From: Actinomycetota bacterium
GTDB taxonomy: Bacteria > Actinomycetota > Aquicultoria > Aquicultorales > Aquicultoraceae
NCBI GenBank assembly: GCA_018333515.1
Contig: JAGXSZ010000017.1
Location: 1-43,073, forward strand
Reading direction: 5' to 3'
DNA length: 43,073 nucleotides
Shown: positions 1 to 43,073 of the stretch, in pieces
Position numbering within the stretch: position 1 is the stretch's first letter
Layout of the letters: each line of letters begins with the position of its first letter
Made by a program: the position numbers and the translations under genes
The notes under the pieces: generated by a model
Told to the model about the DNA's origin: nothing
Database searches by the model: none
What the model saw: the letters and a program-made list of their open reading frames with translations, nothing else

Positions 1-2
1 AA

Positions 3-140
3 TTGCTCGAACATGACCATCAATTTGCTCTGGTTCGAAAAGAAATCGCCGAGCTGCGCCAGGATATAATGCGAGGTCAGGATGCGATACTCACAATCCT
101 GCACCGCCTCGACGCCAGGTCAGAGCGCTTCGACCGTTAG
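3..140 (+). CDS. 3' end of a coiled-coil hypothetical protein (partial, probably frameshifted)
   Basis: The window opens inside a reading frame that ends at TAG 138-140 and encodes about 45 residues rich in Leu, Arg, Asp and Glu (for example KEIAELRQDIMRGQDAI and ILHRLDARSERFDR), a coiled-coil-like pattern. Immediately after the stop, a second frame from about 141 to TAG 241-243 encodes more of the same style (RVENQCDQNTKDIAQHTSDI), with no start of its own. The two pieces look like one helical protein split by a frameshift. No family is recognised. The 5' end lies outside the window. Confidence 0.45.
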   Translation: MLEHDHQFALVRKEIAELRQDIMRGQDAILTILHRLDARSERFDR

Positions 141-350
141 CTGGATTAAACGCGTCGAGAATCAATGCGACCAAAACACCAAAGATATCGCTCAACATAC
201 CTCAGACATATCCGACATCAAGCGCCATACCCGTATGGCGTAGTCTGCCCATAAAGGCTGAAACCTAGGGGACGAACCTAGGGGATGTTCATCGGATATT
301 CCTCTTTCTCGAAGCTATGAGTAATAAGTTTAAAGCAAAGGGGCAAAAGT

Positions 351-1706
351 GTGGCGAACACAGGTAGAAACGAGCCCTGCCCGTGTGGCAGCGGCAAGAA
401 ATTTAAAAAATGCTGCGCTTTAAAAGCGTATGCCGAAATAAAACCCGAGGCATCGATTGAGAGGCGTCAGATCGATGAGATATTAAAATACTTCCGCAAG
501 CACCACCTGTATGCTATTGATGAGGCGGCTGGAGTTTATTGGGACGAGTTCGACCCCGATGAGCATTTAGAAGGCGGGCTTCTCGATTCGGCTCACGTCA
601 ATTTCTGGGACTGGGTCATATATGACGCGAAGGCCGATTACTTCGATGAAGAAACCGGCAAAACGTTGCTTGAACTCTACATGGAAGAGAACGGCAAGAA
701 ATTGGCGGACGACGAGCTAAAAGTCCTAAACAAAATGAAGGATACTTACTTGAGCTTGTATGAGGTTGAAGAGGTCTATCCCGAAGAAGGGCTTCTGCTT
801 AAAGACCTGCTTCTCGGTGGTGAATTCAAAGTGCGCGAGCGAAGCGCAACGAGGTATTTAAGCCGGTGGGACATCATGGCGGCGAGAATTCTTGAACTCG
901 ACGGCGAGTATATTTTGACGGGCGGCATCTTCTCTTACGCGCGCAATCGCAAAGAGGGCTTGATAAAAGCTTTCCGAGACGATCTCGAGGTTTTCAAAAG
1001 CGAGCACCCGTATGCGACCATGCGGGCTTACCTGAAAGAAGAAGGCGACATGTTTAACTACTACTGGTACGAGCCCATTTTGTATCCAGAGGATATGCTG
1101 ATTGCAACGACAAGCGGCGAGCCGGTCATCTTATCAAAAGCACTATTTGAAATTAAAGACAAGGATAAGCTTGCTGCCGCTCTAAGCGAAGTGGAGGATT
1201 TCAGGCAGGAAGGAGACTTCTACACCTGGCTCGGCGAGAGCGAAAGAATGCGCGGCCCGGTCGTCTTCGGCCAGGTTAAAACAGAAGGGAAAAAACTAAT
1301 CCTTGAAACAAACTCCAAGGAGCGGCTAGAAAAGGGAAAAGACCTAATTCTCAAGCACGCCGCTGACTATGTCACCCATAGGGCGGATGAGTTCCAGGAT
1401 ATTCATAAGGCCATGGAACAACATGAAACATCGCCCAGGGACGCTGAAGCCGAGATACCGCTTGAGATACAGCAGCAGGTCTGCAACCAATTTATGCGGC
1501 AGCATTACGAAAACTGGCTGGTCGATAAAATCCCGATGCTCGACGGCAAGACGCCACTTGAAGCTGTTAAAACAGAAGCCGGCAGAAGACGAGTCGCTGA
1601 AATTCTGAAAGATATCGAGAACGCGGAAGAGCGTAACAAAAAGAGCGGCAGAGCCTATTTCGATATTTCCTGGATGTGGGAGAGGCTGGGACTTACGAGG
1701 TGGTAG
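351..1706 (+). CDS. SEC-C metal-binding motif protein, function unknown
   Basis: Encodes 451 residues from a GTG start with a purine-rich GCAAAGGGG stretch just upstream. The N-terminus carries a textbook SEC-C motif (CPCGSGKKFKKCC, residues 10-22), a small zinc-binding module found at the end of SecA and in many stand-alone proteins. The middle is acidic and has no domain I recognise. The C-terminal third (roughly residues 365-445) is helical and contains a segment around MLDGKTPLEAVKTEAGRRRV that resembles the short tails seen in other SEC-C family proteins. No catalytic residues can be named. It stands alone, followed by a hairpin that overlaps its stop codon. The neighbourhood holds toxin-antitoxin genes and repeats, so it may be accessory. 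The SEC-C call is firm; the function is not known. Confidence 0.8.
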   Translation: MANTGRNEPCPCGSGKKFKKCCALKAYAEIKPEASIERRQIDEILKYFRKHHLYAIDEAAGVYWDEFDPDEHLEGGLLDSAHVNFWDWVIYDAKADYFDEETGKTLLELYMEENGKKLADDELKVLNKMKDTYLSLYEVEEVYPEEGLLLKDLLLGGEFKVRERSATRYLSRWDIMAARILELDGEYILTGGIFSYARNRKEGLIKAFRDDLEVFKSEHPYATMRAYLKEEGDMFNYYWYEPILYPEDMLIATTSGEPVILSKALFEIKDKDKLAAALSEVEDFRQEGDFYTWLGESERMRGPVVFGQVKTEGKKLILETNSKERLEKGKDLILKHAADYVTHRADEFQDIHKAMEQHETSPRDAEAEIPLEIQQQVCNQFMRQHYENWLVDKIPMLDGKTPLEAVKTEAGRRRVAEILKDIENAEERNKKSGRAYFDISWMWERLGLTRW

Positions 1707-1718
1707 CACCCACCTCGT
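1695..1718 (+). terminator. Hairpin at the end of the SEC-C gene
   Basis: A perfect 9-bp stem, ACGAGGTGG (1695-1703) and CCACCTCGT (1710-1718), closes a 6-nt loop that contains the stop codon. Only a weak T-rich stretch follows, so it may be a terminator or an mRNA 3' stabiliser. Confidence 0.45.
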
Positions 1719-1763
1719 GGTATTTATGCAGAGGGTTTTATGAGAAATACATTATATCCAGCA

Positions 1764-1781
1764 GACACTATATATAGTGTC
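1764..1781. promoter_or_regulatory. 18-bp perfect palindrome, candidate operator of the HicB-like locus
   Basis: GACACTATATATAGTGTC is a perfect inverted repeat without a spacer, 40 bp upstream of the HicB-like start codon. HicB-type antitoxins bind palindromes in their own promoters through a C-terminal DNA-binding domain, so autoregulation is a reasonable inference. The centre (TATATA) could double as a -10 element. Confidence 0.45.
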
Positions 1782-1821
1782 ATTTTATTCGAGATACTAG
1801 GCTTACAGCAAGGAGGGTAAA

Positions 1822-2165
1822 ATGGAGAAGCAAATAAGCGTTGAGGACTATAGCAAGATGCCTCACACAATCATTATAAAGCCCTATGAGGATGGCGGTT
1901 ATTTTGCGATGATTGCCGAGTTTCCCGGTTGTATGACCGAGGCCGATACGTGGGCTGAGACCTATGAGATGATTGTGGGCGCTAAAGAAGCATGGATTGA
2001 GGCGACGCTTGAGATGGGACTAGTCTTAATCAGCTGCTAGGTTCACTTCTCGCAAAGAACCTTCCCGCTGATGCACTGATCGCAAAGCTTGATGAGATAC
2101 TAATGCGTATTGAGGCACTGGAAGAGTATGATAATGCGGAAGGCAAAAAGCGTCAGGTAGGATAG
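1822..2165 (+). pseudogene. HicB-like antitoxin, broken by an internal deletion and frameshift
   Basis: The first frame (1822-2040, 72 aa, preceded by a good AGGAGGG site) has the HicB/UPF0150 partial RNase-H-like fold signature: YEDGGYFAMIAEFPGCMTEA and a helix ending at EATLEMG. It then runs out of frame to a TAG at 2038. From 2016 another frame continues without interruption to TAG 2163-2165 as GTSLNQLLGSLLAKNL and a helical tail; GTSLNQL is the typical end of the ribbon-helix-helix DNA-binding region of HicB antitoxins. The stretch that normally links these two halves is missing, so a deletion of some tens of codons that was not a multiple of three joined them. No hicA toxin gene is visible beside it. 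The 72-residue product alone would lack the DNA-binding part. Confidence 0.65.
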
Positions 2166-2188
2166 CGCTTTAAAAATCAAACTAAAAG

Positions 2189-2205
2189 GTCAGGTGTCAG
2201 GCACC
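2189..2205. repeat. Solitary REP-like repeat
   Basis: GGTCAGGTGTCAGGCACC-type sequence with GGTG/CACC arms. It shares the GGTCAGGT core with the repeats that flank the RAYT transposase at 41.4-42.6 kb and looks like a dispersed REP unit. Confidence 0.35.
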
Positions 2206-2214
2206 GCATCTTGC

Positions 2215-2592
2215 CTATGTTTTGGAAAACGATGCAGACTCCATCCGGAACGCCTTTTCTAGAACCCAATCGATTGCTTCCTCTTCAAATTCAGGCATTG
2301 ACCGCATGAAGTCCACTGCTTTTCGGTAATACTCGGCGGCTTTCTCATTCTGTCCTCTTGCTTCATAGACCATTCCCAGGCTGAAGAGTCCATCGACCTG
2401 GTCCGGGTACCGGTCCAAAAGCTGACGACTGACTTCCTCTGCTTTGTCAAGTTTTCCGTCCTCAACAAGGTCTACAATACTGTTGGACAGTTCATCAAGC
2501 GCGTCACCTTTCTCCGCACTATAAACCCTAGTAAAAGGCTCTATGGCAAGATGGGGTTGGAGTGACGTTTTCACCTTGCGTAGCTCAACCAA
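2215..2592 (-). CDS. Small tetratricopeptide-repeat protein
   Basis: Encodes 125 residues from a TTG start with AAAGGG close upstream. Residues of about 40-100 form two TPR-like helix pairs: one around LDKAEEVSRQLLDRYPDQVD and one around GLFSLGMVYEARGQNEKAAEYY, with the usual Gly, Ala and Pro positions. The C-terminus is a further helix. TPRs serve as protein-binding scaffolds; no catalytic domain is present. It is convergent with the broken HicB-like gene and divergent from brnT. The N-terminal 30 residues look like the end of a linker, so it could be the remnant of a longer protein. Partner and role cannot be inferred. Confidence 0.65.
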   Translation of the reverse strand: MVELRKVKTSLQPHLAIEPFTRVYSAEKGDALDELSNSIVDLVEDGKLDKAEEVSRQLLDRYPDQVDGLFSLGMVYEARGQNEKAAEYYRKAVDFMRSMPEFEEEAIDWVLEKAFRMESASFSKT

Positions 2593-2600
2593 CCCTTTTA

Positions 2601-2628
2601 TTGACTATGGGTATATCTAAGGTATAAT
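2601..2628 (+). promoter_or_regulatory. Promoter of brnT-brnA
   Basis: TTGACT (2601-2606), a 16-bp spacer, then TATAAT (2623-2628). The expected start of transcription is within a few bases of the brnT ATG at 2638, so the brnT message is probably leaderless or nearly so. AT-rich dyad-like sequence around 2622-2636 is a plausible BrnA binding site. Confidence 0.7.
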
Positions 2629-2637
2629 AATTATATT

Positions 2638-2901
2638 ATGGAGTTTGAGTTAGACCCCAAGAAAAGTGATAGTAACAAGCAGAAACACGGTATTGATTTT
2701 TACGAGGCGCAAGAATTATGGGATGACCCAGACCTTATTGAGATTCCAGCAAAGACCCGTGATGAACCAAGATTTTTGGTAATAGGAAAAATATCAGAAA
2801 AGCACTGGTCGGGAGTTATTACTTATCGGACTGAAACGACAAGAATTATTTCAGTACGACGATCCAAAAAAGAGGAGGTTGATCTATATGAAAGCTCGTG
2901 A
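2638..2901 (+). CDS. brnT: BrnT family ribonuclease toxin
   Basis: Encodes 87 residues. BrnT is a small RelE-like ribonuclease that inhibits translation and is neutralised by BrnA. Recognisable family features are the N-terminal FELDPKKSDSNKQKHGIDF block (usual BrnT pattern F-x-WDxxKxxxNxxKHGIxF), the A-x-x-x-x-x-D central strand, and the C-terminal RIISVRRSKKEEVDLYES tail (usual IRIISARRA-x-x-x-E-x-x-x-Y). The length is typical. It overlaps the annotated region of brnA slightly: the brnA ribosome site lies inside its last codons, suggesting translational coupling. A strong promoter sits directly upstream with almost no leader. Confidence 0.85.
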   Translation: MEFELDPKKSDSNKQKHGIDFYEAQELWDDPDLIEIPAKTRDEPRFLVIGKISEKHWSGVITYRTETTRIISVRRSKKEEVDLYESS

Positions 2902-3115
2902 GTTTGACAAGAAATTTGATGAAGGCAAAGAGGATATTACTAAATACCTTGATATATCAAAAGCAAGGCGACCCGAACAAGCACAGAAAAGAGTAAATGT
3001 CGATTTTCCATTGTGGATGATTCAACTGTTGGACAAAGAGGCAAGACGTCTGGGCGTGCCCCGACAATCCATCATCAAAGTTTGGGTAGCAGAACGCCTT
3101 GAAAAGATATCCTGA
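2888..3115 (+). CDS. brnA: BrnA family antitoxin
   Basis: Encodes 75 residues from the ATG at 2888, which is 9 nt after a perfect AGGAGG (2873-2878); a TTG at 2879 is too close to that site to be the start. BrnA antitoxins pair with BrnT and repress their joint promoter through a ribbon-helix-helix fold. Here the segment KRVNVDFPLWMIQLLDKEA followed by RRLGVPRQSIIKVWVAERLE is a classical MetJ/Arc/CopG-type strand-helix-helix. The N-terminal half contains the DITKYLDISKARRP toxin-binding style segment. Second gene of the brnTA operon. Confidence 0.85.
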   Translation: MKAREFDKKFDEGKEDITKYLDISKARRPEQAQKRVNVDFPLWMIQLLDKEARRLGVPRQSIIKVWVAERLEKIS

Positions 3116-3242
3116 TGTCTCTAACGCCGCTTAATTTCACAAAAAACACTACTTAAGTCTGATAGTCAACTATCAAACTAAAGAACTCGCCTGAAAGACC
3201 GCCGCAGTCGCCAACCTATGCGGTCGCGTGGGGTTGCAGCGT

Positions 3243-3271
3243 TTGACAACGTAACACAAATTTAATATAAT
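3243..3271 (+). promoter_or_regulatory. Consensus promoter of the glutamate synthase operon or of a small RNA
   Basis: TTGACA (3243-3248), exactly 17 bp, TATAAT (3266-3271): a full consensus vegetative promoter. The spacer contains GTAAC (3251-3255) with TTAAT 11 bp further on (3262-3266), resembling the pentamers in the glnA promoter; a regulator bound there would cover the promoter. Confidence 0.8.
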
Positions 3272-3301
3272 GGATTAACAATTAAATATTTTGGCAATGG
3301 T

Positions 3302-3334
3302 GCCGACAAACCACAAGGTTTGTTGGCTTTTTTT
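3302..3334 (+). terminator. Intrinsic terminator inside the glt leader
   Basis: An 11-bp stem, GCCGACAAACC (3302-3312) and GGTTTGTTGGC (3317-3327) with one G-U pair and an ACAA loop, is followed directly by seven T residues. It lies between the consensus promoter and the first glt gene, so it must be read through or bypassed for operon expression; otherwise the promoter yields an RNA of about 60 nt. Confidence 0.8.
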
Positions 3335-3444
3335 GTTGCACTAAGAGCTTTTCCGCGGCACGACCAAAACAATTTAAGAGAAAGCTTACCAAAACAGCTT
3401 ATAGAGAACGTTGATTTATACGGGATTTATACAGGAGGTGCGTT

Positions 3445-4581
3445 TTGAAAGGTCGAATACACCGCAGGAACATATCCGGATGCGGTTTGGCGGGGATGAT
3501 GAGTGAAGACGGACGGCTGATGAGCGGCGAGGGCATTATCCGCTCGATGGAGGTATTGCACGACCGCTCAAACGGGCTTGGCGGCGGATTCGCCGGATAC
3601 GGCATCTACCCCGATAAGAAAGAGCATTACGCTCTACACATTATGTACGACGACATCAAAGCCAAAGAGATGACCGATCTCCTCATCGACGAGTGGTTCG
3701 AGGTCGACGCCGAAGAGGTCATCCCGACCAGGAAGGTGCCGGGGGTCGGCAAAGCGCCGCTTCTCTGGAGGTATTTCGTCAAGCCGAGCGCCGACTTTAA
3801 CGAGTGCGGCGTCTGCGAGGAAGATTATGTCATCGACGCGGTCATGCTCGTCAACTCGACGGTCGAGGGCGCTTTTATCTTCTCCTCGGGGAAGAATATG
3901 GGCGCGTTTAAAGCGGTCGGCTTCCCGGAGGACGTGGGCAAATTCTACCGCCTCGACGAGTATGCGGGCTACACCTGGATAGGACACGGCCGGTTTCCGA
4001 CGAACACCCCCGGCTGGTGGGGCGGGGCGCACCCGTTTACCATCCTCGACTGGGCGATAGTCCACAACGGCGAGATTTCGTCGTACGGCATCAACAAGCG
4101 ATACCTCGAGATGTTCGGCTACAAATGCACGATGCTCACCGACACCGAGGTCGTCGCGTACTCGTTCGACCTCTTGCTGAGGCGACACAACCTCCCGATA
4201 GAGCTGGCCTGCAAGGCGTTGGCCGCCTCGTTCTGGACCGATATCGACCGCATGAAAGCACAGGGGAAGAAGGTCGCCGATGTGTACGAGGCGCTTAGGA
4301 TAGTCTATGGCGGCGGTCTCCTAAACGGACCCTTCGCTATAATCCTCGGCCACGCCAACGGCATGGTGGGCTTGAGCGACCGAGTCAAATTGCGCCCGCT
4401 CGTCGCGGCGCGCAAAGACGATATGCTCTACATCGCAAGCGAAGAGTCGGCGATACGCGAGGTCGCGTCGGTCCTCGATAAAGTCTGGAACCCTAAAGCC
4501 GGCGAGCCGGTCATCGGCGAGTTGAAAATCCCGGTTAGCGATACGGACGCGGTACGTGAATTAGAGGAGACGGTGGCATAG
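3445..4581 (+). CDS. gltB1: Glutamate synthase, stand-alone glutaminase (class II amidotransferase) subunit
   Basis: Encodes 378 residues from a TTG start 6 nt behind AGGAGG. It is the N-terminal nucleophile amidotransferase part of glutamate synthase encoded as a separate protein, as in archaea and some deep-branching bacteria. It hydrolyses glutamine and passes ammonia to the FMN subunit. The sequence shows a candidate nucleophile Cys13 (SGCGLAGMMS) after a short leader that would be removed, the WIGHGRFPTN strand, the HNGEISSYG motif, and TDTEVVAYSFDLLLRR. The gene is separated from the next by no gap (stop codon TAG, then ATG), as expected for subunits made in equal amounts. It heads a five-gene operon that divides the usual GltB into three polypeptides. 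Confidence 0.88.
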   Translation: MKGRIHRRNISGCGLAGMMSEDGRLMSGEGIIRSMEVLHDRSNGLGGGFAGYGIYPDKKEHYALHIMYDDIKAKEMTDLLIDEWFEVDAEEVIPTRKVPGVGKAPLLWRYFVKPSADFNECGVCEEDYVIDAVMLVNSTVEGAFIFSSGKNMGAFKAVGFPEDVGKFYRLDEYAGYTWIGHGRFPTNTPGWWGGAHPFTILDWAIVHNGEISSYGINKRYLEMFGYKCTMLTDTEVVAYSFDLLLRRHNLPIELACKALAASFWTDIDRMKAQGKKVADVYEALRIVYGGGLLNGPFAIILGHANGMVGLSDRVKLRPLVAARKDDMLYIASEESAIREVASVLDKVWNPKAGEPVIGELKIPVSDTDAVRELEETVA

Positions 4582-6099
4582 ATGAAGACCTACCAGCTAC
4601 CCGAACTCAAAATTGAACGGGACAAAGATAGATGCATAGACTGTCAGGTATGCGTACGCCAGTGCGCGTTCGAGGCGCACAAGGTGGACGAAGACGGCGA
4701 AGTCTACAGCGAGGACGAAAAGTGCGTCGCATGTCAGCGGTGCGTTTCGCTCTGTCCGACCAACGCCCTGACGATAAAGGATAACAAACCATTTGTAAAA
4801 GACAACGCCAACTGGACCGCCGAGACCCAGAAGTATATCTGGAAACAGGCGGAGACCGGCGGCGTGCTCTTGACCGGTATGGGCAATCCCAAGCCGTACC
4901 CGATTTACTGGGATCATATGTTGCTCAACGCGAGCCAGGTCACCAACCCGTCGATCGACCCGCTCCGCGAGCCGATGGAGCTTAGGACGTACCTCGGCAG
5001 CAAGCCGGATAAAATAGATATAGAGATGGTCGACGGCGAGCCGGTTCTCAAGACCGCGCTCGCCCCCCAGCTTATGCTAAAGACGCCGATTCTCTTTTCG
5101 GCGATGTCGTTCGGCGCGGTCAGCTATAGCGTCTGCGAGGGTCTGGCCCGCGCGTCGAAAGCGCTCGGCACCTTTTGGAACACCGGCGAGGGCGGCCTTC
5201 CGCAAGGCCTTTACGAGTATGGCCCGAACACGATAGTGCAGGTAGCGTCGGGACGTTTCGGCGTCCACAGCGAGTACCTCGACGCCGCGGCGGCTATCGA
5301 GATTAAAATCGGCCAGGGCGCGAAGCCCGGTATCGGCGGACACCTTCCCGGTGAGAAGGTCGGCCCGGTCGTCAGTCGCACCAGGATGATACCGGTCGGC
5401 TCGGATGCGATTTCACCCGCCCCCCACCACGACATCTACTCGATCGAGGATTTAAGCCAGCTAATTTACAGCCTCAAAGAGGCGACTGAATACACTAAGC
5501 CGATATCGGTCAAGATATCGGCGGTCCACAACGTGGCCGCAATCGCGAGCGGCATCGCCCGCGCGGGCGCCGACATCATCGCAATCGACGGTTTTCGCGG
5601 CGGGACCGGCGCGACGCCGACGATGATCCGCGACAACGTCGGTATCCCGATTGAACTCGCCATCGCGGCGGTCGACACGCGACTGCGCGATGAGGCAATC
5701 CGCAACCGCGTTTCGGTCATCGCGGCGGGCGGTTTTAGAAACAGCGCCGATGTCGTCAAGGCCATCGCGCTCGGCGCGGACGCGGTCTATCTCGGCACGG
5801 CGGCGCTGGTGGCTATGGGTTGCCATGTCTGCCAGATGTGTTACACCGGCAAGTGTAACTGGGGTATCGCGACGCAAGACCCGTACCTCGAGAAGCGCCT
5901 CAACCCGGATGTCGCGGCTGAGCGCCTCTTTAACCTGGTGCGCGGCTGGTCGCATGAGATAGCCGAGATGCTCGGCGGCATGGGCTTAAACGCGATAGAG
6001 TCGCTGCGCGGCAACCGGCTGCACTTGCGCTCGATAGGCCTCTCCACCGAGGAGATGGACATACTCGGCCTGCAGGCCGCGGGCTCGCCGATGGCGTAG
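4582..6099 (+). CDS. gltB2: Glutamate synthase, FMN/Fe-S synthase subunit with N-terminal ferredoxin domain
   Basis: Encodes 505 residues. Residues 18-28 (CIDCQVCVRQC) and 48-58 (CVACQRCVSLC) form a two-cluster ferredoxin domain. The rest is the FMN-binding glutamate synthase barrel, with IAIDGFRGGTGATPTMI (FMN/2-oxoglutarate site) and a cysteine group near MGCHVCQMCYTGKCNWGI that resembles the 3Fe-4S loop of GltB. The domain makes two glutamates from 2-oxoglutarate and ammonia. Fusion of the ferredoxin to the barrel is the arrangement known from the archaeal-type enzyme; no GltD-like gene is fused. It directly follows the glutaminase gene. The electron donor is probably the Fe-S protein and FAD oxidoreductase encoded next. 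Confidence 0.9.
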   Translation: MKTYQLPELKIERDKDRCIDCQVCVRQCAFEAHKVDEDGEVYSEDEKCVACQRCVSLCPTNALTIKDNKPFVKDNANWTAETQKYIWKQAETGGVLLTGMGNPKPYPIYWDHMLLNASQVTNPSIDPLREPMELRTYLGSKPDKIDIEMVDGEPVLKTALAPQLMLKTPILFSAMSFGAVSYSVCEGLARASKALGTFWNTGEGGLPQGLYEYGPNTIVQVASGRFGVHSEYLDAAAAIEIKIGQGAKPGIGGHLPGEKVGPVVSRTRMIPVGSDAISPAPHHDIYSIEDLSQLIYSLKEATEYTKPISVKISAVHNVAAIASGIARAGADIIAIDGFRGGTGATPTMIRDNVGIPIELAIAAVDTRLRDEAIRNRVSVIAAGGFRNSADVVKAIALGADAVYLGTAALVAMGCHVCQMCYTGKCNWGIATQDPYLEKRLNPDVAAERLFNLVRGWSHEIAEMLGGMGLNAIESLRGNRLHLRSIGLSTEEMDILGLQAAGSPMA

Positions 6100-6217
6100 C
6101 CTTGATGGCTATGCCGACGAAGGGCGATTGGCTCGGCGAGAGAGCCGCAATGAGGAACCGAAGGCACGAAAGCGGCCTTTAAGAATATATAAACGGTACC
6201 GGATGGATGGTGTGAAA

Positions 6218-6652
6218 ATGAAACGAGTCTATACGAAAGAAGAGGCGTGTATCGGCTGCAGGCTGTGCGAAGTCCACTGCCTGACCGAGCATTCCCGTTC
6301 GAAGAACATAATAAAAGCGCATAAAAAAGAATTTCCGCGGGCGCTCTCGCGCGTGCTCGTCGAGGAGCTGCGGCCGGTATCATTCGCGGTACAGTGCCGC
6401 CACTGCGACGAGCCGGTCTGTGTCGAAGCATGCATAACCGGCGCCATCACGAAGGACGAGAGCGGCAAAGTCGTCCACGATGAAGAGAAATGTGTCGGTT
6501 GCTGGACGTGCGTGCTGGTCTGCCCCCACGGAGCCCCGCGTCGCGACCTCGAAAGAAGAAAGGTCGCCAAATGCGACCTCTGTCCCGATAGAGAAACCCC
6601 GGCCTGCGTCGAGATGTGTCCGAACAGGGCCTTAGTGTACGAGGAGAGGTAG
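6218..6652 (+). CDS. Four-cluster type Fe-S electron transfer protein of the glutamate synthase operon
   Basis: Encodes 144 residues from the ATG at 6218, chosen because relatives begin MKR-x-Y and because GGATGG precedes it; a TTG at 6128 and an ATG at 6203 in the same frame are less likely. Four cysteine groups are visible: CIGCRLCEVHC, CRHCDEPVCVEAC, CVGCWTCVLVC and CDLCPDRETPACVEMC. This is the pattern of the HycB/CooF family of polyferredoxin-like subunits that carry electrons between an oxidoreductase and a partner enzyme. It sits between the FMN synthase subunit and an FAD oxidoreductase, so it very likely links the two. About 118 bp separate it from gltB2, without a terminator. Confidence 0.82.
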   Translation: MKRVYTKEEACIGCRLCEVHCLTEHSRSKNIIKAHKKEFPRALSRVLVEELRPVSFAVQCRHCDEPVCVEACITGAITKDESGKVVHDEEKCVGCWTCVLVCPHGAPRRDLERRKVAKCDLCPDRETPACVEMCPNRALVYEER

Positions 6653-6658
6653 ATAGAG

Positions 6659-7918
6659 GTGAGTTACGTAATCATCGGTAACTCGGTGGCCGCCGTCGGC
6701 GCCATCGAGGCAATCCGCAGGATAGACAAGGAAATGCCCATAACGGTCATCTCGGACGAGCCGTACGCGGTCTACTCGCGCCCGCTCATCTCCGAGTTGC
6801 TCGCGGGCCAGGTCAAGGAAGAGATGATGGGCTACCGGGCGCCCGACTTTTACGAGCGCCACAGTGTCGAGGCGAAGCTCGGCACGCGCGTCGTATCTAT
6901 CGATTCCAAGAAAAAGACGGTCAAGACCGAGGCGGGCGAGGAGATTGGCTACAACAAGCTCCTTATCGCCACCGGCGGCACCCCGTTCGTACCGCCGATG
7001 AAGGGCCTCGAACTCGGTCGGGTCATGACCTTTATTAAGATGGACGACGCGAAAAGAATTGAAGAGATGTTGCCCGAGTTGAAGCACGTCGTCGTCATCG
7101 GCGCGGGGCTTATCGGCCTCAAAGCGGCGGAGAGCCTCCATCATCGCGGCGTCAAAGTCACCGTAGTTGAGCTTGCCGATCGCGTTATGGCGACGGTACT
7201 CGATGTCGAGGCCGGCAAGGTCGTCCAGGACGCGCTCGAAAACGCGGGCGTCGACATCATCACGGGAGACACCGTCGATGAGATTCTCGGCGATAACGCC
7301 GGCCTGGTAAACGGCGTCAAGATGAAGAGCGGCGAGGCTCTCGACTGCGACGCGGTCATCGTGGCGATTGGTGTTGTACCCAATGCGGCGTTCGCCAAAG
7401 AGAGCGGCGTCAACGTCAACAGGGGCATCATCACCGACGATCACATGAGGACCAACCTCCCCGATGTCTACGCGGCCGGTGACGTAACCGAGGGATTGGA
7501 TTATTTGAGCGGCGACAACCGCGTTATGCCCATCTGGCCGAACGCGTACATCCAGGGTAAGATAGCCGGTTTCAATATGGCCGGCGAGGACCGCGAGTTC
7601 ACCGGCGGCTTAGCCGTCAACTCGATAGAGCTTTTCGGCGTACCGGTCGTCACGGCGGGCATGTCGAATGCGGACTCGGACGACCTCGAAGTGTTGAAGA
7701 AGAGCGAGGGTTACACATACCGTAAAATCGTCTTGCGGGATAATGAAATTGTCGGGGCGGTACTGGTCGGCAATATCGACCGCGCCGGCCTGGTAACGGG
7801 TCTTATCCGCGAGCGGGTAGACATAAGCGAGATGCGCGAGCGCTTGCTTGCGGACGATTTCGGGTACATCGACTTCCCCGTCGAATTAAGGAAAGAAAGG
7901 CTGGGTGTGGCTCTATGA
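6659..7918 (+). CDS. FAD/NAD(P)-dependent oxidoreductase of the glutamate synthase operon
   Basis: Encodes 419 residues from a GTG start only six bases after the preceding gene. It has the two-dinucleotide-fold layout of the pyridine nucleotide-disulphide oxidoreductase family: an FAD motif at the N-terminus (VIIGNSVAAVGAIEAI), a central NAD(P) motif (VVVIGAGLIGLKAAESL) and the second FAD motif (DVYAAGDVTEG). There is no CxxxxC redox pair, so it resembles the NADH:rubredoxin/nitrite-reductase type rather than thioredoxin reductase. Its stop overlaps the start of gltB3 by four bases (ATGA), which implies translational coupling. It likely feeds NAD(P)H electrons through the neighbouring Fe-S protein to glutamate synthase, replacing GltD. 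The family is clear; the partner is inferred from the operon. Confidence 0.85.
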   Translation: MSYVIIGNSVAAVGAIEAIRRIDKEMPITVISDEPYAVYSRPLISELLAGQVKEEMMGYRAPDFYERHSVEAKLGTRVVSIDSKKKTVKTEAGEEIGYNKLLIATGGTPFVPPMKGLELGRVMTFIKMDDAKRIEEMLPELKHVVVIGAGLIGLKAAESLHHRGVKVTVVELADRVMATVLDVEAGKVVQDALENAGVDIITGDTVDEILGDNAGLVNGVKMKSGEALDCDAVIVAIGVVPNAAFAKESGVNVNRGIITDDHMRTNLPDVYAAGDVTEGLDYLSGDNRVMPIWPNAYIQGKIAGFNMAGEDREFTGGLAVNSIELFGVPVVTAGMSNADSDDLEVLKKSEGYTYRKIVLRDNEIVGAVLVGNIDRAGLVTGLIRERVDISEMRERLLADDFGYIDFPVELRKERLGVAL

Positions 7919-8655
7919 TAATAGACGCAAAAGGATTGCACTACCGCGAGCTTAACGAGCAGGTGAGAGCCGCCGTAGCTGATGGAGAGACCGATTTGAC
8001 ATTATTGAACGTAAACGGTCAGCGCTATATCGCCGACGCTATCGACACCGCTATCAGCATCACCATAGAAGGCGTGCCCGGCAACGACCTCGGCGTGTTT
8101 ATGAACGGTCCGAGCCTGGTCGTCCACGCGAACGGTCAAGACCACATCGCGAACACGATGAACGACGGCAAAATAATAGTCCACGGCGACGCCGGAGACG
8201 TGTTGGGATACGGGATGCGCGGGGGTAAGGTCTTTGTAAAAGGCGACGTCGGATACCGCGTCGGTATCCATATGAAGGAGTACGAGGACAAGGTTCCGGT
8301 GATGGTCATTGGCGGCAAGGCGCGCGATTTCTTCGGCGAGTATATGGCGGGCGGGACGCTGATTCTGCTCGGTCTCGATACCGGCGGCAACGGCCAGGAT
8401 GAGATAGCCGGCGACTATTTCGGCACCGGCATGCACGGCGGGGTAATCTATGTTCGCGGCCGGCTCGACGACTACCAGCTCGGCAAAGAGGTCAAGCAGT
8501 TGGAGCTGGACGACGAAGACCGCGCGGTACTCCACGGGCACATAACCGAGTTCGCGGCGGATTTCGGGATGGACGCCGAAGAGATACTCAAGGGTGATTT
8601 CGTCAAGATAAAAGCGGTCTCGCACCGGCCTTACGGGAATTTGTACGCATATTAG
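7915..8655 (+). CDS. gltB3: Glutamate synthase, stand-alone GXGXG structural domain subunit
   Basis: Encodes 246 residues. It corresponds to the C-terminal right-handed beta-helix of GltB, which scaffolds the ammonia channel between glutaminase and synthase sites. The repeated G-x-x-G-x-G pattern is plain: GDAGDVLGYGMRGGKVFVKG, GDVGYRVGIHMKEY, MAGGTLILLG and GTGMHGGVIYVRG. The acidic C-terminal region (residues about 190-246) ends with KAVSHRPYGNLYAY. The start overlaps the stop of the preceding oxidoreductase gene. It completes the split enzyme made of three GltB parts. Confidence 0.9.
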   Translation: MIIDAKGLHYRELNEQVRAAVADGETDLTLLNVNGQRYIADAIDTAISITIEGVPGNDLGVFMNGPSLVVHANGQDHIANTMNDGKIIVHGDAGDVLGYGMRGGKVFVKGDVGYRVGIHMKEYEDKVPVMVIGGKARDFFGEYMAGGTLILLGLDTGGNGQDEIAGDYFGTGMHGGVIYVRGRLDDYQLGKEVKQLELDDEDRAVLHGHITEFAADFGMDAEEILKGDFVKIKAVSHRPYGNLYAY

Positions 8656-8777
8656 GATTGGCTGGAGGTTTGCGCCGGTAGGCGCGTCACCTGAGTCGTG
8701 CAGCGGCTACCTTAGTGTTGACCTAACGCGTTCTCATTTTATCAAGTTTATTCCTTGCGTTCGCCCAGCCTATGCTT

Positions 8778-8805
8778 TTGACTAGAGCGTGCCTGCCGAT
8801 ATTAT
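8778..8805 (+). promoter_or_regulatory. Promoter of the GlnR-like regulator gene
   Basis: TTGACT (8778-8783), 16 bp, TATTAT (8800-8805). It would give a leader of roughly 45 nt. A second -10-like TACAAT lies at about 8826. The 200 bp between the glt operon and this gene also contain a GCGCC-GGTA-GGCGC hairpin (8672-8685) without a T tract. Confidence 0.55.
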
Positions 8806-8858
8806 ATTTGCGGTTTATTATTTGATACAATGACAGTTAAAATGGCCGGGTGTAGACT

Positions 8859-9491
8859 ATGACGACCGTATCGATTACCACGAAGAACATGGCAGTTAAA
8901 GAGAGGCTTCAGGTCGACCTTACGGCCTTGGGCTACTCGATCGGTACACCGACGACCGAAGTCGCCGACGTATGCATTGTCGATGAAGAAAACCTGGAAC
9001 GCTTACCCAAAGACCCGCGCTCCGTCATCATCGCGCTCGTCACGGCGAGCGCGCGCAACCACCTCGACAGTTCGCTCAAAATCCTTCTCGAAGCCGACGA
9101 CATAATCGTGATCGATTATGACCTGGACGAGTTAGCGCTTAGGTTGCGGCTGGCGCAGTCGAGGCATGGCGCGGTCGAAGCCGATGTCGAAATCGACGAT
9201 AACGTTCTCCAAGAGAACGGTATCGCGATCAACTTCGAAACCTACGAGGTCTGGCTCGATGGAAGAACCATCGATCTTACCTTCAAAGAATACGAGCTTC
9301 TTAAATGTTTGATGACGCACAAAGGGCGAGTCTACTCGAGAAACCAGCTCTTAAACGATGTCTGGGGCTACGACTACTATGGGGGAGCGAGAACGGTCGA
9401 CGTGCATATCAGGCGATTGAGGTCGAAGCTTGGCCGGTACGAGTCCCTAGTCGAGACGGTTCGCAACGTCGGCTACCGGTTCAAGCGATAG
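8859..9491 (+). CDS. glnR: GlnR-like orphan response regulator of nitrogen metabolism
   Basis: Encodes 210 residues: a degenerate receiver (1-105) and a winged-helix OmpR/PhoB-type DNA-binding domain (about 118-210). The winged helix contains DLTFKEYELLKCL, VWGYDYYGGARTVDVHIRR and LVETVRNVGYRFKR, very close to actinobacterial GlnR. The receiver has lost its acidic pair at the end of strand 1 (TT at residues 7-8 instead of DD); Asp42 is the only candidate at the phosphoacceptor strand. This also matches GlnR, which works without a kinase, and no histidine kinase gene is nearby. It lies between the glt operon and glnA, with phased pentamers just downstream in the glnA promoter. The OmpR-family call is firm; the name glnR is by similarity and context. 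Confidence 0.75.
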   Translation: MTTVSITTKNMAVKERLQVDLTALGYSIGTPTTEVADVCIVDEENLERLPKDPRSVIIALVTASARNHLDSSLKILLEADDIIVIDYDLDELALRLRLAQSRHGAVEADVEIDDNVLQENGIAINFETYEVWLDGRTIDLTFKEYELLKCLMTHKGRVYSRNQLLNDVWGYDYYGGARTVDVHIRRLRSKLGRYESLVETVRNVGYRFKR

Positions 9492-9599
9492 GTGGAACGC
9501 CGTCCGAATAACCATTCGGGAAGACTCCGTTCTTACGGCGGAACTCTGTATCGCGCAGGCAACCTCAAACATCCCCGGACACCTCCGAGCCGCGTGATT

Positions 9600-9637
9600 T
9601 TAACGGCGTGTTAACTAAGATGTAACATGGCTGTAAC
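9600..9637 (+). promoter_or_regulatory. Four 11-bp-phased TTAAC/GTAAC pentamers upstream of glnA (candidate GlnR-type operator)
   Basis: TTAAC at 9600-9604 and 9611-9615 and GTAAC at 9622-9626 and 9633-9637 are spaced by exactly 6 bp each, one helical turn apart. Tandem pentamers with 6-bp spacers are the binding mode of GlnR, and 11-bp direct repeats are general for OmpR/PhoB-type winged helices. A TATATT -10 follows at 9671-9676 with no good -35, as expected for an activated promoter. Confidence 0.75.
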
Positions 9638-9694
9638 ATGTGAAAGCTAAAATTAAAAGGTAAATTCGCATATATTGTGAGAGGGTGTTGTTTT

Positions 9695-11017
9695 GTGAAG
9701 AAAGATCAAGAGTATGTCCTGAAGCAAGTAAAGGACAAAAATGTCAGGTTCATCCGGTTCTGGTTTACCGATGTGTTGGGCTTTTTGAAGAGCTTCTCGG
9801 TGACCCCGGCCGAGCTGGAGCTGGCGTTCGAGGAGGGCATGGGCTTTGACGGCTCGTCAATCGAGGGCTTTACGCGCATCGAAGAGTCGGACATGATAGC
9901 CAAGCCGGACCCGAGCACCTTTACGCTCTTGCCGTGGTCGAAAGAGGTAAATGTCGCTAAAGTCATGTGCGATATCGAGAAACCCGACGGCACGCCTTTC
10001 GAGGGCGACCCGAGAAACGTGCTCAAGACCCAGCTTAAAAGGGCCGCCGACATGGGCTATACCATGTATGTCGGCCCGGAACTCGAGTTCTTCTATTTCA
10101 AGGACTCGAACGGGACCGAAGTATTGGATAGGGGCGGCTACTTCGATTTAACCCCGCTCGACCTGGCTACTCCTTACCGCAGGGACACGATATTCGCGCT
10201 GGAGAGCATGGGTATTACCGTCGAGTACTCGCATCACGAGGTGGCCCCGAGCCAGCATGAGATAGATTTGCGCTACGCCGATGCGCTCTCGATGTCGGAC
10301 AATGTCATGGCGTATCGCCTGGCGGTAAAAGAAATCGCACATGAGCACGGCGTCTATGCGACCTTTATGCCGAAACCCATTTTCGGACAGAACGGGAGCG
10401 GCATGCACGTCCACCAGTCGCTCTTTAAGGGAGACTCGAACGCGTTCTTCGACGCGAACGATGAATATCATCTTTCGGATGTCGCCAAGGGCTATATCGC
10501 GGGTATCTTGAAGCACGCGCCCGAGATGACCATAGTATTGAACCAATGGGTAAACAGCTACAAGCGCCTTGTTCCGGGTTATGAGGCGCCGGTCTATGTC
10601 TGCTGGAGCCGCCGGAACAGAAGCGCCCTGGTACGCGTCCCGATGTACAAACCGGGCAAAGAAGCCGCTACCCGCATCGAGCTGAGAAGCCCGGACCCGG
10701 CCTGCAACCCGTATCTTGCCTTCGCGGTTATGCTCGCAGCCGGCCTGGAGGGCATCGAAAAAGGCTACAAACTCGCGCCCGAGGCCAATAATAACATCTA
10801 CGAGATGACCGAAACCGAGCGCTCGGATGCCGGTATCGGCTCGCTCCCGGCGGACTTGCACGAAGCGATCAAACTCGCGGAGAGCAGTGAATTCCTGCGC
10901 GGCGCACTCGGCGACCATGTCTACGAGTACTTCTTGAGGAACAAGAGGGCGGAGTGGGATGCCTACAAGATGCAGGTTACCGAGTATGAATTGAACAGGT
11001 ATCTGTCGATACTCTAA
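9695..11017 (+). CDS. glnA: Glutamine synthetase, type I (alpha-like, no adenylylation site)
   Basis: Encodes 440 residues from the GTG at 9695, chosen because GAGGGTG precedes it and because the protein then begins KKDQEYVLKQVKDKNVRFIR like other GSI enzymes; an upstream GTG at 9677 would add six odd residues. The enzyme joins ammonia and glutamate using ATP. Visible motifs are MGFDGSSIEGF (Asp-50 loop), the metal site GPELEFFYF, NGSGMHVHQSL, and PSRNRSAL-like CWSRRNRSALVRVP. The tail reads NNNIYEMTE instead of the NLYDLPPEE adenylylation loop, so activity is probably feedback or protein controlled as in Bacillus and thermophile GSI-alpha enzymes. It is monocistronic, between an operator with phased repeats and a strong terminator. 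Confidence 0.93.
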   Translation: MKKDQEYVLKQVKDKNVRFIRFWFTDVLGFLKSFSVTPAELELAFEEGMGFDGSSIEGFTRIEESDMIAKPDPSTFTLLPWSKEVNVAKVMCDIEKPDGTPFEGDPRNVLKTQLKRAADMGYTMYVGPELEFFYFKDSNGTEVLDRGGYFDLTPLDLATPYRRDTIFALESMGITVEYSHHEVAPSQHEIDLRYADALSMSDNVMAYRLAVKEIAHEHGVYATFMPKPIFGQNGSGMHVHQSLFKGDSNAFFDANDEYHLSDVAKGYIAGILKHAPEMTIVLNQWVNSYKRLVPGYEAPVYVCWSRRNRSALVRVPMYKPGKEAATRIELRSPDPACNPYLAFAVMLAAGLEGIEKGYKLAPEANNNIYEMTETERSDAGIGSLPADLHEAIKLAESSEFLRGALGDHVYEYFLRNKRAEWDAYKMQVTEYELNRYLSIL

Positions 11018-11026
11018 GATAAACAT

Positions 11027-11102
11027 TTTGGGTAAAGGGATGTGGAACCAGGGATTAACACCCTCTCCTCTTGCAAACTCCCTTTACCCAAATTTATTTT
11101 TT
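11027..11102 (+). terminator. Long-stem terminator after glnA
   Basis: A perfect 14-bp stem, TTTGGGTAAAGGGA (11027-11040) and TCCCTTTACCCAAA (11079-11092), is followed by TTTATTTTTT. The 38-nt loop contains a small inner AGGG/CCCT hairpin. Ends the glnA transcript. Confidence 0.78.
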
Positions 11103-11131
11103 CCACAAGTCGACTATGGTGGTGTATTAGG

Positions 11132-11869
11132 TTGAGTGATTTCAATCCACGGCTCGAAGAAGAACGGATTGTCGGGTGGTTAAAAGAACAGGCCGTTGCG
11201 GCGGGCGTCGAGGGCGCGGTCTTCGGTTTAAGCGGGGGCATCGACTCCGCGGTAGTCGCGGCTATCTGTAGAAAAGCGTTTGGCCCCGCTGTTCTCGGCG
11301 TCATCCTGCCATGTCACAGCGAGCCGACCGACGTCGAGCACGCGATGCTCGTAGCCGAGGCTTTCGGCACACCGGTAAAACTGATAAAGCTGGATGGCGT
11401 CTACGACTCGCTCCTGGACCTTCTCGACCCGGATGCCGCGTCGCAAGGCGGGCGCGACCTTGCCGTCAGCAATCTCAAACCTCGTCTACGCATGATATCA
11501 CTGTATTTTCAGGCAAATCGCCTCAATTATTTTGTGGTGGGCACCGGGAATAGGAGCGAGATAACGGTTGGTTACTATACGAAGCACGGCGATGGCGGTG
11601 TCGATATATTGCCAATCGCCCATCTGGTTAAAGAGCGGGTGAGAGCGCTTGCGGAACACCTGGGAGTACCGAGGGAAGTAATCGATAAGCCCCCATCGGC
11701 AGGTTTATGGGGCGGTCAGACCGACGAGGCGGAGATGGGTATCACCTATGAGCAACTAGACCGCTATATATTAACTGGAGACGCTATAAATGAAGTAAAA
11801 GAGCGTATAGAAAAGATGAAAAGCGCGAGCGAGCATAAACGCCGCGTGCCGCCGACCCTTGAAGCTTAA
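11132..11869 (+). CDS. nadE: NH3-dependent NAD+ synthetase
   Basis: Encodes 245 residues from the TTG at 11132; the frame is open further upstream (to 11042) but that part runs through the glnA terminator and has no family similarity, and GGTGGTG precedes the TTG. The enzyme amidates nicotinic acid adenine dinucleotide to NAD+. It shows the PP-loop FGLSGGIDSAVVAAI, the substrate segment VVGTGNRSEITVGYYTKHGDGG, the DILPIAHLVKERVRALAEHLG helix and the PPSAGLWGGQTDEAEMGITY loop. It has no N-terminal glutaminase domain, so it uses free ammonia, which suits its place beside nitrogen-assimilation genes. Length is typical of the short form. Confidence 0.92.
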   Translation: MSDFNPRLEEERIVGWLKEQAVAAGVEGAVFGLSGGIDSAVVAAICRKAFGPAVLGVILPCHSEPTDVEHAMLVAEAFGTPVKLIKLDGVYDSLLDLLDPDAASQGGRDLAVSNLKPRLRMISLYFQANRLNYFVVGTGNRSEITVGYYTKHGDGGVDILPIAHLVKERVRALAEHLGVPREVIDKPPSAGLWGGQTDEAEMGITYEQLDRYILTGDAINEVKERIEKMKSASEHKRRVPPTLEA

Positions 11870-11930
11870 AGACAGGGCGAGGTGAGGGTAATGCCGACAT
11901 TCTAGACCGACAACTACCGCAATAACAAAA

Positions 11931-11957
11931 AGCCCGCTCCCAATAAAAGAGCGGGCT
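11931..11957 (-). terminator. Terminator of the glutamate-synthase-like gene (works mainly on the minus strand)
   Basis: Stem AGCCCGCTC (11931-11939) and GAGCGGGCT (11949-11957), 9 bp. Read on the minus strand it is followed by TTTTTGTT. It lies between convergent nadE and the minus-strand gene and may serve both. Confidence 0.78.
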
Positions 11958-11987
11958 TGTCTTACGTTTACAAGCAACAATAATCGA

Positions 11988-13586
11988 CTATTTTCCGTCG
12001 ATGATTCTCATCGCTTCTTCGCGGTAGGCGTCCATTACAAACGGGATACCGGAGATTTGAGCCGCATCTTCGGTCAAAGCCATAAGGTCGTCCCTGGTTA
12101 TGCTCGGAACCGTGTAGTTCCTGCTGCCGGCCATGAGTTGTTGGAGGCCGACTTTGAGCTTGTCCGCAAAGGTATAGATGGCGATAGCGCCCGCCGGCAT
12201 GTTGTCGACGGCGGCGCGCCCGTATTTTGCGATAAGCTCTTCGTAGTTGACGAAGATCTCTTCACGGGTGCTACCGAACTTCGCGACTGCTTTCGGTAGG
12301 CTCGCCGCGCCCTCCTGTAACCAGAGGCCGATGTTTTTGCCGACCATACCCGGAATCATCAGCGCCCTGCCCATGCAGACCGCCTTGAAGTACGGCGCGC
12401 CCATGGAGATGACTTTAAAGATGTGGTCTTCGGTCGAGAAGCCGCCGGCCATGGCGAGGTCGGGCACGAAAGCACCGTTTTGGCGAAGTCTCTCGGCCAG
12501 CTCGTAGGTCATGCACTGGAGATAGAAGGTAGGCACGCCCCACTCTTCCATCATGCGCCACGGGCTCATGCCGGTGCCGCCCGGCGCGCCGTCGATGGTA
12601 ACGAGGTCGAGTTTCGCGGCAGACGCCCACTTCAGCGCCATAGCAAGCTCGCGCATCGGATACGCGCCGGTCTTGAGTGTAACGCGTTTTGCGCCGAGGC
12701 CCCTTATCCTTTCGACCTCTTTTATAAAGTCTTCCTCATCGATAAAGCCGAGACGGGAATGCCTCTCGAATTGCTTGAGGGCGCCGTCTTTAAAAGCGGC
12801 TTGGTTCGCTTCGACCGACGGGTCCGGCGTTATGAGGTAGCCGCGCCCCTGCAGGTCGAGCGCGCGCTCCAGCGAGTCGATTTTAATCTCGCCGCCGATA
12901 CACTTGGCGCCCTGGCCCCACTTAAGCTCGATAGTCTCGACGCCGAGCTTGTCCAGAACGTACTCGGCCACGCCGAAACGCGTATCCTCTACGTTGAGCT
13001 GGACTATCATGTCGCCGTAGCCCTCATGCCATTTCTTGTAGGTTTCGACGCGGCGGCGCATCTCGGGAGACTCGGTTACTTTGCCGTTCTTGAATTCGGC
13101 TTGCGGGTCGATACCGCAGACGTTCTCACCGCATACGAGGCTGATACCCGCGATTGCGGCTCCGGCCGCGAAATGTTCCCAATTGCGGCGGGCGATATCG
13201 GTCGAGCCGAGCGCTCCGGTAAAGACCGGCACGCGCATCTTGACCTTATTGTCGACACCAAACTCGGTCTCGGTGCCGACCATGGGGAAGAGGCTGTTGT
13301 CCGGGTCGCCTGCCACACCCGCGGGCAAGCCTTTCGCCCCGAAGGCATATCCCATGATATTGAGGTGGGAGTAGTCGATTGGATAATCCTTGTCGGCTCC
13401 GGCGGTGACTGTACCATAGGGGCCCGGATAGATTACTTCTCTTCCGCGGAACGAGGCTTTAAATACCTCGCAGTTGCCCCGGCAGCCGTCTTCGCAGCGC
13501 GTGCAAAGGCCCGAGCCGGGAACGACGCTGCGCGAGCGGTTAGTGGTGCCCGTCGCGTCGTTGGCGTTTGGACGTTGTAAATTCAT
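11988..13586 (-). CDS. Glutamate-synthase-like FMN-binding protein
   Basis: Encodes 532 residues from the ATG at 13584-13586, which follows GAGGAG at the right distance; an in-frame TTG six codons earlier overlaps that site. Residues 28-39 hold a cysteine group (CTRCEDGCRGNC) for an Fe-S cluster. The remainder is a glutamate-synthase-type barrel with GQGAKCIGGEIKI, TLKTGAYPMRELAMAL and VTIDGAPGGTGMSPWRMM (FMN phosphate loop). It belongs to the FMN-binding glutamate synthase family of mostly archaeal and anaerobic members whose substrate is not established. It is distinct from gltB2 in the same window and lacks the two-cluster ferredoxin domain. It lies 122 bp downstream of nrpR in the same direction, so the two may be co-transcribed. 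Confidence 0.82.
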   Translation of the reverse strand: MNLQRPNANDATGTTNRSRSVVPGSGLCTRCEDGCRGNCEVFKASFRGREVIYPGPYGTVTAGADKDYPIDYSHLNIMGYAFGAKGLPAGVAGDPDNSLFPMVGTETEFGVDNKVKMRVPVFTGALGSTDIARRNWEHFAAGAAIAGISLVCGENVCGIDPQAEFKNGKVTESPEMRRRVETYKKWHEGYGDMIVQLNVEDTRFGVAEYVLDKLGVETIELKWGQGAKCIGGEIKIDSLERALDLQGRGYLITPDPSVEANQAAFKDGALKQFERHSRLGFIDEEDFIKEVERIRGLGAKRVTLKTGAYPMRELAMALKWASAAKLDLVTIDGAPGGTGMSPWRMMEEWGVPTFYLQCMTYELAERLRQNGAFVPDLAMAGGFSTEDHIFKVISMGAPYFKAVCMGRALMIPGMVGKNIGLWLQEGAASLPKAVAKFGSTREEIFVNYEELIAKYGRAAVDNMPAGAIAIYTFADKLKVGLQQLMAGSRNYTVPSITRDDLMALTEDAAQISGIPFVMDAYREEAMRIIDGK

Positions 13587-13707
13587 CTTACTCTCCTCTT
13601 GCAATAGAGTTGGACTTACCGTTATTCGTTTTTAATTCTCTTAAAAATGCTCATGAGACTTGTGAGCGACAGTGCGCTCGAAAATTTAGTCGACACCTCC
13701 TTCCAAA

Positions 13708-14688
13708 TTAGAGATTCCAAAAATTGACCAGCTTATCGAAGTCGATAAGCGTGCTCATAGCCTTGCTGTCGGTTTTAATCCCCGACTCTTCTAGGGCGGC
13801 CAGGGGATTAAGACCGCCCATGACGACCAAGCCCATCCGGCCGGGGTTGACCCCGGTCTCGAGTATGGCTTGTCCGGGACGTCCGAAGCGCAAAATACCA
13901 TAGAAGCCGGACTCCTCCAGCATCCCGAGGAGTGCCCTCGATTTGTCGGCGGCGACCGCCGGTATTTCGCGGAAACTCGCCAGTATCTTGCCGCTGCCCG
14001 TGAGGGCGACCTCCCGGACCGAGGTCATCTTGCTGGCGATAAATATCTCCAGCGGGTCGATGGTCGTACCCGCATAGGTTATCAACTCGGTAAAACGTAA
14101 CGGCTCCCCCTTGTCGAACTGGAGGATGCCGCCGAACTTTGAATCGACGGGAATACCCGCCTGAAGAAATATGCTGTTAAGCGTTATGCTGCAAATCGTG
14201 CCGAAAGCTACCGTGCCGGGCGGGACCTCGATAGAGCCTATAAACTCGCCTTCGGTCGCGATGGCGACGAGGTCGCTGATGCCGAGCTTCGCGGCGAAGG
14301 TGTCCTTCATGATGGCGAGCGCTTCGTCTAAGACCTCTTGCGGCATCAACGTCACATTTAAGATTACTCGACCGGTCTTCTCCGCAAGATTTAAATCCGC
14401 CATGAAAGAGAGGGTGTCGATTTTGGTGATTACCAAGCCGAGTTTGTCGGCGACGAGGGCGTTGGACAGCTCTTCTTTACCTCTCGCCGTCAGGAGTCGC
14501 CCCTCTTTCCCACGGACTTCGGTCAGTCCCCGTTCATCCATCAATTGGAGATGATACCGGACTGCTCGCTCGCTAAGGTCGATACCGAACGACTTGAGCC
14601 GCTTAGAAATAATGCCTGCCCCAAGCGGTTCTTTTTCCTTTGATAAGATATCTAGAATCGTCACCGATTTTCTTTCGATTTCGTGCAT
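13708..14688 (-). CDS. nrpR: NrpR-like nitrogen transcriptional repressor
   Basis: Encodes 326 residues. Residues 1-70 form a winged helix of the RNase R/NrpR type (SVTILDILSKEKEPLGAGII, then SERAVRYHLQLMDERGL and GRLLTARGKEEL). Residues of about 80-320 are one NrpR (DUF128) sensor domain, with VPPGTVAFGTICSITLNSIF and GLVVMGGLNPLAALEESGI. In methanogens NrpR represses nif and glnA and is released by 2-oxoglutarate; archaeal proteins carry one or two sensor domains, this one has one. A bacterial copy next to glutamate synthase, glnA and nif genes strongly suggests the same job. It is divergent from a PucR-type gene, with a 7-bp inverted repeat in the shared promoter region that could be its own operator. 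Confidence 0.85.
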   Translation of the reverse strand: MHEIERKSVTILDILSKEKEPLGAGIISKRLKSFGIDLSERAVRYHLQLMDERGLTEVRGKEGRLLTARGKEELSNALVADKLGLVITKIDTLSFMADLNLAEKTGRVILNVTLMPQEVLDEALAIMKDTFAAKLGISDLVAIATEGEFIGSIEVPPGTVAFGTICSITLNSIFLQAGIPVDSKFGGILQFDKGEPLRFTELITYAGTTIDPLEIFIASKMTSVREVALTGSGKILASFREIPAVAADKSRALLGMLEESGFYGILRFGRPGQAILETGVNPGRMGLVVMGGLNPLAALEESGIKTDSKAMSTLIDFDKLVNFWNL

Positions 14689-14718
14689 ATAAGCGAACTT
14701 TCAGTAAGCCGTCGGCAT

Positions 14719-14736
14719 ACGGCAACCGTTTGCCGT
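14719..14736. promoter_or_regulatory. Inverted repeat between nrpR and the pucR-type gene
   Basis: ACGGCAA-CCGT-TTGCCGT, 7-bp arms, lies 31 bp upstream of the nrpR start in the 218-bp divergent region (14689-14906). It is a candidate operator for autoregulation. No other gene is seen in this gap. Confidence 0.4.
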
Positions 14737-14906
14737 CTAAATTATCATAGCTTATATATTAAGACAGGTAGGTGTTTTTATGCAAATAAAATTAACGCAT
14801 ATTTCACACGCGGGTAATATAGGAGAAACATCGGGTCTATAGACTAAGCGTAATAAGTGCGGAAGGCCTGACGCCTTTCATCTTTTCGACTATGCGAGGC
14901 GCGCCG

Positions 14907-16616
14907 ATGCTTACCATCGAACAAGTTCTAAAAGCCGCATCCTTTCAAAACGCGGAGCTTCTGACCCGCTTCGACCCCGATGCGCCCGCCGTCGATTCGG
15001 TTACGGTGGGGGAGGTGCCCGATATCGCCAACTGGTTGACCGGCGGCGAGATGGTGTTGACCACGCTTTTTTCGGCGCGGGAGGCCGGTATCGATAAATT
15101 CGATATCGTCGAGAGCATCATCGAGGGTCCTGCCGGGGCGCTCGTCGTCAAGCTCGGCAGGTTCGTCGATGCGTTGCCGCCGGAGATAATCGAGCTGGCC
15201 AACGAGCGGAAGTTCCCCATCATCTCATTGTCGTCGGAGGTTCGCTGGACTAACGTTATCAAAGATGTCTCACGCCTATTGGGCCAGGAGGAACTTGCGA
15301 AGCTGACCTGGCTCGAGACGATACGTCGGCAGTTTGGGCGGATAAACGCGGGCGACGGCGGGTTGCTCTCGGTCGCGAAGACGCTCGCCGGCTTGACCGG
15401 GCATGCCGTCGTTATCGAAGACCTGTTTGGCGGTGTTTTCGCAGAGAGTCCGGTCTCTGGGGAATTGCCCGCGGGACACACAAATACGCCGGTATTTTTG
15501 CAGCTCGGCAAAGACTCGGGTCGCTTCCATATCGAGCAGAACATCTCGGCCGGCTCGTTTCTTTATTATGAGATAGCCGGGCGCAAAGCGGGGGGTGTTC
15601 GCAAACTCGTATTCGAACTCGACGACGGGCACGACCGCTGCGGCTATCTCGTCGTCATCATAGACGAAGACGACGGGGCGCCGGCCGCCGTCGAGATGCG
15701 CTTGCTCGCCATCGACAAGGCGGTCGAGGCCGCCAACATCGAACTCTCGAGGATGAGGGCTTCGCTCGACGCCGAGATGCGCTTGATGGGTAACCTCTTC
15801 TCGATGCTGACGAGCGGTAATCTCACGCATGAGCAGGCGGTGAGCAGGGCTTCGTTTTTGCGGATAGACCTAACGCATGGCTTTATCGTCTGTGTGGTCG
15901 ACTTGGTCCACGCTGCGCACGATTCGGCCGACGAAGGGACTCAGCGCAGCATCGAGCGGATAAGCGAGCGCGCCGTCAGTATCGTAAAACGAATCGTCGA
16001 CGTCGATTTCCCGGGTTCGCTCGTCGCGCTCGACAGCAAGAGGGTCCATCTCTTGCTGATACCGGTGAGCGGGCAGGAGGCCCGCGCTCGCGCGAAGTTG
16101 GTCGGCGCGACGGTCGGTAAAGCGGCGCAGGCGTTGCGGGACTCTCTGCCGATGGTGACATTTAAAATCGGAGCGAGCGCCTATCACGATAACGCCGCCG
16201 AAATCCATGTCGCGCACGCCGAGGCCGTCACCGCCGCGCTTATCGCCTCGGCAACGGCGCGGGCCGACGGCATCGGCAATTTCAGCGAACTCGGCCTCTA
16301 TAAACTACTTCTTCACCTCAGCAGCTCGCACCCGGAGGAGGCGCGCAAGTTTTATCTCGATACGCTCGGGCCGGTCGAGGAGTATGACCGTAAGCGCGAG
16401 GGCGGTCTCCTCGGCACGCTCGAGGCCTTCTTCGACGCGCGCGAAAACATCAACGAGACAGCCGCGCAGCTCTTTACCCATCGCCACACGATACGTTACC
16501 GGCTGCAGAGGATTGCCGAGTTGTCCGGCCACGACCCGTTCGACCCCGACAGCCGCGAAATCCTGCGCGTGGCGGTCAAAATGCGACGGCTTTTCTTAAA
16601 CCGTCATTTTGGTTAG
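14907..16616 (+). CDS. PucR family transcriptional regulator
   Basis: Encodes 569 residues from the ATG at 14907, preceded by GAGG at 7 nt; an ATG five codons upstream lacks a ribosome site. The N-terminal 120 residues are a PucR domain (MLTIEQVLKAASFQNAELL, then NWLTGGEMVLTTLFSAREAG and FPIISLS). The centre (about 290-440) resembles the CdaR/GGDEF-like linker domain. The C-terminus is the PucR-type helix-turn-helix (ENINETAAQLFTHRHTIRYR, then LQRIAELSGHDPFDP). Relatives control purine breakdown or other nitrogen and carbon sources in Gram-positive bacteria. The neighbours suggest nitrogen metabolism, but no purine genes are in view and the target is unknown. A 7-bp stem (AGAATGG/CCATTCT) follows the stop. 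Confidence 0.85.
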   Translation: MLTIEQVLKAASFQNAELLTRFDPDAPAVDSVTVGEVPDIANWLTGGEMVLTTLFSAREAGIDKFDIVESIIEGPAGALVVKLGRFVDALPPEIIELANERKFPIISLSSEVRWTNVIKDVSRLLGQEELAKLTWLETIRRQFGRINAGDGGLLSVAKTLAGLTGHAVVIEDLFGGVFAESPVSGELPAGHTNTPVFLQLGKDSGRFHIEQNISAGSFLYYEIAGRKAGGVRKLVFELDDGHDRCGYLVVIIDEDDGAPAAVEMRLLAIDKAVEAANIELSRMRASLDAEMRLMGNLFSMLTSGNLTHEQAVSRASFLRIDLTHGFIVCVVDLVHAAHDSADEGTQRSIERISERAVSIVKRIVDVDFPGSLVALDSKRVHLLLIPVSGQEARARAKLVGATVGKAAQALRDSLPMVTFKIGASAYHDNAAEIHVAHAEAVTAALIASATARADGIGNFSELGLYKLLLHLSSSHPEEARKFYLDTLGPVEEYDRKREGGLLGTLEAFFDARENINETAAQLFTHRHTIRYRLQRIAELSGHDPFDPDSREILRVAVKMRRLFLNRHFG

Positions 16617-16700
16617 AATGGTGACTTAGTGACTTTCCATTCTTGAGAATGTCGCCGATTTTTAAGGCCGGGTCTTTTCTCAGGACTATAGAGGTATAGA

Positions 16701-17756
16701 GTGTCGCAGAGCAAGTCAATGCCGGAGGAAGCAGTAGAGCACAGAGTCCTACATTTCGATTCGATGCGGTCTATCGCCATACTTATAATACTTATATACC
16801 ACCTACCCGGATACAGCCTTAATTTCTATGATTTAAACACAATCGGCATCGGTATCGACCTCTCTGTCTTCAGGGAATTTAGCAAGTATTTCGGGCTCGG
16901 TCTTTTCATCTTTATTTCGGGGTATTTGTCCAACCTCAAGGGAAGGGGTTTTGCCGATACGGACGCGGTTAAAGAGTATATATTGCGGAAGGCCGTTAAG
17001 ATATTTCCATTGTATTATCTCGCGCTCGTCCTATTTTATTACTTTTATGATGTCAAAGAGCCCATAAGGATAACCACGCATATCCTGGGGCTCCAACTTA
17101 TTTTTGCGTCGCAATTCGTCAAGCCTACTCCTACGTTATGGTTTATCGGCTTAATCGTAATCTATTATGCGATATACGTATTTATCAAGGCAGATAAAAT
17201 CGGCGACCTTACTAAGGTGCTCGCACTGGCGTTATTTCCCCTTATCGTAGTCGCTGTTCACGAGATGTTCGGTGTGATGGATTTAAGAATAGTCCTTTAT
17301 TACGGGGTATTCCTGTTGGGCCTATACAGCGGGAACCACGATATATTAAAAACGGTAAGTTGGCCTCAGTTGGTTGTCGCGGTGTTGAGTTTTACGGCGT
17401 TCATAGTGATTCGCGATGACTATACGTTTGCGCTCGCCCCGTTTTCGTCGCTAAGCTCGTTCCTGACCGTCAACGCGCTCATGGTTCTTTTCATAGGGGT
17501 CACCTATAAAGGCTGTCTTTTCATTCCAGACAAGACTGAACTCAAGAGAATAGTCGAAATAGTCTCGTATTCTTCATTTTGCATGTTTTTGTTCCACCGT
17601 CCCGTATGGTCGTGGATGCACGACACTCTGGGAAAAATGCGGATAGACAACGAAGTTATGGTGGCGATTATTCTTGCAACTATCGGCATACCCGCGATTG
17701 TTGCGTTTTCGTACTCGATTCAACATCTCTACGATAGAATCGTTTCCGCGCAGTAA
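16701..17756 (+). CDS. Membrane-bound acyltransferase (acyltransferase 3 family)
   Basis: Encodes 351 residues from GTG, with GAGG 10 nt upstream. About ten hydrophobic segments span the length. The family signature is at the N-terminus: residues of about 18-34, HFDSMRSIAILIILIYHLPG, where the Arg and the His of the first membrane helix are the conserved catalytic pair region. Later segments include GLGLFIFISGYLSNLKG and YSSFCMFLFHRPVWSWM. Such enzymes O-acylate surface polysaccharides or lipids. The gene stands alone and is lower in GC than its neighbours. The substrate cannot be inferred. Confidence 0.82.
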   Translation: MSQSKSMPEEAVEHRVLHFDSMRSIAILIILIYHLPGYSLNFYDLNTIGIGIDLSVFREFSKYFGLGLFIFISGYLSNLKGRGFADTDAVKEYILRKAVKIFPLYYLALVLFYYFYDVKEPIRITTHILGLQLIFASQFVKPTPTLWFIGLIVIYYAIYVFIKADKIGDLTKVLALALFPLIVVAVHEMFGVMDLRIVLYYGVFLLGLYSGNHDILKTVSWPQLVVAVLSFTAFIVIRDDYTFALAPFSSLSSFLTVNALMVLFIGVTYKGCLFIPDKTELKRIVEIVSYSSFCMFLFHRPVWSWMHDTLGKMRIDNEVMVAIILATIGIPAIVAFSYSIQHLYDRIVSAQ

Positions 17757-17824
17757 CGACTCTTTCGGGGACTTCCCCCGCGTGATGATATATCAGACCC
17801 GCGAGGTCTTTCCGCTCGCATAGA

Positions 17825-19138
17825 CTAGCCCGCGTCCGCCGGCGGCGTCTCGGGTGTGATTAGACACGCGCCGACTCCATGGCCTTCCACCGCGACGACT
17901 TCGAAGCGCACATGGTCGTAGGCGACTACGTCGCCCACCGTCGGGGGACGATCGAGAAGCATCAGTACGAGGCCGCTGACCGTATCGACCTCTTCGTGCT
18001 CTAACGTCACGCCAAGCGCTTCACCCGCCTCGTCGAGACGGACCGTGCCGGTGACGCGCAGTCGTCCTTGCGTATCGCGGCTGATGGCAGGTGGGTGCGT
18101 GACGCCCTCTTCGATATCGCCCACCACTTCCTCGAAGAGGTCCTCGAGGGTGATGATGCCGGCGGTTCCGCCATGCTCATCCATTACGATTGCCATCTGT
18201 ACGTGCTCCCGGCGCATGGTCTTTAGTACCGTGTCCAGTTCGGCCGTCTCCGGCACATAGGGTGCCTGACGGAGGCCGTTTTCTTTGAGCGTCTTGCCGG
18301 CGAGCGCTAAACCCAGGATGTCCTTGATATGGATTACGCCGACGATATGGTCGAGGTCGTCCCGATAGACCGGATACCGCGTGTGACGGGAATCGCGGAT
18401 GATAGCGGCGATCCGCTCGGTCGAGGCGTCAAGGGCAAGCCCTTTCACACGGACGCGCGGAACCATAATCTCGCCGGCTGTCAACTCGCCGAACTCGAAG
18501 AGTTCACGGAGGACTTTACCGGCTTCGGCCCGGAGTAAACCTCCCGCCTCGCTTTCGCGCACCAGGTATTCCAGTTCTTCGGGGGTATGGTAGTGACCGG
18601 CGGAGAACTCCCGCCGAATACCCATCAGCCGCAAGATGCCGTTGCCGACGGCGTTCAAGCCGACGACGAGCGGGTAGAGCAGGAATTGAATCCAGCGGAT
18701 GGGCGGCGTAATCCACAACGCTGTGCGCTCGGCCGAGAGGAGCGCGAGTGATTTCGGCACCATCTCACCTAAGACGATATGAAAGTAGGTGAGGATAGTA
18801 ATGGACAGGACACTGGCGAGCGCGTGGGCCGCAATCCAACGCGATACCCCGAGCGATTCCAGCGCGTTCGCCAACCATTGCGCGAGAACGTGCTCCCCAT
18901 ACATACCGAGTCCGAGGCTGGCGACCGTAATACCGAGTTGTGCGGTGGCGATAAAGCGGTCCTGACGACGCGGATCATTGATAATCTGCCGCACGAGACG
19001 GGCCACTCTGTGCCCTTGGGTCGCCAGACGCTCGATTCTTGCCCGCGGTACGCCCACTATGGCGAATTCCGCCGCCACAAACACTCCGTTGAGCAGGATA
19101 AGGATGAGGATGATCAAAATGGGGAGCAGGCTATCCAC
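17825..19138 (-). CDS. CNNM/CBS-domain membrane protein (HlyC/CorC family), second of a tandem pair
   Basis: Encodes 437 residues from the GTG at 19136-19138, which follows GAGGAGG by six bases and overlaps the end of the upstream paralogue; a frame extension to 19162 is less likely. It has a CNNM (DUF21) membrane domain with about three or four helices (LLPILIILILILLNGVFVAA, IVGVPRARIERLA), a CBS pair (around VHIKDILGLAL and MAIVMDEHGGTAGIITLEDL) and a C-terminal CorC_HlyC FAD-PCMH-like domain. The family is linked to magnesium or cobalt efflux and older haemolysin annotations. The next gene upstream is a diverged copy, so the two may form a hetero-oligomer. Confidence 0.85.
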   Translation of the reverse strand: MDSLLPILIILILILLNGVFVAAEFAIVGVPRARIERLATQGHRVARLVRQIINDPRRQDRFIATAQLGITVASLGLGMYGEHVLAQWLANALESLGVSRWIAAHALASVLSITILTYFHIVLGEMVPKSLALLSAERTALWITPPIRWIQFLLYPLVVGLNAVGNGILRLMGIRREFSAGHYHTPEELEYLVRESEAGGLLRAEAGKVLRELFEFGELTAGEIMVPRVRVKGLALDASTERIAAIIRDSRHTRYPVYRDDLDHIVGVIHIKDILGLALAGKTLKENGLRQAPYVPETAELDTVLKTMRREHVQMAIVMDEHGGTAGIITLEDLFEEVVGDIEEGVTHPPAISRDTQGRLRVTGTVRLDEAGEALGVTLEHEEVDTVSGLVLMLLDRPPTVGDVVAYDHVRFEVVAVEGHGVGACLITPETPPADAG

Positions 19139-20453
19139 GGAAATCCTCCTCTTCAACGGCAATAATCGGTGTCGCGATCAACGACGCCACCGCGTGGTGC
19201 GCCATGCGTTCCACTTCGACCGCCACACCGTCAATCGTAACACGCTCGCCCGCGGCCGGGACCCGCCCCAGTAACTCCGTGATATGGCCGCCGACCGTAT
19301 CGGCCTCTCCCTCCCATTGGATACCGACCCAGGGTTCGACATCATCGAGGTGCATTAGGCCAGGCAAGCGCACGCGTCCATCCGCCAGACGCTCAGGTTG
19401 GGGTTGCTCCCCTTTGAATTCATCACCGACCTCACCGAACACCTCGGTGAGGACATCCTCTAACGTCACAAGGCCTTCGACTCCGCCATACTCATCGATT
19501 ACCATTGCTTGGTGGCTGCGCCCGTCACGCAACAGGGTGAGCAACTGGTATGCGGTAACATTCTCAGGGACGTATAGCACCGGACGCACGACCTGTTCGA
19601 TGGAGGTTACCGTGCCGTGCGTCAGATAGTGTAAGACCAGGTCCTTTGTGTGAAGCATGCCGACGATATTATCTACCGATTCGCGATAGACCGGCAGACG
19701 CGTATACGGGCCGCTTGCGACCTGGTCGAGCACTTCCGCAACGGGCGTCTCGATATCGATGGTCGCCACATACCGGCGCGGGACCATCAGTTGGCGGGCG
19801 GGGCGCGTGCTCAGCTGAATCGCCTCATGGAGACGGCGTTGTTCATCCGGCGCCAACAAGCCGCCATCCCGACTCTCCACGATGAGCATGTCGATCTCTT
19901 CCGGCGAGTGAATATGTCGATGACTGCCAAGCGGCACGCGGAGCAGTTTGAGAATCGCAATGCCGCTGCCGTTAAGGATTGCGATGAACCAGGATAGGAC
20001 GATTTGCGACCAGCGCATAGGTTCAATGGTGTAGAGCGCTGTTTGTGTAGGGTATTGCAGCGCCAGCGATTTGGGGACGAGTTCACCGAGAATCACCTGG
20101 AATACGGTGAGTCCTACTAAGACCGTTATCGCCGATGTCGATTGTGCGGCAATCGTTTGCATGTCGCCCCAACGCTCGAACAACGGCGTAAGCTCAGCGG
20201 CGAGGGTAGCCTGGCCGTACGCGCCGAGCACCAGGCTGGAAAAGGTGATGCCGATTTGACATGTCGCGACATAGCGGTCGAGTTTGCGCGCGTCTTCCAG
20301 CGAGGGCAAGAGGCGCCGGGCCAAAGAGTTTCCCTCGTCGGCTAATTTGCGGATGCGGCTCCGGCGCACACTGACTGCGGCAAACTCCGCGGCGACGTAG
20401 AGAGCGTTTACAGCGACGAGAATGATAACGATCAGCCAGGGTACCAAGCTCAT
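19131..20453 (-). CDS. CNNM/CBS-domain membrane protein (HlyC/CorC family), first of a tandem pair
   Basis: Encodes 440 residues. Same architecture as the following gene: N-terminal CNNM membrane domain (LVPWLIVIILVAVNALYVAA, then VSVRRSRIRKLADEGN), CBS pair (GMLHTKDLVLHYL and HQAMVIDEYGGVEGLVTLED) and C-terminal CorC_HlyC domain (LMHLDDVEPWVGIQWEGEAD). The stop overlaps the start region of its paralogue by eight bases and carries its ribosome site, so the pair is translationally coupled. Likely role is divalent metal homeostasis at the membrane. A 6-bp inverted repeat TGAACG/CGTTCA (20466-20483) lies just upstream of the start. Confidence 0.85.
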   Translation of the reverse strand: MSLVPWLIVIILVAVNALYVAAEFAAVSVRRSRIRKLADEGNSLARRLLPSLEDARKLDRYVATCQIGITFSSLVLGAYGQATLAAELTPLFERWGDMQTIAAQSTSAITVLVGLTVFQVILGELVPKSLALQYPTQTALYTIEPMRWSQIVLSWFIAILNGSGIAILKLLRVPLGSHRHIHSPEEIDMLIVESRDGGLLAPDEQRRLHEAIQLSTRPARQLMVPRRYVATIDIETPVAEVLDQVASGPYTRLPVYRESVDNIVGMLHTKDLVLHYLTHGTVTSIEQVVRPVLYVPENVTAYQLLTLLRDGRSHQAMVIDEYGGVEGLVTLEDVLTEVFGEVGDEFKGEQPQPERLADGRVRLPGLMHLDDVEPWVGIQWEGEADTVGGHITELLGRVPAAGERVTIDGVAVEVERMAHHAVASLIATPIIAVEEEDFRG

Positions 20454-20465
20454 CGCGACAACCCT

Positions 20466-20483
20466 TGAACGGTCAGGCGTTCA
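20466..20483. promoter_or_regulatory. Inverted repeat upstream of the CNNM pair
   Basis: TGAACG-GTCAGG-CGTTCA, 6-bp arms, centred about 20 bp before the first CNNM gene. It could be an operator or a small leader hairpin. Confidence 0.3.
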
Positions 20484-20723
20484 TGAGGAGGGTCGTCGCT
20501 AGTCGAATATTCAGTGCCGTTATCTTGTGAACGGGTTCGTGTTATTTGTGTTTTGCACGTCGCAATCGTCATAGTATTTGTTGACACTGACCCAATCGAT
20601 AAGCCGGTTTAGCCATTACAAAACAACACTATACCCGAGCACGACAGACGCGTCAAATAAGGGGGGACGTTGTTACGGTGGTTACGTTAGCTAAAATATG
20701 CAGGTACACATAAGCACATATGG

Positions 20724-20752
20724 TTGACACTTATTTATCCCAAGGGTAGACT
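20724..20752 (+). promoter_or_regulatory. Promoter of the transposase remnant
   Basis: TTGACA (20724-20729), 17 bp, TAGACT (20747-20752). The predicted start of transcription coincides with the ATG at 20759, so the message would be leaderless. Confidence 0.5.
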
Positions 20753-20758
20753 TGTCTT

Positions 20759-21055
20759 ATGCCAAGGCTACCAAGGCTAGATATCCCCGGGTTGATCTAT
20801 CACGTAATATTCCGGGGGATAGAGCAAAAACAGTATTCAGAGGCGAGGCTGTTCTACAAGATATCGATCAGAAGGAAAAAGGGGCGCACCGGCACGGAGA
20901 CGGCCCGCTTGAAGAACTCCTCGATAAAGTGGCTATTTACCACAAGCTGAGCTTGCCTGAGCTTTATTCCGGCTCCAGAAGGAAAGTCGTCTCTATGACA
21001 TAATCAGGCTGGAAAAAGGTGAGGGCGGGCTATTTAAAGATTAAGATTAAATGCA
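20759..21055 (+). pseudogene. REP-associated (Y1_Tnp) transposase remnant
   Basis: The first 25 codons (PRLPRLDIPGLIYHVIFRGI) are the canonical N-terminus of a RAYT transposase. After about residue 26 the sequence diverges and the frame stops at 20950. In another frame, 20909-21003, a RAYT-style C-terminal piece appears (ELLDKVAIYHKLSLPELYSG). A third frame continues to a TAA at 21043-21045. The HUH and catalytic Tyr regions are gone. Large internal deletion plus frameshifts make it non-functional; it may persist as a non-autonomous element if a relative such as the transposase at 41597 can act on its ends. Confidence 0.7.
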
Positions 21056-21089
21056 TCTAAGGTATCCGTAACAGCCGTAACAACGTCCC

Positions 21090-22096
<1,007 letters not shown>

Positions 22097-22150
22097 GAGT
22101 AGGTGACGGAATAAGGGGCGTTTTTAATTTAGAGAGGAGGTCTTGCTGAT

Positions 22151-23602
22151 ATGAGCGCGACAGAAGAGCGGTTGAGCCCGAAGATAGAGCGGGCCAAGAA
22201 GATGATAGACGAGGTATTAAGCGCGTATCCCGAAAAGGCGCGCAAGTTCAGGGAGGAGCACGTAAAACCCAACGACCCGTCGGGTTCGTGCTCCAGCTGC
22301 CGGGTCAAGGCGAACGTAAAGTCGCGGCCTGGGGTCATGACCGTACGCGGCTGAGCCTTCGCGGGAGCGAAAGGTGTGGTCTGGGGTCCCGTGAAGGACC
22401 AGATCACCATTTCCCACGGCCCGGTCGGGTGTGGACAGTATAGCTGGTGGGCTAGGAGAAACTATTATAACGGACAGACGGGAATCGATACGTTCGGCAC
22501 GATGCATGTGACCACGGATTTTCAAGAGAAAGACATCGTCTACGGCGGGGATAAGGGTCTGGATGCCGCCATGCGCGAGTTAAAGGGATTGTTTCCGCTC
22601 GCAAACGGCATCGGCGTTCTCTCCGAGTGCCCGGTCGGCCTCATCGGCGACGACATCGAAGCGGTTGCTAAGCAGGTGGAGAAAGACCTCGAAATACCGG
22701 TCGTGCCGGTACGGTGCGAGGGTTTTCGCGGGGTGAGCCAGTCGCTCGGGCATCACATCGCAAACGACACTATCCGCGACCACATATTAGGTAAGGGCGG
22801 CGTCCTCGAAGAAGAAACGGCCTACGATGTCAATCTTATCGGCGACTACAACATCGGCGGCGACGGATGGTCCTCTCGAAAGATTCTCGAAGAGATGGGC
22901 CTGCGGGTCATTACCCAGTGGACCGGCGACGCGAGCGTCAACGAGATGAAAATCGCCTCGAGGGCGAAGTATAACCTTATCCACTGCTATCGTTCGATGA
23001 ACTATATCTGCAGGCACATGGAGGAAGAATACGGGGTACCGTGGCTGGAGTTCAACTTCTTCGGCCCGACCAAGACCTACGAGAGTATCCGCAAGATAGC
23101 GGCCCTGTTCGATGAGACGATCCAGGCGAACGCCGAGAAGGTCATCGAGAAATACACGCCGGTGATGGACGCGGTTATCGCCGAGTACAAGCCGAAAGTC
23201 GAGGGCAAGACGGTCATGCTCTATGTCGGCGGCCTTCGCCCGCGCCACACGGTCGGCGCCTACGAGGACCTCGGCATGGAGATAGTCGGGACCGGCTACG
23301 AGTTCGGCCACAGTGACGACTACAAGCGGACCTACCCGGTCATGCCGGAGGGCGCGGTCATCATGGATGACGCCACCTCGTATGAACTCGAGGAGTTTAC
23401 GTATCGCCTGCGGCCCGATATGATCGGCGCCGGCATCAAGGAGAAGTACAACTATCACAAGATGGGGGTTCCCTTCAGGCAGATGCACTCCTGGGATTAC
23501 TCGGGGCCCTACCACGGCTTCGACGGGTTCGCGGTCTTCGCCCGCGATATGGACATGACGGTAAACAGCCCCACTTGGGATTTGATTCGTAGGAAGAAGT
23601 AG
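22151..23602 (+). CDS. nifD: Nitrogenase molybdenum-iron protein alpha chain with an in-frame TGA at the P-cluster Cys62 position (candidate selenoprotein)
   Basis: One frame of 484 codons, starting at ATG 22151 behind GAGAGGAGG, encodes a complete NifD (483 residues) if codon 68 (TGA, 22352-22354) is read through. Before it: [12 protein letters not shown]; after it: [16 protein letters not shown]. NifD normally has Cys here (RGCAYAG), alpha-Cys62, a terminal P-cluster ligand. The other ligands are present at 94 (GPVGCGQYS, alpha-88) and 160 ([11 protein letters not shown], alpha-154), so the 26 and 66 residue spacings agree exactly; Cys279 (HCYRSMNYI) and His446 ([12 protein letters not shown]) would hold FeMo-co. 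Everything outside the codon looks functional. Read conventionally it would be a 67-residue peptide and a headless 408-residue frame from GTG 22376. Selenocysteine, a point nonsense mutation (TGC or TGT to TGA) and a consensus error are the options. Confidence 0.9.
22352..22354 (+). other. In-frame TGA in nifD, candidate selenocysteine codon
   Basis: The codon replaces the conserved P-cluster Cys (alpha-62 equivalent, residue 68 here) while the frame and protein similarity continue unbroken on both sides. TGA differs from either Cys codon by one base. TGA is used as a normal stop by nifH, brnA and the FAD oxidoreductase gene in the window. Confidence 0.6.
22355..22403 (+). promoter_or_regulatory. 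Possible SECIS-like hairpins immediately 3' of the nifD TGA
   Basis: Two foldable segments follow the TGA. First, GCCTTCGC (22355-22362), loop GGGA, GCGAAAGGT (22367-22375), pairing with one bulged A. Second, TCTGG-GG-TCC (22380-22389), loop CGTGAA, GGA-CCAGA (22396-22403), 8 bp with a 2-nt bulge; its loop begins 35 nt after the TGA and has G as second base, within the loose bacterial SECIS pattern. Both lie in conserved NifD coding sequence, so pairing may be incidental. Confidence 0.3.
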
Positions 23603-23688
23603 CTAGACGGATCGCACGCAACCGATAACCACATCGCTGACAGCTTCTAGCTGAAGGTCGATGGCTATTATTAAGGTAGGTGAGACAG

Positions 23689-25194
23689 GTGAAGATACTC
23701 GACCATAACGAACTCTTCCAGCGCCCGGAGTATCTGGCGCAGTTCGAGAAGAAGAGACAATTCGAGGGCATGGCCCCGGCCGAAAAGGTGCGGGAGGTCG
23801 CCGAATGGACGAAGACCGATGAGTACAAGGAATTAAACTTCGCCCGCAAGAATATCAAGATAAACCCGGTAAAAGCGTGCCAGCCGCTCGGGGCGCTCCT
23901 CTGCGCGGGCGGTTTCAAGGACACGCTCCCCTTCATTCAAGGGGCGCAGGGGTGCGCGGCGTATTTCAGAAGCCATCTGGCCCGGCATTTCAAGGAGCCG
24001 AGCGCCGCGGTTTCGTCGTCGATGACGGAAGACGCCGCGGTCTTCGGCGGCATGAACAATATGCTGGAGGGCCTCGACAACGCGTATACCATCTACGAGC
24101 CGAAGATGATGGCGGTCTTTACTACCTGTATGGCCGAGGTCATCGGCGACGACCTCAACGCCTACATCCGCTCGGCAAAGGGCAAAGGTACCATCCCCGA
24201 GGATATGCCGGTCCCCTTCGCGCATACGCCGAGTTTTGTCGGCTCGCACATTACCGGCTACGACAATATGATGAAGGGCATCTTGGACACCGTAACTCAG
24301 GGCAAAAAAGGCGAGACCAACGGCAAAGTCAATATCATCCCGGGCTTCGACACCTATACCGGCAACTATCGTGAACTCAAGCGGCTCCTCGACATCATGG
24401 GTGTCGAACACACGATACTCGGAGATATTAGCGAGACTTACGACTCGCCGACGACGGGGGAATACACGATATACCCGGGCGGCACGCCGCTGGCGGACGC
24501 CGCCGACTCGGTAAATGGTGTCGGGACCATCGCGCTCCAGCGGTTCTCGACCGCGAAGACGATGGAGTATATCAAGACCGAGTGGGTGCACAAGACCGAG
24601 ACGGTGACCCCGATCGGCATAAAGAACACCGATGCTTTCTTCGAAGCGGTCGCTAAGATGACCGGCAAACTCATCCCGCGGGAGGTCGAGGCCGAGCGCG
24701 GCCGCGCCGTCGATGTGATGGTCGACTCGCACCCGTATGTTCACGGCAAGCGTTTCGCGATAACCGGCGACCCCGACCAGTTGCTGGGCCTGATAAGCAT
24801 AATTATGGAGTTGGGCGGGTACCCGGCGCATATCGTCTGCACCAACGGCGACAAGAAGTTCAAGGCACAGGCCGAAGAGCTGCTGAGCCGGAGTCCGTTC
24901 GGGGCGCAAGGCCGCGTCTACACCAATAAAGATCTGTGGCACCTGCGCTCGCTCATGTTCACCGAGCCGGTCGATATGCTCATCGGTAATTCCTACGCGA
25001 AGTTCTTATGGCGCGATGTCGGTACGCCGCTGGTGAGGCTCGGCTTCCCGCTCTTCGACCGGCATCATTTACACCGGGTACCTATCATAGGCTACCAGGG
25101 CGCGATAAACATCGTCACCTCTATAGTCAACACCGTCCTCGACGAACTCGATAGGGATACTATGCATACGGCGAGCTTCGACGTAATACGGTAG
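23689..25194 (+). CDS. nifK: Nitrogenase molybdenum-iron protein beta chain
   Basis: Encodes 501 residues from the GTG at 23689, 8 nt after AAGGTAGG; another GTG at 23680 overlaps that site. NifK forms the MoFe protein heterotetramer with NifD and shares the P-cluster. All three beta ligands are intact: KACQPLGALLCAGGF (beta-70), QGAQGCAAYFRSH (beta-95) and FTTCMAEVIGDDLNAY (beta-153), as well as the Ser in SSMTEDAAVFGG near beta-188. C-terminal segments GYQGAINIVTSIVNTVLDEL are typical. It is the short N-terminal form seen in many anaerobes. The intact ligands argue that the complex is in use despite the TGA in nifD. Confidence 0.95.
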   Translation: MKILDHNELFQRPEYLAQFEKKRQFEGMAPAEKVREVAEWTKTDEYKELNFARKNIKINPVKACQPLGALLCAGGFKDTLPFIQGAQGCAAYFRSHLARHFKEPSAAVSSSMTEDAAVFGGMNNMLEGLDNAYTIYEPKMMAVFTTCMAEVIGDDLNAYIRSAKGKGTIPEDMPVPFAHTPSFVGSHITGYDNMMKGILDTVTQGKKGETNGKVNIIPGFDTYTGNYRELKRLLDIMGVEHTILGDISETYDSPTTGEYTIYPGGTPLADAADSVNGVGTIALQRFSTAKTMEYIKTEWVHKTETVTPIGIKNTDAFFEAVAKMTGKLIPREVEAERGRAVDVMVDSHPYVHGKRFAITGDPDQLLGLISIIMELGGYPAHIVCTNGDKKFKAQAEELLSRSPFGAQGRVYTNKDLWHLRSLMFTEPVDMLIGNSYAKFLWRDVGTPLVRLGFPLFDRHHLHRVPIIGYQGAINIVTSIVNTVLDELDRDTMHTASFDVIR

Positions 25195-25195
25195 C

Positions 25196-25238
25196 CGACG
25201 TGGGGGAGTCGACGTGGGGGAGTCGACGTGGGGGGAGT
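25196..25238 (+). repeat. Three tandem 14-15-bp repeats between nifK and nifEN
   Basis: CGACGTGGGGGAGT at 25196-25209 and 25210-25223, then the same unit with one extra G at 25224-25238. The G runs are evenly spaced on the coding strand. They begin two bases after the nifK stop codon; the nifEN start is about 100 bp further on. Confidence 0.7.
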
Positions 25239-25340
25239 CGAGCGCGGAGTCTGGGGTGCGCCAAGACCGTCATTTTTAGGCGCCCGTCAGGGTGACCAAT
25301 AATTTCGTGAAGAATGAACTGAAAACGGGGGGTGAAATTG

Positions 25341-28118
25341 ATGATGACGAACATAGAAAAGCTAACCGAAAAAGGCTGTGCTATCGAGAAGAAGAATAAG
25401 GTGTGCCGCTCGCGCGGCGGGGAGTCGTGCGCTTTCGACGGGGCGATGATAGTCTTGCAGCCCATCGCCGACGCCGCTCATATCGTCCACGGCCCTATCG
25501 CCTGCGCGGGCAACTCCTGGGAAGGACGGGGGACGTTATCGAACCGCGGCGACCTGCACCGGATGGGTTTTACGACCGATATGAGCGAACTGGATATCAT
25601 ATACGGCTCCGAAGACAAGCTCTACAACGCTATCATCCAAACGTACAAGTCGGTCGCGCCGAAGGCGATTTTCGTCTACGCGACCTGTGTCAGCGGCCTC
25701 ATAGGCGAAGATATCGAGTCTATATGCAAAAGGGCTGAGGAGACCATTGACGACCTCCGAGGCCAAACGGATGCGGTGGGCGAGACCATTCAAAACGCGA
25801 AATCCCGGATTGATGCGGCGCGCGTCCGGGTCATCCCGGTCAACGCGCCCGGTTTTGTCGGCCCGAAAAACCTCGGCAACCGGATCGCGGGCGAGGTTTT
25901 GCTTGAGCATGTCATAGGTAGCGGCGAGCCTGCGTACACCACCGACATCGATATCAACCTCATCGGCGAGTACAACATCGCCGGCGACCAGTGGCTCATC
26001 GAGCCCACATTACAGGCTGCGGGCATCCGGGTGCTCTCGCGCGTCACCGGTGATTCGACCTTCGAAGAGATAACCTACGCCCACCGGGCGAAGCTAAACG
26101 TCGTCGTCTGCGGCCGCGCCCTAATCAACGTCGCGAAGGAGATGGAGGAGCGCTACGGCATTCCCTATGTGGAGGTATCGTTCTTCGGTAAGACCGAGAT
26201 GACGCGGGCGCTCAGGGCTATCGCGGCGAAACTCGGTAGCGGTCTTCGGGCGAGAGTCGAATCCGTCATCCGCGACGAAGAGGCGGCGCTCGACGTTGCG
26301 CTCACGCAATACGCCCACCTTAAGGGGAAGCGCGCGGTTCTTTATACCGGCGGCGTCAAGAGCTGGTCTATTATCTCGGCCTTGCGCGACCTCGGCATCG
26401 ATATCGTCGCGGTCGGCACTAAGAAGAGCACCTTCGAGGATGAAGAGAAGATGAAGGGGCTACTAGGCGCGGACGCGCCGCTCGTCGAAGACGTCGCCGC
26501 GAGCAACCTGCTTAAGGTGATGCGTGAGGGCAACGCCGACATGCTCATCGCCGGGGGACGCAACCAGTACCTCGCGATGAAGAAGGGTTTTCCCTTTGTC
26601 GACGTCAACCAGGAGCGCCATATCGCCTACGCCGGCTACCGGGGGCTCGTCAATTTGGCGGAGCAAATCAGCAACAGCGTCGAGTTTTTCGCCCGCACCG
26701 CGAGCGAGGAGCTTCTCACGTCGGCAAGGCACAAGCACTTAGCCGGCCATGGGCGCCCGCGCGGCAAACAGCGATCGACCGGTCTTCAGCACTCGAACAT
26801 CATGCGCGCTACCGACGACGCGCAGGCCGGCAAAACCCGCGCTCAACCGGCTCCAGATGTACTGATAAATCCGTTAAAGCACTCCCCCGCGCTCGGCGCG
26901 GCCATCGCGATGCAGGGCATACATAGCGCGCTCCCCGTTATTCACGGGGCGCAGGGCTGCGGCTTCTTGGGTAAAGTCCTTCTTACTAAGCACTTTCGCG
27001 AGCCGGTCGCGCTCGCGAGCACCAAGCTCTTCACCGAGGATGTCGTTATGGGGAGCGACGACGCGCTTGTCAAAGTCGTCGAGAGTTTTGTCGAAAAGAA
27101 CCACCCCGAGGTCGTTGCCGTACTTTCATCCGGGCTCAGCGCGGTCAAAGGTGATGATGTCGATGGTCTGATTCGGCGGATGCGCTCTCGCAATGGCGCG
27201 AAAACCGCGCTCGCGCATGTTTCGACGCCCGACTATGAAGGTGGCCTGGAGAGAGGGTATGCGAAAGCCGTCGAGGCCGTCATCGAGGCAGCCGCGGAGG
27301 CGCTCTTTACGCTAGACACCGCCGCCCTCATCGAAAAACAGGTCAACATCGTCGCCGGGTCGCATCTGACGCCGGCCGATTTTACCGAAATCCGCGATAT
27401 CGTCGAATCGTTCGGCCTCTCGCCCATCATCCTCCCCGACCTCGCGGCGCTCGACGGGAGCAGGCAAGATTTCTCGGCGCTCGCGACCGGCGGGACGACG
27501 CTCCTTGAGATACGGTCGATGCGTCTCTCGGGGTTTACGCTGGCTATCGGGGCGAGTATGCGACCCGCCGCGGAACTTCTACATGACAGATTCGGCATCG
27601 ACTTTAAGGTCTTCGAGGGCATCTCCGGTCTCAAAGACGTCGATGAACTTTTGGAGACGCTCTCGGCGCTCAGCGGCAAGCCAATACCGGCAAAGTACGA
27701 GCGGCAGCGCGGAATCCTGACGGACGGCCTAAGAGACGCCCACTCCTACCTCAGCGGCAAGAAGGCGTGTCTCGCGCTCGAACCCGACCTCGCCGTTCAA
27801 ACATCGAGGTGGCTCTATGAGACCGGCGTCGATGTCGAACTCGCGGTGATTCCGGCACCCGCGCCGTCCATGGGCGGCGTGCTCGCGAAAGAGACGGTCG
27901 TTGGCGACCTGTTCTCACTCGATGGCGATTTCGATGTACTGATAGCCAACTCGCACGGCGAGGACGCCGCGAAACGATTGGGGGTCCCGCTCTCTCAGAC
28001 GGGCTTTCCGGTCTACAAACAACTCGGCGCAACCCAGCGTGTGACCATCGGCTACCGGGGAACGCTCGCAAGCATCAACGACTTGGCTAATTTGTTAACG
28101 GGAAGCAGGCACTCGTAG
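25341..28118 (+). CDS. nifEN: Fused NifE-NifN scaffold for FeMo-cofactor assembly
   Basis: Encodes 925 residues from the ATG at 25341 (8 nt behind a GGGGGG stretch). Residues of about 1-465 are NifE: CRSRGGESCAFDGAMI, HGPIACAGNSWEGRG, ATCVSGLIGEDIESIC and INLIGEYNIAGDQW. A charged linker of about 35-50 residues (HLAGHGRPRGKQRSTG onward) leads to NifN, about 505-925: INPLKHSPALGAAIAMQGI, VIHGAQGCGFLGKVLLTKHF and TKLFTEDVVMGSDDAL. NifEN is the platform on which the NifB product becomes FeMo-co before transfer to NifDK. It is usually two proteins; fusion guarantees equal amounts. NifN lacks several cluster cysteines, as usual. The fusion is continuous with no sign of a lost stop. Confidence 0.93.
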   Translation: MMTNIEKLTEKGCAIEKKNKVCRSRGGESCAFDGAMIVLQPIADAAHIVHGPIACAGNSWEGRGTLSNRGDLHRMGFTTDMSELDIIYGSEDKLYNAIIQTYKSVAPKAIFVYATCVSGLIGEDIESICKRAEETIDDLRGQTDAVGETIQNAKSRIDAARVRVIPVNAPGFVGPKNLGNRIAGEVLLEHVIGSGEPAYTTDIDINLIGEYNIAGDQWLIEPTLQAAGIRVLSRVTGDSTFEEITYAHRAKLNVVVCGRALINVAKEMEERYGIPYVEVSFFGKTEMTRALRAIAAKLGSGLRARVESVIRDEEAALDVALTQYAHLKGKRAVLYTGGVKSWSIISALRDLGIDIVAVGTKKSTFEDEEKMKGLLGADAPLVEDVAASNLLKVMREGNADMLIAGGRNQYLAMKKGFPFVDVNQERHIAYAGYRGLVNLAEQISNSVEFFARTASEELLTSARHKHLAGHGRPRGKQRSTGLQHSNIMRATDDAQAGKTRAQPAPDVLINPLKHSPALGAAIAMQGIHSALPVIHGAQGCGFLGKVLLTKHFREPVALASTKLFTEDVVMGSDDALVKVVESFVEKNHPEVVAVLSSGLSAVKGDDVDGLIRRMRSRNGAKTALAHVSTPDYEGGLERGYAKAVEAVIEAAAEALFTLDTAALIEKQVNIVAGSHLTPADFTEIRDIVESFGLSPIILPDLAALDGSRQDFSALATGGTTLLEIRSMRLSGFTLAIGASMRPAAELLHDRFGIDFKVFEGISGLKDVDELLETLSALSGKPIPAKYERQRGILTDGLRDAHSYLSGKKACLALEPDLAVQTSRWLYETGVDVELAVIPAPAPSMGGVLAKETVVGDLFSLDGDFDVLIANSHGEDAAKRLGVPLSQTGFPVYKQLGATQRVTIGYRGTLASINDLANLLTGSRHS

Positions 28119-28197
28119 CTCAGGGCTTTGGCCTTGGTTGCCCCGTTGTCTAATGGGAGGGGCCCGGGGAGACGAACCGGCATTCTGGGCCCGGATG

Positions 28198-28218
28198 CCG
28201 ACAGCCGACAGCCGACAG
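28198..28218 (+). repeat. Three tandem CCGACAG heptamers upstream of nifX
   Basis: CCGACAG is repeated three times without interruption, just after a CGGCAT/ATGCCG hairpin (28178-28200), within the 122-bp gap between nifEN and nifX. Confidence 0.6.
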
Positions 28219-28240
28219 CAAAAATACAGGAGGTGAGACC

Positions 28241-28639
28241 ATGAAAGTAGCGTTTGCGACGACAGATGGAATCAATGTCGATGAGCACTTCGGCAGGTCG
28301 GGGAAGTTCTCGGTATACGAGGTGACGGTCGACGGGTTTATCTTCATCGAAGAGCGAGTCTTCGCCGACGGCCGCGACAAAACCGTAGAAGAGACCAAGG
28401 GCAACGAGGTAGAGCACGACAACGTCATGCGAAGCAAGGTCGAAAACCTGGCCGATTGCAAAATCGTCTACTTCACAAAGATCGGCGCGCCGGCGGCCGC
28501 GCGCCTAGTCAACAAAGGTTTGATGCCGCTCAAAGTCAAAGAGGTCGTCCCGATAAGGCAAGAGCTTCAAAGGTTGCTTAAGACGATAAACAATGCTCCG
28601 CCTCCGTGGTTGAAGCGGGCCATCGCCAACGGGCGCTAA
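28241..28639 (+). CDS. nifX: NifX-type FeMo-cofactor binding protein
   Basis: Encodes 132 residues after AGGAGGTGAGACC. The N-terminus MKVAFATTDGINVDEHFGRS is the hallmark of the NifX/NafY/NifB-C-terminal cofactor-binding domain, with the His of DEHFG; a later segment CKIVYFTKIGAPAAARLVNKG matches the family. NifX carries the NifB-co or VK-cluster precursors during FeMo-co synthesis. It sits between nifEN and the nifI pair, in the same direction. The nifB gene downstream lacks a fused NifX domain, so this is probably the only carrier of the type in the cluster. Confidence 0.9.
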   Translation: MKVAFATTDGINVDEHFGRSGKFSVYEVTVDGFIFIEERVFADGRDKTVEETKGNEVEHDNVMRSKVENLADCKIVYFTKIGAPAAARLVNKGLMPLKVKEVVPIRQELQRLLKTINNAPPPWLKRAIANGR

Positions 28640-28686
28640 CGCGCCGCCATATATTCGCACATCAGAGAAGTTAGGAGGAGATAGGC

Positions 28687-29004
28687 ATGAAGATGATCAG
28701 AGCGTTTATCAGGCCCGAAAAAGAGCAAGAAGTCGTACTCGCACTGGAAGGCTCCGGGTATCCGTCACTTACGAAGATGCCGGTGTTCGGAAGGGGCAAA
28801 CAAAAAGGATTGCGGGTGGGACCGATCCATTACGATGAGTTACCAAAAACCCTGCTCATGACCGTTGTCGAAGACAAGGACCTCGATGCCGTTATCGGCA
28901 TCATCCAGAACAAGGCGCGCACGGGTTTCATCGGCGACGGCAAGATTTTCGTTAGCCCGGTGGAATCGGTCTACACGGTAAGGACCGGGGAGGACGTGCT
29001 ATGA
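28687..29004 (+). CDS. nifI1: PII-like nitrogenase regulator NifI1
   Basis: Encodes 105 residues behind AGGAGGAG. It is a PII (GlnB/GlnK) family protein: MKMIRAFIRPEKEQEVVLAL, VFGRGKQKGLRVGP in the T-loop region and GFIGDGKIFVSPVESVYTVRTGE in the C-terminal signature. The T-loop lacks the Tyr that is uridylylated in GlnB and looks like that of NifI1. In methanogens and clostridia NifI1 and NifI2 together bind NifDK and block it when ammonium is present, with 2-oxoglutarate and ATP relieving the block. Its stop overlaps the start of nifI2 (ATGA). Confidence 0.9.
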   Translation: MKMIRAFIRPEKEQEVVLALEGSGYPSLTKMPVFGRGKQKGLRVGPIHYDELPKTLLMTVVEDKDLDAVIGIIQNKARTGFIGDGKIFVSPVESVYTVRTGEDVL

Positions 29005-29417
29005 AAGAGATTACGGCGATTATCAGGCGAGACAAGGTCCCCGAGACGAAGACCGTCATCGAGGAGCTGGGATATCCGTCCGTTACGATTCAGAGCGTCG
29101 ACGGTAGGGGGCGGCAGAAGGGTGATATGTGCGCCGAGATGGACTCGGAGATGCCGGAGAGTTATTGCACGGCGGTGAAGCTGGTTCCGACATCCTCGGA
29201 GTACGCCATCGAGCACACGCTCCCCAAAATCGCCCTGTTCGTGCCGAAGCGGATGCTCACCATGATCGTCCCGGACGATGTGGTGACCAAGGTCGTTAAG
29301 TCCATTATTAAGGTCAACCAGACCGGCAGGCACGGCGACGGCAAGATATTCGTTCTACCCATCGATTCGGCGGTGCGGATACGAACCGGAGAGACAGGTG
29401 GCGAATCTATTTCTTAG
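29001..29417 (+). CDS. nifI2: PII-like nitrogenase regulator NifI2
   Basis: Encodes 138 residues and overlaps nifI1 by four bases. PII signatures are MKEITAIIRRDKVPETKTVI, VDGRGRQKGDMCAEM and GRHGDGKIFVLPIDSAVRIRTGE. The T-loop region is extended (about 25 residues longer than in NifI1), which is characteristic of NifI2. It acts with NifI1 as the ammonia switch of nitrogenase. In most genomes with this pair the genes lie between nifH and nifD; here they follow nifX. Confidence 0.9.
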   Translation: MKEITAIIRRDKVPETKTVIEELGYPSVTIQSVDGRGRQKGDMCAEMDSEMPESYCTAVKLVPTSSEYAIEHTLPKIALFVPKRMLTMIVPDDVVTKVVKSIIKVNQTGRHGDGKIFVLPIDSAVRIRTGETGGESIS

Positions 29418-29490
29418 CGCACGACACAGGCATCGTTAAGGCGTTTAAATTGAACGAAAAGATATTGGGCTGATGGTGGGAGGCATGAAG

Positions 29491-29775
29491 ATGACTTTAA
29501 CGAAGGCGGTAGGCTATACGCGGGGCGGCGCCGAGTGGACACCGCGCTTTCTCGATTCTATAGACCCCGATAGGTGTATCGGCTGCGGGCGCTGTTATAA
29601 AGTCTGCGGCAGAGATGTTCTCGAACTCATCGAAAAACCGTTCGAGGGTGATGACGAGTACGGCGACGACATGGGCAATAAGGTCATGTCGGTCGCTAAT
29701 TCGGATGACTGCACCGGTTGCGAAGCGTGCAGTCGCACATGCACAAAGCGCGCCCATCTACATGTCGAATCGTAA
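29491..29775 (+). CDS. fdxB: Nif-specific ferredoxin III (2[4Fe-4S])
   Basis: Encodes 94 residues from the ATG at 29491, 7 nt after GGGAGG; earlier ATGs at 29473 and 29485 are at or next to that site. The protein has the typical start TRGGAEWTPRFLDSIDPDR, then CIGCGRCYKVCGRDVLELI and CTGCEACSRTCTKRAHLHV, separated by an acidic insert. This arrangement is the nif-associated FdxB/ferredoxin III family. It probably supplies electrons to NifB, encoded next, or to NifH. Lies about 74 bp after nifI2. Confidence 0.88.
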   Translation: MTLTKAVGYTRGGAEWTPRFLDSIDPDRCIGCGRCYKVCGRDVLELIEKPFEGDDEYGDDMGNKVMSVANSDDCTGCEACSRTCTKRAHLHVES

Positions 29776-29861
29776 GTGGGGCGGCGCTCTTTATATACAA
29801 GTAAAAGCGGGTCGGCGCGGTTCGCACCGTTCTTAAGGCTCGGCTTCTAACCGAGGAGGTT

Positions 29862-30797
29862 ATGACGATGATTCCGACAAAAGCACAAGGCCATCCGTGT
29901 TTCGACGAGTCGGCGCACCACCGGGTCGGAAGGATGCATATTCCGGTAGCGCCGGCGTGTAATATCAAATGCCGCTACTGCTATCGCGAGATCGGCGGCG
30001 GCGACAACCGCCCCGGCGTCGCTTATAAGATACTCAAGCCGGCCGAAGCGCTTGAGGCGGTTCGCTCCGTCGTCGCCACGGATGAGACCATTAAGGTCAT
30101 TGGTGTGGCCGGACCGGGTGACGCTCTCGCGAACGACGCGACATTCGATTCGCTCGCGCGTATACATAAGGAGTTTCCCCACCTCAAGAAATGTATCAGC
30201 ACTAACGGCCTTCGCCTGGCCGAGTGCGTCGACGACCTGGCGCGCGCGGGCGTGTCGACGATATCGGTGACGGTCAACGCGGTCAAGCCGTCCGTCGGCA
30301 GGGAATTCTACCGCAAGGTCAGGCTTGACGGCCGCAATTACTTCGAGAACGCCTTCGATGTCCTCGGCGTCCGCCAACTCGCAGGCATCGAAGCCGCGGT
30401 AAGTGAGGGGCTTGTCGTCAAGGTCAACACGGTGCTCGTTCCCGAAGTCAACGGGGCTCACATCGAGGATATCGCCCGCACCCTGAAGGCGCTCGGCGTG
30501 TCGCTAATGAATATCATGCCGCTTAAGCCCCTCGGCGATATGAGCGGCTACCGGGCGCCGACCTGTCTCGAACTCGAAGAGGCGAGATATTATGCCGAGA
30601 AGCACGTAGAGCAGTTCAGGGCATGCAAACAATGCCGCGCGGACGCGGTCGGTATCCCGGGGTCGGCGACCCATCCCGGCCACGACCACGCCGCGGGTAC
30701 GCGTACGAGCCGCGACAATGGAGCCAAAGGGGCGAAAGGGGCGGGTGAGAGGCGGACGCTAACCGACATCTTCACCGGCGTTCCGCTGTATCATTAG
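29862..30797 (+). CDS. nifB: NifB, radical SAM FeMo-cofactor biosynthesis protein
   Basis: Encodes 311 residues behind GAGGAGG. NifB joins two 4Fe-4S clusters with a carbide to form NifB-co. Seen are HPCFDESAHHRVGRMHIPVA, the radical-SAM triad CNIKCRYCYRE, GVAGPGDALAN, STNGLRLAECVDDL, TVNAVKPSVGREFY and, near the C-terminus, FRACKQCRADAVGIPG, which provides further cluster ligands. There is no NifX-like tail, the short architecture common in archaea and anaerobes. A low-complexity stretch (THPGHDHAAGTRTSRDNGAK) separates the core from the final LTDIFTGVPLYH. It is needed for every nitrogenase, so its presence supports a working system. Confidence 0.94.
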   Translation: MTMIPTKAQGHPCFDESAHHRVGRMHIPVAPACNIKCRYCYREIGGGDNRPGVAYKILKPAEALEAVRSVVATDETIKVIGVAGPGDALANDATFDSLARIHKEFPHLKKCISTNGLRLAECVDDLARAGVSTISVTVNAVKPSVGREFYRKVRLDGRNYFENAFDVLGVRQLAGIEAAVSEGLVVKVNTVLVPEVNGAHIEDIARTLKALGVSLMNIMPLKPLGDMSGYRAPTCLELEEARYYAEKHVEQFRACKQCRADAVGIPGSATHPGHDHAAGTRTSRDNGAKGAKGAGERRTLTDIFTGVPLYH

Positions 30798-30908
30798 GCG
30801 GTCGCGTGAAGACAACGGGAGACGCAAGAGACGAGCGACGACGGGTGCCGCTTGTTCGCAAAATATATCTCTGAAAACAGGCGCCCTAAAACGAAAGGCG
30901 GAAATAGC

Positions 30909-31796
30909 ATGAAAAGAGAGATTGCGCACGCGGTCGGCGACGGTCGCGTCGACGAAGCGCACCGGCGCGACCGTCGCATCCTCGTCGTGTTGCCTATCAT
31001 AGCGCTACTATCTATCGCCGCCTCGGCGCTTTCCGGTTGCTCTAGCCCAAGACCGGCGACCGAAGCCGGAACAGGACAACCGTTAGCCGGAGAAGAGCGG
31101 GCCACACTCCGCGTTATGGCCGCGACAAGCCTGAAAGACGTGTTGCGGACGCTCGCGCCTGAATTCGAGTCGAAAGAGAACGCGAAAATCATCTTCAACT
31201 TCGCCTCATCCGGTGACTTGCGGGTCCAAATCGAGCAGGGCGCTCCCGCCGACCTCTTCATCTCGGCCGGCAAAGAGCAGATGGATGCGCTCGGGGCGAA
31301 AAACTTGATACTGCCGGAGACACGTTTAAACATACTCGGCAACGAACTCGTCCTCATCGTGCCGGAGCAAGCGGGCACTACTATCGCCGGCATCGACGAC
31401 GTCCTACGGAGCCGGGATATCAAAAGACTCGCGATAGGTATTCCGGAGAGCGTCCCCGCCGGAAAGTACGCGCAGGAAGCGCTGATGAAAGCGGGTATCC
31501 GGGACGGGCCGCGGCCCAAGCTCGTCATGGCGAAAGACGTGCGCCAAGTGGTGACCTACGTCGAAACGGGCAATGTCGACGCCGGTTTCGTCTACCGCTC
31601 AGACGTGAAAAATTCCAAGGCATCGCGTGTCGTCCACGTCGTCTCGGGCGAGCTTCATTCGCCGATCGTCTATCCGGTCGCGGTGCTCGCGGAGACGAGC
31701 GAGCCGGTGCTCGCCGCGAAATTCATCGAATATTTGAGGGCCGCGCGGGCGGCGAGTGAGTTCGAGAAGTCCGGTTTTACGGTCCTTTCCGAATGA
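30909..31796 (+). CDS. modA: Molybdate ABC transporter, substrate-binding lipoprotein
   Basis: Encodes 295 residues from the ATG at 30909. The N-terminus is a long lipoprotein signal: a basic stretch, the hydrophobic run ILVVLPIIALLSIAASAL and the lipobox LSGC with Cys44. The mature protein is ModA: LRVMAATSLKDVLRTLAPEF, FASSGDLRVQIEQGAPADLF (oxyanion-binding Ser and the AD pair), GNELVLIVPE and TGNVDAGFVYRSD. It captures molybdate outside the membrane for FeMo-co synthesis. Lies 111 bp after nifB, and is followed at once by modB. Confidence 0.92.
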   Translation: MKREIAHAVGDGRVDEAHRRDRRILVVLPIIALLSIAASALSGCSSPRPATEAGTGQPLAGEERATLRVMAATSLKDVLRTLAPEFESKENAKIIFNFASSGDLRVQIEQGAPADLFISAGKEQMDALGAKNLILPETRLNILGNELVLIVPEQAGTTIAGIDDVLRSRDIKRLAIGIPESVPAGKYAQEALMKAGIRDGPRPKLVMAKDVRQVVTYVETGNVDAGFVYRSDVKNSKASRVVHVVSGELHSPIVYPVAVLAETSEPVLAAKFIEYLRAARAASEFEKSGFTVLSE

Positions 31797-31818
31797 TTAG
31801 TTGAACGGGGGTAACACG

Positions 31819-32481
31819 GTGGACATGAGCCCTATCTGGTTGTCGATAAAAGTATCGTCGGTCGCGGTGAGTATCGTATTTGTAATCGGAACGCTCCTTG
31901 CCGTGCTCATGGCGCGCCTCGATTTTCGCGGCAAGAGCGTCGTGGATTCGCTCATCCTGGTGCCGTTGGTGCTGCCGCCGTCGGTCGCGGGTTTTTTACT
32001 CCTGATCCTTCTCGGCAAGTACGGCCCGGTCGGCAAGGTCCTCGACATGATGGGCATAGAGGTTATCTTTTCGTGGCACGCGGCGGTCATCGCGTCGGCC
32101 GTGGTCGCGTTGCCGCTTATCTATCAATCGGTCAAAGCGGCGTTAGAGCAGGTTCAACCCGAACTCGAACAGGCGGCTCGGACACTAGGCGCGAGCGAGC
32201 CGACCGTGTTGCGGACGGTAACGCTGCCGCTTGCGTGGCCCGGCTTCGTCTCGGGAACCGTACTCGCGTTCGCGAGGTCGCTCGGTGAGTTCGGCGCTAC
32301 TCTGATGATAAGCGGCAACATCCCGGGAGAAACGCAGACCATCCCCCTGGCTATCTATACGGCATCGCAAAGCGGCGACCTCAAGTACTCGGGAATTCTG
32401 GTAGCCGTCTTGCTGGTAGCTAGTTTCTCGATGGTGTTCAGTTTAAATCTCTGGAAAAGACGCTCGGTGTTGTGGCTGTGA
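31819..32481 (+). CDS. modB: Molybdate ABC transporter permease
   Basis: Encodes 220 residues from the GTG at 31819, 7 nt after GGGGGT. About five membrane segments are seen, with the EAA loop around LEQAARTLGASEPTVLRTVT and LPLAWPGFVSGTVLAFARSL followed by GEFGATLMISGNIPGETQTI, which is the ModB signature. It forms the membrane channel that takes molybdate from ModA. Start 22 bp after the modA stop. Confidence 0.92.
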   Translation: MDMSPIWLSIKVSSVAVSIVFVIGTLLAVLMARLDFRGKSVVDSLILVPLVLPPSVAGFLLLILLGKYGPVGKVLDMMGIEVIFSWHAAVIASAVVALPLIYQSVKAALEQVQPELEQAARTLGASEPTVLRTVTLPLAWPGFVSGTVLAFARSLGEFGATLMISGNIPGETQTIPLAIYTASQSGDLKYSGILVAVLLVASFSMVFSLNLWKRRSVLWL

Positions 32482-32592
32482 TGCAGGCCAAAGCGTAACC
32501 ATCGATCGTGAGCTGAGTTATATCTGAAAAAGACGTCAGCGAATGCATGTAATACAAGTGTCTGAGAATGAAAACAGAGTAGGTGACGGCCG

Positions 32593-33258
32593 GTGTTGGC
32601 AATGAAGTTTACCCTTAAACTCGAATACTTTACGCTCGCGGCGGATATTTCCGTCGGTAACGAGATCATTGTGTTGCTGGGTCCTTCCGGTTGCGGCAAG
32701 ACTTCGATTCTGCGGAGCATAGCAGGCCTAATGAGGCCGGACGAAGGATTCATTAGGCTCAACGAGCGCACGCTATATTCGTCACTCGATTCAACAGACC
32801 TGAAACCGAGGGCGAGAAACATAGGGCTTGTCTTTCAAGACTACGCTCTGTTTCCGCATATGACTGTTGAGCAAAATGTGAGGTACGGGCCGGCAAATTG
32901 TCCATCGCAAGCCGGGCGAGCTGTGGAAACCGGGGAAATCTTCGAGATGCTGAAAATATCTCAGCTCAAGCGTCGTTACCCAAAACAGCTTTCTGGAGGC
33001 GAAAAACAGCGTGTAGCACTCGCTAGAACGCTAATTATGCGCCCGGAATTGCTTCTGCTCGACGAACCGCTCTCCGCGCTCGATACCGACACCCGCGTAG
33101 AGTTACAATCCGAACTCAAGGAGCTGCAACGACACTGGGATATCCCGTTTATCCTGGTGACACACGATCGCGAAGAGGCCGAGCGATTGGGTGATTCGAG
33201 CGCCGAAGTGCGCGTTGATCGTCGGCTGCACGAGTTCAAACACATCAAAACCATCTAG
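32593..33258 (+). CDS. modC: Molybdate-type ABC transporter ATPase, short form without MOBE domain
   Basis: Encodes 221 residues from a GTG six bases after AGGTGA. Walker A is LLGPSGCGKTSILRSIAGL, the Q-loop is GLVFQDYALFPHMTV, the signature is LSGGEKQRVALART, Walker B is LLLLDEPLSALD and the H-loop is FILVTHDREEAERLGD. ModC usually has about 350 residues, with a C-terminal molybdate-binding MOBE domain; here the frame stops soon after the H-loop and the last 20 residues (DSSAEVRVDRRLHEFKHIKT) do not match the usual continuation. The gene is lower in GC than modA and modB and 111 bp away from them. The nucleotide-binding domain itself is complete, so it may still energise ModAB. Confidence 0.82.
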   Translation: MLAMKFTLKLEYFTLAADISVGNEIIVLLGPSGCGKTSILRSIAGLMRPDEGFIRLNERTLYSSLDSTDLKPRARNIGLVFQDYALFPHMTVEQNVRYGPANCPSQAGRAVETGEIFEMLKISQLKRRYPKQLSGGEKQRVALARTLIMRPELLLLDEPLSALDTDTRVELQSELKELQRHWDIPFILVTHDREEAERLGDSSAEVRVDRRLHEFKHIKTI

Positions 33259-33264
33259 ACACAG

Positions 33265-33286
33265 GGGGCTTTGCGACAAAAGCCCC
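33265..33286 (+). terminator. Hairpin after modC
   Basis: GGGGCTTT (33265-33272), loop GCGACA, AAAGCCCC (33279-33286): an 8-bp stem just after the modC stop, without a T tract. Probably marks the end of the nif-mod transcript. Confidence 0.45.
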
Positions 33287-33430
33287 GGCTGCAAAGTTGC
33301 TATTTCGGGTTGTAAAATCACCGGGACAAGAACGGTCTAGAGTTTGTTATTCCCCAGCGCTAACGGTACAATTGTCGTTAGAACCACGCGCGACACGAAC
33401 AAAATCTCCAAGAAAAGGACAGAATCTCGT

Positions 33431-36124
33431 TTGAAGAATAAAATCATCCTAATCGACGGCAACAGCTTGGTGTATAGGGCGTTTTTCGCGCTGCCGACGA
33501 CGCTTGCGAACTCGAAAGGGCAGGTGACAAACGCGGTCTACGGCTTTACAAGCATGCTCATGAAGCTGCTCAAAGACGAGAAGCCCGATGTGGTCATCGT
33601 CGCCTTCGACCGCGCCGCGCCGACCTTTCGCCACGAGCAGTTCGAAGACTACAAAGCGCATCGCGAGCCGACGCCGGACGACCTTATCAGCCAGTTCCCG
33701 CTTGTCAAAGATGTGTTAGGCGCGCTAAATATCCCGATATATGAACTCGACGGTTTCGAGGCCGACGACATACTGGCGACGCTCGCGTCCCGAGCCGAGG
33801 CCGAAGACGACGATGTGCTGGTAGTCACCGGCGACCGCGACGCGTTCCAGCTCGTCGATGACCACATAAAAATCATGACCACCCGCAAGGGAATCTCGGA
33901 TATCGTCATATACGACCGCGCCAAGGTCATCGAGCGCTACGGGGTCACGCCCGAGCGGGTGCCGGATTACCTCGCGCTCAAAGGCGACGCCTCAGACAAC
34001 ATACCCGGCGTGCCCGGCATCGGCGAGAAGACAGCGGCCAAGCTTATCAGGCAATACGGAAGCGTCGAGGAAATTCTTGCCGGCCTCGATAAAATCGAGA
34101 ACAAGCGCTGGCGGGCGATGCTTGAGGAAAACGCCGCCGAGGCCGAACTCTCTAAAAAGCTGGCTATTCTCGACCGCAATGTGCCGATTGAGGTCGATTT
34201 CAGCGAGTGCCGCGTCGGCGGCTTCGACGAGCAAGAGGTCCGCCGCGTCTTCGCCGACTTAGAGTTTTTTACGCTCCTCGACCGGTTTTTCGCGCGGAGC
34301 AAAGAGCGGCCGTCCCGGCCAACCCAGCCCGCCGAGCCGTCCGACGCCGGCGCGCCTACAACCGCGACAGCCGGACCCGACATCGTATATCTCACAACCG
34401 AAGAAGACGCGGAGCGACTCGCCGCCGAACTCGACGAAGCGGGGCGGTTCGCCATCGTGGTTCGCGCGGGCGGCGAGAACAGCATCGACCGAGCTATCGA
34501 AGCGCTGGCCATCGCATACGGTGAGGACAAGGTCTATATAGCCAAAGAGGCGACGACACTCTTCGATGAGACCGAGCGGATAATCGGCGCGCAAGAGCTG
34601 CCGCGGCTGCTCAAAACGCAACTCGAGAACGCCAGTATCGCCAAAATCGGCCACGACCTCAAGCAGGTCATGCTCGCACTCTGGAACGAGGATATCGACC
34701 TCGGCGGCATAGCTTTCGACACCGAAATCGCCGCATACCTCATCAACCCCGACCGATCCTCGTACCCGATAGAGGAGTCGGCCGCTATCTATCTCGGCAT
34801 GGCTCTCTCGGGCACGACCGGCGACGAGCGCCTCGCGCTGGAGGCGGTCGCGAACCTGCGCCTCAAGCAGAAGTTCGAGGAGACCCTCGAAGAACAAAAC
34901 CTGTTCAAGCTCTTCGACGAGATAGAGATGCCGCTCATACCCGTTCTCGCCAAGATGGAGCACGAAGGGGTCGGCATAGATGCCGACTATCTGAGCGACC
35001 TCTCTAAAGAGACGGAGCTGCTCCTCGAATCGCTGGAAAACGATATCTACTCCCTGGCGGAACAAGAGTTTAACATCAACTCCCCGCGGCAGCTCGGCGT
35101 CATCCTCTTCGAGAAGCTCGGTTTGCCGAAATCGAAGAAGACCAAGACCGGCTATTCGACCGACGCGAACGTCCTGGCAAAGCTGCTCACCGTCCACCCT
35201 ATAGTCGAGAAGATAGTAAGTTTCCGCGAGTTGGCCAAATTGAAGTCTACCTATATAGACGCGCTCCCGAGGCTTGTCAACGGCAAGACCGGTAAGATTC
35301 ACACCTCGTTCAACCAGACCGTAACGACAACGGGGCGTCTTAGCAGCAGCAACCCGAACCTGCAAAATATCCCGATCCGCACCGAGCTGGGCCGGCGCAT
35401 GCGCGCCGCGTTTATCCCGTCGCGCCCCGGAGAACTCTTTCTATCCGCCGACTATTCCCAGATAGAGCTGCGGCTGCTCGCGCATTACTCGGGTGAAGCG
35501 GTGCTATTGCGGGCGTTCGAAGCCGACGAAGATATTCATGAAGTGACGGCGATAGAGGTCTTCGGTGTCTTGCCCGAGCAGGTGACATCGCAGATGCGGC
35601 GCATCGCTAAGATGGTCAATTTCGGCGTTCTCTACGGCATGAGCGCGTACGGGTTGTCCGACCGGCTCGGTATCCCGGTGGGCGACGCCCGCGCCTTCAT
35701 CGACAAATACTTCAAGAGTCTCCCCAAAGTCGAGGAATTCATCGACAAAACGATAGCCGAAGCGAAAGAGAAGGGCTACGTCGAAACGCTCCTGGGCCGA
35801 AGGCGCTATATCCCCGAACTCAAAAGCGGCAACGGCAGGATTCGAAGCCTCGGCGAGCGGTTTGCGGTCAACGCGCCGCTACAGGGTAGTGCCGCCGACA
35901 TCATAAAGCTGGCGATGGTGCGGGTCGACAAAGAGCTTAAGAGCCAAGCATTTCAGGCGAGAATGGTCCTGCAGGTCCACGATGAGTTGATTTTCGAGAC
36001 ATCCGAGGACGAGTTGGATGCGTTGACCTCGATGGTCAGGGATATCATGGAGCACGCGTTTCCGCTCAGAGTACGCCTAAAAGTCGATGTTTCTTCAGGT
36101 TTTAATTGGAAAGAAGCGAAATAG
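33431..36124 (+). CDS. polA: DNA polymerase I
   Basis: Encodes 897 residues from the TTG at 33431, where the standard N-terminus begins (KNKIILIDGNSLVYRAFFAL); an in-frame extension to 33344 is not similar to PolA. The 5'-3' exonuclease domain (1-290) has FEADDILATLA, VTGDRDAFQLVDD and GDASDNIPGVPGIGEKTA. A 3'-5' exonuclease-like domain (about 330-510) lacks the DTET motif: the first strand reads FAIVVRAGG, so proofreading is probably absent. The polymerase domain shows TTGRLSSSNPNLQNIPIRT, motif A (LFLSADYSQIELRLLAHYSG), the O-helix (RRIAKMVNFGVLYGMSAYG) and motif C (LQVHDELIFE). Repair and Okazaki fragment maturation. Confidence 0.95.
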   Translation: MKNKIILIDGNSLVYRAFFALPTTLANSKGQVTNAVYGFTSMLMKLLKDEKPDVVIVAFDRAAPTFRHEQFEDYKAHREPTPDDLISQFPLVKDVLGALNIPIYELDGFEADDILATLASRAEAEDDDVLVVTGDRDAFQLVDDHIKIMTTRKGISDIVIYDRAKVIERYGVTPERVPDYLALKGDASDNIPGVPGIGEKTAAKLIRQYGSVEEILAGLDKIENKRWRAMLEENAAEAELSKKLAILDRNVPIEVDFSECRVGGFDEQEVRRVFADLEFFTLLDRFFARSKERPSRPTQPAEPSDAGAPTTATAGPDIVYLTTEEDAERLAAELDEAGRFAIVVRAGGENSIDRAIEALAIAYGEDKVYIAKEATTLFDETERIIGAQELPRLLKTQLENASIAKIGHDLKQVMLALWNEDIDLGGIAFDTEIAAYLINPDRSSYPIEESAAIYLGMALSGTTGDERLALEAVANLRLKQKFEETLEEQNLFKLFDEIEMPLIPVLAKMEHEGVGIDADYLSDLSKETELLLESLENDIYSLAEQEFNINSPRQLGVILFEKLGLPKSKKTKTGYSTDANVLAKLLTVHPIVEKIVSFRELAKLKSTYIDALPRLVNGKTGKIHTSFNQTVTTTGRLSSSNPNLQNIPIRTELGRRMRAAFIPSRPGELFLSADYSQIELRLLAHYSGEAVLLRAFEADEDIHEVTAIEVFGVLPEQVTSQMRRIAKMVNFGVLYGMSAYGLSDRLGIPVGDARAFIDKYFKSLPKVEEFIDKTIAEAKEKGYVETLLGRRRYIPELKSGNGRIRSLGERFAVNAPLQGSAADIIKLAMVRVDKELKSQAFQARMVLQVHDELIFETSEDELDALTSMVRDIMEHAFPLRVRLKVDVSSGFNWKEAK

Positions 36125-36144
36125 AATTGCCAAACCGCTTTATT

Positions 36145-36156
36145 TAGCTTAAGCTA
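36145..36156. promoter_or_regulatory. 12-bp palindrome after polA
   Basis: TAGCTTAAGCTA, a perfect dyad in an AT-rich stretch 21 bp after the polA stop; either a small operator or part of a promoter for rpsA. Confidence 0.3.
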
Positions 36157-36332
36157 TATACCAGCAAGGTGAAAAAGCAGTTCAACTAGAGGGATTCTTG
36201 CGGGTAAGCGGCGATGCCGCGTGGATAGAAAGGAAAAGTGGAGTTGAGGGCAGACTGATCAAGTTCGTCTTTTCCCGAGATAACACAGGGTCCATGTCGC
36301 ACTTTAATTACCGTTAGGACGGATAGCCCGCA

Positions 36333-36360
36333 GCCACCCCTGGTGGCATTTTTGTTTTTA
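36333..36360 (+). terminator. Intrinsic terminator in the leader of rpsA
   Basis: GCCACC-CCT-GGTGGC (6-bp stem, 36333-36347) followed by ATTTTTGTTTTT. It lies only about 40 bp upstream of the rpsA start, so it either ends the polA transcript, with a start of transcription squeezed in after it, or attenuates rpsA. The remaining leader (36157-36332) has a GCGGC/GCCGC hairpin and looks structured, but matches no riboswitch I can name. Confidence 0.75.
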
Positions 36361-36397
36361 ATCGCCTATTGCTAAAAATTTGGGAGGTTTTAGATTA

Positions 36398-37933
36398 ATG
36401 TCCGAAAAAGAACCAGTTGATAACCCGGAAAGCTACATGATCATGGGCGAGGACGGAGTGCTCGTCCCCGACTACGATCAAACCATTAAGGTCTTCGATG
36501 ACGGCGACATTGTCGTCGGCGAAGTTGTAAAAGTCGACCGCGATGAGGTCCTCGTAGACATCGGCTACAAGTCGGAAGGCGCGATTCCCGCCAGGGAACT
36601 GTCGATTAAACCCGATGCCGATCCCTTCGAAATCGTCAAGGTGGGCGATCGCATCGAAGCGCTCGTTCTCCAAAAAGAGGATAAAGAAGGAAGACTCATT
36701 CTCTCGAAGAAGCGCGCCGAGTATGAGCAAGCATGGATTAGAATCCAGGCGCTCGCCAATACCAGCGAGACTATCGAGGGAAGCGTCATCGAAGTCGTAA
36801 AAGGTGGGCTGATAGTCAACATCGGTTTAAGAGGTTTCTTGCCGGCGTCGCTAGTCGACTTGAGACGAACAAAAGACCTCCATCAATTCATCGGTCAGAC
36901 CATGGAATGCCGGATTATCGAAATGGATCGCAACAGAAACAACGTGGTTCTTTCGAGACGCGCGGTTCTTGAGGAGGAGAAGAAACACGAGAAGGGCAAA
37001 CTCCTCGAGAAGATAGTCAAGGGAGCGGTGCTCGAAGGCAAAATCTCGAGTATCGTCGACTTTGGAGCATTCGTCGACCTTGGCGGAATAGACGGACTTA
37101 TCCACATCTCGGAACTCTGCTGGAACCATATCGACCACCCGTCAGAAGTCGTGGCGGTCGGTGACGATGTCAAAGTCCAGGTCTTGGATGTCGACTTCGA
37201 CCGCGAGAGAATCTCTCTCGGGCTTCGTCAGACACAGGAAGACCCCTGGAGACAAAAGGTAAGCGGCTACAAGGTGGACCAGCTCATAACAGGCAAGGTA
37301 ACAAAGCTCGTGCCGTTCGGCGCGTTCGTCGAAGTAGAAGAGGGCCTCGAAGGTCTCATCCACATCTCGGAACTTGCGCATAAGCATGTCGAGATGCCGG
37401 AAGAAATCGTCAAGGTGGGCGAGAACGTCGATGTTAAAATCGTCGGTATCGATGTCGACAAAAGAAGGGTAAGCCTGAGCGTCAAACAGACGCTGCCCGC
37501 ACCGGACGAGACTAAAGTAGAGGCCGCGGCGGAGACAGAAGATGTCCAAGCAGCCGCTGACGCGGTAGTCGTCGAAGAGGTAAAGATTCCCGTAATCGAG
37601 ACCGCCGAAGAAGAGGCAGTAGTCGTCGAGGTTGTAGCTGAAGAAGTTATAGTAGGGGAAGCTGTAGCCGAGGAAGTTATAGCCGGGGCAGCCCCCGAAG
37701 AAGCCGCGGCGCCCGCGGAAGCCGAGGAGACAGCAGACGAGACAGCCGAGGAAACCGTAGAAGAAACGGTTGTCGAAGAAGTCGCTGTCGAAGAAGGCGC
37801 AACCGAAGCTGTTGAAGAGGTAATCGAAGCAGCCGCCGAAGAAGAAGCGACGGTTCCGGTCACGCCGGGTTCGCTCGAGGACGTGCTCAGCCAAATGAAG
37901 AAAGAGCACCCCAAGAAAGGGTCGGGCGCGTAG
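36398..37933 (+). CDS. rpsA: Ribosomal protein S1 with an acidic C-terminal tail
   Basis: Encodes 511 residues from the ATG at 36398, 10 nt after GGGAGG. Four S1 RNA-binding folds are visible: VVGEVVKVDRDEVLVDIGYK, EGSVIEVVKGGLIVNIGLRG, EGKISSIVDFGAFVDLGG and TGKVTKLVPFGAFVEVEEG, the last two followed by GLIHISEL. Four-domain S1 proteins are typical of Actinobacteria and some Firmicutes. From about residue 370 the protein is a low-complexity tail of Glu, Ala and Val (over 110 residues), ending in LEDVLSQMKKEHPKKGSG, which resembles the end of actinobacterial S1. S1 helps mRNAs bind the 30S subunit. Confidence 0.93.
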   Translation: MSEKEPVDNPESYMIMGEDGVLVPDYDQTIKVFDDGDIVVGEVVKVDRDEVLVDIGYKSEGAIPARELSIKPDADPFEIVKVGDRIEALVLQKEDKEGRLILSKKRAEYEQAWIRIQALANTSETIEGSVIEVVKGGLIVNIGLRGFLPASLVDLRRTKDLHQFIGQTMECRIIEMDRNRNNVVLSRRAVLEEEKKHEKGKLLEKIVKGAVLEGKISSIVDFGAFVDLGGIDGLIHISELCWNHIDHPSEVVAVGDDVKVQVLDVDFDRERISLGLRQTQEDPWRQKVSGYKVDQLITGKVTKLVPFGAFVEVEEGLEGLIHISELAHKHVEMPEEIVKVGENVDVKIVGIDVDKRRVSLSVKQTLPAPDETKVEAAAETEDVQAAADAVVVEEVKIPVIETAEEEAVVVEVVAEEVIVGEAVAEEVIAGAAPEEAAAPAEAEETADETAEETVEETVVEEVAVEEGATEAVEEVIEAAAEEEATVPVTPGSLEDVLSQMKKEHPKKGSGA

Positions 37934-37949
37934 TAAGACGCAATATCTT

Positions 37950-37978
37950 AAGGGCCTTGCGTTGCGGGGCCCTTTTTA
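37950..37978 (+). terminator. Terminator of rpsA
   Basis: AAGGGCC (37950-37956) pairs with GGCCCTT (37968-37974), followed by TTTAAG. Flanking CTT/AAG can extend the stem. Confidence 0.75.
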
Positions 37979-38131
37979 AGTTGGACTTTCCACGGACATC
38001 AGGGCGTTAATCGGTTCGCGACGACGGTGGGACGGTGGTTCGCCGGTGTCTCCGGTATGGGTATCTGGTATAGTGTTCAATATGAACAGATGGAAGAGCG
38101 GGTTTAGGCCCGTTCCGGGCCGGGGATTGTC

Positions 38132-38743
38132 ATGAAGATTATCGGTGTAACCGGGCCAATAGCGTCGGGCAAGTCGGCAGTGACCGCGCTTCTTAAGGAA
38201 AAAGGGGCGGACGTTATCGACGCGGATGAAATCGCGCGCGAGGTCGTCGAACCGGGCAGGCCGGCGTGGACGGATATAGTCGAGCATTTCGGCGAGAGCG
38301 TGCTCCGGCCCGACCAAAGCATAGACCGGCCCGAGTTGGGCAGAATCGTCTTCGGGGATGCCGAACAACGCGAGGCCTTGAACGAGATCGTTCACCCCCG
38401 CGTTATCGATGAGGTAGATAGCCGCCTTCGCGAGTTGGAGGCGATAAATAGACCCGACGCCGTCGTAGTTATCGACGCGCCGCTCTTGATTGAGGTCGGC
38501 ATGGACAAGCGTTGCGCACACACGGTTGTCGTGACGGCGGATGAAGATATCCGGCTGGAGCGCCTTCTCAAAAAAGGCCTTTCCAGAGAAGAGGCCGAAA
38601 GTCGCGTCGGCGCACAGCGAGGGAAAGACGCCCTTGAGAAGTTCGCGGATGTGGTCGTTGCAAATAACGGAACCTTAGACGAACTCAAAGAACAAACGGA
38701 AGCACTATGGAAGGTAATTCAAGCCGACAGTCTCGATGATTAA
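38132..38743 (+). CDS. coaE: Dephospho-CoA kinase
   Basis: Encodes 203 residues. It performs the last step of coenzyme A synthesis, phosphorylating the 3' hydroxyl of dephospho-CoA. The P-loop is GVTGPIASGKSAVTALLKEK, followed by VIDADEIAREVVEPG (substrate Asp), GRIVFGDAEQREALNEIVHP and VVVIDAPLLIEVGMDK; the lid region is RLLKKGLSREEAESRVGAQ. Length is normal. Lies between rpsA and a lytic transglycosylase, a common actinobacterial neighbourhood (rpsA-coaE-uvrB). Confidence 0.93.
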   Translation: MKIIGVTGPIASGKSAVTALLKEKGADVIDADEIAREVVEPGRPAWTDIVEHFGESVLRPDQSIDRPELGRIVFGDAEQREALNEIVHPRVIDEVDSRLRELEAINRPDAVVVIDAPLLIEVGMDKRCAHTVVVTADEDIRLERLLKKGLSREEAESRVGAQRGKDALEKFADVVVANNGTLDELKEQTEALWKVIQADSLDD

Positions 38744-38774
38744 TCACTGTCGGTTAACGTATTAGGACGAAGCA

Positions 38775-39341
38775 ATGAGATTATCCAAAATCGCAATAAT
38801 CGTAGTAATACTGCCCTTTTTTGTCATCATGTGGTATCAATGGTCTTTTACCGACAGGTTCGACCAGGTATTTTACCCCCTTGAATACAAAGAGGAAATA
38901 GGTCAAGCGAGCGAGAAATATTCGATAGACCCCTACTTGATAGCGGCGATGATCTACGAGGAGAGCAAGTTCAATCCGTCTTCCGAATCCCGGGCGGGTG
39001 CCGTCGGCTTGATGCAAATCATGCCCGATACCGGACGGTGGGTCGCGGGCAAGCAGAAGCGCAACTTTCATGTCGGCGACTTACTGGACTACAGGGTCAA
39101 CATCGATATGGGTTGCTGGTACTTCGACTACCTGCGCGATAGATACGATGACGAGCGCCTGGCGCTGGCCGCGTACAACTCCGGCCACAAAAACGTCGAC
39201 CATTGGCTTAACAAGGGCCTTCATAATAATGTCGACGACCTGATAAAGACGATTCCTTTCAAAGAAACCCGAGAATATGTTGAGAAGGTAATGAACACGA
39301 GACAGCGTTACGCCGACATCTATGCGGGTGAGTTCCGATAG
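38775..39341 (+). CDS. Membrane-anchored lytic transglycosylase (SLT domain)
   Basis: Encodes 188 residues. Residues 5-22 (KIAIIVVILPFFVIMWYQW) form an N-terminal membrane anchor or uncleaved signal. The rest is a Slt70-type lysozyme fold: IDPYLIAAMIYEESKFNP with the catalytic Glu, then SRAGAVGLMQIMPDTGRWVA, DYRVNIDMGCWYFDYL and ALAAYNSGHKNVDHWL. It cleaves peptidoglycan glycan strands, forming anhydro ends. Placed between coaE and uvrB, 31 bp after coaE. Confidence 0.9.
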   Translation: MRLSKIAIIVVILPFFVIMWYQWSFTDRFDQVFYPLEYKEEIGQASEKYSIDPYLIAAMIYEESKFNPSSESRAGAVGLMQIMPDTGRWVAGKQKRNFHVGDLLDYRVNIDMGCWYFDYLRDRYDDERLALAAYNSGHKNVDHWLNKGLHNNVDDLIKTIPFKETREYVEKVMNTRQRYADIYAGEFR

Positions 39342-39388
39342 GCGCGATGAGTGTCAAAACCTCTCGAATTCCGTAGAATAGAAGTACT

Positions 39389-41401
39389 ATGAGTGATATG
39401 AACGACTTTAGAATCGAGGCCCCTTACGAGCCGAAAGGGGACCAACCGCAAGCTATAGAGAAATTGATCGCGGGCGTCAGGGGCGGATGCAACTACCAGA
39501 CGCTCCTCGGCGTGACCGGCTCGGGTAAGACCTATACCATGGCTAAGGTCATCGATAATATCGGGCGACCCACCCTCATAATCGCGCCCAATAAGACCTT
39601 GGCGGCGCAGCTCTGCAACGAGTTCAAGTACTTCTTCCCGACGAGCGCGGTAGAATATTTCGTGAGCTACTACGACTATTACCAACCCGAGGCCTATATC
39701 CCGCATACCGACACCTACATCGAGAAGGACTCATCGATAAACGACGAGATAGACAAGCTGCGGCACGCCGCGACCAGCGCGCTCTTTACCCGACGCGACG
39801 TCATCATAGTCGCTTCGGTCTCCTGCATCTACGGCCTCGGCTCGCCCGAGGACTACCGGGCGACCGTCGTGTTTTTGAATAAGGGCGAAGACTACAACCT
39901 CGACCACATCTTAAAGAAACTGGTCAAAATAAAGTACCAGCGGAACGATTACAGTTTTACTCGGGGCACCTTCAGGGTACGCGGAGATGTGCTCGAGATA
40001 TTTCCGGCTTACGATGAGATAGGTATCCGCGTCGAGTTCTTCGGCGATACGGTTGAGCGAATCGCCGGCATCGACCCGCTCACCGGCGAGATAATGCGCG
40101 AGCACGGGCGGACGGCCATCTATCCGGCGACGCACTTCGTCACCGTCGAAGATAAGATAGAGCGGGCGCTCAGCTCCATCCAGAACGAGATGGTAGACCG
40201 CGTAATAGAGCTAAAGGAGCAGGGGAAGCTTTTGGAGGCGCAGAGGCTCGAGCAGCGCACCAACTTCGACCTGGAGATGTTGCGTGAAGTCGGCTATTGT
40301 AACGGCGTCGAGAATTATTCGCGGCACTTTAGCGGCAAAGCGCCGGGCGAGCCGCCCGATACGCTCATCGACTACTTCCCGAAGGATTTGCTCGTCCTTA
40401 TCGACGAGTCGCATATCACCGTCCCGCAGCTAAACGGGATGTACAACGGCGACCGCTCGCGCAAACTAACCCTCGTCGAGCACGGCTTCCGGCTGCCCTC
40501 GGCGGTCGACAACCGCCCCTTGCGCTTCGAGGAGTTCATAGAGAAAGTGCCGCAAATCGTCTTTGTAAGCGCCACGCCGGGGCCTTTTGAGGCGCGGGTC
40601 TCCGAGCAAGTCGCCGAGCAAATCATCCGCCCGACCGGGCTGGTCGACCCCGAAGTCATAGTAAAACCGACCGGAGGTCAAGTCGACGACCTCTTCGACT
40701 TGATTAAGACGCGCATCGACAAGAACGAGCGCGTACTGGTGACCACGCTAACCAAGAAGATGGCCGAAGACCTAACCGACTATTATTTCGAGTTGGGGGT
40801 CAGGGTACGCTACCTCCACTCCGACATCGACACGCTTGAACGTGTGAAGATATTGACCGACCTGCGGCGCGGCGATTTCGACGTCCTCGTCGGCATAAAT
40901 CTGCTCCGCGAAGGACTCGACCTGCCCGAAGTCTCGCTCGTCGCCATCCTCGACGCCGACAAAGAGGGCTTCCTCCGTTCCGAGCGCTCGCTAATCCAGA
41001 CTATAGGGCGTGCCGCCCGGAACGTCAGCGGGCAGGTCGTGATGTACGCCGACTCGGTGACCGATTCGATGAGCCGCGCGATAAACGAGACGAACCGCCG
41101 CCGTAAGCTCCAGAAAGATTACAATGAGGCGCACGGTATCGAGCCCGAGAGCATCCGCAAGGCCGTAACCGATATCATCCAAAGCGTTGTCGCCGAATCG
41201 GGCAAGCTCTACAAGGCCCGCAAAGACAGCGACGAGATAGAGAAGATACCCCGCCAGGAGCTGGAGAATATCATCCGCGCCCTCGAAGAAGAGATGCGAA
41301 CCGCCGCCGAGAGCCTCGACTTCGAAAAAGCCGCCCTCCTCCGCGACGAGATGTTCGAACTCCGCAAAGCAAAAGAGCAAAAAAGGGGGTCAGGTCTTTA
41401 A
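39389..41401 (+). CDS. uvrB: UvrABC system protein B
   Basis: Encodes 670 residues; a second ATG three codons later (39398) is also possible. UvrB is the damage-verifying helicase of nucleotide excision repair. It shows Walker A ([18 protein letters not shown]), the beta-hairpin ([20 protein letters not shown]), [38 protein letters not shown] and QTIGRAARN, and the C-terminal UVR coiled-coil ([20 protein letters not shown]) that contacts UvrC. The last residues, GSGL and the stop codon TAA, are encoded by a GGGGTCAGGTCTTTA repeat (41386-41400), so a repeat insertion has replaced the original end of the gene. The UVR motif itself is complete, so function is probably kept. Confidence 0.95.
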
Positions 41402-41415
41402 TTTTTAGCCTTCAA

Positions 41416-41505
41416 AGCCTGGGGTCAGGTCTTTAATTTTTAATTTAGCGGACAACAAAGAGCCTGGGGTCAGGTCTTTAATTGTTAATTTAGCGGACAA
41501 CAAAG
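41416..41505 (+). repeat. Two tandem 45-bp repeats upstream of the transposase
   Basis: Units 41416-41460 and 41461-41505 begin AGCCTGGGGTCAGGTCTTTA and end GCGGACAACAAAG and differ at one base (TTTTT against TTGTT). A partial third copy, without the GCGGACAACAAAG part, overlaps the end of uvrB. The array suggests slippage or repeated insertion at the left end. Confidence 0.85.
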
Positions 41506-41596
41506 GGACAAAGAACCAACAGACCAAAGGTATATAGCGACACAAGTACAAAACCGGTCTTTACTATCAGCTTAGTCTCTACTATCATTAGCTATT

Positions 41597-42550
41597 ATGG
41601 CCCGACCGCTACGACTGGAATTTCCAGGCGCTCTTTACCACATAACGGCACGCGGTAACGAGCGAAAGGAAATTTATCGCGAGCAAGAAGACTATATTCT
41701 TTTTTTGAAAACGCTATCTCAGGTGGTAGGAGAGACGGGATGGCTTCTGCATGCTTATTGTCTTATGCCCAACCATTATCACTTGCTGCTGGAGACGCGA
41801 GAGGCAAATCTATCGAAGGGCATGCGGCAACTAAATGGAATCTACACCCAGCGCTTTAACCGTAAATATAAACGAAGCGGGCACCTTTTCCAGGGTCGCT
41901 ACAGAGCGATTCTCGTAGAAAAAGAGGCATATCTTCTCAAGCTTTGCCGGTATGTCGCGCTTAATCCGGTTAGGGCAAAGATTGTCGATAAACCTGAAAA
42001 GTGGCCTTATGGCAGCTACTGCACATACGCGGGCCTTAATTCAAGCTCTTTTCTCCATACCGACTATACTTTAAGCCGATTTGGTCGCACGAAAAAGAAA
42101 GCTCAATTAGCCTACCGGGATTTTGTGGCCGAAGGGATTGGCAAGCCTTCTCCCTGGTCGTCTCTGGTCGGTCAAATATACATGGGAAGCGAGAATTTTT
42201 TAAGCGAGCTTGAAAAGAGCCTTAGAGAGAAAGATATCTGCGAAGAGGTACCTGTTTCACAGAGATATCCGGTGCGACCGACAATGGATAAAATCTTAGA
42301 GCTGGTGGCTAAATTCTATGGAGTAGATCCGGTGGACACAAAAACGCCTCGCGCTAAGGGAGCGGCCAGAGATACAGCCATCTACCTGTGCCGGCAGCTT
42401 GGTGGGTATGACCTTAAGACAATCGCAGGGCGATTTAAAATGAGCTACCCGCGAGTAAGCCAGATTGTCGGTAAGGTTAATGCGGGCGCAGAATCGGACA
42501 CGGATATTAAGGAGCTGTTGAGGTCGCTGGAGGCGGATGGCTCAAGGTAG
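41597..42550 (+). CDS. REP-associated Y1 (HUH) transposase with C-terminal DnaA-like helix-turn-helix domain
   Basis: Encodes 317 residues. The N-terminus is a RAYT catalytic domain: RPLRLEFPGALYHITARGNE, the HUH-type metal site in AYCLMPNHYHLLLETRE, MRQLNGIYTQRFNRKYKRSG and HLFQGRYRAILVEKEAYLLK, then LCRYVALNPVRAKIV, with the Tyr nucleophile probably in the LCRYVALNP helix. Residues of about 225-317 form a DnaA domain IV-like helix-turn-helix (ILELVAKFYGVDPVDTKTPR, AIYLCRQLGGYDLKTIAGRF, YPRVSQIVGKV) seen in one RAYT subgroup. These enzymes act as single-strand transposases on REP repeats. The frame is complete, so the element may be active. The start ATG has no clear ribosome site. Confidence 0.9.
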   Translation: MARPLRLEFPGALYHITARGNERKEIYREQEDYILFLKTLSQVVGETGWLLHAYCLMPNHYHLLLETREANLSKGMRQLNGIYTQRFNRKYKRSGHLFQGRYRAILVEKEAYLLKLCRYVALNPVRAKIVDKPEKWPYGSYCTYAGLNSSSFLHTDYTLSRFGRTKKKAQLAYRDFVAEGIGKPSPWSSLVGQIYMGSENFLSELEKSLREKDICEEVPVSQRYPVRPTMDKILELVAKFYGVDPVDTKTPRAKGAARDTAIYLCRQLGGYDLKTIAGRFKMSYPRVSQIVGKVNAGAESDTDIKELLRSLEADGSR

Positions 42551-42624
42551 CAAGGTAGCAAGGCAGCTATTGTGTGCTTGGGATGTACGTTGCTTGGCTG
42601 GGAAATTAAAAAATAAAGACCTGA

Positions 42625-43073
42625 CCCCTGATTATTCAAGGTGAGGCGCTAGCGACAGTATACGGCGATGCGTTTAATACCAGCACGCACGTCCAGGGCA
42701 CATGGAACAGCCCGTATACAGCCGGTATCGATGGCTACAACTACAACGACCCGCAAGATTATGTTGCGGCCGGCGATCAGAATCAAGCGAACGCATACCG
42801 GTTCCAGTCCGGCCCGCACGGCGGCTACCTCACGTCCACCCACCGGTGTCGTGAGTGCCACGCGGTCCACCGCGCGGCGGGCAAGTTCAAGTTGCTCCGC
42901 TCGGACACCAGGTTCGAGGCGTGCGATTGGTGCCACGGCACCGGCGCGGGAAGCGGATACAACATCCAGATGGACAACGACGACGCCTTTACCACCGAGT
43001 ACAACGTCGGCCACACCATGGGCTTCGGCATAAGCACCGGCAAGTGGAAAGCGCCGGACGACACCTACCCCGC
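42625..43073 (+). pseudogene. Multihaem c-type cytochrome fragment, 5' truncated by the RAYT element and cut by the window edge
   Basis: The frame is open from 42625, one codon after an in-frame TGA located inside the right repeat of the RAYT element, to the window end (149 codons). There is no ATG, GTG or TTG near the beginning and no signal peptide; the first in-frame ATG is at 42970. The sequence looks like the inside of an exported protein (DAFNTSTHVQGTWNSPYTAG, then YRFQSGPHGGYLTSTHRC). Two haem motifs are seen, CRECH (about 42847) and CDWCH (about 42922), in a doubled CXXCH style, each spaced as in multihaem cytochromes. The element has therefore replaced the start of the gene, or a start lies further downstream than expected. 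Confidence 0.7.

Follow-up and report, generated by a model that had tools for sequence, protein, structure and literature searches.

The four pentamers that lie upstream of the glutamine synthetase gene glnA in the 43,073-nucleotide stretch of Aquicultoraceae DNA analysed here (the window; contig JAGXSZ010000017.1) are best explained as a GlnR operator that also supplies the glnA promoter with its activator-dependent upstream element, a reading to which we assign a probability of about 0.9. Judged by its sequence, the system appears to work like, and by nearly all of the features tested is, an actinobacterial GlnR promoter. We found no literature report of a GlnR-box promoter in the Aquicultor lineage, and the present analysis places a probable GlnR regulon, in which the promoter geometry is fixed, in a deep branch of the Actinomycetota outside the actinomycetes. 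Its presence in such a branch points to an early origin of the GlnR control of glnA and amt within the phylum. The features concerned are listed in Table 1.

Table 1. Coordinates of the regulator genes, operator repeats and promoter elements in the window.
Feature	Position	Strand	Evidence or remark
glnR (putative), orphan OmpR/PhoB-type regulator, 210 aa, degenerate receiver and winged helix	8859..9491	+	PF00486, PDB matches, linkage
Pentamer 1 (a1), TTAAC	9600-9604	+	about -60..-56; read directly from the sequence
Pentamer 2 (b1), TTAAC	9611-9615	+	TTAAY kept in the footprint
Pentamer 3 (a2), GTAAC	9622-9626	+	at the -35 position; GTAACAT kept in seven genomes
Pentamer 4 (b2), GTAAC	9633-9637	+	conserved; distance to the -10 constant at 10 nt in glnA promoters
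Predicted -10 hexamer of PglnA, TAAAAT	9648-9653	+	TATAAT-like hexamer at equal distance in relatives
glnA, glutamine synthetase type I	9695..11017	+	PF00120 9.7e-134, PF03951
nrpR-like gene, archaeal-type nitrogen repressor	13708..14688	-	PF01995 3.1e-82, PF08461 1.1e-20
Second GlnR-type box, TTAAC-n6-TTCAC-n6-GTAAT-n6-GAAAC	14792..14829	+	second-best array in the window
TAGACT, n10 after the second box	14840-14845	+	
PucR-family regulator gene	14892..16616	+	PF07905, PF13556, PF17853; downstream of the second box

An earlier sequence-only reading of this DNA had described four pentamers in strict 11-bp phase next to a promoter without a -35 element, and both parts of that description held on direct inspection. 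The start positions were exact, the spacing is 11/11/11 with all four repeats on the plus strand, and exactly 10 nt separate the end of pentamer 4 from the -10 hexamer TAAAAT. The glnA promoter contains no -35 hexamer, and pentamer 3 and its spacer occupy the -35 position. The start codon of glnA is most likely GTG 9695 rather than GTG 9677, because a ribosome-binding-like AGAGGGTG precedes the former. Under a first-order Markov model of the window, four KTAAC pentamers at 11-bp phase are expected 3e-7 times per window on both strands, and the score of the glnA array (19.4) exceeded the best value from 20 Markov-shuffled windows (15.9). In pattern searches, of which all the genome-wide work consisted, the glnA array was the only match without mismatches to this motif in the 2.33-Mb genome, and 19 matches were obtained with up to three mismatches allowed, compared to two for the reversed control. 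Matches at C8:407-455 were dropped, as they fall in what we recognised as the 16S rRNA motif GTGAGTAACACGTGGGTAAC, and AT-rich matches on contigs C2, C8, C19 and C30 were not considered further, since we judged most of them to be Pho-type or unrelated.

The gene immediately upstream of glnA had been proposed to encode a GlnR-like winged-helix protein, and this identification was supported. Its C-terminus matched Trans_reg_C (PF00486, 5.5e-28, residues 135-208), the domain of OmpR/PhoB-type regulators, and the top PDB chains were 8hig (3.9e-35), 8hih (7.3e-33) and 8hml, ahead of RegX3 (3.6e-26), PhoB (1e-19) and PhoP. The lead of 8hig over the non-GlnR matches was about nine orders of magnitude for the full protein, and the winged helix alone gave 1e-32 vs 1e-19. 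We take these three structures to be actinobacterial GlnR, with which a four-copy chain count and the four-GlnR activation complex of the review cited below agree. The receiver keeps an aspartate in 'VCIVDEEN', but neither the acidic pair nor the conserved lysine of the canonical receiver L050 is present. There is also no counterpart of the Arg-52 that lies next to Asp-50 in the charge network described in Amycolatopsis; the window protein has glutamate here, and most family relatives likewise have a residue other than arginine. We do not take Arg-52 as a defining residue for GlnR across the phylum. No histidine kinase adjoins the gene, whose neighbours are parts of glutamate synthase and glnA, and the regulator probably acts independently of a kinase. 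The linkage to glnA recurs in most genomes of the family. The closest named relatives of the protein come from Candidatus Aquicultor MAGs (90% identity, phylum Actinomycetota). In a winged-helix tree the clade containing the window protein had a support of 99/97, and the deep forks were weak on 94 columns; we therefore call the regulator GlnR-type by sequence, linkage and operator, strict orthology with the Streptomyces and Mycobacterium GlnR being not proven.

The published consensus for GlnR of Mycobacterium smegmatis is t/gTAAC-n6-Gc/aAAC, the Streptomyces glnA and amtB promoters contain two and three GlnR boxes, respectively, and activation involves a complex of four GlnR protomers arranged head to tail (PMC10704036). 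The form t/gTAAC-n6-G(c/a/t)AAC, repeated at 11 bp, was found at both glnA and amt, and on comparison of their anatomy the published consensus and the four-protomer complex fit the glnA box without strain. The likeness to the a-b-a-b box of actinomycetes such as Streptomyces coelicolor (glnA and amtB) extends to the 6-nt spacers, the four sites, their coding-strand orientation, the glnA and amt targets, and the orphan OmpR-type regulator with a degenerate phospho-pocket (PMC10704036). The present system differs from those of actinomycetes, however, in that glnR immediately precedes glnA, the receiver has a shorter loop without an equivalent of Arg-52, the b-sites at glnA read GTAAC rather than GAAAC, and up to eight pentamers stand in phase at amt. 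The GlnR of Firmicutes, a MerR-type protein that recognizes an inverted-repeat operator and controls nif in Paenibacillus, shares only its name and nitrogen role with the protein described here; the protein family is unrelated and the operator is different.

We propose that the orphan regulator binds the four repeats as two dimers, with each 11-bp repeat taken by one of four winged helices that would follow one another head to tail along a single face of the DNA. GlnR bound in this way would cover positions -60 to -23, leaving 10 nt between the last repeat and the -10, and would replace the -35 contact and recruit the housekeeping RNA polymerase under nitrogen scarcity. A similar arrangement is known from the pho boxes of Escherichia coli, where 11-bp direct repeats take the place of the -35 and lie about 10 nt before the -10, although PhoB recognizes a different repeat sequence, needs phosphorylation by PhoR and serves the phosphate regulon. 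The same position of the box would also allow bound GlnR to block polymerase, since the box lies over the core promoter, including the -35 position and some of the spacer, and GlnR is known to act in both directions at some promoters. Repression of glnA nonetheless seems improbable to us. The promoter should be weak without an activator because it has no -35 hexamer, amt is a classic activated target, and the distance of 10 nt between the last repeat and the -10 is fixed across targets, as expected for an activator that contacts polymerase but unneeded for a blocker, which argues for activation rather than blocking. If GlnR is an activator here, an equal box at an equal distance from the -10 would drive amt and the amt2-glnK2-glnD operon (reduced to glnD in this genome), and the boxes at glnA, amt and glnD would together form a regulon for ammonium uptake and assimilation.

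Conservation of the promoter was evaluated in the family to which the window belongs, for which 11 genomes were available, including that of the window itself (G000). The comparison of the region ahead of glnA covered seven genomes, in which GlnR ranged from identical down to about 52% identity. TTAAY-n6-GTAAC-n6-GTAAC-n10-TATAAT stood out in all seven, the rest of the intergenic region being mostly unalignable, and the block was kept even where the downstream gene encodes a different glutamine synthetase (39% identity). As read from these alignments, the conserved block is a phylogenetic footprint of the operator and the core promoter. A search pattern of three pentamers, n10 and TANNNT, derived from the sites found in the search of G000 and from their neighbourhood, matched this genome without mismatches at exactly three sites, at glnA, amt and glnD; as the pattern had been shaped on these sites, other genomes provide its fair test. 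The 11 family genomes yielded 26 exact matches, vs four for the reversed pattern, and 25 of the 26 were directly upstream of a glutamine synthetase gene (nine), amt (15) or, in G000, glnD (one), whereas the remaining match had nothing recognisable downstream. At the amt promoter of G000, eight consecutive pentamers are in phase (L051, minus strand, about 5526-5608). Boxes were present in G009 and G027, where a clear match to GlnR was absent, which assembly gaps may explain. The genome of the window lacks the second amt and the greater part of glnK2 (L051 on contig C9, 3045-3210), so that the second GlnR box at this locus runs into a 27-aa glnK remnant and then glnD, compared to the order box-amt2-glnK2-glnD in G002; this loss is either a real deletion or an assembly collapse.

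Class-wide, the pattern gave 36 matches vs 10 for the control, and 34 of them have glnA, amt, glnR-glnA or an amt-linked operon downstream. Pentamer 1, which is absent from the pattern used for the class, was found in phase at 79% of these sites, and pentamers further upstream were found in phase at 22-28%, vs 1.4% off phase. For the phylum, the stricter four-pentamer form with one mismatch was searched in 198 genomes and returned 32 matches vs none in the control; among 25 matches checked outside the class, nine preceded amt, nine glnA, three glutamate synthase and one a nirB-like reductase. With no control matches for the four-pentamer form in the 198 genomes, the rule of 11-bp-phased pentamers, a 10-nt gap and a -10 has the specificity needed for annotating GlnR promoters by their sequence only. 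In G165 (L237), the genome of a distant actinobacterium, the box precedes a gene for a glutamate synthase glutaminase domain, of the same kind as the window gene at 3445-4581; no box of its own was found at the latter.

The same 11-bp direct-repeat geometry is used by phosphate-responsive regulators, and the repeats might instead be a Pho-type box for a PhoP, PhoB or RegX3 protein. Fold and geometry are alike, the genome encodes PhoP-type regulators, with a PhoP-like one at C2:37335, and has tandem pentamer boxes close to pst-type genes, and cross-talk between PhoP and GlnR occurs at amtB in Streptomyces (PMC10704036). We nevertheless consider this very improbable. The genome has a distinct class of boxes at pst-type genes, with AT-rich spacers (79% vs 48% A+T, in a small sample), and binding of a PhoP-type protein at the glnA box is therefore predicted to be unlikely. 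The glnA, amt and glnD sites share GTAAC/GAAAC b-sites and, across the phylum, nitrogen-gene targets; no phosphate genes were found among the targets of glnA-type boxes in this genome, which are glnA, amt and glnD. The pentamers with AT-rich spacers at G000:C19:22246 and 26938 and at C2:35862 (L053, L054) precede pstS-like genes and a PhoR/PhoP-like pair, and are probably Pho boxes.

The second-best array of the window lies between the nrpR-like gene and the PucR-family gene, with nrpR divergent from it. A box beside nrpR and reading away from it was present in all five family genomes that contain nrpR (G000, G002, G003, G004 and G006), and the arrangement with a PucR-family gene was also found in G002. 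NrpR of methanogens represses glnA and nif, and with an nrpR-like gene 4 kb away, glnA might be controlled chiefly by NrpR or another factor, the pentamers being incidental. This appears most improbable, as the glnA box is equally conserved in four genomes that lack NrpR (G005, G007, G008 and G010), and no palindrome of the NrpR operator type (GGAA-N6-TTCC) occurs anywhere in the window. The homologue of methanogen NrpR in the window shares its intergenic region with a GlnR-type box. NrpR is a repressor with another operator and, on present evidence, not the binder of the glnA site. NrpR was found in 16 of 36 class genomes, and 11 of those 16 were without any GlnR-type box. It is conceivable, although we hold this only tentatively, that two nitrogen regulators of different origin, GlnR as the activator and the archaeal-type NrpR as the repressor, have been wired together in the Aquicultor lineage. 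GlnR binding at the second box would then link ammonium assimilation to a further regulatory layer, which may control nif, with sister families of the class keeping only NrpR and no GlnR boxes. The box between nrpR and pucR makes such interplay of activator and repressor on nitrogen genes testable.

Of the gene groups that the sequence-only reading had named as places to look for the box (nif, glt, amt and nir), amt, glutamate synthase and a nirB-like gene were found among its targets in the genome and phylum scans, together with glnA and glnD, but nif was not. The nif cluster of the window begins at 21242, and no GlnR box was found within 700 bp upstream of nifH (about 390 bp in one case) in five genomes, nor any GGAA-N6-TTCC site in the nif promoters scanned in the five. 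Direct control of nif by this GlnR is not supported, because an array of this type was absent upstream of nifH in these genomes, and the scan is a clean negative for nif in the window. We found no paper on nitrogen fixation in Aquicultor.

Several other features of the nifH region were observed. A block around TATCCMCCCGTAYA...ACTTTRT...CCAA.GATA (21085-21150 in the window) is kept in five genomes from two genera, where it lies 100-200 nt ahead of nifH; no Rfam match was obtained in the window, this block included. Just upstream of nifH, a degenerate stretch at 20660-21095 resembles, by eye, a REP-type transposase gene and is flanked by inverted copies of GGRRGGACGTTGTTACGG (in the 20660s and at 21067-21095). 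In the family relative G010, a nifH copy (L149, G010:C120:2360-3175) is 64% identical and contains an in-frame TAG, and is perhaps a decaying gene.
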